DNA from: Terriglobus sp. TAA 43
GTDB taxonomy: Bacteria > Acidobacteriota > Terriglobia > Terriglobales > Acidobacteriaceae
NCBI RefSeq assembly: GCF_000800015.1
Contig: NZ_JUGR01000001.1
Coordinates: 3,410,001-3,474,000 of the forward strand
Direction: 5' to 3'
DNA length: 64,000 nucleotides
A program made the translations under genes and the position numbers. The notes beneath the pieces were generated by a model. It made no database searches. It worked only from the letters and a program-made list of their open reading frames with translations, and had not been told where the DNA came from. Numbering within the stretch: the first letter of the stretch is position 1; every line of letters begins with the position of its first letter. This document shows, piece by piece, positions 1 through 64,000 of the stretch.

Positions 1-1
1 G

Positions 2-1594
2 CAGGCGATTCGCGATCTCCATCTTCCAAATTCCGTTGCGCCTGCGGATGTGTTTGATCCGCGTCCGGTGGGATTTGTGATGCCGAAAGCCGCTGCCGCC
101 GTAGAGCAAGTCCATGAGAAGGCAGATGCAGCGTTGCTTGCGGACAAGGAGAAGTTGGCCTTCGCTTCCATCGGAGAACTGGGCGCGTTGCTGCGTGCGA
201 AAAAGATCAGCGCAGTAGAACTGGTGAAGTTCTATTTGGAACGCTTGCGTCGGCTTGATCCGAAGCTGCATTTACTGATCACGGCGACGGACGCGCGCGC
301 GTTGAAGCAGGCTGCCGCGCTGGATGCGGAGGCTGCGAAGGGGAAGTGGCGTGGGCCTCTGCATGGCATTCCTTGGGGCGCTAAGGATCTGCTTGCTGTG
401 AAGGGCTATCCCACGACGTGGGGCGCAGGCGGGTTTGAGCATCAAGTCATCGACGAAGACGCCACGGTAGTGCAGCGCCTAGATGCAGCGGGCGCGGTGT
501 TGATTGCGAAGTTGACACTGGGTGCGTTGGCGCAGGGCGATCTTTGGTTTGGTGGGAAGACACGCAACCCTTGGAATCCGAAGCAGGGATCGAGTGGATC
601 GTCTGCGGGACCTGCTTCTGCTGTGGCTGCGGGATGCTGTGCGTTTGCGATTGGTTCGGAGACGCAGGGGTCGATCTCTTCGCCAAGTACTCGCTGCGGT
701 ACGACGGGACATCGACCCACATTTGGCTTTGTGCCGCGCACGGGCGCGATGGCGTTGAGCTGGAGCATGGATAAGCTTGGGCCAATCTGTCACAACGCCC
801 AGGATGCTGCTCTGGTGATGGCTGCGATTGCTGGTGCGGATGAGAAGGATTTGTCTGTGCGATCGGATGTCCGGTTTATGCAAGCAGGCAGGACGGAGTT
901 GGGTTCGTTGCGGATTGGTTATCTGGAGAGTGCATTCGCGGAGCCAACACCGCGTGCTGCGGAGAAGGACGAGACGGCGGCGCAACGGGAACAGCGCGAG
1001 CGCAACTTTGAGCGGCAGCGCTATGACAGCAAATATGATCGCGCGGCGCTGGATGTTTTGCGCGGCATGGGCATCAAGTTGATTCCGGTGAAGCTGCCTG
1101 CGCTGCCGTTTTCATCCATCAGCAAAGTGTTGGGTGTGGAGGCCGCTGCGGCGTTCGACGAGATTACGCGGAATGGTCGCGTGAATCTGTTGACGGAGCA
1201 GTCGCCCAACGATTGGCCGAACCAGTTCCGCACCGCACGCATGTATAGCGGTGTGGATTATGTGCAGGCTATGCGCGCGCGGTCGTTGATCATTGCGGAG
1301 TTGGCCAAGCTATTTGCGTCGGTGGACATTATCGTTACGCCCAGTGGCGGACCGCAACTGACGGCAACTAACCTAAGCGGGCATCCTGCAGTGATTGTCC
1401 CGAACGGCTTGCGCGATCAGGATGCACCGTTGCCTCAGGACACCACCGATGGTGGGCGTATGAATGTTGGGGGACCGGGGACGCCGGTGAGCGTCACGTT
1501 CCTTGGCCAGCTTTATGACGACGCGCGGCTGCTGGCCTTTGCGCGGATGTACCAGGAGAAGACGCGCTTCCACCTGGCACATCCTGCGTTGTAA
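2..1594 (+). CDS. Amidase signature family protein (5' end missing)
   Basis: Ser-Ser-Lys amidohydrolase that would hydrolyse a carboxylic amide. The frame is open to the left edge, so the real start lies outside the window; GTG at 50 is only the first in-window start codon. Visible active-site parts: the catalytic Lys in GAKDLL (Lys at 383-385), the cis-Ser loop GSSGSSAG (about 590-613), and the nucleophile loop ETQGSISSPS (about 660-690). The C-terminal half is complete (GHPAVIVPNG, then a VTFLGQLYDD end), so the core enzyme looks intact. Substrate cannot be read from sequence; related acidobacterial proteins are often annotated as Glu-tRNA amidotransferase A-like, but no gatB/gatC is adjacent. 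It converges on the next gene with a 3-bp gap. Confidence 0.9.
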   Translation, partial: QAIRDLHLPNSVAPADVFDPRPVGFVMPKAAAAVEQVHEKADAALLADKEKLAFASIGELGALLRAKKISAVELVKFYLERLRRLDPKLHLLITATDARALKQAAALDAEAAKGKWRGPLHGIPWGAKDLLAVKGYPTTWGAGGFEHQVIDEDATVVQRLDAAGAVLIAKLTLGALAQGDLWFGGKTRNPWNPKQGSSGSSAGPASAVAAGCCAFAIGSETQGSISSPSTRCGTTGHRPTFGFVPRTGAMALSWSMDKLGPICHNAQDAALVMAAIAGADEKDLSVRSDVRFMQAGRTELGSLRIGYLESAFAEPTPRAAEKDETAAQREQRERNFERQRYDSKYDRAALDVLRGMGIKLIPVKLPALPFSSISKVLGVEAAAAFDEITRNGRVNLLTEQSPNDWPNQFRTARMYSGVDYVQAMRARSLIIAELAKLFASVDIIVTPSGGPQLTATNLSGHPAVIVPNGLRDQDAPLPQDTTDGGRMNVGGPGTPVSVTFLGQLYDDARLLAFARMYQEKTRFHLAHPAL

Positions 1595-1597
1595 AGG

Positions 1598-2899
1598 CTA
1601 CGGAGCCTGGACGGCTGCGGCCATATCGCTGTGCTTTGTTTCGCGGATGGCGAGCAGGCCGATCATGGTGAGCACGGCGGATGAAGTGAGGTAGTAGCCC
1701 ACGTACTTCAGTCCGTAGTGCTTCGCGAGCCACAGTGCAATGTAGGGTGCGAGCGATGCGCCCACGATGCCTGCAATGCTGAAGGCGAGAGAGCTGCCGG
1801 TGTAGCGTACAGGCGTTGGGAAGAGTTCAGAGAGGACTGTGCCAAGTGGGCCGTAGACAAGGCCCATCAGTGTGAGTCCAAGTATGAGCATCAGTTGTGC
1901 ACCACCGTGCCCTGCCTGAAATAGCGGCGCGAAGGCGAAGCCATAGGCACCGATGGCGACGTTAATGGCGATCATGACAGGCTTGCGGCCTTTCTCTGCC
2001 AGTAGAGCCGCCACTGGAATGGCCAGCGCAAAGAAAAGCACGCCGACCAACTGCATCCTCAGGAAATCCGGCTTGGAGTAGCCGAGGGCGGTCGTTGCCC
2101 ATGTGAGCGTGAAGACGATCATCAGATAGAAGGCGACGAACGCCGAGAGGCTGGTGAGGATGCCCGCAATGACTGTACCGAAGTGGTTCTTCAGCACGGA
2201 GAGGATGGGCACGCGCTGGGCTTCGCGGCGTGCCATGGATTCAGCGAACACGGGCGTTTCCGTGATGGTGAGTCGCACGTAGAGGCCAAGCAGTACAAGC
2301 ACGCCGCTGGCGAGGAACGGCAGACGCCAGCCGAACGATAGGAACTGCGCGGGCGTGAGCCACTTCGAAAGCACCAGAAAAACGGAGCTGGAGAAGAAGA
2401 AGCCGATGGGAGCGCCAAGCTGCGGGAACATGCCATACCAGGCGCGTTTGTTCGGTGGTGCATTTTCCGTAGCAAGCAGGACAGCGCCGCCCCATTCGCC
2501 ACCAAGTCCAATGCCCTGTCCAAAGCGGCACAACGCCAGCAGCAGCGATGCAAGGACACCCGCGGTCTTATACGTAGGCAGTAGCCCCACGCCCACGGTG
2601 GAGAGGCCCATGGTGGAAAGCGCGAGGACCAGCGTGGTTTTGCGTCCGATCCGGTCGCCGAAGTGGCCAAAGAGAGCCGATCCAATGGGCCGAGCAATGA
2701 AAGCGATCGCGAAGGTCGCCAGCGATTGAAGCGTCGCCGCGGTGGGATCGCCTGCCGGGAAGAACAGGAGCGGGAATACGATAACGGCCGCTGTGGCGTA
2801 GATATAGAAATCGAAAAACTCTACGGTGGTGCCTACGAGCGAGGCAAACAGCACTTGTGCGGGTGTATTGATGGGCTTGGTCGATCCGGCGCTTGTCAT
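1598..2899 (-). CDS. MFS transporter, metabolite:H+ symporter (MHS) type
   Basis: A 433-residue 12-helix permease. Helix 1 carries GTTVEFFDFYIYAT and the loop after helix 2 carries GHFGDRIGRKTTL, the signatures of the ProP/ShiA/citrate MHS family. A second conserved segment, CRFGQGIGLGGEWGGA, lies in helices 4-5. These carriers import organic acids, betaine or aromatic acids with protons; the substrate here is unknown. ATG at 2899 is preferred over an upstream in-frame TTG at 2947 because the family N-terminus begins about there. The convergent amidase could point to amide or acid uptake, but that is only context. Confidence 0.9.
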   Translation of the reverse strand: MTSAGSTKPINTPAQVLFASLVGTTVEFFDFYIYATAAVIVFPLLFFPAGDPTAATLQSLATFAIAFIARPIGSALFGHFGDRIGRKTTLVLALSTMGLSTVGVGLLPTYKTAGVLASLLLALCRFGQGIGLGGEWGGAVLLATENAPPNKRAWYGMFPQLGAPIGFFFSSSVFLVLSKWLTPAQFLSFGWRLPFLASGVLVLLGLYVRLTITETPVFAESMARREAQRVPILSVLKNHFGTVIAGILTSLSAFVAFYLMIVFTLTWATTALGYSKPDFLRMQLVGVLFFALAIPVAALLAEKGRKPVMIAINVAIGAYGFAFAPLFQAGHGGAQLMLILGLTLMGLVYGPLGTVLSELFPTPVRYTGSSLAFSIAGIVGASLAPYIALWLAKHYGLKYVGYYLTSSAVLTMIGLLAIRETKHSDMAAAVQAP

Positions 2900-2953
2900 G
2901 GATGCATTCCATGATGCTTGCCGGAGTGTGCCGGATTCAAGTGGCAAGATAAC

Positions 2954-3649
2954 TTACCAGTGAGTAAAGATCCGGGCAAGCAGCGGAGCCAGCAGGGCAG
3001 TCATCAAGCCGTTGACGCCAATGGCGATGCCCGCGAAGGCTGCCGGAACAGGGCCGAGCGGGATGACGCTGGCCGCTGCAATGCCGCTTCCGGCGGTCCC
3101 GGCGGCTAGTCCAGTGGCTGCCGGATGATGGACACGTAGCGTTCGCAGCAGCATGGGCAGTGCAATGGCGGTGAGGATGCCGGCAAGGATGGCGAAGACG
3201 GCTGTGAGGGACGCGCTGCCGCCGATGGTGTCCGAAACCCCCATAGCGATGGGAGTTGTGAGCGACTTCGGCAGCATGGAAAGCGCAAGAAAGCGGCTTC
3301 CTCCACAGAGACGAACCAGGGCGTAGGCGCTGACTGCTCCTGTTACGGAACCGGCGAAGAGAGCGGCGAGCGTGGGCAGAAGGCCGCGTCGCAGATGCTC
3401 CAGCGATTGCACCACGGGAATGGCGAGCGCCACGGTGGCCGGTCCAAGCAGGAAGTGCAGTAGCTGCACGGCGGAGAAGTATTGCGCATAAGAGATGTGC
3501 AGCAGCCAGAGCGAAGTGCCGACCAGCACGATGCCGATGAGCGTCGGGTTGGCCAATGGGGATCGTGTGCGGCGCTGCAACCATGCGCCTGCCAGATAAA
3601 ACAAAATCGTCAGTGGGAGCCACAGCAGTGGTTCAGTGCGCAGTGTCAT
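2954..3649 (-). CDS. lrgB: LrgB-family membrane protein
   Basis: A 231-residue multi-spanning protein of the LrgB/CidB (YohK) family, the larger partner of the LrgA/LrgB system implicated in murein hydrolase export and, in some species, pyruvate transport. Family segments visible: LNPT-like SPLANPTLIGIVLV near residue 30, LGPATVALAIPV near 75, and the conserved MLPKSLTTPIAMGVSDTIGG near 130-150. ATG at 3649 overlaps the lrgA stop by four bases (ATGA), so the pair is translationally coupled. A longer open frame upstream of this ATG is antisense to the neighbouring ABC gene and was not used. Confidence 0.92.
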   Translation of the reverse strand: MTLRTEPLLWLPLTILFYLAGAWLQRRTRSPLANPTLIGIVLVGTSLWLLHISYAQYFSAVQLLHFLLGPATVALAIPVVQSLEHLRRGLLPTLAALFAGSVTGAVSAYALVRLCGGSRFLALSMLPKSLTTPIAMGVSDTIGGSASLTAVFAILAGILTAIALPMLLRTLRVHHPAATGLAAGTAGSGIAAASVIPLGPVPAAFAGIAIGVNGLMTALLAPLLARIFTHW

Positions 3650-4023
3650 CGTTGCTCCGACGTGATGGCGACGCGTTGGCCGCGACGTAGCAGCCATTGC
3701 ATGACGAGTGCTGTCGCCGCCACAGTCAACGCGGTGGAGAGCAAAAGCGCCACGGTAATGGGTAGCCATGCAGAGCGCAACAGACCGAGGTTCGCCACGA
3801 CGCCCGCGCCAGCAGGGATGAATAGCAAGCCGAGCCAGCGCAATAGACCGTTGGAGGTTTGCACCAGCGCTGCGTCTGGTTCGCGTTTGCGAAGCAGCAG
3901 GATGACTGCAAGCAACGCCATGCCCAGCACGGCGCCGGGCAGCGGCAGATGCAGCGCGCGGTGCAACGCCTCGCCTGCCAGTTGCGCGGCGAGCAGTATC
4001 AGGAAGGATCGAAGCGTTGCCAT
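3646..4023 (-). CDS. lrgA: LrgA/CidA-family holin-like protein
   Basis: A 125-residue four-helix membrane protein. The family hallmark LPGAVLGMALLAVILL lies near residues 27-45, and FIPAGAGVVANLGLL (canonical FVPAGVGVM) near 70-85. It is the small partner of LrgB and is thought to act like a holin or as half of a transporter. ATG at 4023 was chosen; an in-frame GTG six bases upstream (4029) is possible. Divergent from the ABC ATPase gene, with only about 40 bp between the two starts, so both promoters must overlap there. Confidence 0.92.
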   Translation of the reverse strand: MATLRSFLILLAAQLAGEALHRALHLPLPGAVLGMALLAVILLLRKREPDAALVQTSNGLLRWLGLLFIPAGAGVVANLGLLRSAWLPITVALLLSTALTVAATALVMQWLLRRGQRVAITSEQR

Positions 4024-4061
4024 ACGCACACCAGCGTAGCGCGTTTGATAGCATCCGCACT

Positions 4062-4832
4062 ATGAGTACTCCGCTACTGGTTGCCGAAGGGCTTGTGAAG
4101 GAATACGGCAACAGCCGCGTGGTCAGCGGTGTTTCGCTTTCCATTGCGCGGGGAGAGATCCTAGGGCTGGTGGGCGAGAGCGGCAGCGGTAAGAGCACTG
4201 TGGCGCGCATGGTGCTGCGGTTGATTGAACCAACGCAGGGCACGGTTCATTTTGATGGGATGGATGTACTGAAGGCTGGTCGCAGCGAGATGAAGGCGCT
4301 GCGGCGCCGAATGGGCGTGGTGTTTCAGGACCCCTTTGCTGCTCTTGATCCGCGTATGCGGGTACGCGACATCCTTGCGGAGCCATTTGCCATTCACGGC
4401 GAACAGACGCTGCAGGGGCGGTCAATGGAAGAAACATTGACCGCCATGCTGTGCGAGGTGGGATTGGATGCTTCCGCGCTGGATCGGTATCCGCATGCGT
4501 TCAGCGGAGGTCAGCGGCAGCGCATCAACATTGCGCGTGCGCTGGCGTTGCGGCCGGAGTTCCTGGTACTGGATGAGCCGGTGAGCGCACTGGATGTGTC
4601 GGTGGGTGCGCAGGTGATTAATCTGTTGCGTGATTTGCAGAAGACGCGAGGATTGACGTGCTTATTCATTTCGCATTCCATGCCGTTGGTGCGGTATTTG
4701 TGCGACCGCGTGGCAGTGATGCGTCGCGGTGAACTGGTTGAAGCGGGCGATGCGGTCAGCATCTGCGAACATCCTCGCGAAGCGTACACGCAGGCCTTGA
4801 TCGCGGCGACCCCAGAGTTTGCCGGGCTCTAA
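4062..4832 (+). CDS. ABC transporter ATP-binding protein, OppF/DppF type
   Basis: A 256-residue ATPase subunit. Walker A GESGSGKST, Q-loop VFQDPFAALDPRMRV, signature FSGGQRQRINIARAL, Walker B FLVLDEPVSALD and H-loop FISHSM are all intact and in order. The 'DPFAALDPRM' Q-loop and 'PVSALDVSV' after Walker B are typical of peptide/nickel importer ATPases (OppF, DppF, GsiA C-half). No permease, OppD or binding protein is nearby, so its membrane partners must be encoded elsewhere. The short C-terminal cysteine-bearing extension often seen in OppD/OppF is nearly absent. ATG at 4062 is preferred to an earlier in-frame start at 4017 inside the divergent lrgA gene. Confidence 0.9.
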   Translation: MSTPLLVAEGLVKEYGNSRVVSGVSLSIARGEILGLVGESGSGKSTVARMVLRLIEPTQGTVHFDGMDVLKAGRSEMKALRRRMGVVFQDPFAALDPRMRVRDILAEPFAIHGEQTLQGRSMEETLTAMLCEVGLDASALDRYPHAFSGGQRQRINIARALALRPEFLVLDEPVSALDVSVGAQVINLLRDLQKTRGLTCLFISHSMPLVRYLCDRVAVMRRGELVEAGDAVSICEHPREAYTQALIAATPEFAGL

Positions 4833-4948
4833 ACCACTTCTCTGTGGACGACAGTCTGACGGCTTCTCGCATCTGAACAACGCAGGAACTCGAATCCCCA
4901 CGGACCTCTGCGTCCGTTTCATGCCCCACGGCATACGAGGAACCTGCA

Positions 4949-5998
4949 ATGACGCAGCCGACCGCACACACACCCGAGAATCCGCAGCAGAGGGCAGCCG
5001 AACGCGGATGGGGCCTACATGCAATGGAGAAGAACGCATGGGCAATGGTGCAGAGTTCGCCGATCCATAGGATGTGGGATCTACGAGGCGTTCCGCTGAA
5101 AGAAGTGGCGAAGCGTACGTGGAAGGGCATTGATGACGACAACCTTTTCGGCCGTGCATCGCAGCTTGCGTATGCGTTCTTCTCTGCTATTTTTCCCGCT
5201 TTGATCGCGATTTCATCCTTGATGGGATTGATCGCGAAGTCGTCAGGGCATCTATATTTTGCGTTGTTGAACAAGCTTGGGACGTTAATCCCGCCTACCG
5301 CTTTCGCGCTGGTCACGGAGACGTTTCGTCAGACCACGAGCGCGTCTACGCCTGGGAAGGTTACGTTTGGACTTCTGTTCGCATTGTTCTCTGCAAGCGT
5401 TGGTATCTCCGCACTGCAGGACACGCTGAACTCTGTCTATCGCGTGCGGGAGTCGCGTCCTTTCTGGAAGGCTCGCGTGGAGGCGATGGGTCTCACGCTG
5501 GTTGTGGGCTCGCTGATTCTTGCTTCTGTGCTGGTTCTGTTCGGCGGTGATCTCGCTGCGAATTATCTTGCACACTTGTTTCGCGGCGCTTGGGTGCTGG
5601 CGATCATCCTGCGTGTGCTGTATTGGATTGTGGCGTCATTGCTGGTGATTCTTTCGTTTGAGGTGATGTATTACTGCTGCCCTGATGTGCAGCACCGGGT
5701 ATGGCGTTGGTTTACACCCGGCGGCGTTGTTGGATTGCTCGGATGGATTGCGGGTTCGGTTGCCCTGCGTGTGTATCTGCATTACTTCAACAGTTATTCC
5801 GTTACATACGGATCGCTTGGCGCTGTCATCATCCTGTTGCTCTGGTTTTATCTGTCGGGCGTGATGATTCTGTTGGGCGGTGAAGTGAATTCAGAGATTG
5901 AACGCGCCGCGGCAGAAAAGAAGATTGCCAGTGGCGAGGTGCCGACTGCATCTGCTGTCGCGAAGGTGGAATTGAATCCGGGAAAGGCGGCAAGTTAG
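4949..5998 (+). CDS. YihY/virulence factor BrkB family membrane protein
   Basis: A 349-residue inner-membrane protein with a soluble N-terminus of about 75 residues and six predicted helices. Family motifs: QLAYAFFSAIFPALIAISS, the EVMYYCCPDVQHRVWRWFTPGG segment (canonical YrxxPn...w..v.pGa), and YGSLGAVIILLLWFYLSG then ILLGGEVNSEIE at the C-terminal end. Once annotated as RNase BN, the family is now regarded as a membrane protein of poorly known role (proposed lipid or small-molecule transport). GAGG lies shortly upstream of the ATG. Confidence 0.92.
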   Translation: MTQPTAHTPENPQQRAAERGWGLHAMEKNAWAMVQSSPIHRMWDLRGVPLKEVAKRTWKGIDDDNLFGRASQLAYAFFSAIFPALIAISSLMGLIAKSSGHLYFALLNKLGTLIPPTAFALVTETFRQTTSASTPGKVTFGLLFALFSASVGISALQDTLNSVYRVRESRPFWKARVEAMGLTLVVGSLILASVLVLFGGDLAANYLAHLFRGAWVLAIILRVLYWIVASLLVILSFEVMYYCCPDVQHRVWRWFTPGGVVGLLGWIAGSVALRVYLHYFNSYSVTYGSLGAVIILLLWFYLSGVMILLGGEVNSEIERAAAEKKIASGEVPTASAVAKVELNPGKAAS

Positions 5999-6045
5999 GC
6001 CTTGGCGATTTCCTAGCGCTTCCGCCGGAGTAGACTCATTCGCAC

Positions 6046-7491
6046 ATGAGTCTTTATGGAATTGTGATTGGGCTGATCGTGGTGACGCTGCTTGCAGTGT
6101 CGCTCTCACGCGTTCGGCAGGTGCGTACGAAAGCGGATTACCTGGTGGCTGGGCGGACATTGCCTGCGGCTGTGCTGGTGTTCACGCTGCTCTCAAGCTG
6201 GATTGGTTCAGGGTCGCTGCTGGGTGGCGCGGAGAATGCGTATCGCCATGGCTTTGCAGCGCTGTGGCAGGGTGGCGGCGGCTGGGCCGGCCTGGCGCTG
6301 ATCTTCTTCATCGCACCACGCGCGCGTAAGTTTGCAAAGTTCACGATTCCGGATTTGCTTGAGGCTCGTTATAACCAAACGGCGCGTGTGCTTGGTGTGA
6401 TTGCAGTACTGTTCACTTATACGGCAATCACCAGCTATCAGTTGATCGGTGGCGGCGACATTCTCCATCTCATCTTCCCGGATCGCATTAGCGCTATCGC
6501 CGGACGCTACATCATTGCGGGATTCGTCATTGTCTTCACGGCGATTGCGGGTATGGGATCTGTCGCGTACATGGATGTGGTGATTGGATCGTTGGCAACC
6601 GTAACGATCCTGTTGTCGCTGCCCATCCTGATTCATCTGACGGGCGGATGGCATGCAGTGCATGCCGCGCTTCCTGCAACGCACTTCATGGTACTGGGTG
6701 ACATTACACCGGTGCAGGCAGCAGAGTTGTTTCTGCCTACGTGTTTGCTCATGCTGGGCAATCAGTCTATGTATCAGAAGTTTTTTTCTGCGAAGAGTGA
6801 GCGCGATGCGCGCAATGCCGTAGTGGGCTGGGTGATTGGCACGGTAGTCCTGGAGACGGCGATTGTAGCGCTGGCGCTGGTGGGATCTGCGATGTTCCCC
6901 ACGGGCGAAGTGAGCCAGCATCCGCGCGAGATCCTTGCTTATCTTGCGATGAACGGACTGCGCGGGAATGCGATGGTGGAGTTCCTGGGTGCGCTGATGA
7001 TGGGCGCGATCTTTGCGAAGATCATCTCGACGGCAAACAACTACCTCTTTAGCCCGGCAACGAATCTTGTGAACGATGTGTTTGTTCGCTATCTGCGCCC
7101 GACAGCGGGCGATCAGGAAGTGCTGCTGGTGTCGCGCTTGATGGTGGTGTTGCTGGGAGTGTGGGCACTCTGGCAATCGCTCGGCACGGAGAGCGTGCTG
7201 AAAAAGAGTCTCTATGCGTACACGATTTATTCTGCCGCACTGACACCGGTGATCCTGGCAGCGTTCTTCTGGAAGCGTGCTACGGCCGCGGCCGCGGTGA
7301 CTTCGATTGCGCTGGGAACCGTGGTGACGGTGGGCTGGGATAGTGCGTGGGTACATCGTGTATTTCCTGCTGCGATTGCAGAGCGCGATGCAATTCTTCC
7401 GGCGCTTTTGGTCAGTCTATTGGCGTTGTTTGCAGTGAGCCTGATGACGCCGAAGCCAACGGAGGAGCAGTTGCAGCCGTTCCAGGTGTGA
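6046..7491 (+). CDS. Sodium:solute symporter family (SSS) transporter
   Basis: A 481-residue protein with about 13 membrane helices. It shows DYLVAGRTLP and SSWIGSGSLLGGAENAYRHG in helix 1 and its loop (family: DYflaGR, w.sa...g..g.ayr.G), then FTIPDLLEARYN. The SMYQKFFSAKSERDARNA segment matches the family's d.w.Qr.laakd...a. Helix 8, FAKIISTANNYLFSPATN, is the Na+-site helix. It should import a solute with Na+; the solute (sugar, nucleobase or carboxylate) is not evident. Standalone gene with short flanking gaps. Confidence 0.9.
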   Translation: MSLYGIVIGLIVVTLLAVSLSRVRQVRTKADYLVAGRTLPAAVLVFTLLSSWIGSGSLLGGAENAYRHGFAALWQGGGGWAGLALIFFIAPRARKFAKFTIPDLLEARYNQTARVLGVIAVLFTYTAITSYQLIGGGDILHLIFPDRISAIAGRYIIAGFVIVFTAIAGMGSVAYMDVVIGSLATVTILLSLPILIHLTGGWHAVHAALPATHFMVLGDITPVQAAELFLPTCLLMLGNQSMYQKFFSAKSERDARNAVVGWVIGTVVLETAIVALALVGSAMFPTGEVSQHPREILAYLAMNGLRGNAMVEFLGALMMGAIFAKIISTANNYLFSPATNLVNDVFVRYLRPTAGDQEVLLVSRLMVVLLGVWALWQSLGTESVLKKSLYAYTIYSAALTPVILAAFFWKRATAAAAVTSIALGTVVTVGWDSAWVHRVFPAAIAERDAILPALLVSLLALFAVSLMTPKPTEEQLQPFQV

Positions 7492-7531
7492 CGGGCTGAA
7501 GTTTGCGCCGCAGTGTGTCGATAAAGGACAC

Positions 7532-8197
7532 ATGCGATGCTTTCATTTGAATTTGCACGGCAGGGCTCTGATCGTGGCAGGGGTATGGATGACGCTTGCG
7601 GTGTCAATGCGTGCGCAACAGAGCCTTGCGGATATGTCGCGTTCCGCAGCGATGATGAACAGTGTCATGCCGGTAGGGGATACGGATGGCTTGCCTTCGC
7701 CGCCGTCGACACTGGAAGATGCACTGCATTCCCTCTACACAAGTGCAGATGTGATCTTTACCGGCGAAGTCACTGCGGTGGAACGCAATGACGAGATTGT
7801 CACTGTGCGCTTTCAGGTGATAGAGGGCATCCGTGGCGTGAGCGATGGCGCGACGTATGTGTTGCGCGAGTGGGCCGGGCTTTGGGTGGATGAGCCTTCG
7901 CGTTACGTCGTGAAAGAGCAACGGTTGATGCTGTTGCGCGCAAATTCGGCGTGCGGTTACGCTTCGCCTGCAGGGGGCGTGGGTGCCTTTGTCATGCACG
8001 GTGACAGCGTGCAGGGAAGCGTTGATCTGCGATGGCTGGCCGTGCAGGTTGCAGCTCCCGCTCACAACACTGTGCAACCCGCAGCCCAGACGTTCGCAGC
8101 AGTTGAACCGACCGCAAAAAGCGACATTTCGCAGATGGATCGCGCGGTGGTGACTTCCATGTTGCGTGCGTGGCGTCGGCTGGAGGTCGCACAGTGA
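7532..8197 (+). CDS. Secreted protein of unknown function, coupled to the pseudo-metzincin gene
   Basis: A 221-residue protein with an N-terminal signal sequence (basic start, hydrophobic LIVAGVWMTLAVSM, probable cleavage after MRAQ). The body DVIFTGEVTAVERND...VRFQVIEGIRG...YVLREWAGLW resembles the OB/TIMP-like 'secreted, GEV' module found in acidobacterial proteins: a beta-rich domain starting with a 'FxGxV' strand, with one Cys (C..YASPAGGVG). No enzyme motif is visible. The ATG follows AAGGA. The stop overlaps the GTG of the next gene (GTGA), so the two are translated together. Confidence 0.8.
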   Translation: MRCFHLNLHGRALIVAGVWMTLAVSMRAQQSLADMSRSAAMMNSVMPVGDTDGLPSPPSTLEDALHSLYTSADVIFTGEVTAVERNDEIVTVRFQVIEGIRGVSDGATYVLREWAGLWVDEPSRYVVKEQRLMLLRANSACGYASPAGGVGAFVMHGDSVQGSVDLRWLAVQVAAPAHNTVQPAAQTFAAVEPTAKSDISQMDRAVVTSMLRAWRRLEVAQ

Positions 8198-11028
8198 AGC
8201 GAGCAACGCTCTTCATCCTATTCTTCTGTGCGAATGTCTTACACGCGTCCAATCCGCGATGGGTCGCAGGATCGCAGTGGACGAATGTGGGCAAGGTCAT
8301 GAACTGGTATCGCAACGATGTGCAGTACTTCGTTGATGCCGGACCATTGAGCTCTGCCGTGAATCATGCTGCTGCCGTGTCGCTGGTGGATGCCGCCGCA
8401 TCTGTGTGGAACCTCAGCGGATTGCCGTTCACGCTGAAGAATGGCGGCGCGCTTGCTGAGGATGTTAATTCGACCAATGTATACATGGGTTCCAGTGGCC
8501 CCATCTGGCCTACGGACGTTTCCAGCAGCAATTACACCTCGAAACAGATTGCCATAGTGCTGGATGCGGACGGTTCCATTACGGACGCTCTCCTTGGTTC
8601 TGGAGCGAGTGATCCTGCCAGTTGTCGTACGAATGGTGTGACAGAACTGGTGGACTTATTCATTCAGCCGGGAAAGATTGCACATGCACGGATTGTGGTG
8701 AATGGTCGATGCAGCGGGGCGGCGGCGGAGCAACAGCTGCAGCTTCAATATCAACTGATGCGTGCGTTTGGACGGGTGTTGGGGATTGGCTGGTCACAGC
8801 TGAACGACAACGTCTTTACAGGCGCACCGGCGCCGACATACGCGCAACAGATGCACTGGCCCATCATGCATCCGATCGATATCATCTGCGGGCCATACAC
8901 GTATCAGTGTCTACCGCAGCCGTTCACACTGCGTGAAGATGACATTGCGGCCATGTGGTTGTTGTATGCAGACAGCACAACATCGTATGCCGCCGCCAAC
9001 ATGATGAACATGTATGGCAATTTCCTGGCCCCCGGTTCGCGCCCATTAGGCGGAGTGAACCTCACCGTTACGCGCTTCCAGCGATGGGGAAGCTATGGCG
9101 TGGATGCCTTTCAGTCTGTCTCCAATGTCACAGGTTTCAACATGTCGTTCGACCGGGGCAATCCAGTCACGGGGGCTTCCGGGGACACGCAGGGGATTCA
9201 TGGTCCAATCCTGGGCGATGTTGGATCGTCATTCAATTTTGGTGCCATTCCGCTTAGTACAGGTACTTACGTGACGATCGCCTCCGAGGCTGTGAACCCG
9301 CTTTACAAAGGGGCGTATGCCGTAGGGCCCTACCAGATGGGAGATCCAACGCCTTCTGGATCTGCCGTCTCCCTTAGTTACGGAGGCTTTGCGCCAGGCT
9401 CCAATTCGTTCATTTCCTACATAGTTCCTGATGCGGCGTCGGACTGCTCCACTGCAAAGGATGGGACAGAGAGCGCACCAGGTACTGTTCCATTGGATGG
9501 CACATGGTCTTCGCGACTCTGTGGTGTTGGTCACACGTCATGGATGGGGTTTGCGGTGAAAGCGGGGCGGTCCGCAACGGTGGAGGTGACGGCCACCGAT
9601 GAAAATGGCAACGCGACCAGCACAAAGGCTATGCCGTTGATAGGAATATGGCATGGATTGGATGTGACGGGTACACAGCCGGGACTTGCTGCGCAGACGG
9701 TTGCCTTCAATGGAGCACGTCCTGGGATGTCGCAGTTGCGCGCATCGTTTGCTGCAACGGAAAACGTTCGCTTGGCGATTGCTGACGCGCGTGGTGATGG
9801 TCGCGCGGATTACACCTTTCGAGCTCGCGTTCTTTACGCCGATACAGTATCACCAGTGCGGCTTTCGTCTTCGGGTGGAACAGTTGTTGTCACCGGAACG
9901 GGTTTCGCGCCGGGCAACACGGTCACTGTTGGCGGTGTGGCTGCAAGTGTTGTCAGCCTTTCCGCTACTTCCATTCGAGTCATCGCCCCGGCTCTTGGCT
10001 CCACTGGCGCGAAGAATGTTACGGTCACCGATCTCGCTACAGGTGGATCTACGACGATTACGGGCGCGATCACTTACGGCGGCGCTCCGTCTGATGTCCT
10101 TGCAATGACTTCGCAGCCCGCGGCTTCGGTCGCAGTGGGTACGCCCAGCTTGCTTGCGTTGCAATTGAACGACGCGAATGGCGCTGCAGTTCGCAACGGG
10201 CAGATCACGGTTTCCGCGTCTACGGGAAGCATCGTCAGTGCCTGCAATCTTGCGCAATGCACATTGGTGACGGACGCCAGCGGCACAGCTCAGACGTACG
10301 TTACACCGAGTGCTACCGGTGCAATCACGGTGAATGCTGTGTCTTCGGGAGGCTCCACGGTTCAGGCCTCGTTTACGGCGACGGCGGTGGCACGCGTCGT
10401 TACATTGCTGCGTCCTACCGAATACGTTGCCTCAGGTTCCGGCGCCGTCTTCACTCCTGCTGTCGATGTTACGGAGAACGGCGCGGCGGCCGCAGGTACA
10501 TCGGTGGTGTGGACCGCGTCCACATTGCGTGCTGGACTGTCCTCGTCTGCATCCGCGGTCGGCGCAGGAGGGCTTTCCAGTATCGCCGCGAACGGATCTC
10601 TACGCGATGGCGAGACCGCAACGGTGCAGGCATGCGCGTGGAGCACGGTGTGCAGTACGCAGAATCTGATTGGAGTTGCTGCTGCCAATCTGCGTGCAGC
10701 GGTGGTCAGCGGCGATGCGCAGAGTGGGGCTGCAACGGATTCCCTGGGCAACGTGGCGCTTCGCGTGTTGGATACATCCGGTAATCCTGTTGCCGGTGCT
10801 ACCGTTGCCGTGTATCAAGCTGTATCGGGATGGCAGCCTGCCTGCACCAGTGGCAGATGCCCTACCGCTCCGGTCTACGGCACAACCACGTCCAATGTCA
10901 TCAGCGATGATGACGGAATGGTGACAGTGTCGCCACTGCAATATGCAAATACCGCCGCCGTTACAAAGATCACAGCATCTGTCGGGACACAGGGGGCCGT
11001 TACGGTTACGCTGTTGAAGATGCCCTGA
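8194..11028 (+). CDS. Secreted pseudo-metzincin with IPT/TIG and Ig-like (Big) domains
   Basis: A 944-residue exported protein with a signal peptide ending about LHA. Residues about 20-245 follow the matrixin (M10) plan, ending in LREDDIAAMWLLY as such domains do, and keep a Met-turn-like PIMHPI. The zinc motif is degenerate: where HExxHxxGxxH is expected, residues 190-200 read RAFGRVLGIGW, so all three His and the Glu are lost. Further on are an IPT/TIG domain (about 552-629; VVVTGTGFAPGNTVTVGG), a Big_1-like domain (about 634-733) and two more Ig-like segments with paired Cys (CTSGRC, CAWSTVC). GTG at 8194 is chosen because it gives a clean signal peptide and a 4-base overlap with the upstream gene. 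Likely a surface binding protein, not a protease. Confidence 0.85.
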   Translation: MKRATLFILFFCANVLHASNPRWVAGSQWTNVGKVMNWYRNDVQYFVDAGPLSSAVNHAAAVSLVDAAASVWNLSGLPFTLKNGGALAEDVNSTNVYMGSSGPIWPTDVSSSNYTSKQIAIVLDADGSITDALLGSGASDPASCRTNGVTELVDLFIQPGKIAHARIVVNGRCSGAAAEQQLQLQYQLMRAFGRVLGIGWSQLNDNVFTGAPAPTYAQQMHWPIMHPIDIICGPYTYQCLPQPFTLREDDIAAMWLLYADSTTSYAAANMMNMYGNFLAPGSRPLGGVNLTVTRFQRWGSYGVDAFQSVSNVTGFNMSFDRGNPVTGASGDTQGIHGPILGDVGSSFNFGAIPLSTGTYVTIASEAVNPLYKGAYAVGPYQMGDPTPSGSAVSLSYGGFAPGSNSFISYIVPDAASDCSTAKDGTESAPGTVPLDGTWSSRLCGVGHTSWMGFAVKAGRSATVEVTATDENGNATSTKAMPLIGIWHGLDVTGTQPGLAAQTVAFNGARPGMSQLRASFAATENVRLAIADARGDGRADYTFRARVLYADTVSPVRLSSSGGTVVVTGTGFAPGNTVTVGGVAASVVSLSATSIRVIAPALGSTGAKNVTVTDLATGGSTTITGAITYGGAPSDVLAMTSQPAASVAVGTPSLLALQLNDANGAAVRNGQITVSASTGSIVSACNLAQCTLVTDASGTAQTYVTPSATGAITVNAVSSGGSTVQASFTATAVARVVTLLRPTEYVASGSGAVFTPAVDVTENGAAAAGTSVVWTASTLRAGLSSSASAVGAGGLSSIAANGSLRDGETATVQACAWSTVCSTQNLIGVAAANLRAAVVSGDAQSGAATDSLGNVALRVLDTSGNPVAGATVAVYQAVSGWQPACTSGRCPTAPVYGTTTSNVISDDDGMVTVSPLQYANTAAVTKITASVGTQGAVTVTLLKMP

Positions 11029-11096
11029 CCCCTCGGTAGCGACCAAGGCAGGTCCTCGTGCATCTGACAGGGTGACCAGCAAAAGGAGCGACCTGA

Positions 11097-12428
11097 ATGC
11101 CAACAGGTGGTGTACGCAAGCGGGTATTAATTGTGGGTGGCGGCTTTGCCGGATTAAAGGCCGCGGAAGCATTGAAGGACGCGGACGTCAGCGTCACGCT
11201 GGTGGATCGTCGCAATCACCACACGTTTCAGCCACTGCTTTATCAGGTGGCACTTGCAGTGCTGTCGCCCAATGAGATTGCGCAGCCCATTCGCGCAATT
11301 CTTCGTGCCCCCAATACACAGGTTCTGATGGATGAAGTTGTGGGCTTCGATGTGGCTGCGCAGCGAGTCACCTTGAAGAGCGGTGTGATGCTGGAGTATG
11401 ACTACCTGATCCTGGCCACAGGCTCAACACATTCCTACTTTGGCCGCGAGGACTGGGCTCCCCTGGCGCCGGGATTGAAGACGCTTGAAGATGCTGTGGA
11501 GATTCGTCGCCGCGTTCTGCTTGCCTTTGAACTTGCCGAAGGCGAGATGCAGGAGACGGGACGTCATCCGGCGTTGAACTTCGTCGTCATCGGTGGTGGG
11601 CCTACGGGTGTGGAGCTTGCAGGCGCTATCTCCGATATCGCGAAACTATATATCCGTCGCGATTTCAAACATATTGATCCGGCGAAGGCGCAGGTGGTGA
11701 TCTTGGAAGGCTCGCCGCACATTCTGGGTGCATATCCTGAAGACCTGCAGAATAAGGCAGTGGAACAGCTTGCGGCGCTGGGTGTGACGGTTCGAACCAA
11801 CACACGCGTGACCGATGTCAAGCCCGGCTACGTGATGGTTGGCGACGAACGGATAGACGCAGTGGTGACGGTGTGGGCGGCAGGTGTGGCGGCTTCGCCG
11901 CTGGGAGCGCTGCTGGGCGTACCGCTGGATAGACGCGGTTGCGTGATTGTGGATGGTCAGCTTCATCCAGAGGGACATCCGGAGATATTCGTCTGTGGCG
12001 ATCTTGCAGCCGCCATCAGCGAAGGCAAGCCTGTTCCCGGAGTCGCTCAGCCCGCGATGCAGATGGGCGAGTATGCAGGGCGCTCTATCGCGCTGGAAGT
12101 GCGTGGCGAGCACATGAAGAAGCCATTCATCTATGCGGACAAAGGCGACATGGCCACCATTGGACGTAGCGCCGCCGTGGCGAATGTAAAGTGGCCGTTC
12201 AAGGGACACCTCAGCGGGTTTCCCGCATGGCTTACGTGGCTGGTGGTACACATCTTCTTTCTCATTGGCTTCCGCAATCGCCTCTCGGTCTTCCGCAACT
12301 GGGCCTATACGTATGCGTTCTTTGAGGAAGGTTCGCGGCTCATCGTGGGTGACCAGACCTTGCCGGGATGGGATGTGCAGGACCATCCTGAAGGCCAGCT
12401 GACCACGAAACCCATCTCTCAGTCGTAA
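11097..12428 (+). CDS. ndh: Type II NADH dehydrogenase (NDH-2)
   Basis: A 443-residue flavoprotein that passes electrons from NADH to quinone without pumping protons. The N-terminal FAD fold is VLIVGGGFAGLKAAE; the HHTFQPLLYQVA segment is diagnostic of NDH-2. The NAD fold is FVVIGGGPTGVELAGAI near residue 165, and FVCGDLAA (family FaiGDla) precedes AQPAMQMGEYAGRSI, the quinone/FAD segment. The C-terminal WLVVHIFFLIGFRNRL helix anchors it to the membrane face. AAGGAG lies eight bases before the ATG. Monocistronic, closed by a hairpin at 12451-12475. Confidence 0.95.
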   Translation: MPTGGVRKRVLIVGGGFAGLKAAEALKDADVSVTLVDRRNHHTFQPLLYQVALAVLSPNEIAQPIRAILRAPNTQVLMDEVVGFDVAAQRVTLKSGVMLEYDYLILATGSTHSYFGREDWAPLAPGLKTLEDAVEIRRRVLLAFELAEGEMQETGRHPALNFVVIGGGPTGVELAGAISDIAKLYIRRDFKHIDPAKAQVVILEGSPHILGAYPEDLQNKAVEQLAALGVTVRTNTRVTDVKPGYVMVGDERIDAVVTVWAAGVAASPLGALLGVPLDRRGCVIVDGQLHPEGHPEIFVCGDLAAAISEGKPVPGVAQPAMQMGEYAGRSIALEVRGEHMKKPFIYADKGDMATIGRSAAVANVKWPFKGHLSGFPAWLTWLVVHIFFLIGFRNRLSVFRNWAYTYAFFEEGSRLIVGDQTLPGWDVQDHPEGQLTTKPISQS

Positions 12429-12450
12429 GCGCACGTTCATAGAAGCTGCA

Positions 12451-12475
12451 AAAGCCCGCAATTTATGCGGGCTTT
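12451..12475. terminator. Bidirectional intrinsic terminator
   Basis: Perfect 10-bp inverted repeat AAAGCCCGCA / TGCGGGCTTT with a 5-base loop, T-rich on both exits. It ends ndh on the plus strand and the convergent methyltransferase on the minus strand. The methyltransferase stop codon (12463-12465) lies in the loop. Confidence 0.85.
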
Positions 12476-13215
12476 CTTGCGATCACGACTCGCAAAGGCG
12501 GAAACGTGGTGACGAAGCTGCCCCATTGTGTTGTCACGTTCAAGCCAGCATTGCGGAAGTGGTCGGCATATTCCCCGGTGAGTTTGTAGTCGCTGATGAC
12601 TGCCGTGCCACCTGGTTTCAGAACGCGAATGATCTGATTGAGAGCCTGTGTGCGTGTGGGCTTGTCATAGATGTTGTGCAGGCAGAGATTTGAAACGATA
12701 ACGTCGAAGCTGGCATCTGCAAACGGCATCTCCTGCGCGGGCAGGCCAACGAGCGTGCAACGATCCGCAATGCCCTCCAGTTGCAGGTTCTTCTGTGTGG
12801 CAGCTTCGGCATTGCCGCCCATGTCTTCTGTAGACCAGATATCGATGCCAGTGACGTGGCCTGTAGTGAGCCTCTTCGCAGCACCCGCAAGCAAGAGACC
12901 GCGTCCGCAGCCCACATCGAGTACTTGTTCATCCCCATGCCACATGTGTTTACTGAGCATGAAATCGCGATGCCGGAACTTGCCGTACTTCACATAGAGC
13001 AGGAAGAGCACAGCTTCGCCGATGAAAAATCCCGCGGGCCAAAGAAACGATGGCCTTGTTCGTAACGCAATCGGTCCAAGATGCAACACAGGAGGCAGTA
13101 GCAGCCCAGCCAACAGGCAGGCAAAACCAACGAGAAACAGGTTGCGCATGACGGCGGGTGCATCGACGCCGTAGTCCGTTCCGGGAGCGTGTGTTGGGGG
13201 CATCGGTTGACTCAC
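12463..13215 (-). CDS. Class I SAM-dependent methyltransferase with two N-terminal membrane helices
   Basis: A 250-residue protein. Residues about 22-45 and 58-78 are hydrophobic helices (NLFLVGFACLLAGLLLPPVL and a second around FLWPAGFFIGEAVLFLLY). The catalytic domain starts with motif I VLDVGCGRGLLL, followed by VTGIDIW, FDVIVSNLCLHNI (motif IV) and VLKPGGTAVISDY (motif V/VI). The organisation is that of membrane-tethered Methyltransf_11 proteins; the substrate is unknown, but anchoring suggests a lipid or quinone-like acceptor. It converges on ndh. Confidence 0.88.
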   Translation of the reverse strand: MSQPMPPTHAPGTDYGVDAPAVMRNLFLVGFACLLAGLLLPPVLHLGPIALRTRPSFLWPAGFFIGEAVLFLLYVKYGKFRHRDFMLSKHMWHGDEQVLDVGCGRGLLLAGAAKRLTTGHVTGIDIWSTEDMGGNAEAATQKNLQLEGIADRCTLVGLPAQEMPFADASFDVIVSNLCLHNIYDKPTRTQALNQIIRVLKPGGTAVISDYKLTGEYADHFRNAGLNVTTQWGSFVTTFPPLRVVIARKPA

Positions 13216-13255
13216 GAATGAAGTGGTTCCGAGTCTAGCATTGCGACCAAAGCAA

Positions 13256-13282
13256 AGCGGGCAACCATGTTGGCTGCCCGCT
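13256..13282 (-). terminator. Terminator of ilvE
   Basis: Inverted repeat AGCGGGCA / TGCCCGCT with inner CC/GG pairs, about 20 bases past the ilvE stop on the minus strand and followed there by TTTGCTTT. Confidence 0.75.
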
Positions 13283-13304
13283 CTGTATTTGGATGAAACG
13301 AAGT

Positions 13305-14246
13305 TTATGCGCCGACGGTTTCTGCGACCTTCACATTAACGGGCGTCAGCCAGTTGTAACGATCACTCTTGGTGCCGTTGACCAATGCGAAGAATTCATC
13401 ATGCAGCTTCTTCGTCACAGGACCCATGGAGCCGTCGCCGATGAGAATGCGATCCACTGAGCGCAGGTGCGAAACCTCTGCAGCTGTGCCGGTGAAGAAT
13501 GCTTCATCGCACAGGTAGAGGAGTTCGCGGGGCAGCGACTGCTCGACAACTTCAATGCCGAAGTCTTTCGCGATCTGAATGACCGACGCGCGTGTGATGC
13601 CGTTGAGTACGCTGTTCGCCAGTGGCGAGGTGAAGAGCTTGCCTTCGCGGATGAGGAACAGGTTCTCGCCCGATCCTTCCGAGAGATAACCGTTGCGATC
13701 GAGCGCGATACCTTCCACATAGCCGTTTATCTCAGCTTCCATGCGGATCAACTGGGAGTTCATGTAGTTGGCGCCGGCCTTGGCGAGCGACGGCATCGTG
13801 TTCGGCGCAAGACGGTTCCAGCTGGACACGCAGACATCCGCGCCCTGGTTTCCGGGAACATACTTGCCCCAGGGGAAGTTTGCGATGTAGATCTCAACCG
13901 GCGACTTCAGCGGGTTGACACCGATCTCACCATATCCACGGAAAGCCACAGGACGGATGTAGCAGGGAGCTACATCGTTCGCATCAACCACATCGACAAC
14001 TGCCTGGCAAAGCTCATCAAGTGAGTAGGGAAGGGGCATGCGATAGATGCGCGCAGAGTCAATAAAGCGCTGCATGTGCTCACGAAGTCGGAAGATACCC
14101 GCCTTCTCGCCTTGTGTATAGGCGCGGATGCCTTCAAATACGGACGAGCCGTAATGCACCACGTGAGACATCACGTGAATGTTGGCATCGGCCCAGGGAA
14201 TCAGGGTGCCGTTGTGCCAAATTTTGTCAGTTGTTTGGATGGGCAT
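13305..14246 (-). CDS. ilvE: Branched-chain amino acid aminotransferase
   Basis: A 313-residue PLP enzyme (fold type IV) that interconverts Leu/Ile/Val and their 2-oxo acids. N-terminal HVVHYGSSVFEGIRAY is the family start. PLP is held by the Lys in the SLAKAGANYMNSQL region, and EGSGENLFLIREG plus NGITRASVIQIA are the signature (E-x-S-x-x-N...GiTR). FFTGTAAEVSHLRSVD is the C-terminal substrate loop. Length is normal for bacterial IlvE. A perfect hairpin sits immediately upstream of the ribosome binding site. Confidence 0.96.
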   Translation of the reverse strand: MPIQTTDKIWHNGTLIPWADANIHVMSHVVHYGSSVFEGIRAYTQGEKAGIFRLREHMQRFIDSARIYRMPLPYSLDELCQAVVDVVDANDVAPCYIRPVAFRGYGEIGVNPLKSPVEIYIANFPWGKYVPGNQGADVCVSSWNRLAPNTMPSLAKAGANYMNSQLIRMEAEINGYVEGIALDRNGYLSEGSGENLFLIREGKLFTSPLANSVLNGITRASVIQIAKDFGIEVVEQSLPRELLYLCDEAFFTGTAAEVSHLRSVDRILIGDGSMGPVTKKLHDEFFALVNGTKSDRYNWLTPVNVKVAETVGA

Positions 14247-14258
14247 GAATCGCTCCGG

Positions 14259-14276
14259 CCGGAAGAGAGCTTCCGG
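14259..14276 (-). promoter_or_regulatory. Leader hairpin ahead of ilvE
   Basis: Perfect 7-bp inverted repeat CCGGAAG / CTTCCGG with a 4-base loop, 12 bases upstream of the ilvE ATG. The likely ribosome site (GGAG) starts just after it on the minus strand, so the stem could influence ribosome access. No leader peptide rich in Leu/Ile/Val was seen. Confidence 0.35.
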
Positions 14277-14309
14277 TGAAGGTCAGTATACCCAATGGTT
14301 CCTTGGGAT

Positions 14310-14921
14310 TTATGGCATGGGCGGCTGCGGAAGAGCAGTGACACTGCTGCGGAAGGCCCGTCGAAAGAGCCGTATGACCCATCGGATGGCGAACAAAGCG
14401 ATGGCAAGAAGCACAAGCACAATGGACGCGGAAACCCACGGACGCGAGGTGGCTAACCATGTCAGGCCAACGGCTGCCACGTCTTCCGTGCTGCTAAGCG
14501 CAATGTTCGAGAAGGGTTCCGGCGACGGTGCAACGGCCACACGAAGCGCGGTTTTGGATGTGTGCGCTAAAGCGGCAATGGCCGCCCCGGCAGCAATCGC
14601 GGCGATCTGCATCGGTGGTGTGAGGTGTTCTGTGGCTCGATAAGCGAGCAACGCCGCTACGGGAATGCGCACGACGGTATGAAGTGCGTTCCAGGCTACG
14701 TCCAGGGCGGGAACTTTATCTGCAATGAATTCTGCTAGAAAAAGCACGGAGCAGACCCCGATCACCCACCAGTTGCCAACGACCTCCAACCCAGGCGGAA
14801 GTTGCACCCAGCGCGTGTGCGCCGCTAATCCCAACGTCAGCAGAGTGGCGTAAGTATTCAGACCAGCAGAGAAACTGGCGGCAATGATCAGCGCGGCAAG
14901 GTTACCGGGAGTGAAGCTCAC
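14310..14921 (-). CDS. DUF4126 domain membrane protein
   Basis: About 203 residues with five or six hydrophobic helices. SAGLNTYATLLTLGLAAH at the start and VLFLAEFIADKVPALDVAWNALHT are the recognisable DUF4126 segments (family: aaGln.y.tl...gl; eflaDkvP.vD..wd.ihT). Function is unknown; members are inner-membrane proteins. GTG at 14921 is chosen because GGAGG sits five bases upstream; an in-frame TTG at 14960 is the alternative. Divergent from the S10 peptidase gene, which starts about 100 bp away. Confidence 0.85.
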   Translation of the reverse strand: MSFTPGNLAALIIAASFSAGLNTYATLLTLGLAAHTRWVQLPPGLEVVGNWWVIGVCSVLFLAEFIADKVPALDVAWNALHTVVRIPVAALLAYRATEHLTPPMQIAAIAAGAAIAALAHTSKTALRVAVAPSPEPFSNIALSSTEDVAAVGLTWLATSRPWVSASIVLVLLAIALFAIRWVIRLFRRAFRSSVTALPQPPMP

Positions 14922-15023
14922 GATGGCCTCCGATGCGGCGGGCCTCAGTTTACTGCTCAACGGGGGAGCAGGCCACTGTCGTGTTATCGCACCTTGGAGG
15001 AAGTTGCTGATACCGTGTTACGC

Positions 15024-16556
15024 ATGCGATTTTCCTTGCTTTCTCATCACCTGGCACTGGCCGCGGTACTGTGTGTTTCTGCCTCCTGCTTCGCCCAGGA
15101 ACAGGGCGATCAACCGCCGCAGGGAACTCCACCCGCCGCCGCAAAAGATGCACCCAAGGATGCGAAGGACAAGCCATCGTTTCCGGCGCTTCCCCGGGAT
15201 GCGCATGTGGAACAGAGCATTACTGTGGATGGCAAGCCGCTGAAATACACCGTCACGGTTGGCACCTTGCCGGTGCGGAATGCAGATGGCAAGGTGGCTG
15301 GGCAAGTCGTTTTCACTTCTTACACTGTGCCGGGCGCGGATCGCCCGGTGACGTTTGCACTCAATGGTGGCCCCGGTGCTGCCAGCGTCTACCTGAACTT
15401 CGGAGCGATCGGCCCCAAGCGTGTTCCGTTTGGCGAGGACAACTCTTCCCCTTCCGACACGCCCACGCTGGTCGACAATCCCGGCACATGGCTGGACTTT
15501 ACCGATTTGGTCTTCATTGATCCCATCGGCACGGGCTTCAGCCGTTCTGAGGTTTCCGAAGCAGAGTCGAAGAAGCTTTTCTACGCGCCAACTGCCGATG
15601 TGAACTATCTCTCGCGCATCATCTATGACTGGCTGCTGAAGAACGGCCGCATGATGTCGCGCAAATATCTGGTTGGCGAAAGCTATGGCGGCTTCCGTGG
15701 TCCTCGCATCACGCGCTATCTGCAAACGCAGCTTGGAGTGGGGCTGAACGGCGTTGTGCTCGTGTCGCCGTACCTGAATCCCAGCATTACCGATAACGGT
15801 GATCTGTCTCCGCTGCCGTGGATCGTCACCATGCCATCTATGGCTGCTGCGAATCTTGAGCGCCAGGGGAAACTGACGTCCGCGTCGATGAAGGATGTCA
15901 TGGACTATGCCGAGGGGGAATACGCTACGGACCTGATTCGTGGCAGCTCCGATCCTGGCACGAAGGATCGCATGGTTGCGAAGGTGACACAGCTTACCGG
16001 GCTCGATCCTGATTTCGTGCGTGCTGAGGGTGGTCGCATTGAGCCGCGTGTCTTCCTGCGAGAGGTTCATCGCAAGGAAGGAAAGCTGGGCAGCGTGTAT
16101 GACTCGAATGTCACGGCGCTGGATCCGTTTCCCTATAACCGCGATCAGAAGACCAGCGATCCCATCCTGGACACAATCATCGCTCCGTTGACGCAAAGCA
16201 TGGTCAATTTCGTCACCCAGACCGTGGGATGGAAGATCGATGCTCGATATAACGCTCTTAGCTCTGAGGTAGGTCGCATGTGGGATCGTGCGGGACAGGA
16301 TGAGCGCAGCGGGTCCGGAACCCAGCTCCGGCAAGCCGTTGCAGCCGATCCAAAGCTGCATGTTTTGATTGCGCATGGCTGGAACGATCTCTCCTGCCCC
16401 TTTATGGGGTCGGTTGTGACCGTGAATCAGATACCGCAGGCCACGGCACAAAGAATTCTGATCCATGAATACCCCGGTGGACACATGTTCTACACGCGTC
16501 CCGGCAGTCAGAAGAGCCTGAAGCAGGATGCCCGTGAACTTTTTACAAGTCATTAA
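15024..16556 (+). CDS. Secreted S10-family serine carboxypeptidase
   Basis: A 510-residue exported peptidase. The signal peptide runs to about SASCFAQ, followed by a Pro/Lys-rich linker (QPPQGTPPAAAKDAPKDAKDK). The fold starts with FALNGGPGAASVYLNFGAIGP, the S10 oxyanion segment. The nucleophile Ser is in VGESYGGFRG (about 15680), the catalytic Asp in AHGWNDLSCPF and the His in YPGGHMFYTRPGS near the C-terminus. It should remove C-terminal residues from peptides in the periplasm. ATG at 15024 is preferred over GTG at 15015 because it starts a clean signal peptide. Confidence 0.93.
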   Translation: MRFSLLSHHLALAAVLCVSASCFAQEQGDQPPQGTPPAAAKDAPKDAKDKPSFPALPRDAHVEQSITVDGKPLKYTVTVGTLPVRNADGKVAGQVVFTSYTVPGADRPVTFALNGGPGAASVYLNFGAIGPKRVPFGEDNSSPSDTPTLVDNPGTWLDFTDLVFIDPIGTGFSRSEVSEAESKKLFYAPTADVNYLSRIIYDWLLKNGRMMSRKYLVGESYGGFRGPRITRYLQTQLGVGLNGVVLVSPYLNPSITDNGDLSPLPWIVTMPSMAAANLERQGKLTSASMKDVMDYAEGEYATDLIRGSSDPGTKDRMVAKVTQLTGLDPDFVRAEGGRIEPRVFLREVHRKEGKLGSVYDSNVTALDPFPYNRDQKTSDPILDTIIAPLTQSMVNFVTQTVGWKIDARYNALSSEVGRMWDRAGQDERSGSGTQLRQAVAADPKLHVLIAHGWNDLSCPFMGSVVTVNQIPQATAQRILIHEYPGGHMFYTRPGSQKSLKQDARELFTSH

Positions 16557-16575
16557 TTTGGAGTAAGTTATGCGA

Positions 16576-16604
16576 GGCTGCGGCGATGTTTTCCGCAGCC
16601 TTTT
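16576..16604 (+). terminator. Terminator of the S10 peptidase gene
   Basis: 8-bp perfect stem GGCTGCGG / CCGCAGCC followed by TTTT, 20 bases after the stop codon. It separates the gene from the rRNA promoter region. Confidence 0.8.
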
Positions 16605-16713
16605 CCACGTCTGCGGTTGCACTGAGGCGGGCGACCCTGTAATGTCAATCAAGTCGAGCGCAGCGGTTGAGCGCGAAACGAAAGTAGCAAGCAAGTGGTA
16701 AGAAACAAGCCGC

Positions 16714-16742
16714 TTGACACAAGCCAAAGCGGTTTGTATAAA
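16714..16742 (+). promoter_or_regulatory. rRNA promoter P1
   Basis: Perfect -35 TTGACA (16714-16719), 17-base spacer, near-perfect -10 TATAAA (16737-16742). Confidence 0.85.
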
Positions 16743-16775
16743 TGAAAAGTCAACCGGCAAGCGAAACGCTGCAAG

Positions 16776-16804
16776 TTGACAAGAGCCGAAAGGCTTGATA
16801 TAAA
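16776..16804 (+). promoter_or_regulatory. rRNA promoter P2
   Basis: Perfect -35 TTGACA (16776-16781), 17-base spacer, -10 TATAAA (16799-16804). It lies 62 bp after P1 with the same hexamers and shares words with it, which suggests the two arose by local duplication. Confidence 0.85.
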
Positions 16805-17209
16805 AGAAAAGTCGACAAGCGGTCAGTATGAAGCGGTCGAGTGGGTAGCCGAAAGGCAGCCTGCAGCGTAAGACTCGAAAGAGCAGCAAGTCAGTCCAAG
16901 CGTTTGTCACGCAGTGGTTAACCGAGAGCGAAAGTTCCGGTAACCCAATCGACAAACCCAAGCACTGTAATTAAGGTTTCGAAGGGGCAGAAGCCCCGGG
17001 CCAAACGTTTGCGATGTTAATCGCAGTTTGCGCTTGAGATGTTTTTAAGATTGTGAGCGGTAAATGTCTGCGCGACTTGCGTAGAGTGCGTCTTCGCTAA
17101 GAAAGCTAAGTCGCCGCCGTTTCCATACTGCTAAGTAAGCGTTGCCCGCGGGGCTAGCGTCGACCAAGAGGATCGAGCAAACGAGCTTAATAGTATAGAG
17201 GCGAGCGGC

Positions 17210-17238
17210 TTGACAAGCAAGCGAAAACGAGATACTCT
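17210..17238 (+). promoter_or_regulatory. rRNA promoter P3
   Basis: Perfect -35 TTGACA (17210-17215), 17-base spacer, weaker -10 TACTCT (17233-17238), about 350 bp ahead of 16S. Confidence 0.65.
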
Positions 17239-17436
17239 TAAGAAGTTGCAGCAAGGCAGTCGAGAGCGAAAGCGACGCGGTTCAGCTACGAAGTAGCGAG
17301 AATACAGCGAGCAAGTAGCCAAGACGCGAAAAGCGTATAAGACACTAGCTCATACAAGTTCGAGGACACAACTGTCGAGTCGATGACTGACAGCGTCCTT
17401 GATCCAAAGCAGACGGCTTAGGCCTGATCTGACTAG

Positions 17437-17450
17437 GATCTTTGACAACA
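17437..17450 (+). promoter_or_regulatory. boxA-like antitermination site before 16S
   Basis: GATCTTTGACAACA resembles the bacterial boxA consensus (TGCTCTTTAACA). The same core, TTTGACAAC, recurs before 23S at 19699. boxA is bound by NusB/NusE to prevent Rho termination in rRNA operons; the assignment here rests on similarity and on the duplicated position. Confidence 0.5.
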
Positions 17451-17590
17451 TGGTTGAACGTGCCAGTCGTGAGATGCATTAGACCTTACGGTTTAGTCAA
17501 TCTCACTAGTTTTATCCTCGCAGCCTTTTCGAGCGCTGCGGGGCGGCTGAGAGCTACGGACCTCCGTCCTGTAGCGCAGCCAACCAGTAT

Positions 17591-19090
<1,500 letters not shown>

Positions 19091-19381
19091 CTAAAGAGAA
19101 ACCGATCCGGAAAGAAGAAGCGTCTCGCGTATCGCGAGCACCTCGAGTGAGTTTCTTCTGGCCCGGACACCTTACGAAGCTTCGGCTAAGTAAGAGTCTG
19201 AACTAAGCCTCTCTTTGGTTAATGATTATCTACACGATGGTCAACGATTGACTTAGTCGATCCGCACGTTCAACTGTGTCCTCGAAAATCTTTCGAGAGC
19301 CAACTGCTTCGGCAGGGAGCTCAAGGGAATTTAGGGGCTGCACCCGGTAGCGATAAGTTATCGGGTGCATACCTCTGACCT
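19091..19381 (+). other. 16S-tRNA spacer
   Basis: Internal transcribed spacer, no gene. It includes GATTGACTTAG (about 19248), whose GATTGACT pairs with AGTCAATC upstream of 16S (about 17496), a plausible part of the 16S processing stem. Confidence 0.5.
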
Positions 19382-19458
19382 GGGCCTGTAGCTCAGTTGG
19401 CTAGAGCGCACCCCTGATAAGGGTGAGGTCGGTAGTTCGAATCTACCCAGGCCCACCA
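19382..19458 (+). tRNA. tRNA-Ile (GAT anticodon)
   Basis: 77 nt with encoded CCA. Acceptor stem GGGCCTG / CAGGCCC, D-arm GCTCAGTTGGCTAGAGC, anticodon GAT at 19416-19418 in loop CTGATAA, and T-loop GTTCGAATC. Classic position in a 16S-23S spacer. Confidence 0.97.
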
Positions 19459-19511
19459 TCCTCTTGACGAGCCTCCTTGAACGGAGATACTCTAATCAAG
19501 TTGGTGCGAAT

Positions 19512-19587
19512 GGGGCTGTAGCTCAGTTGGGAGAGCGCCTGCTTTGCAAGCAGGATGTCATCGGTTCGATCCCGGTCAGCTCCACCA
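19512..19587 (+). tRNA. tRNA-Ala (TGC anticodon)
   Basis: 76 nt with encoded CCA. Acceptor stem GGGGCTG / CAGCTCC (one G-T pair), anticodon TGC at 19545-19547 in loop TTTGCAA, and T-loop GTTCGATCC. It follows tRNA-Ile by 53 bp. Confidence 0.97.
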
Positions 19588-19867
19588 ATACTCTCGAAAA
19601 GATTAAGGATCTGGATGAGGTTGAGACCAAATGGTCTGAGCCTTGGACAGAGCATCGTCCAGCACCCCAGGGTGCAGCACGCAGAAGCGTGTGTGATGTT
19701 TGACAACTGAATAGATTGGGTAAACATAACTACAAGGCTGAGCCTTCAGCTTGCAGGTAGTCTCTGCAAAACTGAAGATTTAGTAATGAATGTGTCTTTA
19801 GGATAAGTAACAAGGCGAATAATATGGACACTCGCAACAGAGTAATCTGCGTGCGAGTAAATTCTAT
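19588..19867 (+). other. tRNA-23S spacer with boxA-like site and 23S processing arms
   Basis: No gene. TTTGACAAC at 19699-19707 repeats the boxA-like core found before 16S. ACTGAATAGATTGGGT (19706-19721) pairs over 16 bases, with one G-U, with 22911-22926 downstream of 23S. An inner arm at 19855-19875 pairs with 22804-22824 over 21 bases with one mismatch. Both look like RNase III stems that bring the 23S ends together. Confidence 0.75.
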
Positions 19868-22812
<2,945 letters not shown>

Positions 22813-22910
22813 TAGAATTTACTCTGCGCAGAAACTCTGCGACCTAGAGAGATAATTCAATACAAGCCAAGTAGTTATATAAGACAAATCCAAATTTTGG
22901 TATATCGTCT

Positions 22911-22926
22911 ACTCAATCTATTCAGT
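22911..22926 (+). other. 3' arm of the outer 23S processing stem
   Basis: ACTCAATCTATTCAGT is complementary to 19706-19721. It lies between 23S and 5S, so RNase III cleavage here would separate the two. Confidence 0.7.
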
Positions 22927-22959
22927 CGTGAAACCTCGCACATGCGAGTTTCGACAATT

Positions 22960-23077
<118 letters not shown>

Positions 23078-23085
23078 TTACATTG

Positions 23086-23119
23086 AAAAGCCCACTCTTC
23101 GGAGTGGGCTTTTCGTTTT
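23086..23119 (+). terminator. rRNA operon terminator
   Basis: 12-bp perfect stem AAAAGCCCACTC / GAGTGGGCTTTT with a TTCG tetraloop, followed by CGTTTTT, nine bases after 5S. A very strong intrinsic terminator. Confidence 0.97.
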
Positions 23120-23429
23120 TGTGCAGTTATTAAATCGATGTCATCGACTTAGATAATTAGTGCGGGACATATTGTGACTCGCGGACCTCGGTGCTGCGGC
23201 TGAATTCCCATGAAAAACAACCTTCTTTACTCGCCTGCGACGAGCAAAGAAGGCAAAGGGAACAATCGATTTCTATGTGATCTGACTTGGTGTGATTCAG
23301 GTGTTACACGTGGGCGTGCTTGATTGCTCGCGCGCAGAACGATTCCCTCTTCCGCCAAAAGTGGGCATCCGCATTAATAAGGGCTCCCGAGTTATCGGAA
23401 GCCCTGGGCTTATCGTGCCGACTTTCTAC
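23120..23429. other. Intergenic region between the rRNA operon and RNase HI
   Basis: No convincing gene in 310 bp. It holds two hairpins that read as terminators for the minus-strand RNase HI gene: AGGGCT / AGCCCT at 23380-23405, and a longer one at 23221-23253 (CCTTCTTT and CTCG arms with one mismatch) followed on the minus strand by TTGTTTTT. A short plus-strand open frame from 23292 mostly overlaps RNase HI in antisense and has no support. Confidence 0.6.
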
Positions 23430-24104
23430 TTATTCGCGGATGATCTTGACGAAGACACCGTCCGGAAGACTCTTGCCACCCAGAAGATGAATGGCACCGT
23501 CCCGGACAAAGCCTCGCAGCATCTCACCCTGAGGTGGAGCTAAGGCTTCGGACCGTTGAGGAGCGGGATCCATGCGGCGCGGTGCTGCTGGTTCCGCAGC
23601 CTTTTGTGGATAGGGTGTGGCTTTGGGAGGAGCCGCCGTCTTCCCCATGCCGCGATCCATGGCCTCATTGGCAAGACGGTCTGCTGTTTTGTTTTTGTGC
23701 CGCAGAGCGTGCGAGATATTGAAGAGTTCCAGGCGAGCGATCCGTCGCTTGGCTTCCTCGAAGAGCGGTCGCAGATCAGGGCTGTTGACCTTGTACTTGC
23801 CTTGAATCTGTTTCACCATGAGCTCGCTGTCGCTTACGACTTTGACACGGCTATATCCGTTATCCAAAGCCCACTGGAGAACACCCAGGAGGCCGCTATA
23901 TTCAGCAAAATTATTAGTTTTGAACCCTAGGAATTCGCTTAGCTCTGCAAGGACAACGCCGTCTTCTTTTGCGATAACAGCGCCGTAGCCTGCAGGGCCG
24001 GGATTACCCCTTGCGCCTCCATCGCAATGCGCCAGAAGAGTAATGGCCGCAGTGCTGCGGGAGGCTGAGGGCTGGGGGGACGCGAATAGATCTCCAGTAG
24101 ACAT
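23430..24104 (-). CDS. rnhA: Ribonuclease HI with C-terminal extension
   Basis: A 224-residue protein that cuts RNA in RNA-DNA hybrids. The RNase H fold occupies about residues 18-150: first Asp in HCDGGARGNPGPAGYG, Glu in NNFAEYSGLLGVL, Asp in VVSDSELMVKQIQGKYKV, and the last His/Asp in HALRHKNKTADRLANEAMD. All four acidic residues are present. About 75 extra C-terminal residues (Pro/Ala/Arg-rich, ending DGAIHLLGGKSLPDGVFVKIIRE) are not part of the domain; the tail may be a small separate fold. Confidence 0.92.
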   Translation of the reverse strand: MSTGDLFASPQPSASRSTAAITLLAHCDGGARGNPGPAGYGAVIAKEDGVVLAELSEFLGFKTNNFAEYSGLLGVLQWALDNGYSRVKVVSDSELMVKQIQGKYKVNSPDLRPLFEEAKRRIARLELFNISHALRHKNKTADRLANEAMDRGMGKTAAPPKATPYPQKAAEPAAPRRMDPAPQRSEALAPPQGEMLRGFVRDGAIHLLGGKSLPDGVFVKIIRE

Positions 24105-24145
24105 CGATCTATTAAAACAGGTACCTCGTACCTATTCTCCATGTC

Positions 24146-25855
24146 CTATAAGACAGTAGTCCCGCTAATGAACACCTGGTCCGTCTTATTCCCGAGCAAA
24201 CGATAGAGGGCAAACTGCCGCGAGCTACCGTGACGAAGCTCCATGAGGATTTCGGCGCGATTGGTCGCGTCAGCGTCCACCACGTCAATGGGACGATAAC
24301 GTGGAATCCGGTCGAGGTGCGTGCTATCGGTGACCGTTCGCATTGCCGGATGAAGTGTGCCGTCAGGATCGGTATTCGCTACAACTGTGACGTACCGCTC
24401 TGGCGTTGAATCTGTCGCAGGAACCCGCGCGAAGAAGGTGTAACTGACGGGCGCGCTGAAATAGAGCTGATAAGCACCCATTTGTTCGTCTGCGAACGAG
24501 AGAGAAGGTGCAGGGGCAGCCTTCGTGGGTTTTGTACTCCGGGTGTGAACGGCAGGTGCTTTCACTGTTTTCGCGGACTTAGTCGGGCTTGCTACAGGAG
24601 CCTGAGGCGCTGCGGTCGTTTCCAAGGCGTCGGTCGCCAGTGCAGGATTCAGCACGACCGCGCGGGCCAGATCTTCCAGGGCGCTTAAAGCCGTAGCACG
24701 TTCGGTATTGCTCGCAAACTTGTAGGTGAAATCGTGCTGTGGGCGGTCTTTCGCATCACTGACAGCAACAATCGACTCCAGCGGTGTCGAAAGAGTCGAG
24801 CCAGCCGCAGCTTTTACTTTCACGACCGCCTGGGTGTCGTCTTTCGCCGTGGTGATAGCGCCGCGTCGCAGGACAGGACCACCAGACATAGTGTCACCGC
24901 TGGAGATCGTGCCGTTTTCGGCTACCGTCTCGTTCGCAGAAGAGCGAGCGTCAGTCGGCCCCGCAGCGCGTGTTTCGGCGGCCTTTGCGGTGCTACGGCT
25001 GGCCAGTTCCATGGGGTCTGGCGGAAGCGCATTCGGATCATCTTCCTCGGCAGCGCGATGGCGGATGGTGGGGCGATCCGGATCGTCGGCAGGAGCATTG
25101 TTCTGCGTAACGGTCGCCTCGGGTGGCTTCTTGGAGTCCTTCTTGTTCGCCTTGCTCTGATCTCCGGTGTTGTGTGCGGAGGATTCCGGCGAGCGGTGCA
25201 GCGTGGGACGCTCTGGATCAGCGGCGTCCTTATCCTTCTTGCCCGAACCGTAGTCGTCCAGCGTCACTTTGGCGGGAGTATCTTCTTCCCGACATTCATC
25301 CGGAATTGCGGCTGCTGTCGCCTTGGGATCGATGGTTTTAGTATCAGCAGACTTGGAACCGAAGTGTGGCTTGCCATCGTCTTTGGGGGCTTCCTGCACC
25401 ACGTGGGCGTTGCCGCAGTTCGGTCGGATGCGTCCGGCCTTTGGCGCCTTTGGCGTTGATACTCGTCCGTACCCAAACCAGCCATCGTCAAAGGGAAGAT
25501 TCGCGGCGATAGCGCTTCCTGCAAAATTTCGCGAAGCGATCAGGTCGAACACGTTCTGCTGTGTGCCGCTCTTTTGCAGGTCGTAACGGATGCCGGATTC
25601 CAGGGCAAAGGGGACGGGGCGCGCCAGATAAATCCCAGCATCCTCATAATGACCGCCAATGAAAAGCGACACCGGGATCAGCCGGGCTGCCTTTGGCTTT
25701 ATGGGGTCGTCGCCAACGTATTCGTACAGCGCGACGGCGCGCGTCACCTGATCCGGTTTCGCAACCTTGTGCATTTGCGCCACCGCCGCAAGGGGCAGCG
25801 AGCACAACACGGTTGCGGCAGAGAGCCATCGGACGGCGAACTTACGGGCGTGCAT
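24146..25855 (-). CDS. Large secreted protein of unknown function
   Basis: A 569-residue protein with a clear signal peptide (LSAATVLCSLPLAAVAQ). The N-terminal part (about 30-135) is beta-rich: ARLIPVSLFIGGHYEDAGIYLARPVPFALESG. A long charged, low-complexity middle (about 135-345) contains two echoes of DPERPTLHR / DPDRPTIRHR. A third part (about 345-410) holds FTYKFASNTERATALSALEDLA, and the C-terminal domain (about 455-569) holds YFSAPVSYTFFARVPA and RAEILMELRHGSSRQFALYRLLG. I do not recognise a known family; the two folded ends joined by a disordered linker suggest an envelope scaffold. No enzymatic motif is seen. Confidence 0.8.
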   Translation of the reverse strand: MHARKFAVRWLSAATVLCSLPLAAVAQMHKVAKPDQVTRAVALYEYVGDDPIKPKAARLIPVSLFIGGHYEDAGIYLARPVPFALESGIRYDLQKSGTQQNVFDLIASRNFAGSAIAANLPFDDGWFGYGRVSTPKAPKAGRIRPNCGNAHVVQEAPKDDGKPHFGSKSADTKTIDPKATAAAIPDECREEDTPAKVTLDDYGSGKKDKDAADPERPTLHRSPESSAHNTGDQSKANKKDSKKPPEATVTQNNAPADDPDRPTIRHRAAEEDDPNALPPDPMELASRSTAKAAETRAAGPTDARSSANETVAENGTISSGDTMSGGPVLRRGAITTAKDDTQAVVKVKAAAGSTLSTPLESIVAVSDAKDRPQHDFTYKFASNTERATALSALEDLARAVVLNPALATDALETTAAPQAPVASPTKSAKTVKAPAVHTRSTKPTKAAPAPSLSFADEQMGAYQLYFSAPVSYTFFARVPATDSTPERYVTVVANTDPDGTLHPAMRTVTDSTHLDRIPRYRPIDVVDADATNRAEILMELRHGSSRQFALYRLLGNKTDQVFISGTTVL

Positions 25856-25913
25856 ACTACTCCATTGGACGGCGAAACGTTCTCAACAGCATACGCGGCG
25901 TAAGCTAGGAACT

Positions 25914-26369
25914 ATGAAGATTGGCGACATCGTAGACTTTTCGCTCAACGACCAGGACGGCAACAGCGTCTCACTTTCACAGTTTCGCGGGTCGCCCGTG
26001 GTGCTGTTTTTCTACCCACGTGCCGACACGCCGGGCTGCACCGTGGAAGCCTGCGAATTTCGCGATATCTACAGCAAGCTGAAGTCCGCGGGCGCGGTTT
26101 TGCTGGGCATTTCGCGTGATACAGAGTCGAAACAGAAGAAATTCGCCACAAAGTTTTCGCTTCCCTATACGTTGCTGGCCGATCCGGAACTGACTGTGGC
26201 CAAACAGTTTGATGTGGTGCGCGACGCCACCATGTATGGCAGGCCCGTGATCAAAATTGAGCGGTCCACGTTCTTGTTTGATCGCGAAGGCAAACTCACA
26301 GCCGAATTTCGCAAGGTAAAGCCCGAAGGCCATGCAGCAGAGATGCTGGAGGCTATCCGCAAGGCATAG
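25914..26369 (+). CDS. bcp: Peroxiredoxin, BCP/PrxQ type
   Basis: A 151-residue thiol peroxidase that reduces H2O2 and organic peroxides using thioredoxin. The peroxidatic Cys is in DTPGCTVEACEFRD; the second Cys five residues later makes the PrxQ CxxxxC intramolecular disulfide. SQFRGSPVVLFFYPRADTPG and LLGISRDTESKQKKFATK are further family segments. ATG at 25914 is the family start; the frame stays open upstream but overlaps the divergent gene. Confidence 0.96.
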   Translation: MKIGDIVDFSLNDQDGNSVSLSQFRGSPVVLFFYPRADTPGCTVEACEFRDIYSKLKSAGAVLLGISRDTESKQKKFATKFSLPYTLLADPELTVAKQFDVVRDATMYGRPVIKIERSTFLFDREGKLTAEFRKVKPEGHAAEMLEAIRKA

Positions 26370-26384
26370 CTGTCTGGAATAGCC

Positions 26385-26891
26385 TTAGTAGGCCGGAAAG
26401 ATGAGAGTCTGCTGCGGGGAAATGCTTGCCTCCGTACCTTTTGCGGGGGCAGCATCGGCTGTCAGTCGTGCCCCTCGCTTGCCCTGCTCTGTAATCACCT
26501 GGCTCAACTCGTCCTGACCGTTCATTCGCACGATCTGTAGACTCAGTTCGCCTGCGCTGGACATCTGCCCGGCTGCGGCGACAGAAACCACGGTTAGTTC
26601 CACCGGACTGCCCGCTGGAGCCTTGCCAGCAGCTTTGACCAGTTTGCCCTGCAGCTTTTGACCGTTGACGGCTCGAGCGCTGTCTATTTCTGCGTCCAGG
26701 CGCACCTCAATGGGCGTGCCGGTGGCGATGCCCAACGTATTGCGCATGGTCACAATCGGCAGGGAGGAGTCGCGGTCTCCCACGATCGAGAGCGCACCCT
26801 GTGCCGGTGGCGCCGCCGACAGGGAACCGGTCTGCGCCGAAAGGGCGCTTGCAAAAAACAGCAGGAATGCACTGTGCAAAACAATTCGCAT
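26385..26891 (-). CDS. Small secreted protein of unknown function
   Basis: A 168-residue protein with a signal peptide (VLHSAFLLFFASALSAQ). After a short linker come TMRNTLGIATGTPIEVRLDAEIDSARAVNGQKLQGKLV and ELTVVSVAAAGQMSSAGELSLQIVRM, which read as beta strands of a small domain. It resembles the recurrent acidobacterial periplasmic modules in which 'GTPIxVRLxxxIDSxxxxxGxxFxGxL' sets off a barrel-like fold. ATG at 26891 is used because it starts the signal peptide. Confidence 0.75.
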   Translation of the reverse strand: MRIVLHSAFLLFFASALSAQTGSLSAAPPAQGALSIVGDRDSSLPIVTMRNTLGIATGTPIEVRLDAEIDSARAVNGQKLQGKLVKAAGKAPAGSPVELTVVSVAAAGQMSSAGELSLQIVRMNGQDELSQVITEQGKRGARLTADAAPAKGTEASISPQQTLIFPAY

Positions 26892-27048
26892 CAGCCATTG
26901 GGATGAATCCTGCCGGCGGTCGGGTTGTCGCGCATTCTGGCGCCACTGTTGCTTCTGCAACTGTCCCCGTAATGGCATCCGTTCTATAAAGGTCGTGACG
27001 AAGTCGGTCGTATGACCGTAACGTGAGTGCACGGAGGGACTTGGACGC

Positions 27049-28218
27049 ATGGCAACACGTATGGAAGACGTGATCATTGTGGGCGCAGGGCCTACGGGGC
27101 TGGCACTGGCGGCGGAATTGCGGCGTCTTGGCATTGCGCCCATGTTGTTTGACCGGGTCGCGGAGGGTGCAAATACATCTCGCGCCACGGTTGTTCACGC
27201 GCGTACGCTGGAAGTACTGGAGCCACTTGCCATTAGCGACATCATGGTGGCGCGCGGCATTCCGTTGCGTGCGGGGCATCTGCGGGAAAAGGGCGGAGCC
27301 GTCAAGGCAACCATTGCGTTCGATGAACTGCCAACGAAGTATCCGTTTGCATTGGCTCTCCCGCAGAATCTGACGGAAGAAATTCTGGTGGCGAAGCTGC
27401 GGGAGCTGGGTGGAAGTATTCATCGCCCCATTGAGGTCACTTCGCTCACTCAGTCTGCAGATTCTGCCACGGTGACTTATACGGCCGCTGGCACCCTCGT
27501 GCAGGAGCTGCGCGGACGCTGGGTGGTTGGCTGTGATGGATTGCACAGCACAGTACGTCAGGCTACGGACATTGCCTTCACCGGCGGCAATTATGAAGAG
27601 TCATTCGTGCTGGCAGACGTCGAGATGGATTGGCCGCTTTCACCGCATGCAACCGCGAACATGCTTGAGATGTTCTTAGGCGACGAAGGCATCACCTTGA
27701 TAGCCCCGTTGCCAAACAACATCTGGCGCATCATCGCCACGCAGGAAAATGCACCGCAAAATCCTGCAGTGGACGACTGTCAGCGCATCCTGGATACGCG
27801 AACCGTCTCCGGTGCTAAGGTGTATCGCGTGGTGTGGTCTTCGCGGTTCCGTATTCAACATAGGGTGGCGAGCAAGCTGAGGCAGGGCCGTGTGCTTATC
27901 GCTGGCGATGCAGCGCATGTGCACTCGCCTGCCGGTGGGCAAGGGATGAACACTGGCGTGCAGGACGCAGTCTCACTCGCAAGTGCACTGGCAACAGCGA
28001 TCCGTACTGGCGATGAATCGGAATTGGCTTCATGGGAAGAGAAGCGTTTGAAGATCGCGCATTCCGTCGTGAATACAACGGACAAGATGACGAAGCTGGT
28101 GCTTTCTCAGAACCCACTGACACATCTGCTGCGAGAAGCCATTCTGGGACTGGCGGGACATGTGCCTGCCATGGGACAAGCGATGGCAAGGCGCATGTCT
28201 GAAATCGATAACCGTTAG
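27049..28218 (+). CDS. FAD-dependent aromatic monooxygenase (PheA/TfdB family)
   Basis: A 389-residue flavoprotein hydroxylase. Rossmann motif VIIVGAGPTGLALAAELRR, then ATVVHARTLEVLEPL (the r.tgl..rslEiL region), the DG motif WVVGCDGLHSTVRQ and the GD motif VLIAGDAAHVHSPAGGQGMNTGVQDA are all intact, as in phenol and 3-(3-hydroxyphenyl)propionate hydroxylases. It is shorter than TfdB-type enzymes (about 550-600 residues) and lacks their C-terminal thioredoxin-like domain. Likely hydroxylates an aromatic or polyketide-like substrate with NAD(P)H and O2; no aromatic catabolic genes are adjacent. Confidence 0.9.
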   Translation: MATRMEDVIIVGAGPTGLALAAELRRLGIAPMLFDRVAEGANTSRATVVHARTLEVLEPLAISDIMVARGIPLRAGHLREKGGAVKATIAFDELPTKYPFALALPQNLTEEILVAKLRELGGSIHRPIEVTSLTQSADSATVTYTAAGTLVQELRGRWVVGCDGLHSTVRQATDIAFTGGNYEESFVLADVEMDWPLSPHATANMLEMFLGDEGITLIAPLPNNIWRIIATQENAPQNPAVDDCQRILDTRTVSGAKVYRVVWSSRFRIQHRVASKLRQGRVLIAGDAAHVHSPAGGQGMNTGVQDAVSLASALATAIRTGDESELASWEEKRLKIAHSVVNTTDKMTKLVLSQNPLTHLLREAILGLAGHVPAMGQAMARRMSEIDNR

Positions 28219-28227
28219 GTAGGTTTC

Positions 28228-28944
28228 CTATCGAATGTTCTCGAACGGGATATTCAGAATGGGGTACTGCTTCCAGTCGCGGTAATCAAAGTGCCACCAC
28301 TCGGTTGGGTTAACCTCAAACCCTTCCTTCGTCATGGCGTGACGAAGAACACTGCGTAACTGCCGTTCTTCCGCGGTGCCGCCGGAATAATCAGCATAGG
28401 CGCGCTCGGTCATCTCGTCATAACCACTGGGCATGGTCACTTCCTCGCCCGTTTTCAGATCGTAAAGGGACAGGTCTACCGCACAACCGCGATTATGTTT
28501 CGATCCGGCTTTTGGATCTGCAACGAAAATCTTCTGATGGTTCGGCGTCGCATCCCAGAAGATCTTCGTCACGTACCAAGGGCGATATGCGTCGTGAATG
28601 ATCAGCCCATAGCCAAGCGGACGTAGCGCATTGCTGGCGCGCACTACAGCTTCCGCTGCAGGCCGCTGCAGGAATGCACGAGCCTGCGTGTAGACCGGCG
28701 TTCCAAGGAAGTTATTCGAAGTCGCATAGCGAATGTCGAGCTTGATGGTGGGATCGAGCGTGATGAGTTCAACGAGGTCAGGCGCGCGGAAGTTGCCAGC
28801 TTCTTTCGGTGGCTGCTCTTGAAGCGCTTCGGCGCGAAGCTGCTCCACGGGATGCAGCGGTGTGATGCGAAACGAAGGTGCCTGCGCATGCAGTGTGGCG
28901 CATGCAAGAACAGCGCTGCAGAAGAAATGAAGTGTTCGCTTCAT
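28228..28944 (-). CDS. Secreted D-Ala-D-Ala dipeptidase (VanX/DdpX family)
   Basis: A 238-residue zinc peptidase with a signal peptide (FFCSAVLACATLHAQ). Peptidase M15D motifs: YGLIIHDAYRPW, the zinc ligands in SKHNRGCAVDLSLYD (His and Asp), catalytic Glu and third ligand His in NPTEWWHFDY. It cleaves D-Ala-D-Ala in the periplasm, serving cell-wall recycling or use as nutrient. No vanH/vanA/vanRS neighbours are present, so glycopeptide resistance is not indicated. It lies 32 bp behind nnr on the same strand and may be cotranscribed. Confidence 0.93.
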   Translation of the reverse strand: MKRTLHFFCSAVLACATLHAQAPSFRITPLHPVEQLRAEALQEQPPKEAGNFRAPDLVELITLDPTIKLDIRYATSNNFLGTPVYTQARAFLQRPAAEAVVRASNALRPLGYGLIIHDAYRPWYVTKIFWDATPNHQKIFVADPKAGSKHNRGCAVDLSLYDLKTGEEVTMPSGYDEMTERAYADYSGGTAEERQLRSVLRHAMTKEGFEVNPTEWWHFDYRDWKQYPILNIPFENIR

Positions 28945-28976
28945 GGTGCTGATGTTTGCATGAGATGGCCGCAGAA

Positions 28977-30572
28977 TCAATCGTGCAAACCGCAGATCCA
29001 ATCGCCAATGCTGTCTGCCGTGCGATAGCGGAAAGCTCTGCTGAGATGAGCGACCGTGTCCGTAGCAAGCACGGTGTGTTGATCCATCTCGCGCGCAGCG
29101 AAGTCACCCGCAAGCCCATGCAGATAAACGGCAGACGCTACAGCTTCGCGAACTTGATCAGGCTTTTGCGCAAGACACGCAGCAACAATGCCGGTAAGGA
29201 TATCGCCGGAACCGCCCTTCGCCATGGATGGATTGCCCGTGGTGTTCACTGCAATCGAACCGTCAGGATGCGCTACAAGTGTCCGAGAACCTTTCAGCAC
29301 CAGTGTCACGCCATGCTGCTGTGCGAAGCTGCGTGCCAGATTCAATCGATCCGCCTGCACCTGTTTTGCCGTGATTCCAAGCAGCGTTCCCATCTCGCCA
29401 GGATGCGGCGTGAGAACAATGGTGCGTGTGCCGTTACGTGAAGCTTCCTTCAGTAATGCAGCCTGATCTTTGAATGCGTTGAGACCGTCAGCGTCCAACA
29501 CCAGCGGAATATCGCTTTCCAATACAAGACGCCGCACAAACTCTGACGCTTCGCCATTCGTGCCCAACCCAGGACCAATAGCGAGAACAGAAATCTTCTT
29601 CAGCCATTGGTCTTTCGACTGAAGGTTCGCAAGCGCAACAGAGCCGGTTGCGTCTTCGCTGAGCGGATGAGTCATAAGCTCCGGCGTGATCAGCGCAACG
29701 GTGTTCAAAATCGACGTTGGCACGGCAGCTGTGACTAAACCTGCACCAGCGCGCAGAGCAGCCAACGATGACATGGAAGGCGCGCCTGCCTTGCCTGCTG
29801 CACCGCCAATCAGCAACACATGACCATACATGCCCTTATTCGATTCGAAAGGACGTGGCGTTTCGAAGATGTGTTTCGCTGCGCCCGTCCATGTGAGCTT
29901 TTGCTCACTTTCAATCGCTGCATCGGGAGAACCAATCGGCGCAACAACAACAGGGCCAAACACATCAGGCGCGGTCAGATGCCCGAATGCGTGCGCAAGC
30001 TTCGGCGCAGTAAAGGTTACAACTGCATTCGCGCGAAACGCTCCATCGGCATACGTCTCCGTAAGGTTTGCATCCCATCCGCTGGGCAGATCAACCGCGA
30101 CAACTGGAATCGTTGTATCTGCAACGATATCGCGAGCTATAGCAGCCGAGCCACGCAACGGCGGTGTGAAGCCTGTGCCAACAAGGGCATCCAGAAGAAC
30201 ATCGGCTTCACGAATTGCATTCGGCAGCGTCTCCTTTACGGCAGCTTCATCTGCAAGCACGCGGATAGCGGATGCATCCAGCGACTGATACGCTGCAGCC
30301 GCATCGCCCTTCAATTTCGCGGCGTCGCCCAGCAGAAGCACTTCCACGTTGCGGCCAGATTGAAGCAGTACACGCGCCGCAACAAATCCATCACCACCGT
30401 TGTTACCAGCTCCGGCAAGTACAAGGATGTTCTTCGCCGTTGGGTACTGCTGCTGCGTGAACTTCGCCACGGCCGTTCCGGCATGCTCCATCAGTTCGCC
30501 AAAGGGAACTCCAAAACGTTCGGCGGTAGCGCGGTCTGCGGCGGACATCTCGGCTGCGGTCAGGATCTTCAT
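28977..30572 (-). CDS. nnr: Bifunctional NAD(P)H-hydrate epimerase / ADP-dependent dehydratase
   Basis: A 531-residue metabolite-repair enzyme that restores damaged NADHX and NADPHX. The YjeF_N epimerase half (about 1-215) starts MKILTAAEMSAADRAT and carries LAGAGNNGGDGFVAARVL. The ribokinase-like dehydratase half (about 235-531) carries GHVLLIGGAAGKAGAPSM, LTPHPGEMGTLLG, LKGSRTLVAHPDG and the ADP/Mg motif NPSMAKGGSGDILTGIV. The fused arrangement is the usual bacterial one. ATG at 30572 is used because it begins the family N-terminus. Confidence 0.95.
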   Translation of the reverse strand: MKILTAAEMSAADRATAERFGVPFGELMEHAGTAVAKFTQQQYPTAKNILVLAGAGNNGGDGFVAARVLLQSGRNVEVLLLGDAAKLKGDAAAAYQSLDASAIRVLADEAAVKETLPNAIREADVLLDALVGTGFTPPLRGSAAIARDIVADTTIPVVAVDLPSGWDANLTETYADGAFRANAVVTFTAPKLAHAFGHLTAPDVFGPVVVAPIGSPDAAIESEQKLTWTGAAKHIFETPRPFESNKGMYGHVLLIGGAAGKAGAPSMSSLAALRAGAGLVTAAVPTSILNTVALITPELMTHPLSEDATGSVALANLQSKDQWLKKISVLAIGPGLGTNGEASEFVRRLVLESDIPLVLDADGLNAFKDQAALLKEASRNGTRTIVLTPHPGEMGTLLGITAKQVQADRLNLARSFAQQHGVTLVLKGSRTLVAHPDGSIAVNTTGNPSMAKGGSGDILTGIVAACLAQKPDQVREAVASAVYLHGLAGDFAAREMDQHTVLATDTVAHLSRAFRYRTADSIGDWICGLHD

Positions 30573-30582
30573 GCTGCTCCAT

Positions 30583-30617
30583 TCTAAGAAGAAAGAGCCC
30601 GGCAATGCGCCGGGCTC
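30583..30617 (-). terminator. Terminator of the penicillin-binding protein gene
   Basis: 9-bp stem GAGCCCGGC / GCCGGGCTC, followed on the minus strand by TTTCTTCTT, about 25 bases after the stop at 30640. It sits just upstream of nnr, so nnr probably has its own promoter. Confidence 0.8.
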
Positions 30618-30639
30618 CTGTCATTCAAAATGCGTCGTA

Positions 30640-32025
30640 TTAGCAGGTGGTTGCATTCACGGCGCAGGGCTTCGCAAATCCCGTTGGCAGCGGAGCCGTT
30701 GAAGGTGTTCCCGTTGTCTCCGTTGCAGGAAGACTGCTGGTGGGCAACGCTGCAGGAGTGGGGCTCTGTCCAGGAACGGCTGTCGCAGCGGCTGACGGAT
30801 CGGTCGCCGGCGATGTCGCTACCTGCGGAACGGCGTGCTGCTGGAAGTAGCTCTTGTCTGCAAGCGCACGATAGAACACACCGGTCAGCTCTGCAGCCTT
30901 CGGTCCGAAGGTAGGCCGTCCTCCGGTGAGGAAGAAGACCGTTACGATGCGGCCATTGGGCCCATCACCATACCCCGCAAACCAACCGAAGCGCGTGCCA
31001 TTGTCAGAGCACGTGCCCGTCTTGCCCAGGATAGGAAATTCGCTGAAGTTGGTGCGCAGACTACGCGCCGTACCGTAAGAAGCGTCCACCGCGCCTGCCA
31101 TGCCCGGCAGCATGTCTGGAATGTACTTTTGAATGTTCAGCGTGCGCTTCAGGCGTGGCTGGAAGTTGGCAATCTCGTCAGGCGTAGTGGGGTGCTGCAG
31201 ATAGAACAGCGAACCACCGTTCGCAATGGCTGCCACAATCGCGCCCAGCTGCAGCGGCGTCATCTCCACGCTTTCGCCGAAGGAGCACATTCTGCCCACG
31301 CCGCCTTTGGATTCCGGCAGCGGATGATCGGGATACACACCAAGCTGCTCGCCCGCAATGTTGTAGCCCGCAAGCTCGCCCAGACCAAACTGGTTCGCAT
31401 AGTGCTTCACGGTCTCAAAGCCCATCTGGCGGCCCAGCTCTTCAAAGTACGGATTGATCGACCGGGCAAGGGCGTAGGTCAGGTCGATCTTGTAACCATG
31501 GCCCAGGTTCACAGGCGTGTCCTTGGTGATGATGCCTTCGGACAGCGCAGCCAGCGCCACGGTCAGCTTGATGGTGGAACACGGCTCTGCGCCGGGTCCC
31601 AGCGCCTGCTTCTGGTTCACCATCGCCAGAACGCGGCCATTCTGCGGATCAATCGCCAGCGCGGTGCCGTTCATGTTGCCAAGTGCCTGAATCAACGATG
31701 CGCGGACAAGCGGATCTTCTCCGGAGGTGACATCGCCCAGCGTGATGTTGTCCACGTTCGTGGCAAACGACGGTGCGCTGAAGTGCTCAACGTAACGGAC
31801 GCGGCGAACCACGCGGCGCTTGCCGTGCGTCACCACGACCACGTTGGTAGCAGTAGCCGCCTTACGAGTCTTCTTTGTGGATGTGTGCGCCGTGGAGCTA
31901 TGTGCCAACTGCGACTTGCTGTGGCGGGCTTGTTTCGTGTTCTTCGTCATGGCCGGTGTGGCCACAACAGCAGAAAGAGCAAGCAGGGAACAGGCCGCAA
32001 CACGCAGAGGTGAAAGAAAACGCAT
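30640..32025 (-). CDS. Penicillin-binding transpeptidase-domain protein
   Basis: A 461-residue exported D,D-transpeptidase-like protein. A signal sequence (VAACSLLALSAVVATPA) is followed by a Lys/Arg/Thr-rich stretch (about 28-80). The penicillin-fold begins at NGTALAIDPQNGRVLAMVN; SxxK is CSTIKL, SxN is SIN, and KTG is GKTGTC. The C-terminal about 60 residues are Pro/Thr/Ala-rich with two Cys. It lacks the N-terminal dimerisation domain of class B PBPs such as FtsI, which makes it short for that class; it may be a specialised wall transpeptidase near the division genes. AGGAG lies ten bases before ATG 32025. Confidence 0.88.
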   Translation of the reverse strand: MRFLSPLRVAACSLLALSAVVATPAMTKNTKQARHSKSQLAHSSTAHTSTKKTRKAATATNVVVVTHGKRRVVRRVRYVEHFSAPSFATNVDNITLGDVTSGEDPLVRASLIQALGNMNGTALAIDPQNGRVLAMVNQKQALGPGAEPCSTIKLTVALAALSEGIITKDTPVNLGHGYKIDLTYALARSINPYFEELGRQMGFETVKHYANQFGLGELAGYNIAGEQLGVYPDHPLPESKGGVGRMCSFGESVEMTPLQLGAIVAAIANGGSLFYLQHPTTPDEIANFQPRLKRTLNIQKYIPDMLPGMAGAVDASYGTARSLRTNFSEFPILGKTGTCSDNGTRFGWFAGYGDGPNGRIVTVFFLTGGRPTFGPKAAELTGVFYRALADKSYFQQHAVPQVATSPATDPSAAATAVPGQSPTPAALPTSSLPATETTGTPSTAPLPTGFAKPCAVNATTC

Positions 32026-32166
32026 CGGCACGAAACTCCTTCATAGACTCGCCTCGCAATCGTCGCGAGGCGGGAAGGACGCCCGGTCTGCGGTCCCCTG
32101 CCGCAGATCTCCCGGTCCCTGAAATTTAGACGTCTGGAGCCCAAGCCGGGCAGTTTCCAGACTAAG

Positions 32167-33774
32167 TTACAGGCTTCCCCGGCGCAAAAATGCGGGGATA
32201 TCGAGTTCGTCGTGCTCTTCTTGCGGTTCAGCAGGCGCGAGCCCCCCAAACGAGGGCACGCGGACATCCGTACGAATCGTGGTCTCTTCCACCCGAATTG
32301 TGGTTTCTTCCACCACATAAGTGCCGTCTGCCCGGCGAGGCCGAAGGAAAAAGTCGTCGTCAAAGACGCTGGCCGGCACAGGTACCAGTTCTGAGGGCTC
32401 CGTCTGAGCGTTAAACGTCTGCGGCTGCTCCGGCGCGGTGGTGTAGATCGGATTAACCGGAGCGGCAGATGGCTGCGCCTCCGCACGGAATGCCGGAACT
32501 CCCTCGGAACGAATGGGTTGCGGCTGGCTCGAGGCAGGCGCCTGCGGCATTTCGCTCTGCGGCACAAAGTTCTGCGGCTGCTGCGCTACGGGCGTGGGCG
32601 TCCCGAAGGTCGGTTGGGACACGGGGAATGTCTGCTGCGGAACCGTTCGAACAGGCGGAGTCACGGGCTGCTGCTGGGCGGGTGGCGGTGCCACATAACG
32701 TGGCTGAATCGGCGGAACGTAGCCCTGCTCTGCAGCAGCTACGGAACGGGCCGGGCCGGGTTCCAGGAGACGCTCGCGACGCTCCAGTCCGTCCTGCTTC
32801 GGCTCCTTGAAACCGGTGGCAATGACGGTGATCTTGATCTCGTCGCCCATCTTTTCATCCTGCACTGCACCGAAAATGATGTTGGCATCTTCGTGAGCAG
32901 CGTCCTGGATAAGCACAGCCGCATCATTCACTTCACTCAGCTTCAGGGACGACGAACCAGTGATGTTGATGAGAATGCCGCGTGCGCCGTCAATGGCGCC
33001 AGCCTCCAGCAGGGGCGATGCCATGGCCGCCGTGGCTGCTTCGCGTGCGCGGTTGTCGCCGCTACGGACGCCAGTAGCCATCACGGCGTATCCCATGCCT
33101 GCCATCGTCGTCTTCACGTCGGCAAAGTCGCGGTTGATGATGCCGGGAATCGTGATGATGTCCGAGATACCCTGCACGCCCTGACGAAGCACATCGTCAG
33201 CAATGCGGAACGACTCAAAGAAGCCGGCGTCTTTAGCCACTGCCAGCAGCTTCTCATTCGGAATCACAATGACCGTATCCACGGCCTCCAGCAACTCCTG
33301 CAGACCGCGCTCAGCCTGCATCATGCGGCGCTTGCCTTCAAACGAGAATGGCCGCGTCACCACGGCAACCGTAAGCGCGCCCATTTCGCTGGCCAGCGAT
33401 GCAATCACCGGCGCAGCGCCAGTGCCTGTGCCACCACCAAGGCCAGTGGTCACGAACACCATGTCCGCGCCTTCCAGCGCTTCAATAATCTTGTCGGAAT
33501 CTTCCAGTGCCGCACGACGGCCCACGTCCGGGTTTGCACCCGCGCCCAGCCCACTCGTGAGCTTCACACCAAGCTGCAGCTTCACCGGAGCCATGGAGGT
33601 CTTCAAAGCCTGCACGTCTGTGTTGGCTGCAATGAACTCCACGCCCTCCACACCTGCGGCGATCATGCGATTCACAGCGTTGTTGCCGCCGCCGCCTACG
33701 CCGATGACCTTAATGCGCGCGCCGCGCTGCATGTCGTCGTGGTAGTGAATTCGCAGATCTTCATCGGGCATCAT
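32167..33774 (-). CDS. ftsZ: Cell division GTPase FtsZ
   Basis: A 535-residue tubulin homologue that polymerises into the Z-ring. [15 protein letters not shown] starts the nucleotide fold; [14 protein letters not shown] is the tubulin signature T-loop, and [15 protein letters not shown] the T7 loop. Residues about 345-510 are a long Gln/Pro/Ala-rich linker, much longer than the E. coli one. The conserved C-terminal peptide [12 protein letters not shown], which binds FtsA and other partners, is intact. AAGGAG lies nine bases before ATG 33774. It is not next to ftsA here. Confidence 0.97.
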
Positions 33775-34069
33775 GGTCGGGGACTCCTTCATTCCGGCAG
33801 GGGGAAACACACAATCGCAAATGCGAAACAGCTTTGCGCATTTGCACAATGCGCTTTCTGTGATTCTGTCACGTCAGGCAGTGAGGATGCTCGTGCAAAA
33901 CCTCGCCGAATCTCGCACAGAGTTCCATACTTGATTCCTCCCATGCGATTTCTGAAAATTGAAGCCTTTGAAGTGGGCCTTACAGGAAAGACAGCCCCGA
34001 AGTTTCGCGGAATGCGTTCGTCCATGTACAGTGCGCAGTGAACACTTTCAGGCAGTTTTTCGGAGGCGT

Positions 34070-35395
34070 ATGCAGATCAATGCGCAGGTAATACGCGCAA
34101 CAGCAGTGGCCGGTCTCGGCGGCTTGCTTTTCGGTTTTGACACGGTCGTGGTTTCTGGCACCAACGCCTCTTTGACAGCGCTTTACAACCTGTCGCCCAG
34201 CGGACTCGGTTTTACTGTGGCCTCCGCGCTCGTTGGCACCGTCATTGGTGCTCTGACCGCAGGCATTCCCGGCCAGAAGCTTGGGCGTCGCGACAGCCTC
34301 CGCATCATGGCTGCGCTGTATTTCGTTGCAGCACTGGGCTGCGCCTTTGCGTGGAGCTGGCCTTCACTCATCGTCTTCCGTGTTCTTAGCGGCCTGGCTA
34401 TCGGCGGTTCCAGTGTGCTGGGCCCCATGTACATTTCGGAGCTTTCACCAGCGCAATATCGCGGACGTCTGGTGGGCTTCTTCCAGGTCAACATCGTTGT
34501 GGGCGTTCTCATCGCCTACCTGTCGAACTACTCCATCGGCCTGCTGCAGCTTGGTGCAACAGAGTGGCGCTGGCAACTTGGTGTAGCGGCGATTCCTGCC
34601 GCTCTGTTTGTCATCGCGCTGTTCGGCATTCCGCGCAGCCCGCGCTGGCTGGCCATGATGGGCCGCAAGGAAGAAGCTCTGAAAGTGCTCAACCTGATTG
34701 GCGATCCCGATCCGGAAAAGCGTTACCAGCGCATTGAAGACGAAATCAACGAAGAACGAGCCGTGGCTCACATGCCGCTGTTCCGCAAGGCGCATGCGCG
34801 CGGCATCTTTGTTGCCGTAACGGTGGGCGCGTTTACGCAGTTCTCCGGCATCAACGCCATCCTCTATTACCTCAGCGACATCTTCCGTCTCGGCGGCGCT
34901 ACCAGCATCTCCAGCGCAGGACAGTCTGTCGCAGTGGGCGCAACCAACCTGGTGGCAACGTTGATCGCCATGTCGTTGATCGACAAAATTGGCCGTAGGA
35001 AACTGCTGCTGACCGGTACTGTTGGTCTGGTGATCTGCCTTTTCCTGGTGGGTCTCATCTTCCACATGGACGCGCACAAGAGCCTGCTGGTCTGGTTGCT
35101 GATGGCGTACATCGCGTGCTTCGCGTTCTCGCAGGGCGCAGTGGTGTGGGTCTACATCAGCGAAGTCTTCCCCACGGCGGTTCGCGCAAAGGGACAGGCA
35201 CTGGGAAGCTCATCGCACTGGATCTTCAATGCGATCATCTCGTACGCGTTCCCGGTGATGCTTCGCCGCTCCAGCGCTGCAACCTTCTGGTTCTTCTCAG
35301 CCATGATGGTGCTGGACCTGGTGCTGGTGAGCACAATGTATCCAGAGACAAGCAACGTGTCACTGGAAGATATCTCAGCGCATCTGAGCCACTAA
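34070..35395 (+). CDS. MFS sugar porter (SP family)
   Basis: A 441-residue 12-helix transporter. Sugar-porter marks: AGLGGLLFGFDTVVVSG in helix 1, GQKLGRRDSLRI in the 2-3 loop, RVLSGLAIGGSSVLGPMYISELSPAQYRGRLV, the FTQFSGINAILYYLSDIF helix 7 motif, and PETSNVSLEDI at the end. Related to XylE/GalP/GLUT proteins. GGAGG lies just before ATG 34070. It is inserted between ftsZ and ftsA in the opposite orientation, with no sugar genes nearby. Confidence 0.93.
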   Translation: MQINAQVIRATAVAGLGGLLFGFDTVVVSGTNASLTALYNLSPSGLGFTVASALVGTVIGALTAGIPGQKLGRRDSLRIMAALYFVAALGCAFAWSWPSLIVFRVLSGLAIGGSSVLGPMYISELSPAQYRGRLVGFFQVNIVVGVLIAYLSNYSIGLLQLGATEWRWQLGVAAIPAALFVIALFGIPRSPRWLAMMGRKEEALKVLNLIGDPDPEKRYQRIEDEINEERAVAHMPLFRKAHARGIFVAVTVGAFTQFSGINAILYYLSDIFRLGGATSISSAGQSVAVGATNLVATLIAMSLIDKIGRRKLLLTGTVGLVICLFLVGLIFHMDAHKSLLVWLLMAYIACFAFSQGAVVWVYISEVFPTAVRAKGQALGSSSHWIFNAIISYAFPVMLRRSSAATFWFFSAMMVLDLVLVSTMYPETSNVSLEDISAHLSH

Positions 35396-35414
35396 CGAAG
35401 TGTGTATGGCAATG

Positions 35415-35444
35415 AAGAAGGCCCGGCATTCGCCGGGCCTTCTT
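35415..35444. terminator. Bidirectional terminator between sugar porter and barrel protein
   Basis: 13-bp perfect stem AAGAAGGCCCGGC / GCCGGGCCTTCTT with an ATTC loop, 20 bases after the porter stop and 21 before the end of the convergent gene. Confidence 0.9.
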
Positions 35445-35465
35445 GCGTTATCAGCTTGTTGAAGC

Positions 35466-36056
35466 TTATCGATTGCGGAGTGTGTGAAAGACGATGCCAA
35501 CGCTCAAAGACTGCACAGTATTGGACTTCACGCCGCCCATGCCAATGTTCTGGCCAATGCCCACTTCGGGCAGACGAACGGCCATGATCGGCAGCAGGTT
35601 GATATCCAGTCCGCCCACAACGCGGTAGGCGAAGAAGTTATCGATGCGATCACGCCGATTCCATCCGAAGAGCACTTCCCCGTAGGGCGTAAGGAAGCCC
35701 TTGTCCGCGGAGAAGCTAGCCCGAACGCCGCCCAGCGCGCCGTCCATGCGGAATGCATTCTTGCCAGACAGAACATACGAGGCGGACTTGTTGCTCTTGT
35801 AAATGTCTCCGCGCACGTCGACACCCAACAGGGCCGGTCCCATCTGCTTCCACTGGTAGTACGCGCCGCCTCCGCCGCCAATCGCGCGATCCACGCCATC
35901 GTTGTACGAGCAGGGCAGAGGAGCGTCCTTGCAGGCCACGCCCGACGCACGTTCCACGTTAACAGTGCCGTAGACGCCTATCTGGGCATTTGCATGAATC
36001 GTGACGAGTGGCAGGGCAACTGCCGCCAGAACCAGATGCAGGAACTTCAACTTCAT
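35466..36056 (-). CDS. Secreted outer-membrane beta-barrel-like protein
   Basis: A 196-residue protein with a signal peptide (LVLAAVALPLVTIHANA). Alternating strands such as GAYYQWKQMGPALLGVDVRGDIYK, GVRASFSADKGFLTPYGEVLFGWNRRD and LSVGIVFHTLRNR end in an aromatic/basic strand, as small outer-membrane barrels do. CKDAPLPCSYND holds a possible disulfide. Function unknown. It lies on the ftsQ-ftsA strand, 45 bp downstream of ftsA, and may be read with it. Confidence 0.75.
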   Translation of the reverse strand: MKLKFLHLVLAAVALPLVTIHANAQIGVYGTVNVERASGVACKDAPLPCSYNDGVDRAIGGGGGAYYQWKQMGPALLGVDVRGDIYKSNKSASYVLSGKNAFRMDGALGGVRASFSADKGFLTPYGEVLFGWNRRDRIDNFFAYRVVGGLDINLLPIMAVRLPEVGIGQNIGMGGVKSNTVQSLSVGIVFHTLRNR

Positions 36057-36101
36057 ATGCTATTGAGTTTACCTGCATGGCAGCAGGAACCGGGGAGTCC
36101 T

Positions 36102-37331
36102 TTAGAAGCTACCTGCAAATAGCGACTTCAGCTTCTGTTTCAGGCCCATCTCTTCGCTGGCGCGTCGCACCTGGGTGCGATGGGTGTACAGCAGCATCCC
36201 AATGGCGGTGGCGAACTCCGGTCCGGCCAGTTCCTGCGGCATCCGCGACAGCGGTACCGGCGATCCGATACGTGCGGGCGTGCGCAACAGGCTCTCTGCC
36301 ACATCCAGCAGGCCAGCCAGTTTCGCGCCGCCACCGGTCAGCACGGCACCTGTGCCAAGCGCTTCCAAAACACCGCCCTGGCGAAGATTGTCGCGCAGCA
36401 TGGTGAACAACTCGCGCGCACGCGGTTCCAGAATCTCTGCCAGAAAACGTTGGCGGACAAGGCGTGGCGCGGTTGATCCGCCCGTAGACAGGTTGCCACC
36501 CACTTCAATCTCGTTCAGCGAAGGCACGCTGGTCACAACGCAGTTGCCATAGATCAACTTCAACTGCTCAGCCTCTTCCGTGCTCACATGCAGGCCCACG
36601 GCAAGATCATTCGTAAAGTGATCGCCACCGATGGGCAGCACAGCCGTATGCGCGACGGATCCCTCAAAGAACACCACCATTTCCGTGGTGCTGGCGCCTA
36701 TATCCGCAAGGCAAACGCCCAGCTCACGCTCATCTGCACTCAGAACGGACTCAGCGGAAGCGATGCCTTCGTAGACCGTATCCACCACTTCCAATCCCGC
36801 GCGATTGGCGCACGTCACGACGCTCTGCGCCACGCCACCGCTGCACGTCGACAGGTGAAGATTCACCTCCAGCTTGGTGCCCACCATCCCAATCGGATCG
36901 TGAATGCCGGGCTGGTCATCCAGGATGAATTCCTGCGGCAACAGGTGCAGAATCTCGCGGTCTGCGGGCAGCGCGACCGAACGTGCACGATCCACCGCGG
37001 CGCGAACTTCTTCGCGCGTAATCTCGCGCATGCGGCTACCCATCGAGATACCGCCGCGTGAATTGATGCCCTTCACATGCGTGCCGCCAATGCCCACCAC
37101 GGCTGTTTCAATCCCAATGCGCGTCATGCGTTCCGCTGTCAGTGCAGCACGATTGATGGCGTCGGCCGCAGGGCCAAGCTCCGCAATCAGTCCTTTGCGC
37201 ATACCTTTGGAGCGTTCAATCCCGTGGCCGCGATAACGCAGCACGCCGTCCTGCAACTCCGCCACCAGCACACAGCTCTTCTGGCTACCGGCGTCCAGTA
37301 CGGTGATCAGATTGTCGTTCTTCTCTTTCAC
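36102..37331 (-). CDS. ftsA: Cell division protein FtsA
   Basis: A 409-residue actin-like protein that tethers FtsZ filaments to the membrane and recruits divisome proteins. Phosphate 1 motif ITVLDAGSQKSCVLVAE, the SHS2/1C region HVKGINSRGG, LPQEFILDDQPGIHDPIGMVG, phosphate 2 LADIGASTTEMVVF, and adenosine motif GTGAVLTGGGAKLAGL are all present. The amphipathic membrane helix GLKQKLKSLFAGSF is at the C-terminus. It follows ftsQ by 84 bp. Confidence 0.96.
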   Translation of the reverse strand: MKEKNDNLITVLDAGSQKSCVLVAELQDGVLRYRGHGIERSKGMRKGLIAELGPAADAINRAALTAERMTRIGIETAVVGIGGTHVKGINSRGGISMGSRMREITREEVRAAVDRARSVALPADREILHLLPQEFILDDQPGIHDPIGMVGTKLEVNLHLSTCSGGVAQSVVTCANRAGLEVVDTVYEGIASAESVLSADERELGVCLADIGASTTEMVVFFEGSVAHTAVLPIGGDHFTNDLAVGLHVSTEEAEQLKLIYGNCVVTSVPSLNEIEVGGNLSTGGSTAPRLVRQRFLAEILEPRARELFTMLRDNLRQGGVLEALGTGAVLTGGGAKLAGLLDVAESLLRTPARIGSPVPLSRMPQELAGPEFATAIGMLLYTHRTQVRRASEEMGLKQKLKSLFAGSF

Positions 37332-37415
37332 AGAACGCCACGACTCCTTCGTGCATGATACTGCGGTGTTGCAACCCCTTTTGGCTTTTACAGGAGGGGG
37401 TATCCACCCTGACGA

Positions 37416-38744
37416 CTACTCAGCCTTTGCCGTTGCCTTCGCAGCGCTACGAGCCTTCTCCCGCTTAGCCATCCAGGCCTTAATCGCTTCCACTCGTTTA
37501 CGCGTTGCGGCTTCCTTTTCTTGTGCCTTGGTCGACGGCTTATGCGCAGCAGGCGCCGTTGGCCGTGCAGGCGTGTTCACCGCCACCGTTTTCGCCGCAG
37601 GAGCAGGAGCCTTCACTGGAACGTTAACCTTCGTCACAGGAGCGGGCGTCTTCACAGGTGCGCTGGCTTTCGCCAATTGAACTGGTGCACTCTTCTGCGA
37701 GGGCGCAGGATTCTGTGCAACGGTAGCGTCAACAGCCGCAGGCCCACTGACCACGGTGGAATCCTTGGCCGGCATCTGCAGCACCACTTGCCGTTCGTAG
37801 CGCATGTCCACACCGCTCAAACGCGGATACGTGGTGTGCCACTCAGCAATGTGTTCCTGAAACTTATGGAAGCGCTTCAGGAAGTCCTGCGTGCCAAAGT
37901 GCACCATCACGTCCTGATTGCTGTAGGGAATCAGCGCCTTCACATCCTCAGGGTCGGACAAGTCCACTTCGCTTAATTGCGACGACGTGTTCTTGCCATC
38001 CGAATCCAGATCCTTCAGAAATGCCGCAAAAAGCTGCATCTTCTGCTGGCGCGACGTTGCTGCATCCGCCGTTTTAATTCCCGTGATCACGGGGAACGTA
38101 TAACGCGAGTTGCCCGGAGCATCCGGTGGAATATCCAGAACCACACCGCTGGCATCAATCAGGCCAATGTCTCCACCCTGCCGCAGATACGCCACGGGAA
38201 CGCGTTCTGTCACATGCACACGCAAACGATTCGGCAGCAGTCGCATCACCGTTGCATGCTCCACCCAGGGCATCTGCTCCAACTGCGCGCGCCGCTCCTG
38301 CAAAGGAACGTGGAAGATATTGCGATCCACATCCTCACCAAAGACGCTGAGCATCTGTGCGCGCGAAAGGTGGCTGTTGCCATCCAATTCCATCTGCTGC
38401 GACGAAGTGATGCGGAAGGTATCGCTCGTCGTCATGTAGCGCATCGCGGTATAGCAACCCGCGGCGACAGCAGCCAGCGACAGGCCAACAGACACGCCCG
38501 CAATGATCCATCCATTACGAGTCTTGGGGATCAGACCACGGCGAATGCGACGATTGCGCCCACTGGCGCGCAGGAACGCTTCCGTATCGGCGTCTTCCGT
38601 GAAGTCGTCCACCATCTCACGACGCGGACGCACCGATTCGACCGCTGGTCGGCGGAAGGGGACTGGCCCGGGACGCGCCGCCACGTCGTCCTCGTCATCG
38701 AGGACTGCAGCAACCGCGCCGCCATTCTTTTGAAGCTTCCGCAT
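37416..38744 (-). CDS. ftsQ: Cell division protein FtsQ
   Basis: A 442-residue bitopic membrane protein. A charged cytoplasmic N-terminus (about 1-75) is followed by one helix (GWIIAGVSVGLSLAAVAAGCY) and a periplasmic POTRA domain starting at FRITSSQQMELDGNSHLSRAQMLSV. The FtsQ core has PWVEHATVMRLLPNRLRVHVTERVPVAYL. The C-terminal about 110 residues are Ala/Pro/Lys-rich and unlike FtsQ elsewhere, making the protein unusually long. ATG at 38744 is chosen; a longer in-frame start at 38780 lacks support. It scaffolds FtsB/FtsL in the divisome. Confidence 0.92.
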   Translation of the reverse strand: MRKLQKNGGAVAAVLDDEDDVAARPGPVPFRRPAVESVRPRREMVDDFTEDADTEAFLRASGRNRRIRRGLIPKTRNGWIIAGVSVGLSLAAVAAGCYTAMRYMTTSDTFRITSSQQMELDGNSHLSRAQMLSVFGEDVDRNIFHVPLQERRAQLEQMPWVEHATVMRLLPNRLRVHVTERVPVAYLRQGGDIGLIDASGVVLDIPPDAPGNSRYTFPVITGIKTADAATSRQQKMQLFAAFLKDLDSDGKNTSSQLSEVDLSDPEDVKALIPYSNQDVMVHFGTQDFLKRFHKFQEHIAEWHTTYPRLSGVDMRYERQVVLQMPAKDSTVVSGPAAVDATVAQNPAPSQKSAPVQLAKASAPVKTPAPVTKVNVPVKAPAPAAKTVAVNTPARPTAPAAHKPSTKAQEKEAATRKRVEAIKAWMAKREKARSAAKATAKAE

Positions 38745-38885
38745 GCCTGAGCAGGGCCGCGGAGAATCGCCTGCGGCCATCTTACAGTGCTGTGATGCGG
38801 CATTCGCACGGAAACAATGGTCTGCGGGAACCTACCTGGGCAATCCCTCGACCGCCGGTAGCTGCGACCAAATACAATTCCGCCC

Positions 38886-40244
38886 ATGCGACTTTCCTTT
38901 GCTGTGCCGTTGTGTGTCCTGGCCTCCCTTCTTCCCGCCGCAGGATTTGCTCAGAAAGACTCAGACTGGGTGGGCACCTGGACCAGCGCGGCCATGCCGC
39001 TCACGCAGCCGTCTGACAAGGCGAAGCTGCCGCTGGGCTATGACGATGTAGCCGTCCGGCAGGTCGTGCACATCAGCCAGGGCGGCAAACGCCTGCGCGT
39101 CGCATTCACCAACGAGTTCGGCACCACGCCGCTACATATCCGCGCCGCACACGTGGCGTTTCTGGCTGCGGGATCAAGAATTCTGCCCGCAACCGATAAG
39201 GCGCTCACCTTCGCGGGCAGCCCCGAAATCACCATCGCTCCCGGCCAGTTTGCCTACTCCGATGCCGTCAAGGAGACGGTGCCTATCTTCTCCGACGTCG
39301 TGATCACGACATCCATTCCGGCACAGACCATGCCCACCATCACCTACCACGCACTCGGCATGACGACCACCTGGTTTGCTCCCGGCGGCGACGTGGCAGC
39401 GCCGGAGTTTGAGACACCCGCAGCCGTCCCTCCCGGCATTCAGCCCCCGGACGTGTCCGCCCCCGTGCGCAGCCTGTCGCGCAGCGAATCGCCGGTGCAG
39501 GAACCCATCGTGAAGCCCCAGCCCGGAGCAGACACCAAGACCGCCGCCGCTCCCGGTGTCATCAAAACCAGCTCCTGGTACTTCCTCAAGAACGTTGAGG
39601 TGAATAAGGAGGGCCACTCCGCCGCGATCGTCACCATCGGCGACTCCATCACCGACGGCGCGCGCTCCACTCCAGATACAAATCGCCGCTGGCCTGATCA
39701 GCTAGCTCCACTCCTCGCAGCCAACAAGAAGACCAAGCGACTCGGCATTCTCAACGTCGGCATCAGCGGCAACCGCGTGCTCAAGTTTGGCGCAGGCCCC
39801 AGCGCGCTCGATCGCTTTGACCGCGACGTCGTAAAGCAGCCCGGTGCAAAGTATGTCGTACTCCTCGACGGCATCAACGACATTGGCAACATGCATCGTG
39901 CGCCGGTGGACGCCATCACCGAGAAAGAAATGCTCGACGCCTATACGACACTAGCCAACAAGGCGCATGCCGCAGGCCTGAAGATCATCGCCGCGACAAT
40001 GACGCCGGATCAAGGCGCGAAGTACTACAGCGAAGACGGCGAACAGATCCGGGAACACGTGAACACGTTCTTCCGCACCAGCAAGCTGTTTGACGGTGTC
40101 ATCGACTTCGACAAGATCATTGCTGATCCGCAACATCCGCTGCAGTTCAACCCGAAATACGACTCAGGCGACCACCTGCATCCTTCCGACGCAGGTTACA
40201 CAGCGATGGCTGCAGGAATTGATCTGAAGCTGTTCCGCAAGTAG
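38886..40244 (+). CDS. Secreted SGNH/GDSL hydrolase
   Basis: A 452-residue exported esterase-type protein. A signal peptide (LCVLASLLPAAGFAQ) precedes a beta-rich N-terminal domain (about 25-240) starting WVGTWTSAAMPL, the usual start of this secreted family, which is interrupted by a Pro-rich stretch (about 180-215). The SGNH blocks are GDSITDGARST, NVGISGNRVL (Gly/Asn), LLDGINDIG and DHLHPSDAGY. Substrates are likely acylated polysaccharides. It shares a palindromic terminator with the next gene. Confidence 0.92.
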   Translation: MRLSFAVPLCVLASLLPAAGFAQKDSDWVGTWTSAAMPLTQPSDKAKLPLGYDDVAVRQVVHISQGGKRLRVAFTNEFGTTPLHIRAAHVAFLAAGSRILPATDKALTFAGSPEITIAPGQFAYSDAVKETVPIFSDVVITTSIPAQTMPTITYHALGMTTTWFAPGGDVAAPEFETPAAVPPGIQPPDVSAPVRSLSRSESPVQEPIVKPQPGADTKTAAAPGVIKTSSWYFLKNVEVNKEGHSAAIVTIGDSITDGARSTPDTNRRWPDQLAPLLAANKKTKRLGILNVGISGNRVLKFGAGPSALDRFDRDVVKQPGAKYVVLLDGINDIGNMHRAPVDAITEKEMLDAYTTLANKAHAAGLKIIAATMTPDQGAKYYSEDGEQIREHVNTFFRTSKLFDGVIDFDKIIADPQHPLQFNPKYDSGDHLHPSDAGYTAMAAGIDLKLFRK

Positions 40245-40256
40245 CTAAAGCTACTT
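40239..40256. terminator. Shared bidirectional terminator containing both stop codons
   Basis: 18-bp perfect inverted repeat AAGTAGCT-AA-AGCTACTT. The stop of the SGNH gene (40242-40244) and the stop of the convergent gene (40251-40253) both lie inside it. Confidence 0.55.
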
Positions 40257-40721
40257 CTTGGCCAGCTTGATCGTCTGGTGCAGAGTCTTGTAGCAGGGAA
40301 TCGCGTCTGCGGCATGCGTGTTCAGCGTGTCGCGGACGCTGCCGTCGTAGAGGACCGAGTCGCTCGGACGAAGATAGATGTCTGAGGCGTGCGCATCGCA
40401 CTCCGGTTCGCGTGTCACTTCCATCTCGAAGACCTGCTGATTACGGAGCAGGTCCGGACGAATGGGCAGGCCAAAGCCGGGGTACTGGTCAACCAGCTTC
40501 ACAAACTGGTGCTCGTTGTCCTTGGTGCTGACGTCAGCCAGGTAGGTGTCCTGGTCTCCCGCAAAGCTCTGGTGTGACGAACTGCTGACAGCCAGAATGC
40601 GAACGTGCGCCTTCATCGGCTTCGACTGGTTCGTGAAGGGCGTGGGCTGAGCGGCGGTGAGCGTGGTGGCGACCCCAAGCAGCACGGGTAGTACGGTCCA
40701 TCGCATTGGGTTCCGGTTCAC
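40251..40721 (-). CDS. Small secreted protein of unknown function
   Basis: A 156-residue protein with a signal peptide ([17 protein letters not shown]). Beta-rich body: [44 protein letters not shown] and [20 protein letters not shown]. Two Cys near residues 113 and 143 may pair. GTG at 40721 is chosen because GGAGG lies just upstream; ATG at 40706 is the alternative. The family is not one I can name. Confidence 0.75.
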
Positions 40722-41028
40722 ATTCGCCTCCAAGACGGAAGTTTACTCTACGCGATTGACTTCGCGGGAAGCGACATATGCGTCGCCTGGCGAGCTTTGC
40801 CAATCTGCGACACGCGAGCATAGGGCGCATCGGGCCAAAGCGATATTCCGGGTTAGCGCAGTTTCAGATACACCTTATTCATTCGCATTCGGTATGCTCG
40901 GCAGGGATGTATCGATTGTGGCTGTTGCGCAACCGATGCGTCATTCTCTTGCCAGAAGCGATCCCTACCGCTGCCCTCAATGCGGCACAATGCTCTTCTT
41001 TCTAACCGATCACAAGGAGATGAACGCC
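40722..41028. other. Divergent intergenic region
   Basis: 307 bp between divergent genes. The plus-strand frame of the hydrolase stays open through it and would encode a [12 protein letters not shown] stretch, but no ribosome site supports an earlier start. AAGGAG at 41014-41019 marks the start of the hydrolase. No promoter of good consensus is visible. Confidence 0.4.
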
Positions 41029-41859
41029 ATGGATACGATCACCACGCAGGACGGAGTCAGCATTTACTTCAAGGACTGGGGCCCGAAGGACGCACAGCCC
41101 ATCGTCTTCCATCACGGATGGCCTCTCAGCGCGGACGACTGGGACACCCAGATGCTCTACTTCCTCGACAAGGGATTCCGCGTCATCGCTCATGATCGCC
41201 GTGGCCACGGCCGCTCCACGCAGACATGGGACGGTAACGACATGGACACCTATGCGGCAGACCTGATCGCCCTCACCGATGCTCTCGACCTGAAGAACGC
41301 GGTGCACATCGGCCACTCCACTGGCGGTGGCGAAGTCGCCCGTTACGTGGCGCGTTCCAAGCCCGGCCGCGTGGCAAAGGCTGCTCTCGTCAGCGCTGTG
41401 CCGCCCATCATGGTCAAGTCTGACAGCAACCCCGGCGGCCTGCCCATCGAAGCCTTCGATCAGTTGCGTACAGCACTGGCCGCAAACCGCGCGCAGTTTT
41501 ACCAGGACGTAGCTTCCGGTCCCTTCTATGGTTTCAATCGCGAAGGCGTCAAGACGATCGACGCTGTAGTCCACAACTGGTGGCGTCAGGGCATGATGGG
41601 CGGCGCGAAGGCGCACTATGACTGCATCAAGGCCTTCTCGGAAACCGACTTCACCGAAGACCTGAAGGCCATCACCGTGCCCACACTCGTTTTGCACGGT
41701 ACAGATGACCAGATCGTTCCCTACAAGGACGCCGGCCCGCTTTCCGCAAAGCTGCTGCAGAACAGCACACTGAAGCTTTACGACGGATTCCCGCACGGCA
41801 TGTTGACCGTGCACGCAGATGTCCTCAACCCGGACCTCCTGGCATTCATCAAGAGCTAA
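41029..41859 (+). CDS. Alpha/beta hydrolase, non-haem haloperoxidase/arylesterase type
   Basis: A 276-residue enzyme. [18 protein letters not shown] and [14 protein letters not shown] (oxyanion HGWP) are typical of cofactor-free chloroperoxidases. The nucleophile Ser is in [17 protein letters not shown], the Asp in [11 protein letters not shown] and the His in [10 protein letters not shown]. These proteins act as esterases or perhydrolases; 'chloroperoxidase' activity is a side reaction. AAGGAG lies nine bases before the ATG. A hairpin at 41880-41912 follows. Confidence 0.94.
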
Positions 41860-41879
41860 CGCGAATATCGCCCGCAAAA

Positions 41880-41912
41880 GGGCTTCGTACTCAAATGACG
41901 CGTACGAAGCCC
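41880..41912 (+). terminator. Hairpin after the hydrolase gene
   Basis: 11-bp perfect stem GGGCTTCGTAC / GTACGAAGCCC with an 11-base loop, 20 bases after the stop. It lacks a T-run, so it may be a processing or weak termination site. Confidence 0.5.
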
Positions 41913-41957
41913 GCCCACAAATCGGGTACGATATAAAGTGTTCCCGAAGGAGATCTC

Positions 41958-42077
41958 ATGAGCGACCACCATCACGAAGAACTGTCCCTACCGGACCGCC
42001 TCTGGCAGCCGTTTATTATCAGCCTCGGCGTAGTGGGCGTTCTTTGCCTCATCTTCTTTCATCCCGTCATTCGCTAA
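41958..42077 (+). CDS. 39-residue single-pass membrane protein
   Basis: Small gene: a His/acidic N-terminus (MSDHHHEELSLPDRLWQ), then one hydrophobic helix (PFIISLGVVGVLCLIFF) ending HPVIR. AAGGAG (41947-41952) sits five bases before ATG, a TATAAA lies at 41932-41937, and a perfect terminator follows at 42104-42126, so it is a well-formed transcription unit. Function unknown; the size and topology recall the accessory subunits of respiratory complexes. Confidence 0.75.
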   Translation: MSDHHHEELSLPDRLWQPFIISLGVVGVLCLIFFHPVIR

Positions 42078-42103
42078 CGCGGACGAGGATCATGAAACAG
42101 CAA

Positions 42104-42126
42104 AAAGCCCCGGCATCCGGGGCTTT
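42104..42126. terminator. Terminator after the 39-residue gene
   Basis: 10-bp perfect stem AAAGCCCCGG / CCGGGGCTTT with a 3-base loop, preceded and followed by A/T. It can also serve the convergent gene ending at 42148. Confidence 0.85.
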
Positions 42127-42147
42127 CGCATGTCTGTAGCAATTTTC

Positions 42148-43143
42148 TTACTGCACCTTGCCCAGCGGTCGTAACCGCGTCAGTTCCAGCGCACACGCCA
42201 CGGCGGTTCTCGCGGTCAGCTTCAGATTGTCCGCAGCCATCCACACCGCATAGCGAGTCCCCTCGCCCTTTACCTGCACCAGCACCTGCCCCTGTCCGGC
42301 AGACGAAAGATTGCTCGGCGGATCACCCTCTTCGCTGACCAGGTCCATCGATTCGGAAGTCATTGCCGCGCTCAACGCCTCCAGCGTCACCGGCTGTGCG
42401 AACTCCACAAACAGCGATACCGAAAATCCGTGGAACACCGGTGCCTGCAACCACTGCAGCACTGGCACGGGGCCGCCCGGCAGCAGCGAGTGCAACTCGC
42501 GCACCACGCGCTCTTCTGTCTTCGCCAGCGGATTCTTCGCGCTCTCACCCAGCGCGGGCAGCAGGTTAAACGCCACCTGCGTATCAAACTCCTCGGTCGG
42601 TGCCGACTGGAAGTTCAACAGATTAATGCTCTGCTGCTGCAACTCATCCAGCGATGCGCGCCCATTCTCACTCGCAGGCTGCAACACCGTGGCATACGCC
42701 GCCTTCACCGAGGCCACGCGCCCCGCCTGCAACAACGCCAGCGCCAACATCGTCGTCACCGGATGCGCCACACGCACCTGCGCCGCCTCCAGATCCAGCG
42801 GAGCAGCATCGGGCAACAGTGGCAACCGAACCGGCGCCTCTGTATCCGTGCCTGTCGCGTCGACCACAGCCGCACCCATGGCACGCGCCGTACCGGCATA
42901 CTCACGCAGCATCTTCGTATCGGCAAAGATCGCCACGTCTATGTTCTCCAGCGCCGCAGACTCCATCGTCTGCAGAAACGCGGCCTCGTCGCCCATCGAC
43001 TCCAGCGTGCCGCTTGCCTCTTCGTTATCCAGCAGGATCGTCACAGCAGAAGCCAGCGGGCTCTCAACGATCTCGTCGCCAATTTCCTTGCCCAACAGCG
43101 ACCCTGCGCCTACCACCGCAATGCGGTAATTCGTCTTAGCCAT
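42148..43143 (-). CDS. Asd/USG-1-like protein lacking catalytic residues
   Basis: A 331-residue protein with the fold of aspartate-semialdehyde dehydrogenase: NAD fold IAVVGAGSLLGKEIGDEI, then ASENGRASLDELQQQ (family sGaGkaam.eL..q), FNLLPALGES and PVFHGFSVSLFVEF. Where the catalytic Cys should lie (PNCTT) it reads AHPVTT, and the catalytic His of GHS is replaced by Phe (GFS). It is therefore unlikely to be an ASADH, and is best compared with E. coli USG-1, a non-catalytic paralogue. Its role is unknown. Confidence 0.85.
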   Translation of the reverse strand: MAKTNYRIAVVGAGSLLGKEIGDEIVESPLASAVTILLDNEEASGTLESMGDEAAFLQTMESAALENIDVAIFADTKMLREYAGTARAMGAAVVDATGTDTEAPVRLPLLPDAAPLDLEAAQVRVAHPVTTMLALALLQAGRVASVKAAYATVLQPASENGRASLDELQQQSINLLNFQSAPTEEFDTQVAFNLLPALGESAKNPLAKTEERVVRELHSLLPGGPVPVLQWLQAPVFHGFSVSLFVEFAQPVTLEALSAAMTSESMDLVSEEGDPPSNLSSAGQGQVLVQVKGEGTRYAVWMAADNLKLTARTAVACALELTRLRPLGKVQ

Positions 43144-43256
43144 ATATCTCTCTCAGATGCCAGGAATCCAAACGCGACTCTATCAGCAAAAACGTATGCG
43201 TCGTGCGTCGATTAGTGAAGCTCAAACGCGCAGCGTTTCGAAAACGGTACGAAGTA

Positions 43257-44093
43257 CTAATTCGTACCCGGCAGTGGCATTCCCATCCGACGCGCCCGTC
43301 GGCTCTGCGCCGCATACATCAGCCTTGCCCACATGCCGCTGACCATATACGCCAGTGCCATGCTGATCAGCAGATACTCTGAGAATTCCTCCAGCAGTAC
43401 CGCCATCAGCACCAGCAGAACCAGCAATCGCACCGGTTGCTTATCCACCAGCGTGATCTCTTTGCCGCTCCAGAAGCGCCATCGGCTCACCATCAGGAAT
43501 CCGGTGAACAGCAGCAGGCACAGCCACACCAGCGCAATCCACGGATTATCAATCGGTGACCCGTTGAAGCAATGCACCACACTGGCAATCACACCAGCGG
43601 CTGCCGGAATCGGCATGCCGACAAAGTATCTGCGCCCCGGCCGCCCCGGATTGCTCGGCTTCGGGTTGATCGATACATTGAACCGTGCCAACCGGCATGC
43701 ACCGCAGATCAAAAACAGAAACGCTGCGACCAGTCCAAACGCAATCAGGCGCTGATGCAGTTTCGGATACGTCAACTGCGGCAACATGCGGAAGCCCCAC
43801 GTGTATGCCAAAATCGCAGGCGCAACACCAAACGTGATCACATCGGCCAACGAATCCAGTTCGCGACCAAAGTCACTTTCCGTGTTCGTCATGCGCGCAA
43901 TGCGGCCATCCAGTGCATCGAACGGCAACGCAAACGCGATCGCCAGCGCAGCATGGTCAAACGCCGCGTAATCCGCGCTCGTCCCTCGCATGCTTTGTGT
44001 AATGGCGTAGAAGCCAAGAGCAATATTGCCGCCAGTAAAGATCGACGGCAATACATACAACCCGCGTCTTGGCCGGCCTCCCTTGCGAGGCTC
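43257..44093 (-). CDS. pssA: CDP-diacylglycerol-serine O-phosphatidyltransferase
   Basis: A 278-residue membrane enzyme that makes phosphatidylserine. The CDP-alcohol phosphotransferase motif DG(x)2AR(x)8G(x)3D(x)3D is DALDGRIARMTNTES then DFGRELDSLAD, complete. Hydrophobic helices start at LYVLPSIFTGGNIALGFYA. GTG at 44093 is chosen: it starts four bases after the psd stop. Order psd-pssA matches phosphatidylethanolamine synthesis, with PssA supplying the substrate of Psd. Confidence 0.94.
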   Translation of the reverse strand, partial: EPRKGGRPRRGLYVLPSIFTGGNIALGFYAITQSMRGTSADYAAFDHAALAIAFALPFDALDGRIARMTNTESDFGRELDSLADVITFGVAPAILAYTWGFRMLPQLTYPKLHQRLIAFGLVAAFLFLICGACRLARFNVSINPKPSNPGRPGRRYFVGMPIPAAAGVIASVVHCFNGSPIDNPWIALVWLCLLLFTGFLMVSRWRFWSGKEITLVDKQPVRLLVLLVLMAVLLEEFSEYLLISMALAYMVSGMWARLMYAAQSRRARRMGMPLPGTN

Positions 44094-44097
44094 CACG

Positions 44098-44733
44098 TTA
44101 GCCTTCCACCGTGTTTCTGGTCGGAACCACTGCCAGCACCGTGCTTCCACCCTTCACGCGATCGTCGCGCTTCACCTGCAGATTCGCATCTGGCGGCATC
44201 AGGATATCCACGCGTGAACCAAACTTGATCAATCCAAAACGCTCGCCACGCTGCAACGTATCGCCCGGCTTCACCCAGCACACAATGCGGCGTGCCAGCA
44301 ATCCGGCAATCTGCTTCACCTGGATCGAGCAGTTCTCGTTCTCAATCACCACAACGTTCTGTTCATTCAACACGTTGCTGTCCGCACGCATCGCGTTCAG
44401 ATAGAGGCCGGTCTTATAGTTCACCAGCTTCACGGTGCCTTCAATCGGCGACCGATTCACGTGAACATCAAACACGTTCAGAAAGATGCTCAGCCGCAGG
44501 CGGCTGCCATCCGGCGTCTCAATCCACTCCGCCTCGGTCACCTTGCCATCGGCAGGCGACACAATCTCACCCGGTCCGGTTGGAATGCGGCGCGCGGGAT
44601 CGCGGAAAAACCACAAGAAGAAAACCGCTAGCAGTATTGGAATCAGGCTGATGCCAATAGATCCTGTCAATCGCCAAAGGATAAGCGCGACCACGATTAG
44701 GCCAAGCGCGTAGAAAATACCATCACGAACCAT
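44098..44733 (-). CDS. psd: Phosphatidylserine decarboxylase (short, archaeal-type)
   Basis: A 211-residue precursor that self-cleaves to a pyruvoyl enzyme and makes phosphatidylethanolamine. N-terminal helices ([31 protein letters not shown]) are followed by [34 protein letters not shown] contains the conserved His, and the cleavage site is the Gly-Ser in [10 protein letters not shown]. Length and FGSRVD type match the short Psd-A class rather than the 300-residue enterobacterial type. Confidence 0.95.
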
Positions 44734-44785
44734 ACTGCTCCATGATACCTATGCCGTCGGATTCCCGTACGGAAGTTAGGCTCTC

Positions 44786-45259
44786 TTACACTTTTGTGAC
44801 GTTGGTTCCGCGAATCATACAAACCGCATCTTCCACGGGGTTTGCGTAATATCTTGGACGCATTCCGCTGGAGTGGAAGCCACTCTCTTCATACAATTTT
44901 TGAGCACCGGTGTTGCTCACACGAACTTCCAATCGCAACTCCGCAGCGCCCACAGATTCAGCCCACCGCAACACTTCCTGCATCAACGCACTGCCCACGC
45001 CCTGCCTGTGCCATTCCGGAGCCACGGCAATGCTCTCCAGCTCCGCTTCAACCGGATACACAATTGTCACTGCGGAGATCACGGCGAATCCTATCACCGC
45101 CGTATCTCCCATAGCTACAAGCAATTCCCGCGTCACCGAGCTTTCGCCGGGCGACAGAATTTCTCCAAACTGCGCCGGTGTCCATTGCGGTGCAGAAGGA
45201 TTCGCCAGAGCGATCTCATACACCTGCTGTAACTCATCGGCCGTAGCCGCGCGCACCAT
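44786..45259 (-). CDS. rimI: GNAT acetyltransferase, RimI-type
   Basis: A 157-residue N-acetyltransferase. The acetyl-CoA loop is VAPEWHRQGVGSALM, preceded by IGFAVISAVTIVYPVEAELESI. NTGAQKLYEESGFHSSGMRPRYYANP is the classic RimI C-terminal pattern, acting on the N-terminal Ala of ribosomal protein S18. The ATG overlaps the tsaB stop by one base (TAATG), matching the common tsaB-rimI pairing. Confidence 0.92.
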   Translation of the reverse strand: MVRAATADELQQVYEIALANPSAPQWTPAQFGEILSPGESSVTRELLVAMGDTAVIGFAVISAVTIVYPVEAELESIAVAPEWHRQGVGSALMQEVLRWAESVGAAELRLEVRVSNTGAQKLYEESGFHSSGMRPRYYANPVEDAVCMIRGTNVTKV

Positions 45260-45936
45260 TACCCGCACTGTCGCGCCCGCAACGCCAGCTCTGCATCCGG
45301 CACCCGCAGATAGTTCGCATCCAGCAGTGCCGTGTCCGCAAACTCGCCAGCCACGTACTTGCGCAAGGCAATCCCCAACGCCTCGCGAACGCCCACCGGG
45401 CTCACCCGCAACGCCCGCGACAACAACTCCGCCAGCCGATCCTCCATCACCACCACCGGCGCATCGCCCACGCGAGCGACAGCGGCCGCTCCCGGCAGCA
45501 TCACTTCCTCTTCGCACACACTGCCGCGATACCGCCCCACAAACACATCGCCACGACCGGCATCCAGCCAGGCCTGCACTGTTTCATTCAATGATTCCGG
45601 GTCGCACTCCACAAACCATCGCGAAGCCAGCGACTCCAGCCGCGAAATCGCAATCAACGGCACATCCAGTGCATCCGCCAACCCCTTCGCCGCCGCCAGC
45701 CCAATGCGAACTCCGGTAAACGACCCCGGCCCATGCACCACGGCAATGGCATCCAACTCCGAACCCGTAACGCCAGCCTCGCCAAAGACTTCATCCAGAG
45801 CCACCATCAGGCGCTCCTGAGTCTCCCGCCCCGGCAACGAACGCTCGGCAACCAGCGCAGCTGTCGCCCCATCCACACGCGCCAGCCCAACACCGCCGCC
45901 TTCGCCACACGTATCCAGAAGCAACAACCAGGCCAT
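45259..45936 (-). CDS. tsaB: tRNA threonylcarbamoyladenosine protein TsaB
   Basis: A 225-residue ASKHA-fold protein that partners TsaD to make t6A37 on ANN-decoding tRNAs. WLLLLDTCGEGGGVGLA opens the fold. AIAVVHGPGSFTGVRIGLAAAKGLADALDVPL is the diagnostic TsaB block, and ISRLESLA follows. The C-terminal half is variable, as usual. It is coupled to rimI. Confidence 0.94.
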   Translation of the reverse strand: MAWLLLLDTCGEGGGVGLARVDGATAALVAERSLPGRETQERLMVALDEVFGEAGVTGSELDAIAVVHGPGSFTGVRIGLAAAKGLADALDVPLIAISRLESLASRWFVECDPESLNETVQAWLDAGRGDVFVGRYRGSVCEEEVMLPGAAAVARVGDAPVVVMEDRLAELLSRALRVSPVGVREALGIALRKYVAGEFADTALLDANYLRVPDAELALRARQCG

Positions 45937-45982
45937 CCCCTGATGATACCCAGCCGTCGTAGCGAAACGCGGTCCACGCTAT

Positions 45983-47029
45983 TTAAGGGTTGAGTTTGGT
46001 TGGGTCTCCAAAGTTAGGGTCGCTCGGTCGTGAGAAGGATGTCTTTGGATGATCTGGCAGCTTGATAAACGCTAGCCATTCGCGTGCCAGGGCCTCTGTC
46101 GGAAAGTAACCGGAAGGCATTTCTTTGTTAGGCAAAGTTTTCCCGGCGCGCTCAATGTGCGCCTCGCAAACATTCCAAAGAGGCAACCCCCAATGGTCCT
46201 TGTATGGCGTCGGGCATGGCTGAATGGAGCCGTACCAGCCGGACTTGAGGTCCATCGGCAACAAAGGTCGTTGCGGGTCAGGTTTTCTCTGGTCTATGAC
46301 CGCTTGGAGCCAATGGAGCATGAAAGCCCGTGTGTTGTTGATGCAGCAATGAGGGATGTTGTTCTGCACCAGGTAGACCCAGGGCGCTCCTTCGCTGCGG
46401 TGGTGGTCATAGAATGCGTATGGCTTCAGCACGCCGCCAACGTTGTCCCGCCCGCCCGCGATGATGAGTTCGGGCACAGCCACTCCATCTTCGTCGAGCT
46501 TGATCTTGTCAATGTTGTCAGGATCGCTTTGCCCGGGGTTGGTAAGAATCGCAGCCAGGACACGCTTCGGCGCATACGCCACAAAATGACCGAAGTAAGC
46601 GCCTGTGCCGGAAAACCCCAGGACGATGAGTTTGGCCTGCGCCAACTCAGGATGCCCACTCTCATCCCCGAGCGAGTGAAGCGCGGTGAAAAGCGACCTC
46701 CCGAGACCGTGCTCGGGATACATGTCCATTTCGCCCTTCTCGGGCGTTCGCGTCGCTGGACATTGGTGAGCCAGTACCATCGCCAGATCGTTCTTCGCCG
46801 CAAAAGCAAGCACATCCGGATCGAAGTAGAACGCGGTGATGTCGGGTCCTCGATCGTATGTAACCCATGCCGCCTTCACCGGCTTGTTCCCGGCGGGGAA
46901 GGATGCCTCGTAGCGGCAAGGTTGATCGATGTTCTCGTCAGGCTGAGGCGAATCGACAGTCTTGAATTGCTGCAGTTGTGCGGCGGCAACTCCCGCTGTT
47001 AAAAGCAGAAGAAACAAGAGCTTTCTCAC
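45983..47029 (-). CDS. Secreted alpha/beta-hydrolase-fold protein of unknown substrate
   Basis: A 348-residue protein with a signal peptide (LLFLLLLTAGVAAAQ). PAGNKPVKAAWVTYDRGPD and VLAHQCPA lead to a nucleophile elbow AKLIVLGFSGTGAYFGHF (GxSxG), then ELIIAGGRDNVGG (likely Asp) and YLVQNNIPHCCINN (likely His). A C-terminal segment carries paired Cys. The order fits a PHB-depolymerase/esterase-like secreted enzyme; the substrate is not evident. Confidence 0.82.
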   Translation of the reverse strand: MRKLLFLLLLTAGVAAAQLQQFKTVDSPQPDENIDQPCRYEASFPAGNKPVKAAWVTYDRGPDITAFYFDPDVLAFAAKNDLAMVLAHQCPATRTPEKGEMDMYPEHGLGRSLFTALHSLGDESGHPELAQAKLIVLGFSGTGAYFGHFVAYAPKRVLAAILTNPGQSDPDNIDKIKLDEDGVAVPELIIAGGRDNVGGVLKPYAFYDHHRSEGAPWVYLVQNNIPHCCINNTRAFMLHWLQAVIDQRKPDPQRPLLPMDLKSGWYGSIQPCPTPYKDHWGLPLWNVCEAHIERAGKTLPNKEMPSGYFPTEALAREWLAFIKLPDHPKTSFSRPSDPNFGDPTKLNP

Positions 47030-47382
47030 AAAACCTCACTTTCGTAGCGCATCCCTGTTCCAGGGACCATATAAACAACAGGCATGCACAAGAGAAGACG
47101 GCTCACCTCTGCCATTCGCTCGGTCTTTTCCGTGTCTCGTTCCTGCACCCGTCCCTTCCGGTCACGAATCCCGGCTGTAATCACACCCCAAAACAAGCTC
47201 TTGACAACGCCTCACCGCGAATGGAATAAACAGTTCGCTTCCAACTGAAGACCATAGGGACGCGTTTCTCTTAACGCACCACCAGATTGGCCTGTCGGAA
47301 GCAGTTTTTTAAAGACCGTTGTGAGACGTCTCAAAACGCTTCAACGGACATGTACTTTTCAGTAATTGAGTGAGGTCTCTGC
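47030..47382. other. Divergent promoter region of the propeller cluster
   Basis: 353 bp with no gene. A plausible plus-strand promoter has -35 TTGACA (47201-47206) and a weak -10 around GAATAA (47224-47229). A perfect 12-bp palindrome, TGAGACGTCTCA, lies at 47322-47333 between that promoter and the first propeller gene. A short T-run with AAAGAC is near 47305. Confidence 0.45.
47322..47333. promoter_or_regulatory. 12-bp palindrome, candidate operator
   Basis: TGAGACGTCTCA is a perfect dyad, about 95 bp downstream of the predicted promoter and 50 bp before the propeller start. It could bind a dimeric regulator; no regulator gene is adjacent. Confidence 0.3.
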
Positions 47383-48990
47383 ATGCGGAAACAAGCTCTC
47401 TGGTCGCTTTGCGTTGCGGCCAGTTCCTGCGCCTGCCTATGGGCAGCCAACTGGCCTACCGTGGCCGGTAATCCTCAACGCGACGGCTGGGCTCAGCAGG
47501 ACACCCATCTGTCTCCCGAGACCGCCAGCAAAATCGTGCTGCTCTACAAGCACAAGTTCGCGGCTGTGAAGGCGATGGGCCTTAACTCCATCACCTCCAC
47601 CATCGACATCTCCCAGGTCATCGGCTACACCGGCTTTCATGAGTTCCTCTGGACCGGCTCCGCTGGCGGCACCACCTACCAGAACGACGCCGACCTGAAC
47701 TATGAGTTCAAGACCGCCAGCACCACCCCAGGCAAGGAAACCGTGAAGGCCAGCGCGCCCACCGTTCTGTGCCCCGGCGGCGTCACCGCGGCACCCGTCC
47801 TCGCAGGACTCTCCAGCGTCTCCCGCTTCGGCGGCGGCGGTGGTTTCGGTCGCCTCGGCTTCCTCTGGAACATCGGTGAAGACGGCCACGTCTACACCAT
47901 GCGTCAGCAGGACTCCAACAATAGCTGGGTTCCGTCGCAGAAACTCGCGCCCGCCGGTGCCAACATCTCGGCCCTGAACATCAGCGCGAAAGACACCTTC
48001 ATCGCAGCTACCATCAACGGTTGCAACGGCACAGCCAACGGCCTGTACGCCTCCACCTTCACCCCGCCCACCATTGAGAACGAGCCGGACAAGCCATTCA
48101 AGACGCAGCCCAAGTGGTCAGAGCCTGTCAGCTTCCTCACCAACGGCGAAGGCTTCGCTGGAGCCGGTGGCACCGCCATCGACCTCAAGGGTGAATTCGT
48201 CTACGGCACCGTTCCCACCGGCAAAGGCGACGTAGCAGGCGGATACTCGGACACGGTCCTGAAGCTTGATGCCGCAACCCTCACCGTCAAAGACTGGTTC
48301 ACGCCCGCAGCCGAACCCGCCTTCCACCCGGGCGACCCAGGCGTAACGCCCGCCGTCTTCACTGAAGGTGGCAAGGACTACATCCTCGCAGGCGATCGTT
48401 CCGGTCACGTCTATCTGCTGGATGCTTCGGCTCCCGGCGGCAGCGACCACCACTCGCCGCTCTTCGCTTCGGAAGCTCTCGTAAAGCCGGGCAGTGGCGC
48501 CGGCATTTCCGGTCACTTCGCCACCGCAGTCGACGAGAAGACCAAGACTCGCTACATCCTGGCCTCCGTCCACGGCCCGCTGGCCACCACGTTCCCCGGC
48601 TCCAAGGGCCCCATTACCCACGGCGCCATCGTCGCATTCAAGTTTGACGCCTCCTCAGGTCGCGCCAAGCTCGTTCCGGCATGGACTTCGGGAGACATGC
48701 TCGCCCCCGTTGGCCCCGTCAGCATCGGCGGTCTGGTCGCTGGCGTAAGCTCGGGCCTGCCCAGCCTCACCAATGCCAGCGGCAAACTCAAGACCGTTGC
48801 CGAAGTGGAGAAGGAAGCGAAGCCAGCAAAGCTGACCATCTTCAATCTCGCCACCGGCGCAGAAGTCTTTAATAGCGGCGCAGCCATCACGTCGTACGTC
48901 AACACGCCGCTCGCCGCCGCCAACGGCCACATCTACGTCACCGCCCACGACAACACCCTGCTGCAGTTCGGCATTCCAGAGGAGCGCTAA
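47383..48990 (+). CDS. Secreted PQQ-like beta-propeller protein (copy A)
   Basis: A 535-residue exported protein with a signal peptide ending about LWA. The N-terminus NWPTVAGNPQRDGWAQQDTHLSPETASKIVLLYKHK is the usual start of outer-membrane BamB/quinoprotein-like propellers. Blade-type repeats include GGYSDTVLKLDAATLTVKDWF, YILAGDRSGHVYLLDA and HIYVTAHDNTLLQFG, with a Gly-rich loop FGGGGGFGRLG. No adjacent Cys pair or other quinoprotein-dehydrogenase catalytic mark is visible, so PQQ binding is unproven. Overlaps the next gene by one base (TAATG). Confidence 0.85.
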   Translation: MRKQALWSLCVAASSCACLWAANWPTVAGNPQRDGWAQQDTHLSPETASKIVLLYKHKFAAVKAMGLNSITSTIDISQVIGYTGFHEFLWTGSAGGTTYQNDADLNYEFKTASTTPGKETVKASAPTVLCPGGVTAAPVLAGLSSVSRFGGGGGFGRLGFLWNIGEDGHVYTMRQQDSNNSWVPSQKLAPAGANISALNISAKDTFIAATINGCNGTANGLYASTFTPPTIENEPDKPFKTQPKWSEPVSFLTNGEGFAGAGGTAIDLKGEFVYGTVPTGKGDVAGGYSDTVLKLDAATLTVKDWFTPAAEPAFHPGDPGVTPAVFTEGGKDYILAGDRSGHVYLLDASAPGGSDHHSPLFASEALVKPGSGAGISGHFATAVDEKTKTRYILASVHGPLATTFPGSKGPITHGAIVAFKFDASSGRAKLVPAWTSGDMLAPVGPVSIGGLVAGVSSGLPSLTNASGKLKTVAEVEKEAKPAKLTIFNLATGAEVFNSGAAITSYVNTPLAAANGHIYVTAHDNTLLQFGIPEER

Positions 48991-50606
48991 TGTTCAACAC
49001 CACCAAACTCAAAACGCTCTCCGCGATCGCTACAGTCGTCCTCGGTTGCGGCATGGCCGTAGCGCAGAACGGCAACTGGCTCATGTCCGGCGGCGACGTC
49101 GAACGCTCCGGCTGGAACAAGGATGAGCACATCCTCACCAAGACCAACGTCGGCAAGCTGAAGCTCCTTTGGAAGACCAAGACCGACGTCTATCCGCAGG
49201 GCCTCCACACCCTCATGGATCCGCTCGTCGTCCAGAACGTACCCACTGCCGAAGGCCCGAAGGAGATCGTCTACATCCTCGGCGTCGGCGACACGCTCTA
49301 CGCCTTCGACGCGAAGTCCGGCAAGCCCTTCTTCGAACATCACTTCAAGTACACGCCGCCCAAGCCGGAAGTCCGCATGGGTCCTGACGGCCAGCCGCGT
49401 CAGATGCCCGCGCAGCCAACCGACACCCGTCACTACAACTTCCTCAACCCCGGCGGCTCCACCGACGTTCCCGTCATCGGCGAACCCGATGCCAAGGGCG
49501 TTCGTCCCATCTACGTCATTGACGGCGGCGGCAATCTGCACACGCTCTCCAACGTCACCGGCGAAGACATCCAGGAACCCATCAAGGGCGGCTCCACCAG
49601 CAAGTTCGCCCTGCAGCTCTACAAAGGCAGCATCATCTGGGCAGGCCGCGGCGGCATCTTCTCCGCTGTCGTTACGCCCGGCCCTGACTACGGCAAGGTA
49701 ACCACCTCCAAGGGCTTCGGCGGTGGCGGCGGTCTCTGGGGTCGCCGTGGTCCCGTCATCACCTCTGACGGCACCGTCTGGACCACCACCGGCGACGGCA
49801 TTTACAACCCGTCGAACCCCAACAACCTCGTCCTCGGCAACTCCGTCGTCGGCTTCCACCTGAAGGACGGCAACTGGCAGGTCAAAGACTGGTTCACGCC
49901 CACCAACTGGGACTGGCTCCGTCGTCGCGACCTTGACCCCAACAACACGCCAACCGCCTTCACCTTCAAGGGCAAGGAATACATGGCTGCCTCCGGTAAG
50001 GAATGCCGCCTGTACCTCCTCGATCCGCAGAACCCGGGCGGCACGGCAGACCACCACGAACCCTTCATCAAGACGCCCTACATCTGCAATGAGGCAGTCG
50101 ACTTCGCCTCCGCCGGATCGTGGGGAGCCGTCTCCTCGTGGGAAGACAAGGCTGGCACACGCTGGGTACTCGTTCCTTTCTGGGGACCGAAGCACTCACA
50201 GTTCAAGTTCCCCATCGAGAACACGCCTGTCACCAAGGAAGGCGGCGTAGGCGCATTCAAACTGGTGGAAGAAGGCGGCAAGCCCGTCTACAAGCCAGTG
50301 TGGGTTTCGCGTGACATGTTCCGTGGCGAACCGCCCATCATTGCCAACGGTGTTGTCTACACCTGGGGTTCGGGCGACGACACGCAGCAGGTCTGGCCTG
50401 ACATCGGCCTGAACTTCGACTCGTCTAACCGCGCCGCTCTGTCCAACCACGTCACGATCTACGCCCTAGACGCTGAAACCGGCAAGGAACTGTGGTCCTC
50501 GAAGGACACCATCACCACCTTCAACCACTTCACCGGCATCACCGTAGCCAACGGCAAGGTCTACATGAGCAGCTACGACGGCAACGTCTATTGCTTCGGC
50601 CTCTAA
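48990..50606 (+). CDS. Secreted PQQ-like beta-propeller protein (copy B)
   Basis: A 538-residue exported protein (signal TLSAIATVVLGCGMAVAQ). It begins NWLMSGGDVERSGWNKDEHILTKTNVGKLKLLWKTK. Blades include DTLYAFDAKSGKPFFEHHF, GLWGRRGPVITSDGTVWTTTGDG, IYALDAETGKELWSS and NGKVYMSSYDGNVYCFGL. The GLWGRRG, DWFTP/DYFSP and KECRLYLLD/KECRVWLLD segments recur in the protein at 52294, its closest relative here. Coupled to copy A; a terminator follows. Confidence 0.86.
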   Translation: MFNTTKLKTLSAIATVVLGCGMAVAQNGNWLMSGGDVERSGWNKDEHILTKTNVGKLKLLWKTKTDVYPQGLHTLMDPLVVQNVPTAEGPKEIVYILGVGDTLYAFDAKSGKPFFEHHFKYTPPKPEVRMGPDGQPRQMPAQPTDTRHYNFLNPGGSTDVPVIGEPDAKGVRPIYVIDGGGNLHTLSNVTGEDIQEPIKGGSTSKFALQLYKGSIIWAGRGGIFSAVVTPGPDYGKVTTSKGFGGGGGLWGRRGPVITSDGTVWTTTGDGIYNPSNPNNLVLGNSVVGFHLKDGNWQVKDWFTPTNWDWLRRRDLDPNNTPTAFTFKGKEYMAASGKECRLYLLDPQNPGGTADHHEPFIKTPYICNEAVDFASAGSWGAVSSWEDKAGTRWVLVPFWGPKHSQFKFPIENTPVTKEGGVGAFKLVEEGGKPVYKPVWVSRDMFRGEPPIIANGVVYTWGSGDDTQQVWPDIGLNFDSSNRAALSNHVTIYALDAETGKELWSSKDTITTFNHFTGITVANGKVYMSSYDGNVYCFGL

Positions 50607-50644
50607 CTCAACTTTCGTTAGCCTCCAAATGCAACGAAAACCAG

Positions 50645-50673
50645 AAAGGCCCGCGAAAGCGGGCCTTTTCTTT
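50645..50673 (+). terminator. Terminator of the first propeller pair
   Basis: 10-bp perfect stem AAAGGCCCGC / GCGGGCCTTT with a GAAA loop, followed by TCTTTT. Confidence 0.92.
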
Positions 50674-50716
50674 TGCATCCAGTGCATAGTGGAAACAGGA
50701 ACCCACAGGAGAACCA

Positions 50717-51703
50717 ATGAAGCATCGCGTTTGGATGGTGCAGCAAGAAGACGGCGACTTTATTGAAACCGAAATCACAACACCCGAACCGCAAGCAGGT
50801 CAGGTGTTGGTCAAGATCAGCGCAAGCGGCGTCGCCGTGCTCGACACAAAAATCCGTTCCGGCAAAGCAGGCCACGCAAAGCAGCCGCTCCCATCCGTGC
50901 TCGGTTTAGACATGGCAGGCACCGTCGTCGCAGTCGGCCCCGGCATCACAAAATTCAAACCAGCAGACGAAGTGTATGGAATGGTCGGCGGCGTCGGCGG
51001 ACAACAGGGCACGCTAGCCGAATACATCCTCGCGGACGCGGATCTCCTCGCGCACAAATCCAAAAACCTCACCATGCGTGAAGCAGCATCGCTGCCCTTG
51101 AATGCAATCACCGCATGGGAAGGACTCGTCGATCGAGCCAATGTTTCAGCAGGGAAGAGTGTCCTCGTACAAGCAGGCGCAGGCGGAGTAGGCCATCTCG
51201 TAGTGCAGATCGCAAAGGCCTACGGCGCGAACGTATTCGCCACCGTCTCCAAAGAAAAATCGCATCTCGTCGAGTCGTACGGAGCCACACCCATCGACTA
51301 CAACGAGAAGACCGCCGCGCAGTATCTCGAAGAACTCACCGCAGGCGAAGGCTTCGACATCATCTACGACACGCTCGGCGGCAAAACGCTCGACGACTCC
51401 TTCACCGTCGCAAAGTTCTACACCGGCCACGTCGTCAGTTGTCTCGGTTGGGGAACACACGCCCTCGCGCCACTGTCATTCCGAGGAGCAACATACTCCG
51501 GCGTCTTCACCCTCATGCCTCTGCAAACAGGCCGGGGCCGCGCCCATCACGGCGAGATTCTGTCACACATCACAGAACTAGCCGACAAGGGATTACTCCG
51601 CCCGCTCGTAAGCGAGCAAGTGTTCACCACCAGCAACATCGCAGAGGCCTACGCCAGCGTAGCGGCTGGCAGCAAAGGCAAGGTTGTTGTCGAAATTCAG
51701 TAA
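50717..51703 (+). CDS. Zinc-free MDR NAD(P)H-dependent oxidoreductase
   Basis: A 328-residue quinone-oxidoreductase-type enzyme. The GroES-like N-terminal half has VLGLDMAGTVVAVGPGITKFKPADEVYG; REAASLPLNAITAWEGLVDRA follows. The nucleotide fold is VLVQAGAGGVGHLVVQIAKAYGANV. The Cys and His zinc ligands of alcohol dehydrogenases are absent. It likely reduces a quinone or enone. Its place between the two propeller pairs could be functional or incidental. Confidence 0.92.
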   Translation: MKHRVWMVQQEDGDFIETEITTPEPQAGQVLVKISASGVAVLDTKIRSGKAGHAKQPLPSVLGLDMAGTVVAVGPGITKFKPADEVYGMVGGVGGQQGTLAEYILADADLLAHKSKNLTMREAASLPLNAITAWEGLVDRANVSAGKSVLVQAGAGGVGHLVVQIAKAYGANVFATVSKEKSHLVESYGATPIDYNEKTAAQYLEELTAGEGFDIIYDTLGGKTLDDSFTVAKFYTGHVVSCLGWGTHALAPLSFRGATYSGVFTLMPLQTGRGRAHHGEILSHITELADKGLLRPLVSEQVFTTSNIAEAYASVAAGSKGKVVVEIQ

Positions 51704-51748
51704 GCGCAACGACGCATAAACAACGATGCAAAAGAAGGCGACCGAAAA

Positions 51749-52210
51749 CTAAACTGTAAGGTCCGCCTTCTTCTCATCCACCTTCTTCGCATCCATCCCC
51801 GGAGCCTTCTTCAAGTCATCAATCGACTTGAAACCACCCACCTGCTCCCGATACTTCACCACCGCAGCAGCGTCCTTCCGACGCAGTGAAAACGCGGCCT
51901 CCAGCTCCACCTGCGAAGCCTGGTTGATATTCAGCTTCGTCCCCATCTCCGCAGGAAACGCAGCGGCCAGGTACGCCACAATCTTCTTCTGCTCCGCCGC
52001 ATCAATCTGCGCACCCAGAGCCTTCATCTTGTTCACGGTCGTCTGCCATCCATCGGCATCCTGCCGCTGGCTCATCACACGATCCGCATCGTGGCACACC
52101 GTGCATTTCTTCTGCACCAGCGCCGCATCATGCCCCGCTGGCAACTGCGCCACAGCAGTTCCACCCACAAAACCAAGAACGCAACCAAAGAGAAGAGAAC
52201 GCCGCATCAC
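51749..52210 (-). CDS. Secreted cytochrome-c-like / ComEA helix-hairpin-helix fusion
   Basis: A 153-residue exported protein (signal LLFGCVLGFVGGTAVAQ). Residues about 25-85 look like a small c-type cytochrome: haem-binding CTVCH near residue 36, helices QDADGWQTTVNKMKALG and QKKIVAYLAAAFP, and Met residues as possible distal ligands. Residues about 92-153 (LNINQASQVELEAAF... VVKYREQVGGFKSIDDLKKAPGMD) match the ComEA-type HhH motif (iNiNtAs..eL...GI....A..Iv.yR...G.F.s.edL..v.gi). It lies antisense between the two propeller pairs. Confidence 0.85.
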   Translation of the reverse strand: MMRRSLLFGCVLGFVGGTAVAQLPAGHDAALVQKKCTVCHDADRVMSQRQDADGWQTTVNKMKALGAQIDAAEQKKIVAYLAAAFPAEMGTKLNINQASQVELEAAFSLRRKDAAAVVKYREQVGGFKSIDDLKKAPGMDAKKVDEKKADLTV

Positions 52211-52293
52211 GCCCGAATCCTAACACCGATTGACTAGCCCTCACCGCCCCGGTAGCCTCTTTTTCTGAAACGATTCAGCTCCCAGAGGCCGCA

Positions 52294-53904
52294 GTGAACC
52301 TTCGCCACGCCGGAACGCTTTTCCTTCTCGCATGCAGTCTCGCGACAAAGGCCCAAACCACCGACTACCTCACCGAAGGCGTCGACAACGGTCGCACGGG
52401 CCAACTCCAGGGCGAAACGCTTTTCACCAAAGACAACGTCGCGCAGGCGCACCTCCTCTGGAAGCTCCACGTCGACACTCCCACCCGCGAGATGCACAAC
52501 CTCTTTCCTCCACTCATCGCCTCGCAGGTGCAAACCGCAGACGGCGTAAAGCAGATCGGCATCATGGCTGGCATCTCTGACGATCTCTGGGGCATTGATC
52601 TCGCCACCGGCAAGCAGCTCTGGCATCGGCATTTCGACAGCGCGTACACGCCACCGCCAAACGCGCGTCCCGCAGGCACACTCTGCCCCGGCGGCCAAAC
52701 CGCCATGCCAGCCATGACGAAAAGTAGCGACGGTCACTACATCGTCTACGCCGTCGGCTGGGACGGCCGCTTGCTCACCATCGACCCCGCCACCGGCAAA
52801 GACGTCGAAGCCCCGCAGAAGTGGCTCCCGCCAAACGCCAAGCCTTACGCACTCAACATCAAGGACGGCGTGGTCTACACCTCCGTCTCGCAGGGCTGCG
52901 GCGGCGTTGCGTTCACCTTCTTCTCGTACGACATCGCCACAAAGAAGAGCAGCCTCTTCGTCCCCACCGGCGGCGGTCTCTGGGGTCGTCGCGGTGTCTC
53001 CGTCTCCCCGCAGGACGTGGGCTACATGGGCACCGGCGACGGCGAATGGAACCCTGAAGCAGGTCACTTCGGCAACGGCATCGTGGGCCTTCATCTCAAT
53101 GGCGGCAAAGAACTGCGCCTGCAGGATTACTTCTCACCGCCCAACGCTGACTACATGTTTAAGCGCGACCTCGACATCAACGTCACGCCTGTAGCCTTCG
53201 ATAGCAAGGGCCGTCATCTCCTCGTAGGCACATCGAAAGAGTGCCGCGTCTGGCTCCTCGATCGCGACGAACTAGGCGGCGACGATCACCGTACTTCGCT
53301 TTACAGCACACCGCTCATCTGCAACGTGCAATCCAACTACGCCAATGAAGGCGTGTGGGGCGCCATGAGCACATGGAACGACGCGCAGGGCCAGACATGG
53401 CTCACCGTCCCGTTCTACGGCCCCATCAATCCTGCCTTCCACGCGCCCATCGACAACGGCACAAACAGCAAGACCAAAGAACGCAACAAGCGCGGCGGCC
53501 TCGCCACTTTCAAGGTGAACGAACGCAACGGCAAGTGGTCACTCGATCCCGCATGGATCAGTGAAGACATCGACAACGGCGAAACCGCCATCATCGCCAA
53601 CGGCATCGTCTTCGCGTACGCATCCGGTGAAGACGCCGCGCAAGCTCGCGTCGATCAGGCATGGAACGAACCACCCCCACCGCCGTTGCCGCAAATACCC
53701 ACATCCATGCAGTCAGCGGTGCGCATCCAGCACTCACGCCGCGCCGTGCTCTACGCCTTCGACGCCACCACCGGCAAAAAACTCTGGGACAGCGGCACAC
53801 AGATCCAGGGCTGGAACCACTTCACCTCCATCTCCGTAGCCAACGGCCGCGCCTACATCACCACCTTCCAGGGTGACCTCTACTGCTTCGGAGTCGCCAA
53901 ATGA
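52294..53904 (+). CDS. Secreted PQQ-like beta-propeller protein (copy B')
   Basis: A 536-residue exported protein with a GTG start and AGAGG upstream (signal GTLFLLACSLATKAQ). It begins DYLTEGVDNGRTGQLQGETLFTKDNVAQAHLLWKLH, parallel to copy B. Shared marks: DLWGIDLATGKQLWHRHF, TGGGLWGRRGVSVS, KECRVWLLDRDELGG, VLYAFDATTGKKLWDSG and YITTFQGDLYCFGV. CPGG (CPGGQTAMPAM) is also found in copy A. The next gene overlaps it by four bases (ATGA). Confidence 0.86.
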   Translation: MNLRHAGTLFLLACSLATKAQTTDYLTEGVDNGRTGQLQGETLFTKDNVAQAHLLWKLHVDTPTREMHNLFPPLIASQVQTADGVKQIGIMAGISDDLWGIDLATGKQLWHRHFDSAYTPPPNARPAGTLCPGGQTAMPAMTKSSDGHYIVYAVGWDGRLLTIDPATGKDVEAPQKWLPPNAKPYALNIKDGVVYTSVSQGCGGVAFTFFSYDIATKKSSLFVPTGGGLWGRRGVSVSPQDVGYMGTGDGEWNPEAGHFGNGIVGLHLNGGKELRLQDYFSPPNADYMFKRDLDINVTPVAFDSKGRHLLVGTSKECRVWLLDRDELGGDDHRTSLYSTPLICNVQSNYANEGVWGAMSTWNDAQGQTWLTVPFYGPINPAFHAPIDNGTNSKTKERNKRGGLATFKVNERNGKWSLDPAWISEDIDNGETAIIANGIVFAYASGEDAAQARVDQAWNEPPPPPLPQIPTSMQSAVRIQHSRRAVLYAFDATTGKKLWDSGTQIQGWNHFTSISVANGRAYITTFQGDLYCFGVAK

Positions 53905-55520
53905 AAACCTTCTCAGGCATCCTCCTCGCTGCAACCATCGCAGGCACAGCACACGCCCAGTTCTCGCGCACCGGCCCTGAATGGACCACCTCCGCCATGG
54001 ACGCGCAACGTTCACGCTCCGTCCCAGCCGACGTCCAGATCACACCCGAAACCGCAAAGGACTTCCAACTCCTCTGGAAAGTCCCAGTGAAGAACTCGAC
54101 AACATCACTCTCTGAACCAGTTCAGGTAAACACCTTCATCGCCTACACCGGCTTCAAAGCCTTAACCGTAGTCGGCGGCACCAACGCCATCTTCTCCGTC
54201 GATTACGACCTTGGCCGCACCTACTTCGACAAACACTTCACCAGCACGGCCAAAGCCTGTCCCGCAGCACTCGCAGGCCCCATCGGACGACTCACCCCAC
54301 TCGTCCCACCACCCGTCACCGGCACAGGTCGCAAAGGTGGCTACCACTCCTCCGTCTCCGCTCCGGGAGCAGGCGTAAATCTCGGCGAGGTCAGCCGCGC
54401 TCGTCCCGTAGCAGCGCCTGTTCCAGCACCGGCCTCCACACAAACGCCCGCGCCAGCCAACGCTCCCGCACCCAACGGCCCAGCCATCGGTGGAGCATCC
54501 GGCCCCGGCGGTATCCCTGCAGACAACAAACCCATCACAGGTCCCGTCCGCACAGGCCCAGCCCCCGGCACCGGCCTGTACAAAGGCTCGCAGCCACTCT
54601 TCTACGTAACGACCGACGGCGTCCTGCACGGCATCAGCCAGGGCAGCTTCAAAGAACTGCACAAGCCCGCACCATTCCTGCCCGCAGGCACCGGCGTAGC
54701 TTCACTCATCGATGTCGACGACATCATCTACGCCAGCACCGCCAACAACTGCGGCCCAGCATCCGACTCCGTCTACGCCCTCGACGTCTCACACCCCGTC
54801 GTCTCCGGCATGGACCCCAACTCACCGCAACCAGCGCCAACCAAGTGGCAATCAAGCACCGGCCCCATCGTAGGCATCCCGGCGTTCACTGAGTCCGGCA
54901 TCCTCAACGTCGCCACGCCAAAAGCCATCGCGCAACTCGAACCGAAAACCCTGACGCATCGCCTCGACATCCCGGCCCCATCAGGCACCACCTTCACCTC
55001 GCAACCCGTCATCTTCCGCGACGAGTCCAGCAAAGAACAACTCGCCATCACCACCGCCGATGGCCGCATCCACATCCTCTCCGCCACCGCAGCAGCAGGC
55101 ACACCAGACATCACCACCGCATCCGAGTCCAACTTCAAACCCAACGCCCTCACCACCTTCGAGTCCGAAGGCACACGCTACCTGCTGGCAGCAGACACCA
55201 ACGCACAACCCGGCAGCATCCACGCCTACAAACTGACCAACACCGCGCTCGAACCGGCATGGACCTCCGCCCCCATCAACACACCATCCGCCCCCATAAC
55301 CATCAGCGGAGTCGTCTTCGTCCTAAGCAAAGGCACCCACAAAACCAACGCCACCCTCTACGCCCTCGATGCCACCACCGGCAAACCCCTCTGGAACAGC
55401 GGCACCCAGATCACCAGCCCCGTAACCACTAGCAACCTAAGCTTCAGCCCCGGCCAAATCACCTTCGCCACCGCCGACAACACCATCTACGCTTTCGGCC
55501 TGAGAATCCCCACCCAATAA
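53901..55520 (+). CDS. Secreted PQQ-like beta-propeller protein (copy A') with Pro/Ala-rich insert
   Basis: A 539-residue exported protein (signal ILLAATIAGTAHAQ). The N-terminus VPADVQITPETAKDFQLLWKVPVKN and the segment VNTFIAYTGFKALTVVGG correspond to copy A's LSPETASKIVLLYKHKF and VIGYTGFHEFLWTG. Residues about 130-215 are a Pro/Ala/Gly/Thr-rich insert that no other copy has. C-terminal blades ATLYALDATTGKPLWNSGTQI and ITFATADNTIYAFGL are standard. Coupled to copy B'. Confidence 0.84.
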   Translation: MKTFSGILLAATIAGTAHAQFSRTGPEWTTSAMDAQRSRSVPADVQITPETAKDFQLLWKVPVKNSTTSLSEPVQVNTFIAYTGFKALTVVGGTNAIFSVDYDLGRTYFDKHFTSTAKACPAALAGPIGRLTPLVPPPVTGTGRKGGYHSSVSAPGAGVNLGEVSRARPVAAPVPAPASTQTPAPANAPAPNGPAIGGASGPGGIPADNKPITGPVRTGPAPGTGLYKGSQPLFYVTTDGVLHGISQGSFKELHKPAPFLPAGTGVASLIDVDDIIYASTANNCGPASDSVYALDVSHPVVSGMDPNSPQPAPTKWQSSTGPIVGIPAFTESGILNVATPKAIAQLEPKTLTHRLDIPAPSGTTFTSQPVIFRDESSKEQLAITTADGRIHILSATAAAGTPDITTASESNFKPNALTTFESEGTRYLLAADTNAQPGSIHAYKLTNTALEPAWTSAPINTPSAPITISGVVFVLSKGTHKTNATLYALDATTGKPLWNSGTQITSPVTTSNLSFSPGQITFATADNTIYAFGLRIPTQ

Positions 55521-55604
55521 AAGCCGCAATAAAATGCTGATAACGTAATCAGTACCACCCGGCTACTCGTCTTCCCCCTCGGGACTTTTAGGATTTCTCG
55601 GTTC

Positions 55605-56669
55605 ATGGCCTTCTTGCGTAGTTCAGGCATTGTTGTATTGACTGGCCTTTTGCTGCTTTGCTCCTGTGGTTTACCACCAACGCTTATCGCGCCCAATGGA
55701 CCTTTGGCCACGTACCCTGTGCATGCCTATGTTGCCGTCGGCGATTCCATCACCTACGGCGCCTACCTGAGTTCTCCCACCACGCAGTCCTATCCCGCAC
55801 TCATCGCCTACTCGCGCCACTGGACGGGAAACAACTACGCCATCGGAGGAGACATGGCGTGCGACGTGTTTCCCCGCCAGATCACACCCAACCGTGTGGC
55901 GTTTTCGCCCAGTTCCGGCGCTGTGTATTCCATTCTCATTGGCACCAACGATGCGGATACATACGGCATCGGCGACTATGACTCCATCTTCAGCAACTGC
56001 CAGCTTGCAGCCATCACCTGGCTAGCAACGAGACCAGAGGATAAGCTTTTTCCTGGTGACACTTCCGTTATCCCGTCCGGAGCGTGCACGAACTCTGTCA
56101 GTAACGGGGCTTTCACCTGCCTTGGCCCCGGTGCGCTCGATTTCGGCAGCATCAAAACCACTGGTGCCCCGTTGTATCTCTGGTATACGGTCTCGGACGC
56201 CGCCTCATCAGACGACACCTTCACCGTCAGCATTGACGGCACCCTCACCACTCTGGATGTGAAACCAAGAGTCTCGCTCACTACCGGGAAAGGTTCCACC
56301 AGCAGCATCTATCTTCTGCGTGCGCCACTTTCAGCCGGCCTTCATCATGTCCAGCTCACAACCCGCGCGACCAACGTCAGTATCCTGGCCCTTGCCTCCA
56401 ATCGCTCCTCCAAACCTGTGGTTGTCGCCGTAGGAGATATCCCAAACCAGTTGCTCACCAATCCCATCGCGTCTGTCGCCTCACAACTTGCCTATACACA
56501 AATCTCCCGACAGAATGTTGAAACTGCTATTAGTGACGGACTGGACGTTCGCGCGGTCAACGACCGAGACTACATGCTCGGCACCAGCGCAGAGATGCAT
56601 GATCAGCTCCATCCCAATTTTCAAGGCCAGGTTAATCTCGCGGTTGCATTCGCCTCACAACTTCCTTGA
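55605..56669 (+). CDS. SGNH/GDSL-type lipoprotein
   Basis: A 354-residue protein. The N-terminus GIVVLTGLLLLCSC is a hydrophobic segment ending in a lipobox-like LCSC, so it is probably a lipoprotein. SGNH blocks: VAVGDSITYGAYL, YAIGGDMA, LIGTNDADT and the DxxH block DQLHPNFQG. The insert from about 145 to 265 is a beta-rich domain (FTVSIDGTLTTLDV) splitting the catalytic domain. Likely an esterase acting on polymers. Confidence 0.82.
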   Translation: MAFLRSSGIVVLTGLLLLCSCGLPPTLIAPNGPLATYPVHAYVAVGDSITYGAYLSSPTTQSYPALIAYSRHWTGNNYAIGGDMACDVFPRQITPNRVAFSPSSGAVYSILIGTNDADTYGIGDYDSIFSNCQLAAITWLATRPEDKLFPGDTSVIPSGACTNSVSNGAFTCLGPGALDFGSIKTTGAPLYLWYTVSDAASSDDTFTVSIDGTLTTLDVKPRVSLTTGKGSTSSIYLLRAPLSAGLHHVQLTTRATNVSILALASNRSSKPVVVAVGDIPNQLLTNPIASVASQLAYTQISRQNVETAISDGLDVRAVNDRDYMLGTSAEMHDQLHPNFQGQVNLAVAFASQLP

Positions 56670-56713
56670 TCACAACGTCTCGCCTCGTCCACCATCGCAA
56701 GCTAAAATAGCTC

Positions 56714-59308
56714 ATGGACCTCCCGCAGGCGTCTCCTGCGAACCCCGGAAATTCTGATCCCTCCTCGAGCGACTCCGGTCGCAACTTGGAGGCGGCTGTA
56801 CCTGCGCTCACACCGCTCTCCCCGCAGGACTCCCATCGCCGGGGACAAACCCTTCCAGTAGCCAACGGCATCGAAGCCATGCTGGAAATGGACAACACCG
56901 CAAACCTCGCCGAGCCCGAAGGCTCACTGACGTCCGCAGAGATCACACCCGCGCCGCAGCCCTCCGGCAACCCGCGATCCGCGCAATACCTCCCCGGCTT
57001 CCCCGCAGCGTTAACCACGAAGATCGACGCCGACTTCGAAACCCTGCTCGAAACCGTCCACGCCGCGCGCCCCGCCGACGACCTCGAAATCATCCGCAAC
57101 GCCTGGCTCTTCTGCCTCTCGCAACACGAAGGCCAGAAGCGCGCCAGCGGCGAACCCTACGTCATCCATCCGCTCGAAGTCGGCCAGGTCCTCGCCGAAA
57201 TGAAGATGGACAGCACCGCCATCGCCGCCGGCCTCCTCCACGACGCCGTCGAAGACACCGACGTCTCCTCCCCGGAGATCTCCCGTCGCTTCGGCCCGCA
57301 GGTCGCGCACATCGTCGAAGGCGTCACCAAGCTCGACCGCATCAAGTTCGCCAACAAGGAAGACCACCAGGCCGAAAACATCCGCAAGATGCTCCTCGCC
57401 ATGGTCAGCGACATCCGCGTCGTCCTCATCAAAATGGCGGACCGTCTGCACAACATGCGCACCCTCGCGCACCTCAAGCCTGAGAAGCAGACGCGCATCG
57501 CCAAAGAGACCCTCGAAATCTACGCGCCACTCGCCCATCGCCTCGGCATGGGTAAGCTCCGCGGCGAATTCGAAGACCTCGCCTTCCAGTACGTCGACCC
57601 CGAACGCTACCTCCAGCTCGCGCAAGACGTCGAACTCCTCCGCAACCGCGGCGGGTCAGAGTTCCTCAGCACCATCGCAGACCGCCTCAACCTCGAACTC
57701 ACCCGCCACGGGCTCCCCGGCCGCGTCGAGTTCCGCATCAAGCGCCTCTACTCCATCAACTCCAAGCTGCAGGCGCATGCGTCCGAAGGCGGCTCGCCCG
57801 AACTCAGCTCCGTCCACGACCTCTTCGCCGTCCGCGTCATCACGCAAACCGTGCAGGACTGCTACGCGATCCTCGGCCTCCTCCACAGCATCTGGCGTCC
57901 CGTCCCCGGCCGTATCAAGGACTTCATCGCCATGCCGCGCCCCAACCTCTACCAGTCGTTGCACACCACGCTCGTAGGCGAAGGCGGCTACCAGTTTGAA
58001 GTCCAGATCCGTACTGAGGAGATGCACCGCATCGCCGAAGACGGCATCGCCGCGCACTGGAAGTACAAGGCCAACGAAACCGTCAACGCCAAGGACGAGC
58101 AACGCCTCGCCTGGGTTCGCCAGCTCATGGAATGGCAGAAGGAGATGACCGACCCCAACGAGTTCATGTCGACCCTCAAGATCGACCTGTACCCCGAAGA
58201 GGTCTACACCTTCACCCCCAAGGGCAAAGTCGTCGTCCTGCCCAAAGACGCCACACCCATTGACTTCGCATACACCATCCACACCGAAGTCGGACACACC
58301 ACCACCGGCGCAAAGGTCAACGGACGCATCGTGCCCCTGCGCCACCGCCTCCGCAACGGCGACATCGTTGAAATCACCACGCAGACCGGCCACACGCCCT
58401 CGCGCGACTGGCTCAGCTTCGTTAAGTCCTCACGTGCCCGCAATAAGATCAAGCACTGGCTCAATGAGCATCAGCGCGAACGCGCCATTGAGATCGGTCG
58501 TAAGTTACTTGAACGTGAAGCCCGTAAGTTCAAAGTAAGTCTGCATAAGTTATCTGACGACGATTACACTCGCGCCGCCAATGACTATGGTCTCGGCAAT
58601 GCCTCTGACTTACTCGGAGCCATCGGCTTCGGTAAGTACTCCGCACGACAAACGCTCAATAAGTTAGTCCCCGGCAGCACCACCGGCCACAATGCCGAAG
58701 GGCAGGGCACAGAATCATCGCAGCCCGGCTCCGTAGGCGCGGCCATCAATGCGGGCAGTCTCTCCGCCGTACCGCCGTCAGAACTTAGCAAGATGTCTGA
58801 CGCCATCAAGCGCGTCTACTTCGGCAAAGGTTCTGACTCACTCCAGGTCGAAGGCCAGAACGACTTACTCGTCTACCGCGCCCGCTGTTGTAACCCCATC
58901 CGCGGTGAAGAAATCGTGGGCTACGTTACAAGAGGCAAAGGCGTCGCCGTCCACGCCCGTAGCTGTCCCAACGTGCAAAACCTTCTCTACGAGAGCGACC
59001 GCCGCATCAACGTCGAATGGGCTCCTGACGCGCCCAGCGCAGCCGGTGGAGCCAAGCCCACCCGCTACCCCGTCCGCCTCATCATCACCTGCGACGACCG
59101 CAGCGGCATGCTGAAAGAGCTAACGGCCATCATCTCCGACGACGACACTAACATCCGCAGCGTCGACAGCCGAGCCAACGACGACGGCACCACAGCCACA
59201 GTAGAGTTCGTAGTAGAAACCCTCGACCTACGCCACCTGAACAAACTCACCGTAGACCTGCGAAGAGTCCCAGGCGTACGAGAAGTCCAAAGAGTTTCGA
59301 AAATCTAA
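56714..59308 (+). CDS. relA/spoT: Bifunctional (p)ppGpp synthetase/hydrolase
   Basis: An 864-residue Rel enzyme that makes and degrades (p)ppGpp in the stringent response. An extra about 100-residue low-complexity N-terminus precedes the HD hydrolase domain: YVIHPLEVGQVLAEM, LLHDAVEDTDV (HDxxED intact), and KMADRLHNMRTL. The synthetase has ...VHDLFAVRVITQTV..., and the TGS domain has VYTFTPKGKVVVLPKDATPIDFAYTIHTEVGH. ZBD/CC CCNPIRGEEIVGYVTRGKGVAVHARSCPN and an ACT domain close it. The stop overlaps the convergent AlbA_2 gene. Rare TTA Leu codons cluster between TGS and ZBD. Confidence 0.96.
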   Translation: MDLPQASPANPGNSDPSSSDSGRNLEAAVPALTPLSPQDSHRRGQTLPVANGIEAMLEMDNTANLAEPEGSLTSAEITPAPQPSGNPRSAQYLPGFPAALTTKIDADFETLLETVHAARPADDLEIIRNAWLFCLSQHEGQKRASGEPYVIHPLEVGQVLAEMKMDSTAIAAGLLHDAVEDTDVSSPEISRRFGPQVAHIVEGVTKLDRIKFANKEDHQAENIRKMLLAMVSDIRVVLIKMADRLHNMRTLAHLKPEKQTRIAKETLEIYAPLAHRLGMGKLRGEFEDLAFQYVDPERYLQLAQDVELLRNRGGSEFLSTIADRLNLELTRHGLPGRVEFRIKRLYSINSKLQAHASEGGSPELSSVHDLFAVRVITQTVQDCYAILGLLHSIWRPVPGRIKDFIAMPRPNLYQSLHTTLVGEGGYQFEVQIRTEEMHRIAEDGIAAHWKYKANETVNAKDEQRLAWVRQLMEWQKEMTDPNEFMSTLKIDLYPEEVYTFTPKGKVVVLPKDATPIDFAYTIHTEVGHTTTGAKVNGRIVPLRHRLRNGDIVEITTQTGHTPSRDWLSFVKSSRARNKIKHWLNEHQRERAIEIGRKLLEREARKFKVSLHKLSDDDYTRAANDYGLGNASDLLGAIGFGKYSARQTLNKLVPGSTTGHNAEGQGTESSQPGSVGAAINAGSLSAVPPSELSKMSDAIKRVYFGKGSDSLQVEGQNDLLVYRARCCNPIRGEEIVGYVTRGKGVAVHARSCPNVQNLLYESDRRINVEWAPDAPSAAGGAKPTRYPVRLIITCDDRSGMLKELTAIISDDDTNIRSVDSRANDDGTTATVEFVVETLDLRHLNKLTVDLRRVPGVREVQRVSKI

Positions 59309-60423
59309 CGCCATCCATCAAATAGATCTAAGAGTTGATCAAGCGGGGTTTCGACTTTTTCTCCTGTGAAATTCACGGTAAATTTCTGTTGTTGTGGGCT
59401 CATTAAGTTATCGGCAGCCACCGCGACACTAAATTCAAAAGTCTTGGAGACGCAGCACGCGAAGAATATAGGCTCTTTACTGAACTCCGTAACTCCTGGC
59501 TGAATCGAACCCATTTTTATCTTTACATCAAAAAAGTCTCCTCTCTTCTGAACTTCGACCCCATTTCGATCAGAGAATCTGAGCACTTTCGCAACCAAGT
59601 TACGCCTCGTTGAAGGCTTTTTCCCTATATCATCTGCGCAACGTAATTCGATCTCGGAACTTGAGACTTTCATTCGCAAGATAACGTTATGAGCGATTTT
59701 TCCAGACACATTTGCAACCGAAAAGCCGACAGGCTTAAAGAGTTGGGAGTCAAAAAGATAATCGCGTGCATCTCGATAGAACTCCTCATTGTCGTAAGCA
59801 CCTACGATTGTTCCACTCGAATACGTGGGAACCTTCTCTCCTTCTTTTATGGCTATTTCGCGGCACGTCAGCGATACGCTGTAGCCGATTTCGTTATGAG
59901 TAGCTATATCGGCGAATTGCAAAGACAGTTGTGGCTGAGTCTCGGCAGCTAAGAGGGACTGCGCCATCTTCACCACTTCATCCGGAGCTGCGATAGCGTT
60001 TGTATCGCCCCTACGCACGTAGACGGCATAAGACTTTACTTGCCCGAAGTCATTCATCGCATACACCGGTCTCTGTTGGACTGGTATCGCAATTACTCCC
60101 ACAACTTTTTCCTGATAAACGATTTCCTCATACGAAAAGTGCAGTGGGCGATTTGTTTTGGAGTTAACAAACTGTTGCAAATTTCGCCCTAGATTGCCCC
60201 CTGGTATCCCGTGAACAACACGAGGAGCTGCCTTCTTGTCATCTATACCTAAGACCAGATAAGCGGTGGTCTCGCGCCAAGAATTGGCCAAAGCCAACAT
60301 GTCTTTGAGCAGGTCTTGTTTTTTCTCAGAATTTTTCAGCGAAAGCTGGTAATCGTCCCTCTTGAAATCCAATGATTCTGACTCGTCTTTATACAAGAGG
60401 GACTCGAAAAGGTTCAGGTCCAT
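59305..60423 (-). CDS. AlbA_2 (Schlafen-like) domain protein, putative second gene of an accessory module
   Basis: A 372-residue protein. Residues about 12-135 match the AlbA_2/Schlafen 'divergent AAA_4' domain: ESESLDFKRDDY (acidic E14/E16/D19 and K21), DLLKDMLALANSW, AYLVLGIDDKK, GNLGRNLQQFVNSKTNRPL and GVIAIP then YVRRGDTNAIA. The C-terminal about 200 residues are unassigned (beta-rich, HNVILRMKVSSSEIELRC...). In bacteria AlbA_2 proteins sit in regulators and in several anti-phage systems, some as nucleases. The ATG follows the stop of the 592-residue gene by two bases. The segment is visibly AT-richer than its neighbours. Confidence 0.85.
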   Translation of the reverse strand: MDLNLFESLLYKDESESLDFKRDDYQLSLKNSEKKQDLLKDMLALANSWRETTAYLVLGIDDKKAAPRVVHGIPGGNLGRNLQQFVNSKTNRPLHFSYEEIVYQEKVVGVIAIPVQQRPVYAMNDFGQVKSYAVYVRRGDTNAIAAPDEVVKMAQSLLAAETQPQLSLQFADIATHNEIGYSVSLTCREIAIKEGEKVPTYSSGTIVGAYDNEEFYRDARDYLFDSQLFKPVGFSVANVSGKIAHNVILRMKVSSSEIELRCADDIGKKPSTRRNLVAKVLRFSDRNGVEVQKRGDFFDVKIKMGSIQPGVTEFSKEPIFFACCVSKTFEFSVAVAADNLMSPQQQKFTVNFTGEKVETPLDQLLDLFDGWR

Positions 60424-60425
60424 AT

Positions 60426-62204
60426 TTAGCCTTCAATCTCGCCAGCTTCGGGGCCAGACTCACTCTTTGTATCCAACACGTCCGCGATTCTATTCAAAGT
60501 ATTTACGAAGGCTCCCAGCATTTGCTTACCCTGCCGGACGAAGGGCCAACGTTTTTCGATTCGCAAGTTCTTAAAGGCATCTTCAAGATCGGCACTATGC
60601 AGGTGGGCGTCTGCTAACCGCAGGTCATAAACCGCAAAGAGCGGGCTCATTAATTTGTATGCGGCTTCAGGTCCGATCCGAGACGCCAATACCTTCTCCA
60701 AGGACTTAAGAGAACCCCACTTCTCTACTTTGGGTGGCGCAACCACTTTATTCATCGATGAGGCGTCAAAGCTATCAGCCGTCAGCCTTGCTAAATCTTT
60801 CGCCAGGCTAAATAGGCCGTTTTCGGTTGTCGCCCTGAAGCGATGCGTTTGCTTTAGTAGATTTTCAACATCGCGATGAGATCTCACGAATTCAACCCCA
60901 AAGCTATCTTTGGATGCTCGATTGATGAGGGTCAGTCCTTTTTGAAGAAAGGCTTCTGGGGCGTGAGTTGATGCAGGTTCGCCAATGGCTTGAGACATCA
61001 TTAATTCTTTTGAGACCTTCCCATCGGGCATCACATTGAAGCCTGCCCAAATTTGCTGCTCCCAATTAGGTTGGTATCGCAAATCTTTGGCGTAGACATT
61101 CACAAGTCCGAGTTCGTTGATCCCAAAAACCAATCGCCCGTTCGGTCCTATCACTTGACCGGTATCTGCTGTGAACCAGTCGAGACTCATTCCACGAAAT
61201 TCAAGCATTTTATTGATGACGTCGGGGTTAAACCAAAGCCAACGCCCCTTGCGGTCGAGGTCATCGACACTTTCACGAGTCTCAGAAGCATCCGTATAGA
61301 AAAAGATGGTTGAAGATAAATCATCGCCTCGTACTCTGGGGCTGCTCTTGCCTGCCTCTACGAAGTCAACTTTCCAGAGCTCACCCCATACCCTGAAACG
61401 CTTCGCTCCTCCCCCCAAGGCTCGGGTGTATTTCCGACTTTCCATCTCATCACTAATCCCGATCTCCGGAACATCCTGATTGATGTCGTAGTTCTTACGT
61501 CCAACGTGAAACACTGCCATTTTGGCCTCAAACTCATATCCATCCTCATTGATGGCTGTGATCGTGCCTCGCCATTTTCCCTTTTTCCCCACTTCCTCGT
61601 CAGATGTGGGCCAGCCGAATCCGGGATCGGTTTCACTGATTTCCATGCGGCCCTTCCAGCTCGAGACGGCCAGAAATTCGCCTCGTGCGGCAAGGAAATC
61701 TTTCAGGTGACTAGCTCGGATCTCGACGAAATTGGCATTTCCAGCATCGTCTCTCGTGAGCCGCATGACAGGGGTATAACCTTCATCGATTGAAAGCCAA
61801 AGATCACCTTCACGTTTGAGACGAAGCCCCATGATCAAGTCGGGATGGACGTACCAGTCACCACTTTCAATCGAGTTCCCACGAGGAACCATGACCAGAT
61901 TGGTACCTTTGAGATCGCCACTAAGAAACTCGTCAGAAGGGTGATACTCGTCGTCTTGGACATACGGCCCGTGATCGCGCGTCAGGCTCAAGTTTCCCCA
62001 GTTGATCTTCTCTTCAGCCATCTCTCTATCTGCATGCTTGAAGGAGGCAGTCGCGATGGCGATGTCTTCCTCTATGTGCCCAACTACTGCGTTCAGCAAC
62101 CCATCCTTATTGCTGATATTTGCCCGAAGAGGAATCCAAACATCCCGATCAATAGTTTTGGTCTTCAAATCCGAAAATTCGAACCATTCTTTTGCGTTTT
62201 TCAT
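60426..62204 (-). CDS. 592-residue protein of unknown function, first gene of the accessory module
   Basis: No known family was recognised. The N-terminal half is beta-rich with charged patches (WFEFSDLKTKTIDRDVWIPLR; MVPRGNSIESGDWYVHPDLIMGLRLKREGDLWLSIDEGY). The C-terminal about 180 residues are helical; within them VYDLRLADAHLHSADLEDAFKNL contains R529-x4-H534, a HEPN-like RxxxxH motif, although the residue after Arg is Leu rather than the usual polar one. GAGG lies a few bases before the ATG. Codon use and base composition differ from the flanking core genes, which points to transfer. Confidence 0.75.
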   Translation of the reverse strand: MKNAKEWFEFSDLKTKTIDRDVWIPLRANISNKDGLLNAVVGHIEEDIAIATASFKHADREMAEEKINWGNLSLTRDHGPYVQDDEYHPSDEFLSGDLKGTNLVMVPRGNSIESGDWYVHPDLIMGLRLKREGDLWLSIDEGYTPVMRLTRDDAGNANFVEIRASHLKDFLAARGEFLAVSSWKGRMEISETDPGFGWPTSDEEVGKKGKWRGTITAINEDGYEFEAKMAVFHVGRKNYDINQDVPEIGISDEMESRKYTRALGGGAKRFRVWGELWKVDFVEAGKSSPRVRGDDLSSTIFFYTDASETRESVDDLDRKGRWLWFNPDVINKMLEFRGMSLDWFTADTGQVIGPNGRLVFGINELGLVNVYAKDLRYQPNWEQQIWAGFNVMPDGKVSKELMMSQAIGEPASTHAPEAFLQKGLTLINRASKDSFGVEFVRSHRDVENLLKQTHRFRATTENGLFSLAKDLARLTADSFDASSMNKVVAPPKVEKWGSLKSLEKVLASRIGPEAAYKLMSPLFAVYDLRLADAHLHSADLEDAFKNLRIEKRWPFVRQGKQMLGAFVNTLNRIADVLDTKSESGPEAGEIEG

Positions 62205-62313
62205 CTCACCTCGAAATCTGTCAAGCCCGATTTAGCCGTAAATCATTGAATATTATGGCAAATAAAGTTGGCATGGTATTTCCCCAAACTCACTACAATA
62301 GAAACAGGACAAG

Positions 62314-62380
62314 AAAGGGCCGCGCATCGCGCGGCCCTAACTCGTTTAGAAAGACGATTTTGCCCCTAACCCCAATGGGT
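62314..62380 (+). repeat. Intergenic repeat element, copy 1
   Basis: Starts with perfect palindrome GGGCCGCGC-ATC-GCGCGGCCC (62317-62337), then ACTCGTTTAGAAAGACGATT and CCTAACCCCAATGGG. Copy 2 at 63756-63820 has the same order with a few substitutions. Confidence 0.8.
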
Positions 62381-62433
62381 AGACGATTTTAGCGACACCG
62401 TCGCCGTAACCCCAATAGAAAGAAGATTTTAGA
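62352..62433 (+). repeat. Short iterations of the AGACGATTTT / TAACCCCAAT unit
   Basis: AGACGATTTT occurs at 62352 and 62381 and as AGAAGATTTT at 62421. TAACCCCAAT follows the first two at 62367 and 62407. The pattern looks like tandem, imperfect repetition of one half of the element. Confidence 0.6.
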
Positions 62434-62514
62434 AAAACAGGGGGGAGGGGGTACCCCCACACCACCAAGGGCCAGCCGCCAAGGCTGGCCTTCACCATTT
62501 CAAGGAGAAAACAC

Positions 62515-62982
62515 ATGCAATACGGACTTTGCCGCCACATCCGCTCCAACGGAGACCAATGCCAATCGCCCCGACTCCTCAAAGCCGACTTCTGCTACTT
62601 CCACAACCGCCTTCACCAGCAGCATCGCAGCGCCATCGCACCACAGCGCAGCACAGAAGTCATGCTTCCCGTCCTCGACAAGTCCGGCACGCTCGTCGGC
62701 ATGGAACCGGCGCCCAGCCAGATACTCGACCTCGGCCCGCTGGAAGACCGCACCTCCGTCCAGATGGCCATCTCCACCGTACTCAACGCCTTAGCCGCAG
62801 GCCGCCTGGAACAGTCCCGAGCTACCGCGCTCCTCTACGGCCTCCAGCTAGCCAGCACCAACTGCATAGCCCGCCGCTTCGACCACAGCCACGCCGTCCA
62901 ACCCGTCCACGACGTGGAGATCACCCCGGAAGGCACCACCCTGGCCCCGGAACCCACCGCACGCCAAAGCCGCCGAACATAA
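62515..62982 (+). CDS. Small Cys/His-motif protein of unknown function
   Basis: A 155-residue protein. CRHIRSNGDQCQSP plus KADFCYFHNR gives C6-x9-C16-x10-C27-xx-H30, a likely zinc-binding knuckle. Residues about 85-125 (SVQMAISTVLNALAAGRLEQSRATALLYGLQLAS) form a conserved-looking amphipathic helical pair. The same architecture recurs in many acidobacterial orphan genes as I recall it; the function is not known. AAGGAG lies seven bases before ATG. Confidence 0.75.
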   Translation: MQYGLCRHIRSNGDQCQSPRLLKADFCYFHNRLHQQHRSAIAPQRSTEVMLPVLDKSGTLVGMEPAPSQILDLGPLEDRTSVQMAISTVLNALAAGRLEQSRATALLYGLQLASTNCIARRFDHSHAVQPVHDVEITPEGTTLAPEPTARQSRRT

Positions 62983-63017
62983 TACGGCAAAATCGGCATA
63001 TTTCCACAGAAAGGACT

Positions 63018-63521
63018 ATGCTGAAGAGAGCACACCTTCTCGCCTCTAGTCCTCTCCGGACTTTACCTCTAGACGAGCGCACTTCCGCAAGTCAGCCGTC
63101 TGGAGTCGAGATGACTACCTACCAAACCAAAGATGTCGTGTATTACGGCCTCCTGCAACCTGCACCAAAGCGTGCCTGGGCGACAGAAGCACCTGTCGGC
63201 CTTGAGCTTTGTCGCCATCCGCAGCAGCCGCCTCGCTATTCCATCCTTTCGCAGAGCCGTGAGGAACTGGACAATCCGGAGAACACCCCCGCGATCAGCA
63301 TGTGGCCTTACCTGATTGCCTCTGACCAAACGAAGCGGCTCAACGAGATCAGTATCTACTCCGAGAAAGGCACCACCTCGGACAAACTACGTTTCCTCTA
63401 CCTGAACGACTTCGCCCTCTCCATCTGGGATGAGATGAACAAGCACATTCAGGTGATGGGCCGCCTCCACCGCCCCCCACGGTGCGCCGTACTCTCCTTC
63501 GGCATGCCTTTCTCAGACTAG
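63018..63521 (+). CDS. Orphan hypothetical protein
   Basis: 167 residues from ATG 63018 (AAAGGA just upstream); ATG at 63111 (137 residues, MTTYQTKDVVYYG) is an alternative start. The C-terminal part (KLRFLYLNDFALSIWDEMNKHIQVMGRL) looks like real protein, but no family is recognised. The in-frame extension upstream of 63018 runs through the previous gene and is not real. Confidence 0.55.
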   Translation: MLKRAHLLASSPLRTLPLDERTSASQPSGVEMTTYQTKDVVYYGLLQPAPKRAWATEAPVGLELCRHPQQPPRYSILSQSREELDNPENTPAISMWPYLIASDQTKRLNEISIYSEKGTTSDKLRFLYLNDFALSIWDEMNKHIQVMGRLHRPPRCAVLSFGMPFSD

Positions 63522-63570
63522 GCAATTCCTTCAACCAGCCAACAACGTTCAAAACGAAAGGGAGTTCATC

Positions 63571-63729
63571 ATGACTCTGGATCAAGCAAAGACCGCCCTC
63601 GCAACCGAGCAGGACGCATGGAATCAAGTCGTGAAACAGCCCAACACGCTCGAACGCAACATCGTTCTGGCCGCACATCGTGGTGAAATCGGCAGGTTGG
63701 AGAAGCTCATCTCCAAGACCAAGCAGTAA
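63571..63729 (+). CDS. 52-residue hypothetical protein
   Basis: MTLDQAKTALATEQDAWNQ... RLEKLISKTKQ: a small, charged, all-helical protein. AAAGGGAG lies upstream of ATG 63571 and a strong hairpin follows 27 bases after the stop. No family is recognised. Confidence 0.6.
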   Translation: MTLDQAKTALATEQDAWNQVVKQPNTLERNIVLAAHRGEIGRLEKLISKTKQ

Positions 63730-63755
63730 TCGGGTTGGCTTCGTAACACTGCAGT

Positions 63756-63820
63756 AAAGGCCGCGCATCGCGCGGCCTTTACTCGTCCAGGAAGACGGAT
63801 TGTGTCCTAACCCCAAAGGG
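63756..63820 (+). repeat. Intergenic repeat element, copy 2
   Basis: Palindrome AAAGGCCGCGC-ATC-GCGCGGCCTTT (63756-63780), then ACTCGTCCAGGAAGACGGATT and CCTAACCCCAAAGGG. Direct repeat of copy 1; the pair brackets three small genes. The stem followed by T could also end the 52-residue gene. Confidence 0.8.
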
Positions 63821-63850
63821 CATCAAGGCAGAGAAGCCTATACTCTCTTC

Positions 63851-64000
63851 GTGCGTCCCCTTAGCCTCCTACTCCTCTCAAGCTGTCTGCTCTGCTGTGC
63901 CTCTCTGCGTGCACAGGTGCGTGTCATCAACGACGGATTCCCAGGTGAAAGCACTGCGGAACTCGACGCGCGCATCGACAACGCCTTGCATGAGTTCCAT
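63851..64000 (+). CDS. Secreted SGNH-type hydrolase (3' end missing)
   Basis: GTG start at 63851, open to the window edge. Residues 1-22 form a signal peptide (PLSLLLLSSCLLCCASLRAQ), and the next residues VRVINDGFPGESTAELDARIDNAL match the block II region of secreted GDSL/SGNH proteins (vvN.G.pG.tt.e...rld). The catalytic blocks lie partly outside the window, so the call rests on this stretch. Confidence 0.6.
   Translation, partial: MRPLSLLLLSSCLLCCASLRAQVRVINDGFPGESTAELDARIDNALHEFH

Follow-up and report, generated by a model that had tools for sequence, protein, structure and literature searches.

The window analysed here, the whole 64,000-nucleotide stretch of Terriglobus sp. TAA 43 DNA, encodes next to relA a 592-aa protein which, judged from alignments and a predicted structure, is rather probably a self-contained anti-phage effector, i.e. 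an HEPN-type RNase with its own sensor that is exchanged as a single cargo gene. Its gene shares an inserted cassette with the gene for a 372-aa AlbA_2 (Schlafen-type) protein, and this pairing is a local, perhaps functional, union of two mobile genes that otherwise occur independently.

Both ORFs are on the minus strand, the 592-aa gene at 60426-62204 and the AlbA_2 gene at 59305-60423, and they are separated by two bases (60424-60425). The left border of the cassette is the stop of a relA-type core gene (56714-59308, plus strand; HD, RelA_SpoT, TGS, and ACT domains), whose end at 59308 converges with the stop end of the AlbA_2 gene so that the two share 4 bases. The relA DNA is 95% and 91% identical in two same-genus relatives, G225 and G179, respectively, and homology with them reaches the end of relA and resumes at base 62258 of the window, thus placing the inserted piece at about 59309-62257. 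The conserved right flank (62258-64000) is 94% identical to G225 and 83% identical to G179, whose match stops at 63733, and in both relatives the cassette is missing at the same place. The two genes are the only cargo, and neither is a chance ORF as homologues exist for both. GC content is 45.7% for the AlbA_2 gene and 49.5% for the 592-aa gene, compared to 61.6% for relA and 57.6% for the window, and with 47.9% GC the cassette lies below all 245 sliding 2.95-kb segments taken in 250-base steps, the segments at the minimum of 48.1% themselves overlapping the cassette. ORFs, coordinates and GC content thus agree with the preliminary description of an AT-rich pair of same-strand genes with a two-base gap lying against relA. 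No sigma-70-like site was found in a promoter scan. Right of the cassette border there is a 10-pair inverted repeat (62316-62338) that is terminator-like on the minus strand and partly visible in the flanks of G225 and G179.

We compared the region after relA in 12 other members of the genus, scanning the proteins in five and judging the other seven by eye. In G225, the flanks of which are 94-95% identical to those of the window, the slot carries AriA (E 2.7e-22) and AriB (E 2e-10), a PARIS-like pair with 49% GC, and in G179 it carries a Y1 transposase and a DUF2314 gene. G398 has the PADLOC candidate PDC-S06 (ATPase), split over two ORFs, and G402 a weak match to the PADLOC candidate PDC-S33 (E 8e-4) on a RelA_SpoT-domain protein near a GHKL ATPase. 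Several of the seven slots judged by eye look ordinary, two of them with ABC transporter genes, and two stop at a contig edge. Thus, the slot after relA is variable and sometimes, not always, defensive, which makes it a place to seek further systems in the genus. Other slot contents seen among these loci (L108-L119) include a pentapeptide protein and, by eye, a DUF4238-like protein. In the slot of G402 the 3' end of relA is moreover repeated (L111:4312-4570; 73% to the window over 261 columns), which resembles an integration scar at the relA end. The PARIS-like pair swapped into the slot supports the view that the cassette is mobile and defence-linked, as do the restriction-modification (R-M), Gabija-like, and prophage surroundings that some relatives have (see below).

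We searched all ORFs of 85 loci with a profile for each of the two window families. The 592 family was matched in 67 of them, three being from this genome and four of the other 64 repeating a place. None of these 64 loci contained a window-type AlbA_2 gene and, conversely, the 592 profile matched nothing in the available stretch around any of the 16 other AlbA_2 places; at three of these the sequence stops close to the gene. Among 396 genomes of the phylum only this one has both proteins. With a broader AlbA_2 domain profile, which may miss other AlbA_2 types, one different AlbA_2 gene was detected directly after a 592-family gene, in Sulfurimonas (Pfam E 9.4e-15). The two genes are therefore not kept as neighbours in the way of a described two-gene defence system or toxin-antitoxin module, and comparing their neighbourhoods across genomes, as had been proposed for the preliminary description, found them together only here. 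A conserved coupled pair is thus not supported, and of the horizontally acquired defence pair suggested earlier the mobile, defence-linked cassette stands whereas the conserved coupling does not; since each gene occurs separately, we read the two-gene unit as a local combination.

That the 592-aa and AlbA_2 proteins make up a complex in which one partner senses or restrains its companion is accordingly an unlikely reading. It would fit the two-base gap, the common strand and the fact that both genes fill the cassette, as well as the run of an MmeI-type gene, a 592-family gene, and the different AlbA_2 gene in Sulfurimonas (L044) and a Leptospira plasmid on which a window-type AlbA_2 gene follows an AbiJ_NTD4 gene after 50 bases (L030:5057-7167), but either family has members that lack the other, and several of these lie close to phage genes. 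Even less probable is a toxin-antitoxin pair in which the AlbA_2 protein is the antitoxin or regulator of a 592-aa toxin: gene order and spacing agree with it, and an Argonaute-operon study, in its available text, annotates Schlafen AlbA_2 as DNA-binding (PMC6299218), but all 64 other 592-family loci are without the window-type AlbA_2 gene, and the acidic residues of the AlbA_2 protein discussed below suggest a nuclease. The balance tips slightly towards two defence genes that are independent of each other and came to be stacked in the slot after relA by chance, each family being found elsewhere without the other and the slot being occupied by different genes in same-genus relatives, even though the tight two-base junction suggests co-translation; such stacking is compatible with our preferred reading of the 592-aa protein as an HEPN-type effector.

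The 592 family is widespread, patchy across phyla, and has no model in the four libraries searched: the 592-aa protein gave no match in Pfam, NCBIfam, PHROGs, PADLOC, or PDB sequences at E values up to 1, and no PADLOC 2.0 family matched when 13 members were searched (E up to 0.1). Pipelines using these libraries would therefore call the members hypothetical. Full-length homologues are 28-44% identical. The family is present at 38 genome loci, with best segments of 32-44% identity; a few of these matches are partial or coincide with a locus already found on a plasmid or within the phylum. Among the phyla represented are Pseudomonadota, Bacteroidota, Campylobacterota, Nitrospirota, Calditrichota, Ignavibacteriota, Myxococcota, Chloroflexi, and Acidobacteriota. 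It further occurs on 14 plasmid records (12 with at least 80% query coverage and 31-35% identity, two partial with 22-26%), at 11 viral-contig loci, and in 3 of the 396 genomes of the phylum, one match being partial and the own genome being included. INPHARED phage records contained a match to neither the 592-aa nor the AlbA_2 protein, and a related-locus search with the single 592-aa protein returned nothing in two collections, while alignment searches did find relatives. In a tree of 47 rows several phyla are intermixed and the row of the window sits on a long branch; as an AU test did not reject its grouping with Geothrix of the same phylum (p 0.45), the tree alone is no proof of transfer. 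Copies broken into two or more ORFs at five loci (L059, L069, L071, L074, and L076) suggest decay. A literature search yielded no paper tied to the family, which, with subscription journals thinly covered, is not evidence of its being unpublished.

Several relatives lie within or beside restriction or defence genes. On a Fusobacteria plasmid the family gene is inside a type I R-M operon, between the R gene and the M and S genes. In Sulfurimonas an MmeI-type gene precedes it with a one-base overlap, and an AlbA_2/GHKL gene and a DEAD helicase gene come next, in this order; the same one-base overlap is present in a Helicobacteraceae MAG, where Fic and DEAD helicase genes follow and where the MmeI and DEAD genes were assigned by phmmer only. 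The Aromatoleum gene has an MmeI/Eco57I-like gene on one side and GHKL and SNF2 genes on the other, and on a Pseudomonas plasmid methyltransferase, helicase, and restriction genes are located upstream. In Porphyromonas the family gene starts 20 bases past an OLD/UvrD pair like Gabija, and in Tahibacter a pair with phmmer similarity to that pair is about 3.7 kb away. A SIR2 gene is located downstream of the family gene in Halomonas, DUF4145 neighbours are found in two Deltaproteobacteria MAGs (one just above the cut-off), and in Nostoc DUF499 and DUF1156 genes lie in one island with a distant relative. The neighbours named for the Fusobacteria plasmid, Sulfurimonas, the Helicobacteraceae MAG, Aromatoleum, Porphyromonas, Halomonas, and the Deltaproteobacteria MAGs are encoded on the strand of the family gene. 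Altogether a recognised restriction or defence gene is present in only about 9 of the 64 loci (L007, L010, L012, L042, L044, L046, L058, L060, and L061), a raw count from flanks of unequal length in which part of the neighbours was scanned. Four of the 11 viral-contig loci were picked by eye for scanning, and there the scanned neighbours encode phage late activators, terminases, portal or tail proteins, or integrases. In the Gabija-like operon a 446-aa protein without Pfam match (L058:8367-9707) follows 5 bases past the 592-family gene. Small neighbours with short R-x4-H or RH motifs, recognised by eye, occur at L063:9676-10260, L070:9630-10208, L065:7263-7868, and L032:4725-5372; they are possibly HEPN-like, and the three from L070, L065, and L032 had no Pfam match when scanned.

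The evidence for an effector domain comes from the C-terminal part of the 592-aa protein (codons 405-592; 60429-60992, minus strand). All 37 aligned members share R529 and H534 without exception, and so do all rows of two further alignments (20/20 and 13/13), both of which include relatives of about 20% identity, and in the 20-row alignment they are the sole invariant columns past residue 400. The motif, R-L-A-D-A-H in the window (codons 529-534; 60603-60620, minus strand), thus has the conserved R-x4-6-H spacing that is the signature of HEPN domains. Speaking against an HEPN motif, the residue after R, which is usually polar in known HEPN motifs, varies among L, V, N, H, G and K in the 13 rows. 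The available text of an HEPN review is consistent with the R-x4-6-H signature (PMC3710099).

An AlphaFold2 model based on the 37-row alignment (mean pLDDT 88.2, pTM 0.76) is strand-rich up to about residue 371 and has no strand of at least three residues from 372 to 578, so that in the prediction the motif lies in an all-helical domain. Helices of the C-terminal part comprise residues 416-435, 444-452, 461-474, 481-485, 498-510, 512-533, 537-546, and 555-578, with R529 inside helix 512-533 and H534 directly after it. HEPN models of Pfam matched none of the 37 members at E 0.1, and a Foldseek search of the PDB with the full-length model gave no protein described as HEPN among the best 50 of 652 matches. 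A profile search of PDB sequences yielded only a weak match to an ATP synthase b-delta chain (E 0.035, positions 408-515). Chou-Fasman averages were discarded as uninformative because they did not separate the halves of an ApeA control either. In sum, an HEPN fold of the C-terminal domain is consistent with the data, not proven. The presence of an invariant HEPN-like motif in the large protein itself makes the division of labour proposed in the preliminary description, with the large protein sensing and the AlbA_2 protein acting on nucleic acid, doubtful as well.

The single Foldseek match at E ≤ 0.001 was Avs3 (8dgc chain A, E 9.3e-4, 210 columns), and a second 8dgc chain followed with E 2.4e-3 over 198 columns, these two chains being the only matches under 0.01. 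The protein might thus be akin to part of Avs3 and act as a sensor or scaffold rather than a nuclease, with R529 and H534 serving another purpose, but the TM-score on the query is 0.19 at an rmsd of about 8 and 12% identity, the aligned part is not localised, and the invariant R-x4-H in a helical domain would be left unexplained, rendering this alternative decidedly unlikely. A combination, in which an N-terminal half sharing its fold with part of the phage-terminase sensor Avs3 is joined to a new family of HEPN RNases, would make the protein an undescribed cross-phylum single-protein immune effector that acts by itself when carried by prophages and is plugged, as a second line, into operons of the R-M, Gabija-like, and Schlafen-containing kinds; we regard this more far-reaching version as improbable.

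In the 372-aa protein, SLFN_AlbA_2 (PF04326) scored 52.1 bits against a cut-off of 25.3, identifying it as a member of this family. The AlbA_2 domain spans residues 14-143, the C-terminal part being without Pfam match, and the N-terminal domain also matches the PADLOC candidate PDC-S50. The candidate acidic residues E14, D19, and D41, which may correspond to the SLFN13 triad, are invariant in 8 of 8 AlbA_2 rows together with K21 and K40, and in another 9-row set E14 and D41 are invariant and D19 is not; these candidate residues suggest a nuclease. The AlbA_2 profile further gave a weak match over the domain to the PDB chain CbCash (E 0.032). Homologues are 26-33% identical over most of their length (28-42% in the best segments from viral contigs) and occur in 3 of the 396 genomes of the phylum; many are without an evident partner and some lie near phage genes (by eye). 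According to the available text of a 2026 study, HEPN and Schlafen proteins are the most widely represented endoRNases among auxiliary effectors beside BREX and related systems (PMC12839542), and given this prominence of Schlafens the AlbA_2 protein is probably a Schlafen-type RNase.

In the HEPN-effector reading that we prefer, the strand-rich N-terminal half would act as sensor or regulator of a C-terminal HEPN-type endoribonuclease with R529 and H534, and infection would release the HEPN domain so that RNA cutting halts phage growth. The gene would move between bacteria as a lone cargo gene and would sometimes, as a second line, take a place within operons of R-M or other defence systems. 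Here it may have arrived in, or joined with, the AlbA_2 gene in one cassette at the variable slot after relA, where the AlbA_2 protein would be a probable stand-alone defence nuclease, and two RNase effectors in one cassette would amount to layered suicide. An HEPN effector with a new sensor half would add a testable immune protein and a marker for defence islands.

Both proteins were compared with the closest known systems. A PARIS-like AriA/AriB pair occupies the same chromosomal slot in G225, whereas no family match is common to AriA/AriB and the two proteins of the window. Avs3 resembles the 592-aa protein with a Foldseek probability of 1.00; however, Avs3 has an ATPase and nuclease domain make-up, and the 592-aa protein is without a Pfam ATPase or nuclease domain. 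The 372-aa protein shares PF04326, the PDC-S50 match, candidate acidic residues, and the weak CbCash match with bacterial Schlafens, but has no match to the GHKL/wHTH part of the BREX-associated type. Membership of ApeA (HEPN_Apea PF18739, ApeA-NTD) is not supported by profile for the 592-aa protein, as neither Pfam nor profile-profile comparison (hhalign) gave a signal in either half; the latter has little power because unrelated controls scored the same and a positive control was lacking. The ApeA rows used here are also shorter (about 460-490 aa vs 592 aa), yet ApeA resembles the predicted layout of the 592-aa protein in that its one chain begins with a strand-rich part and ends in an HEPN domain containing R-x4-H, and it is embedded in R-M operons in epsilonproteobacteria, as the available text of the HEPN review states (PMC3710099). 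The 592-aa protein differs from the anticodon nucleases PrrC and RloC in lacking an ABC-ATPase or other Pfam match and in the several R-M partner types of its family. The placement of family members within R-M operons nevertheless recalls PrrC, an HEPN-type second line in such operons which, in the same available text, is restrained by a type I system and freed when a phage disables that system (PMC3710099). By analogy, the 592-aa protein may work like ApeA or PrrC.
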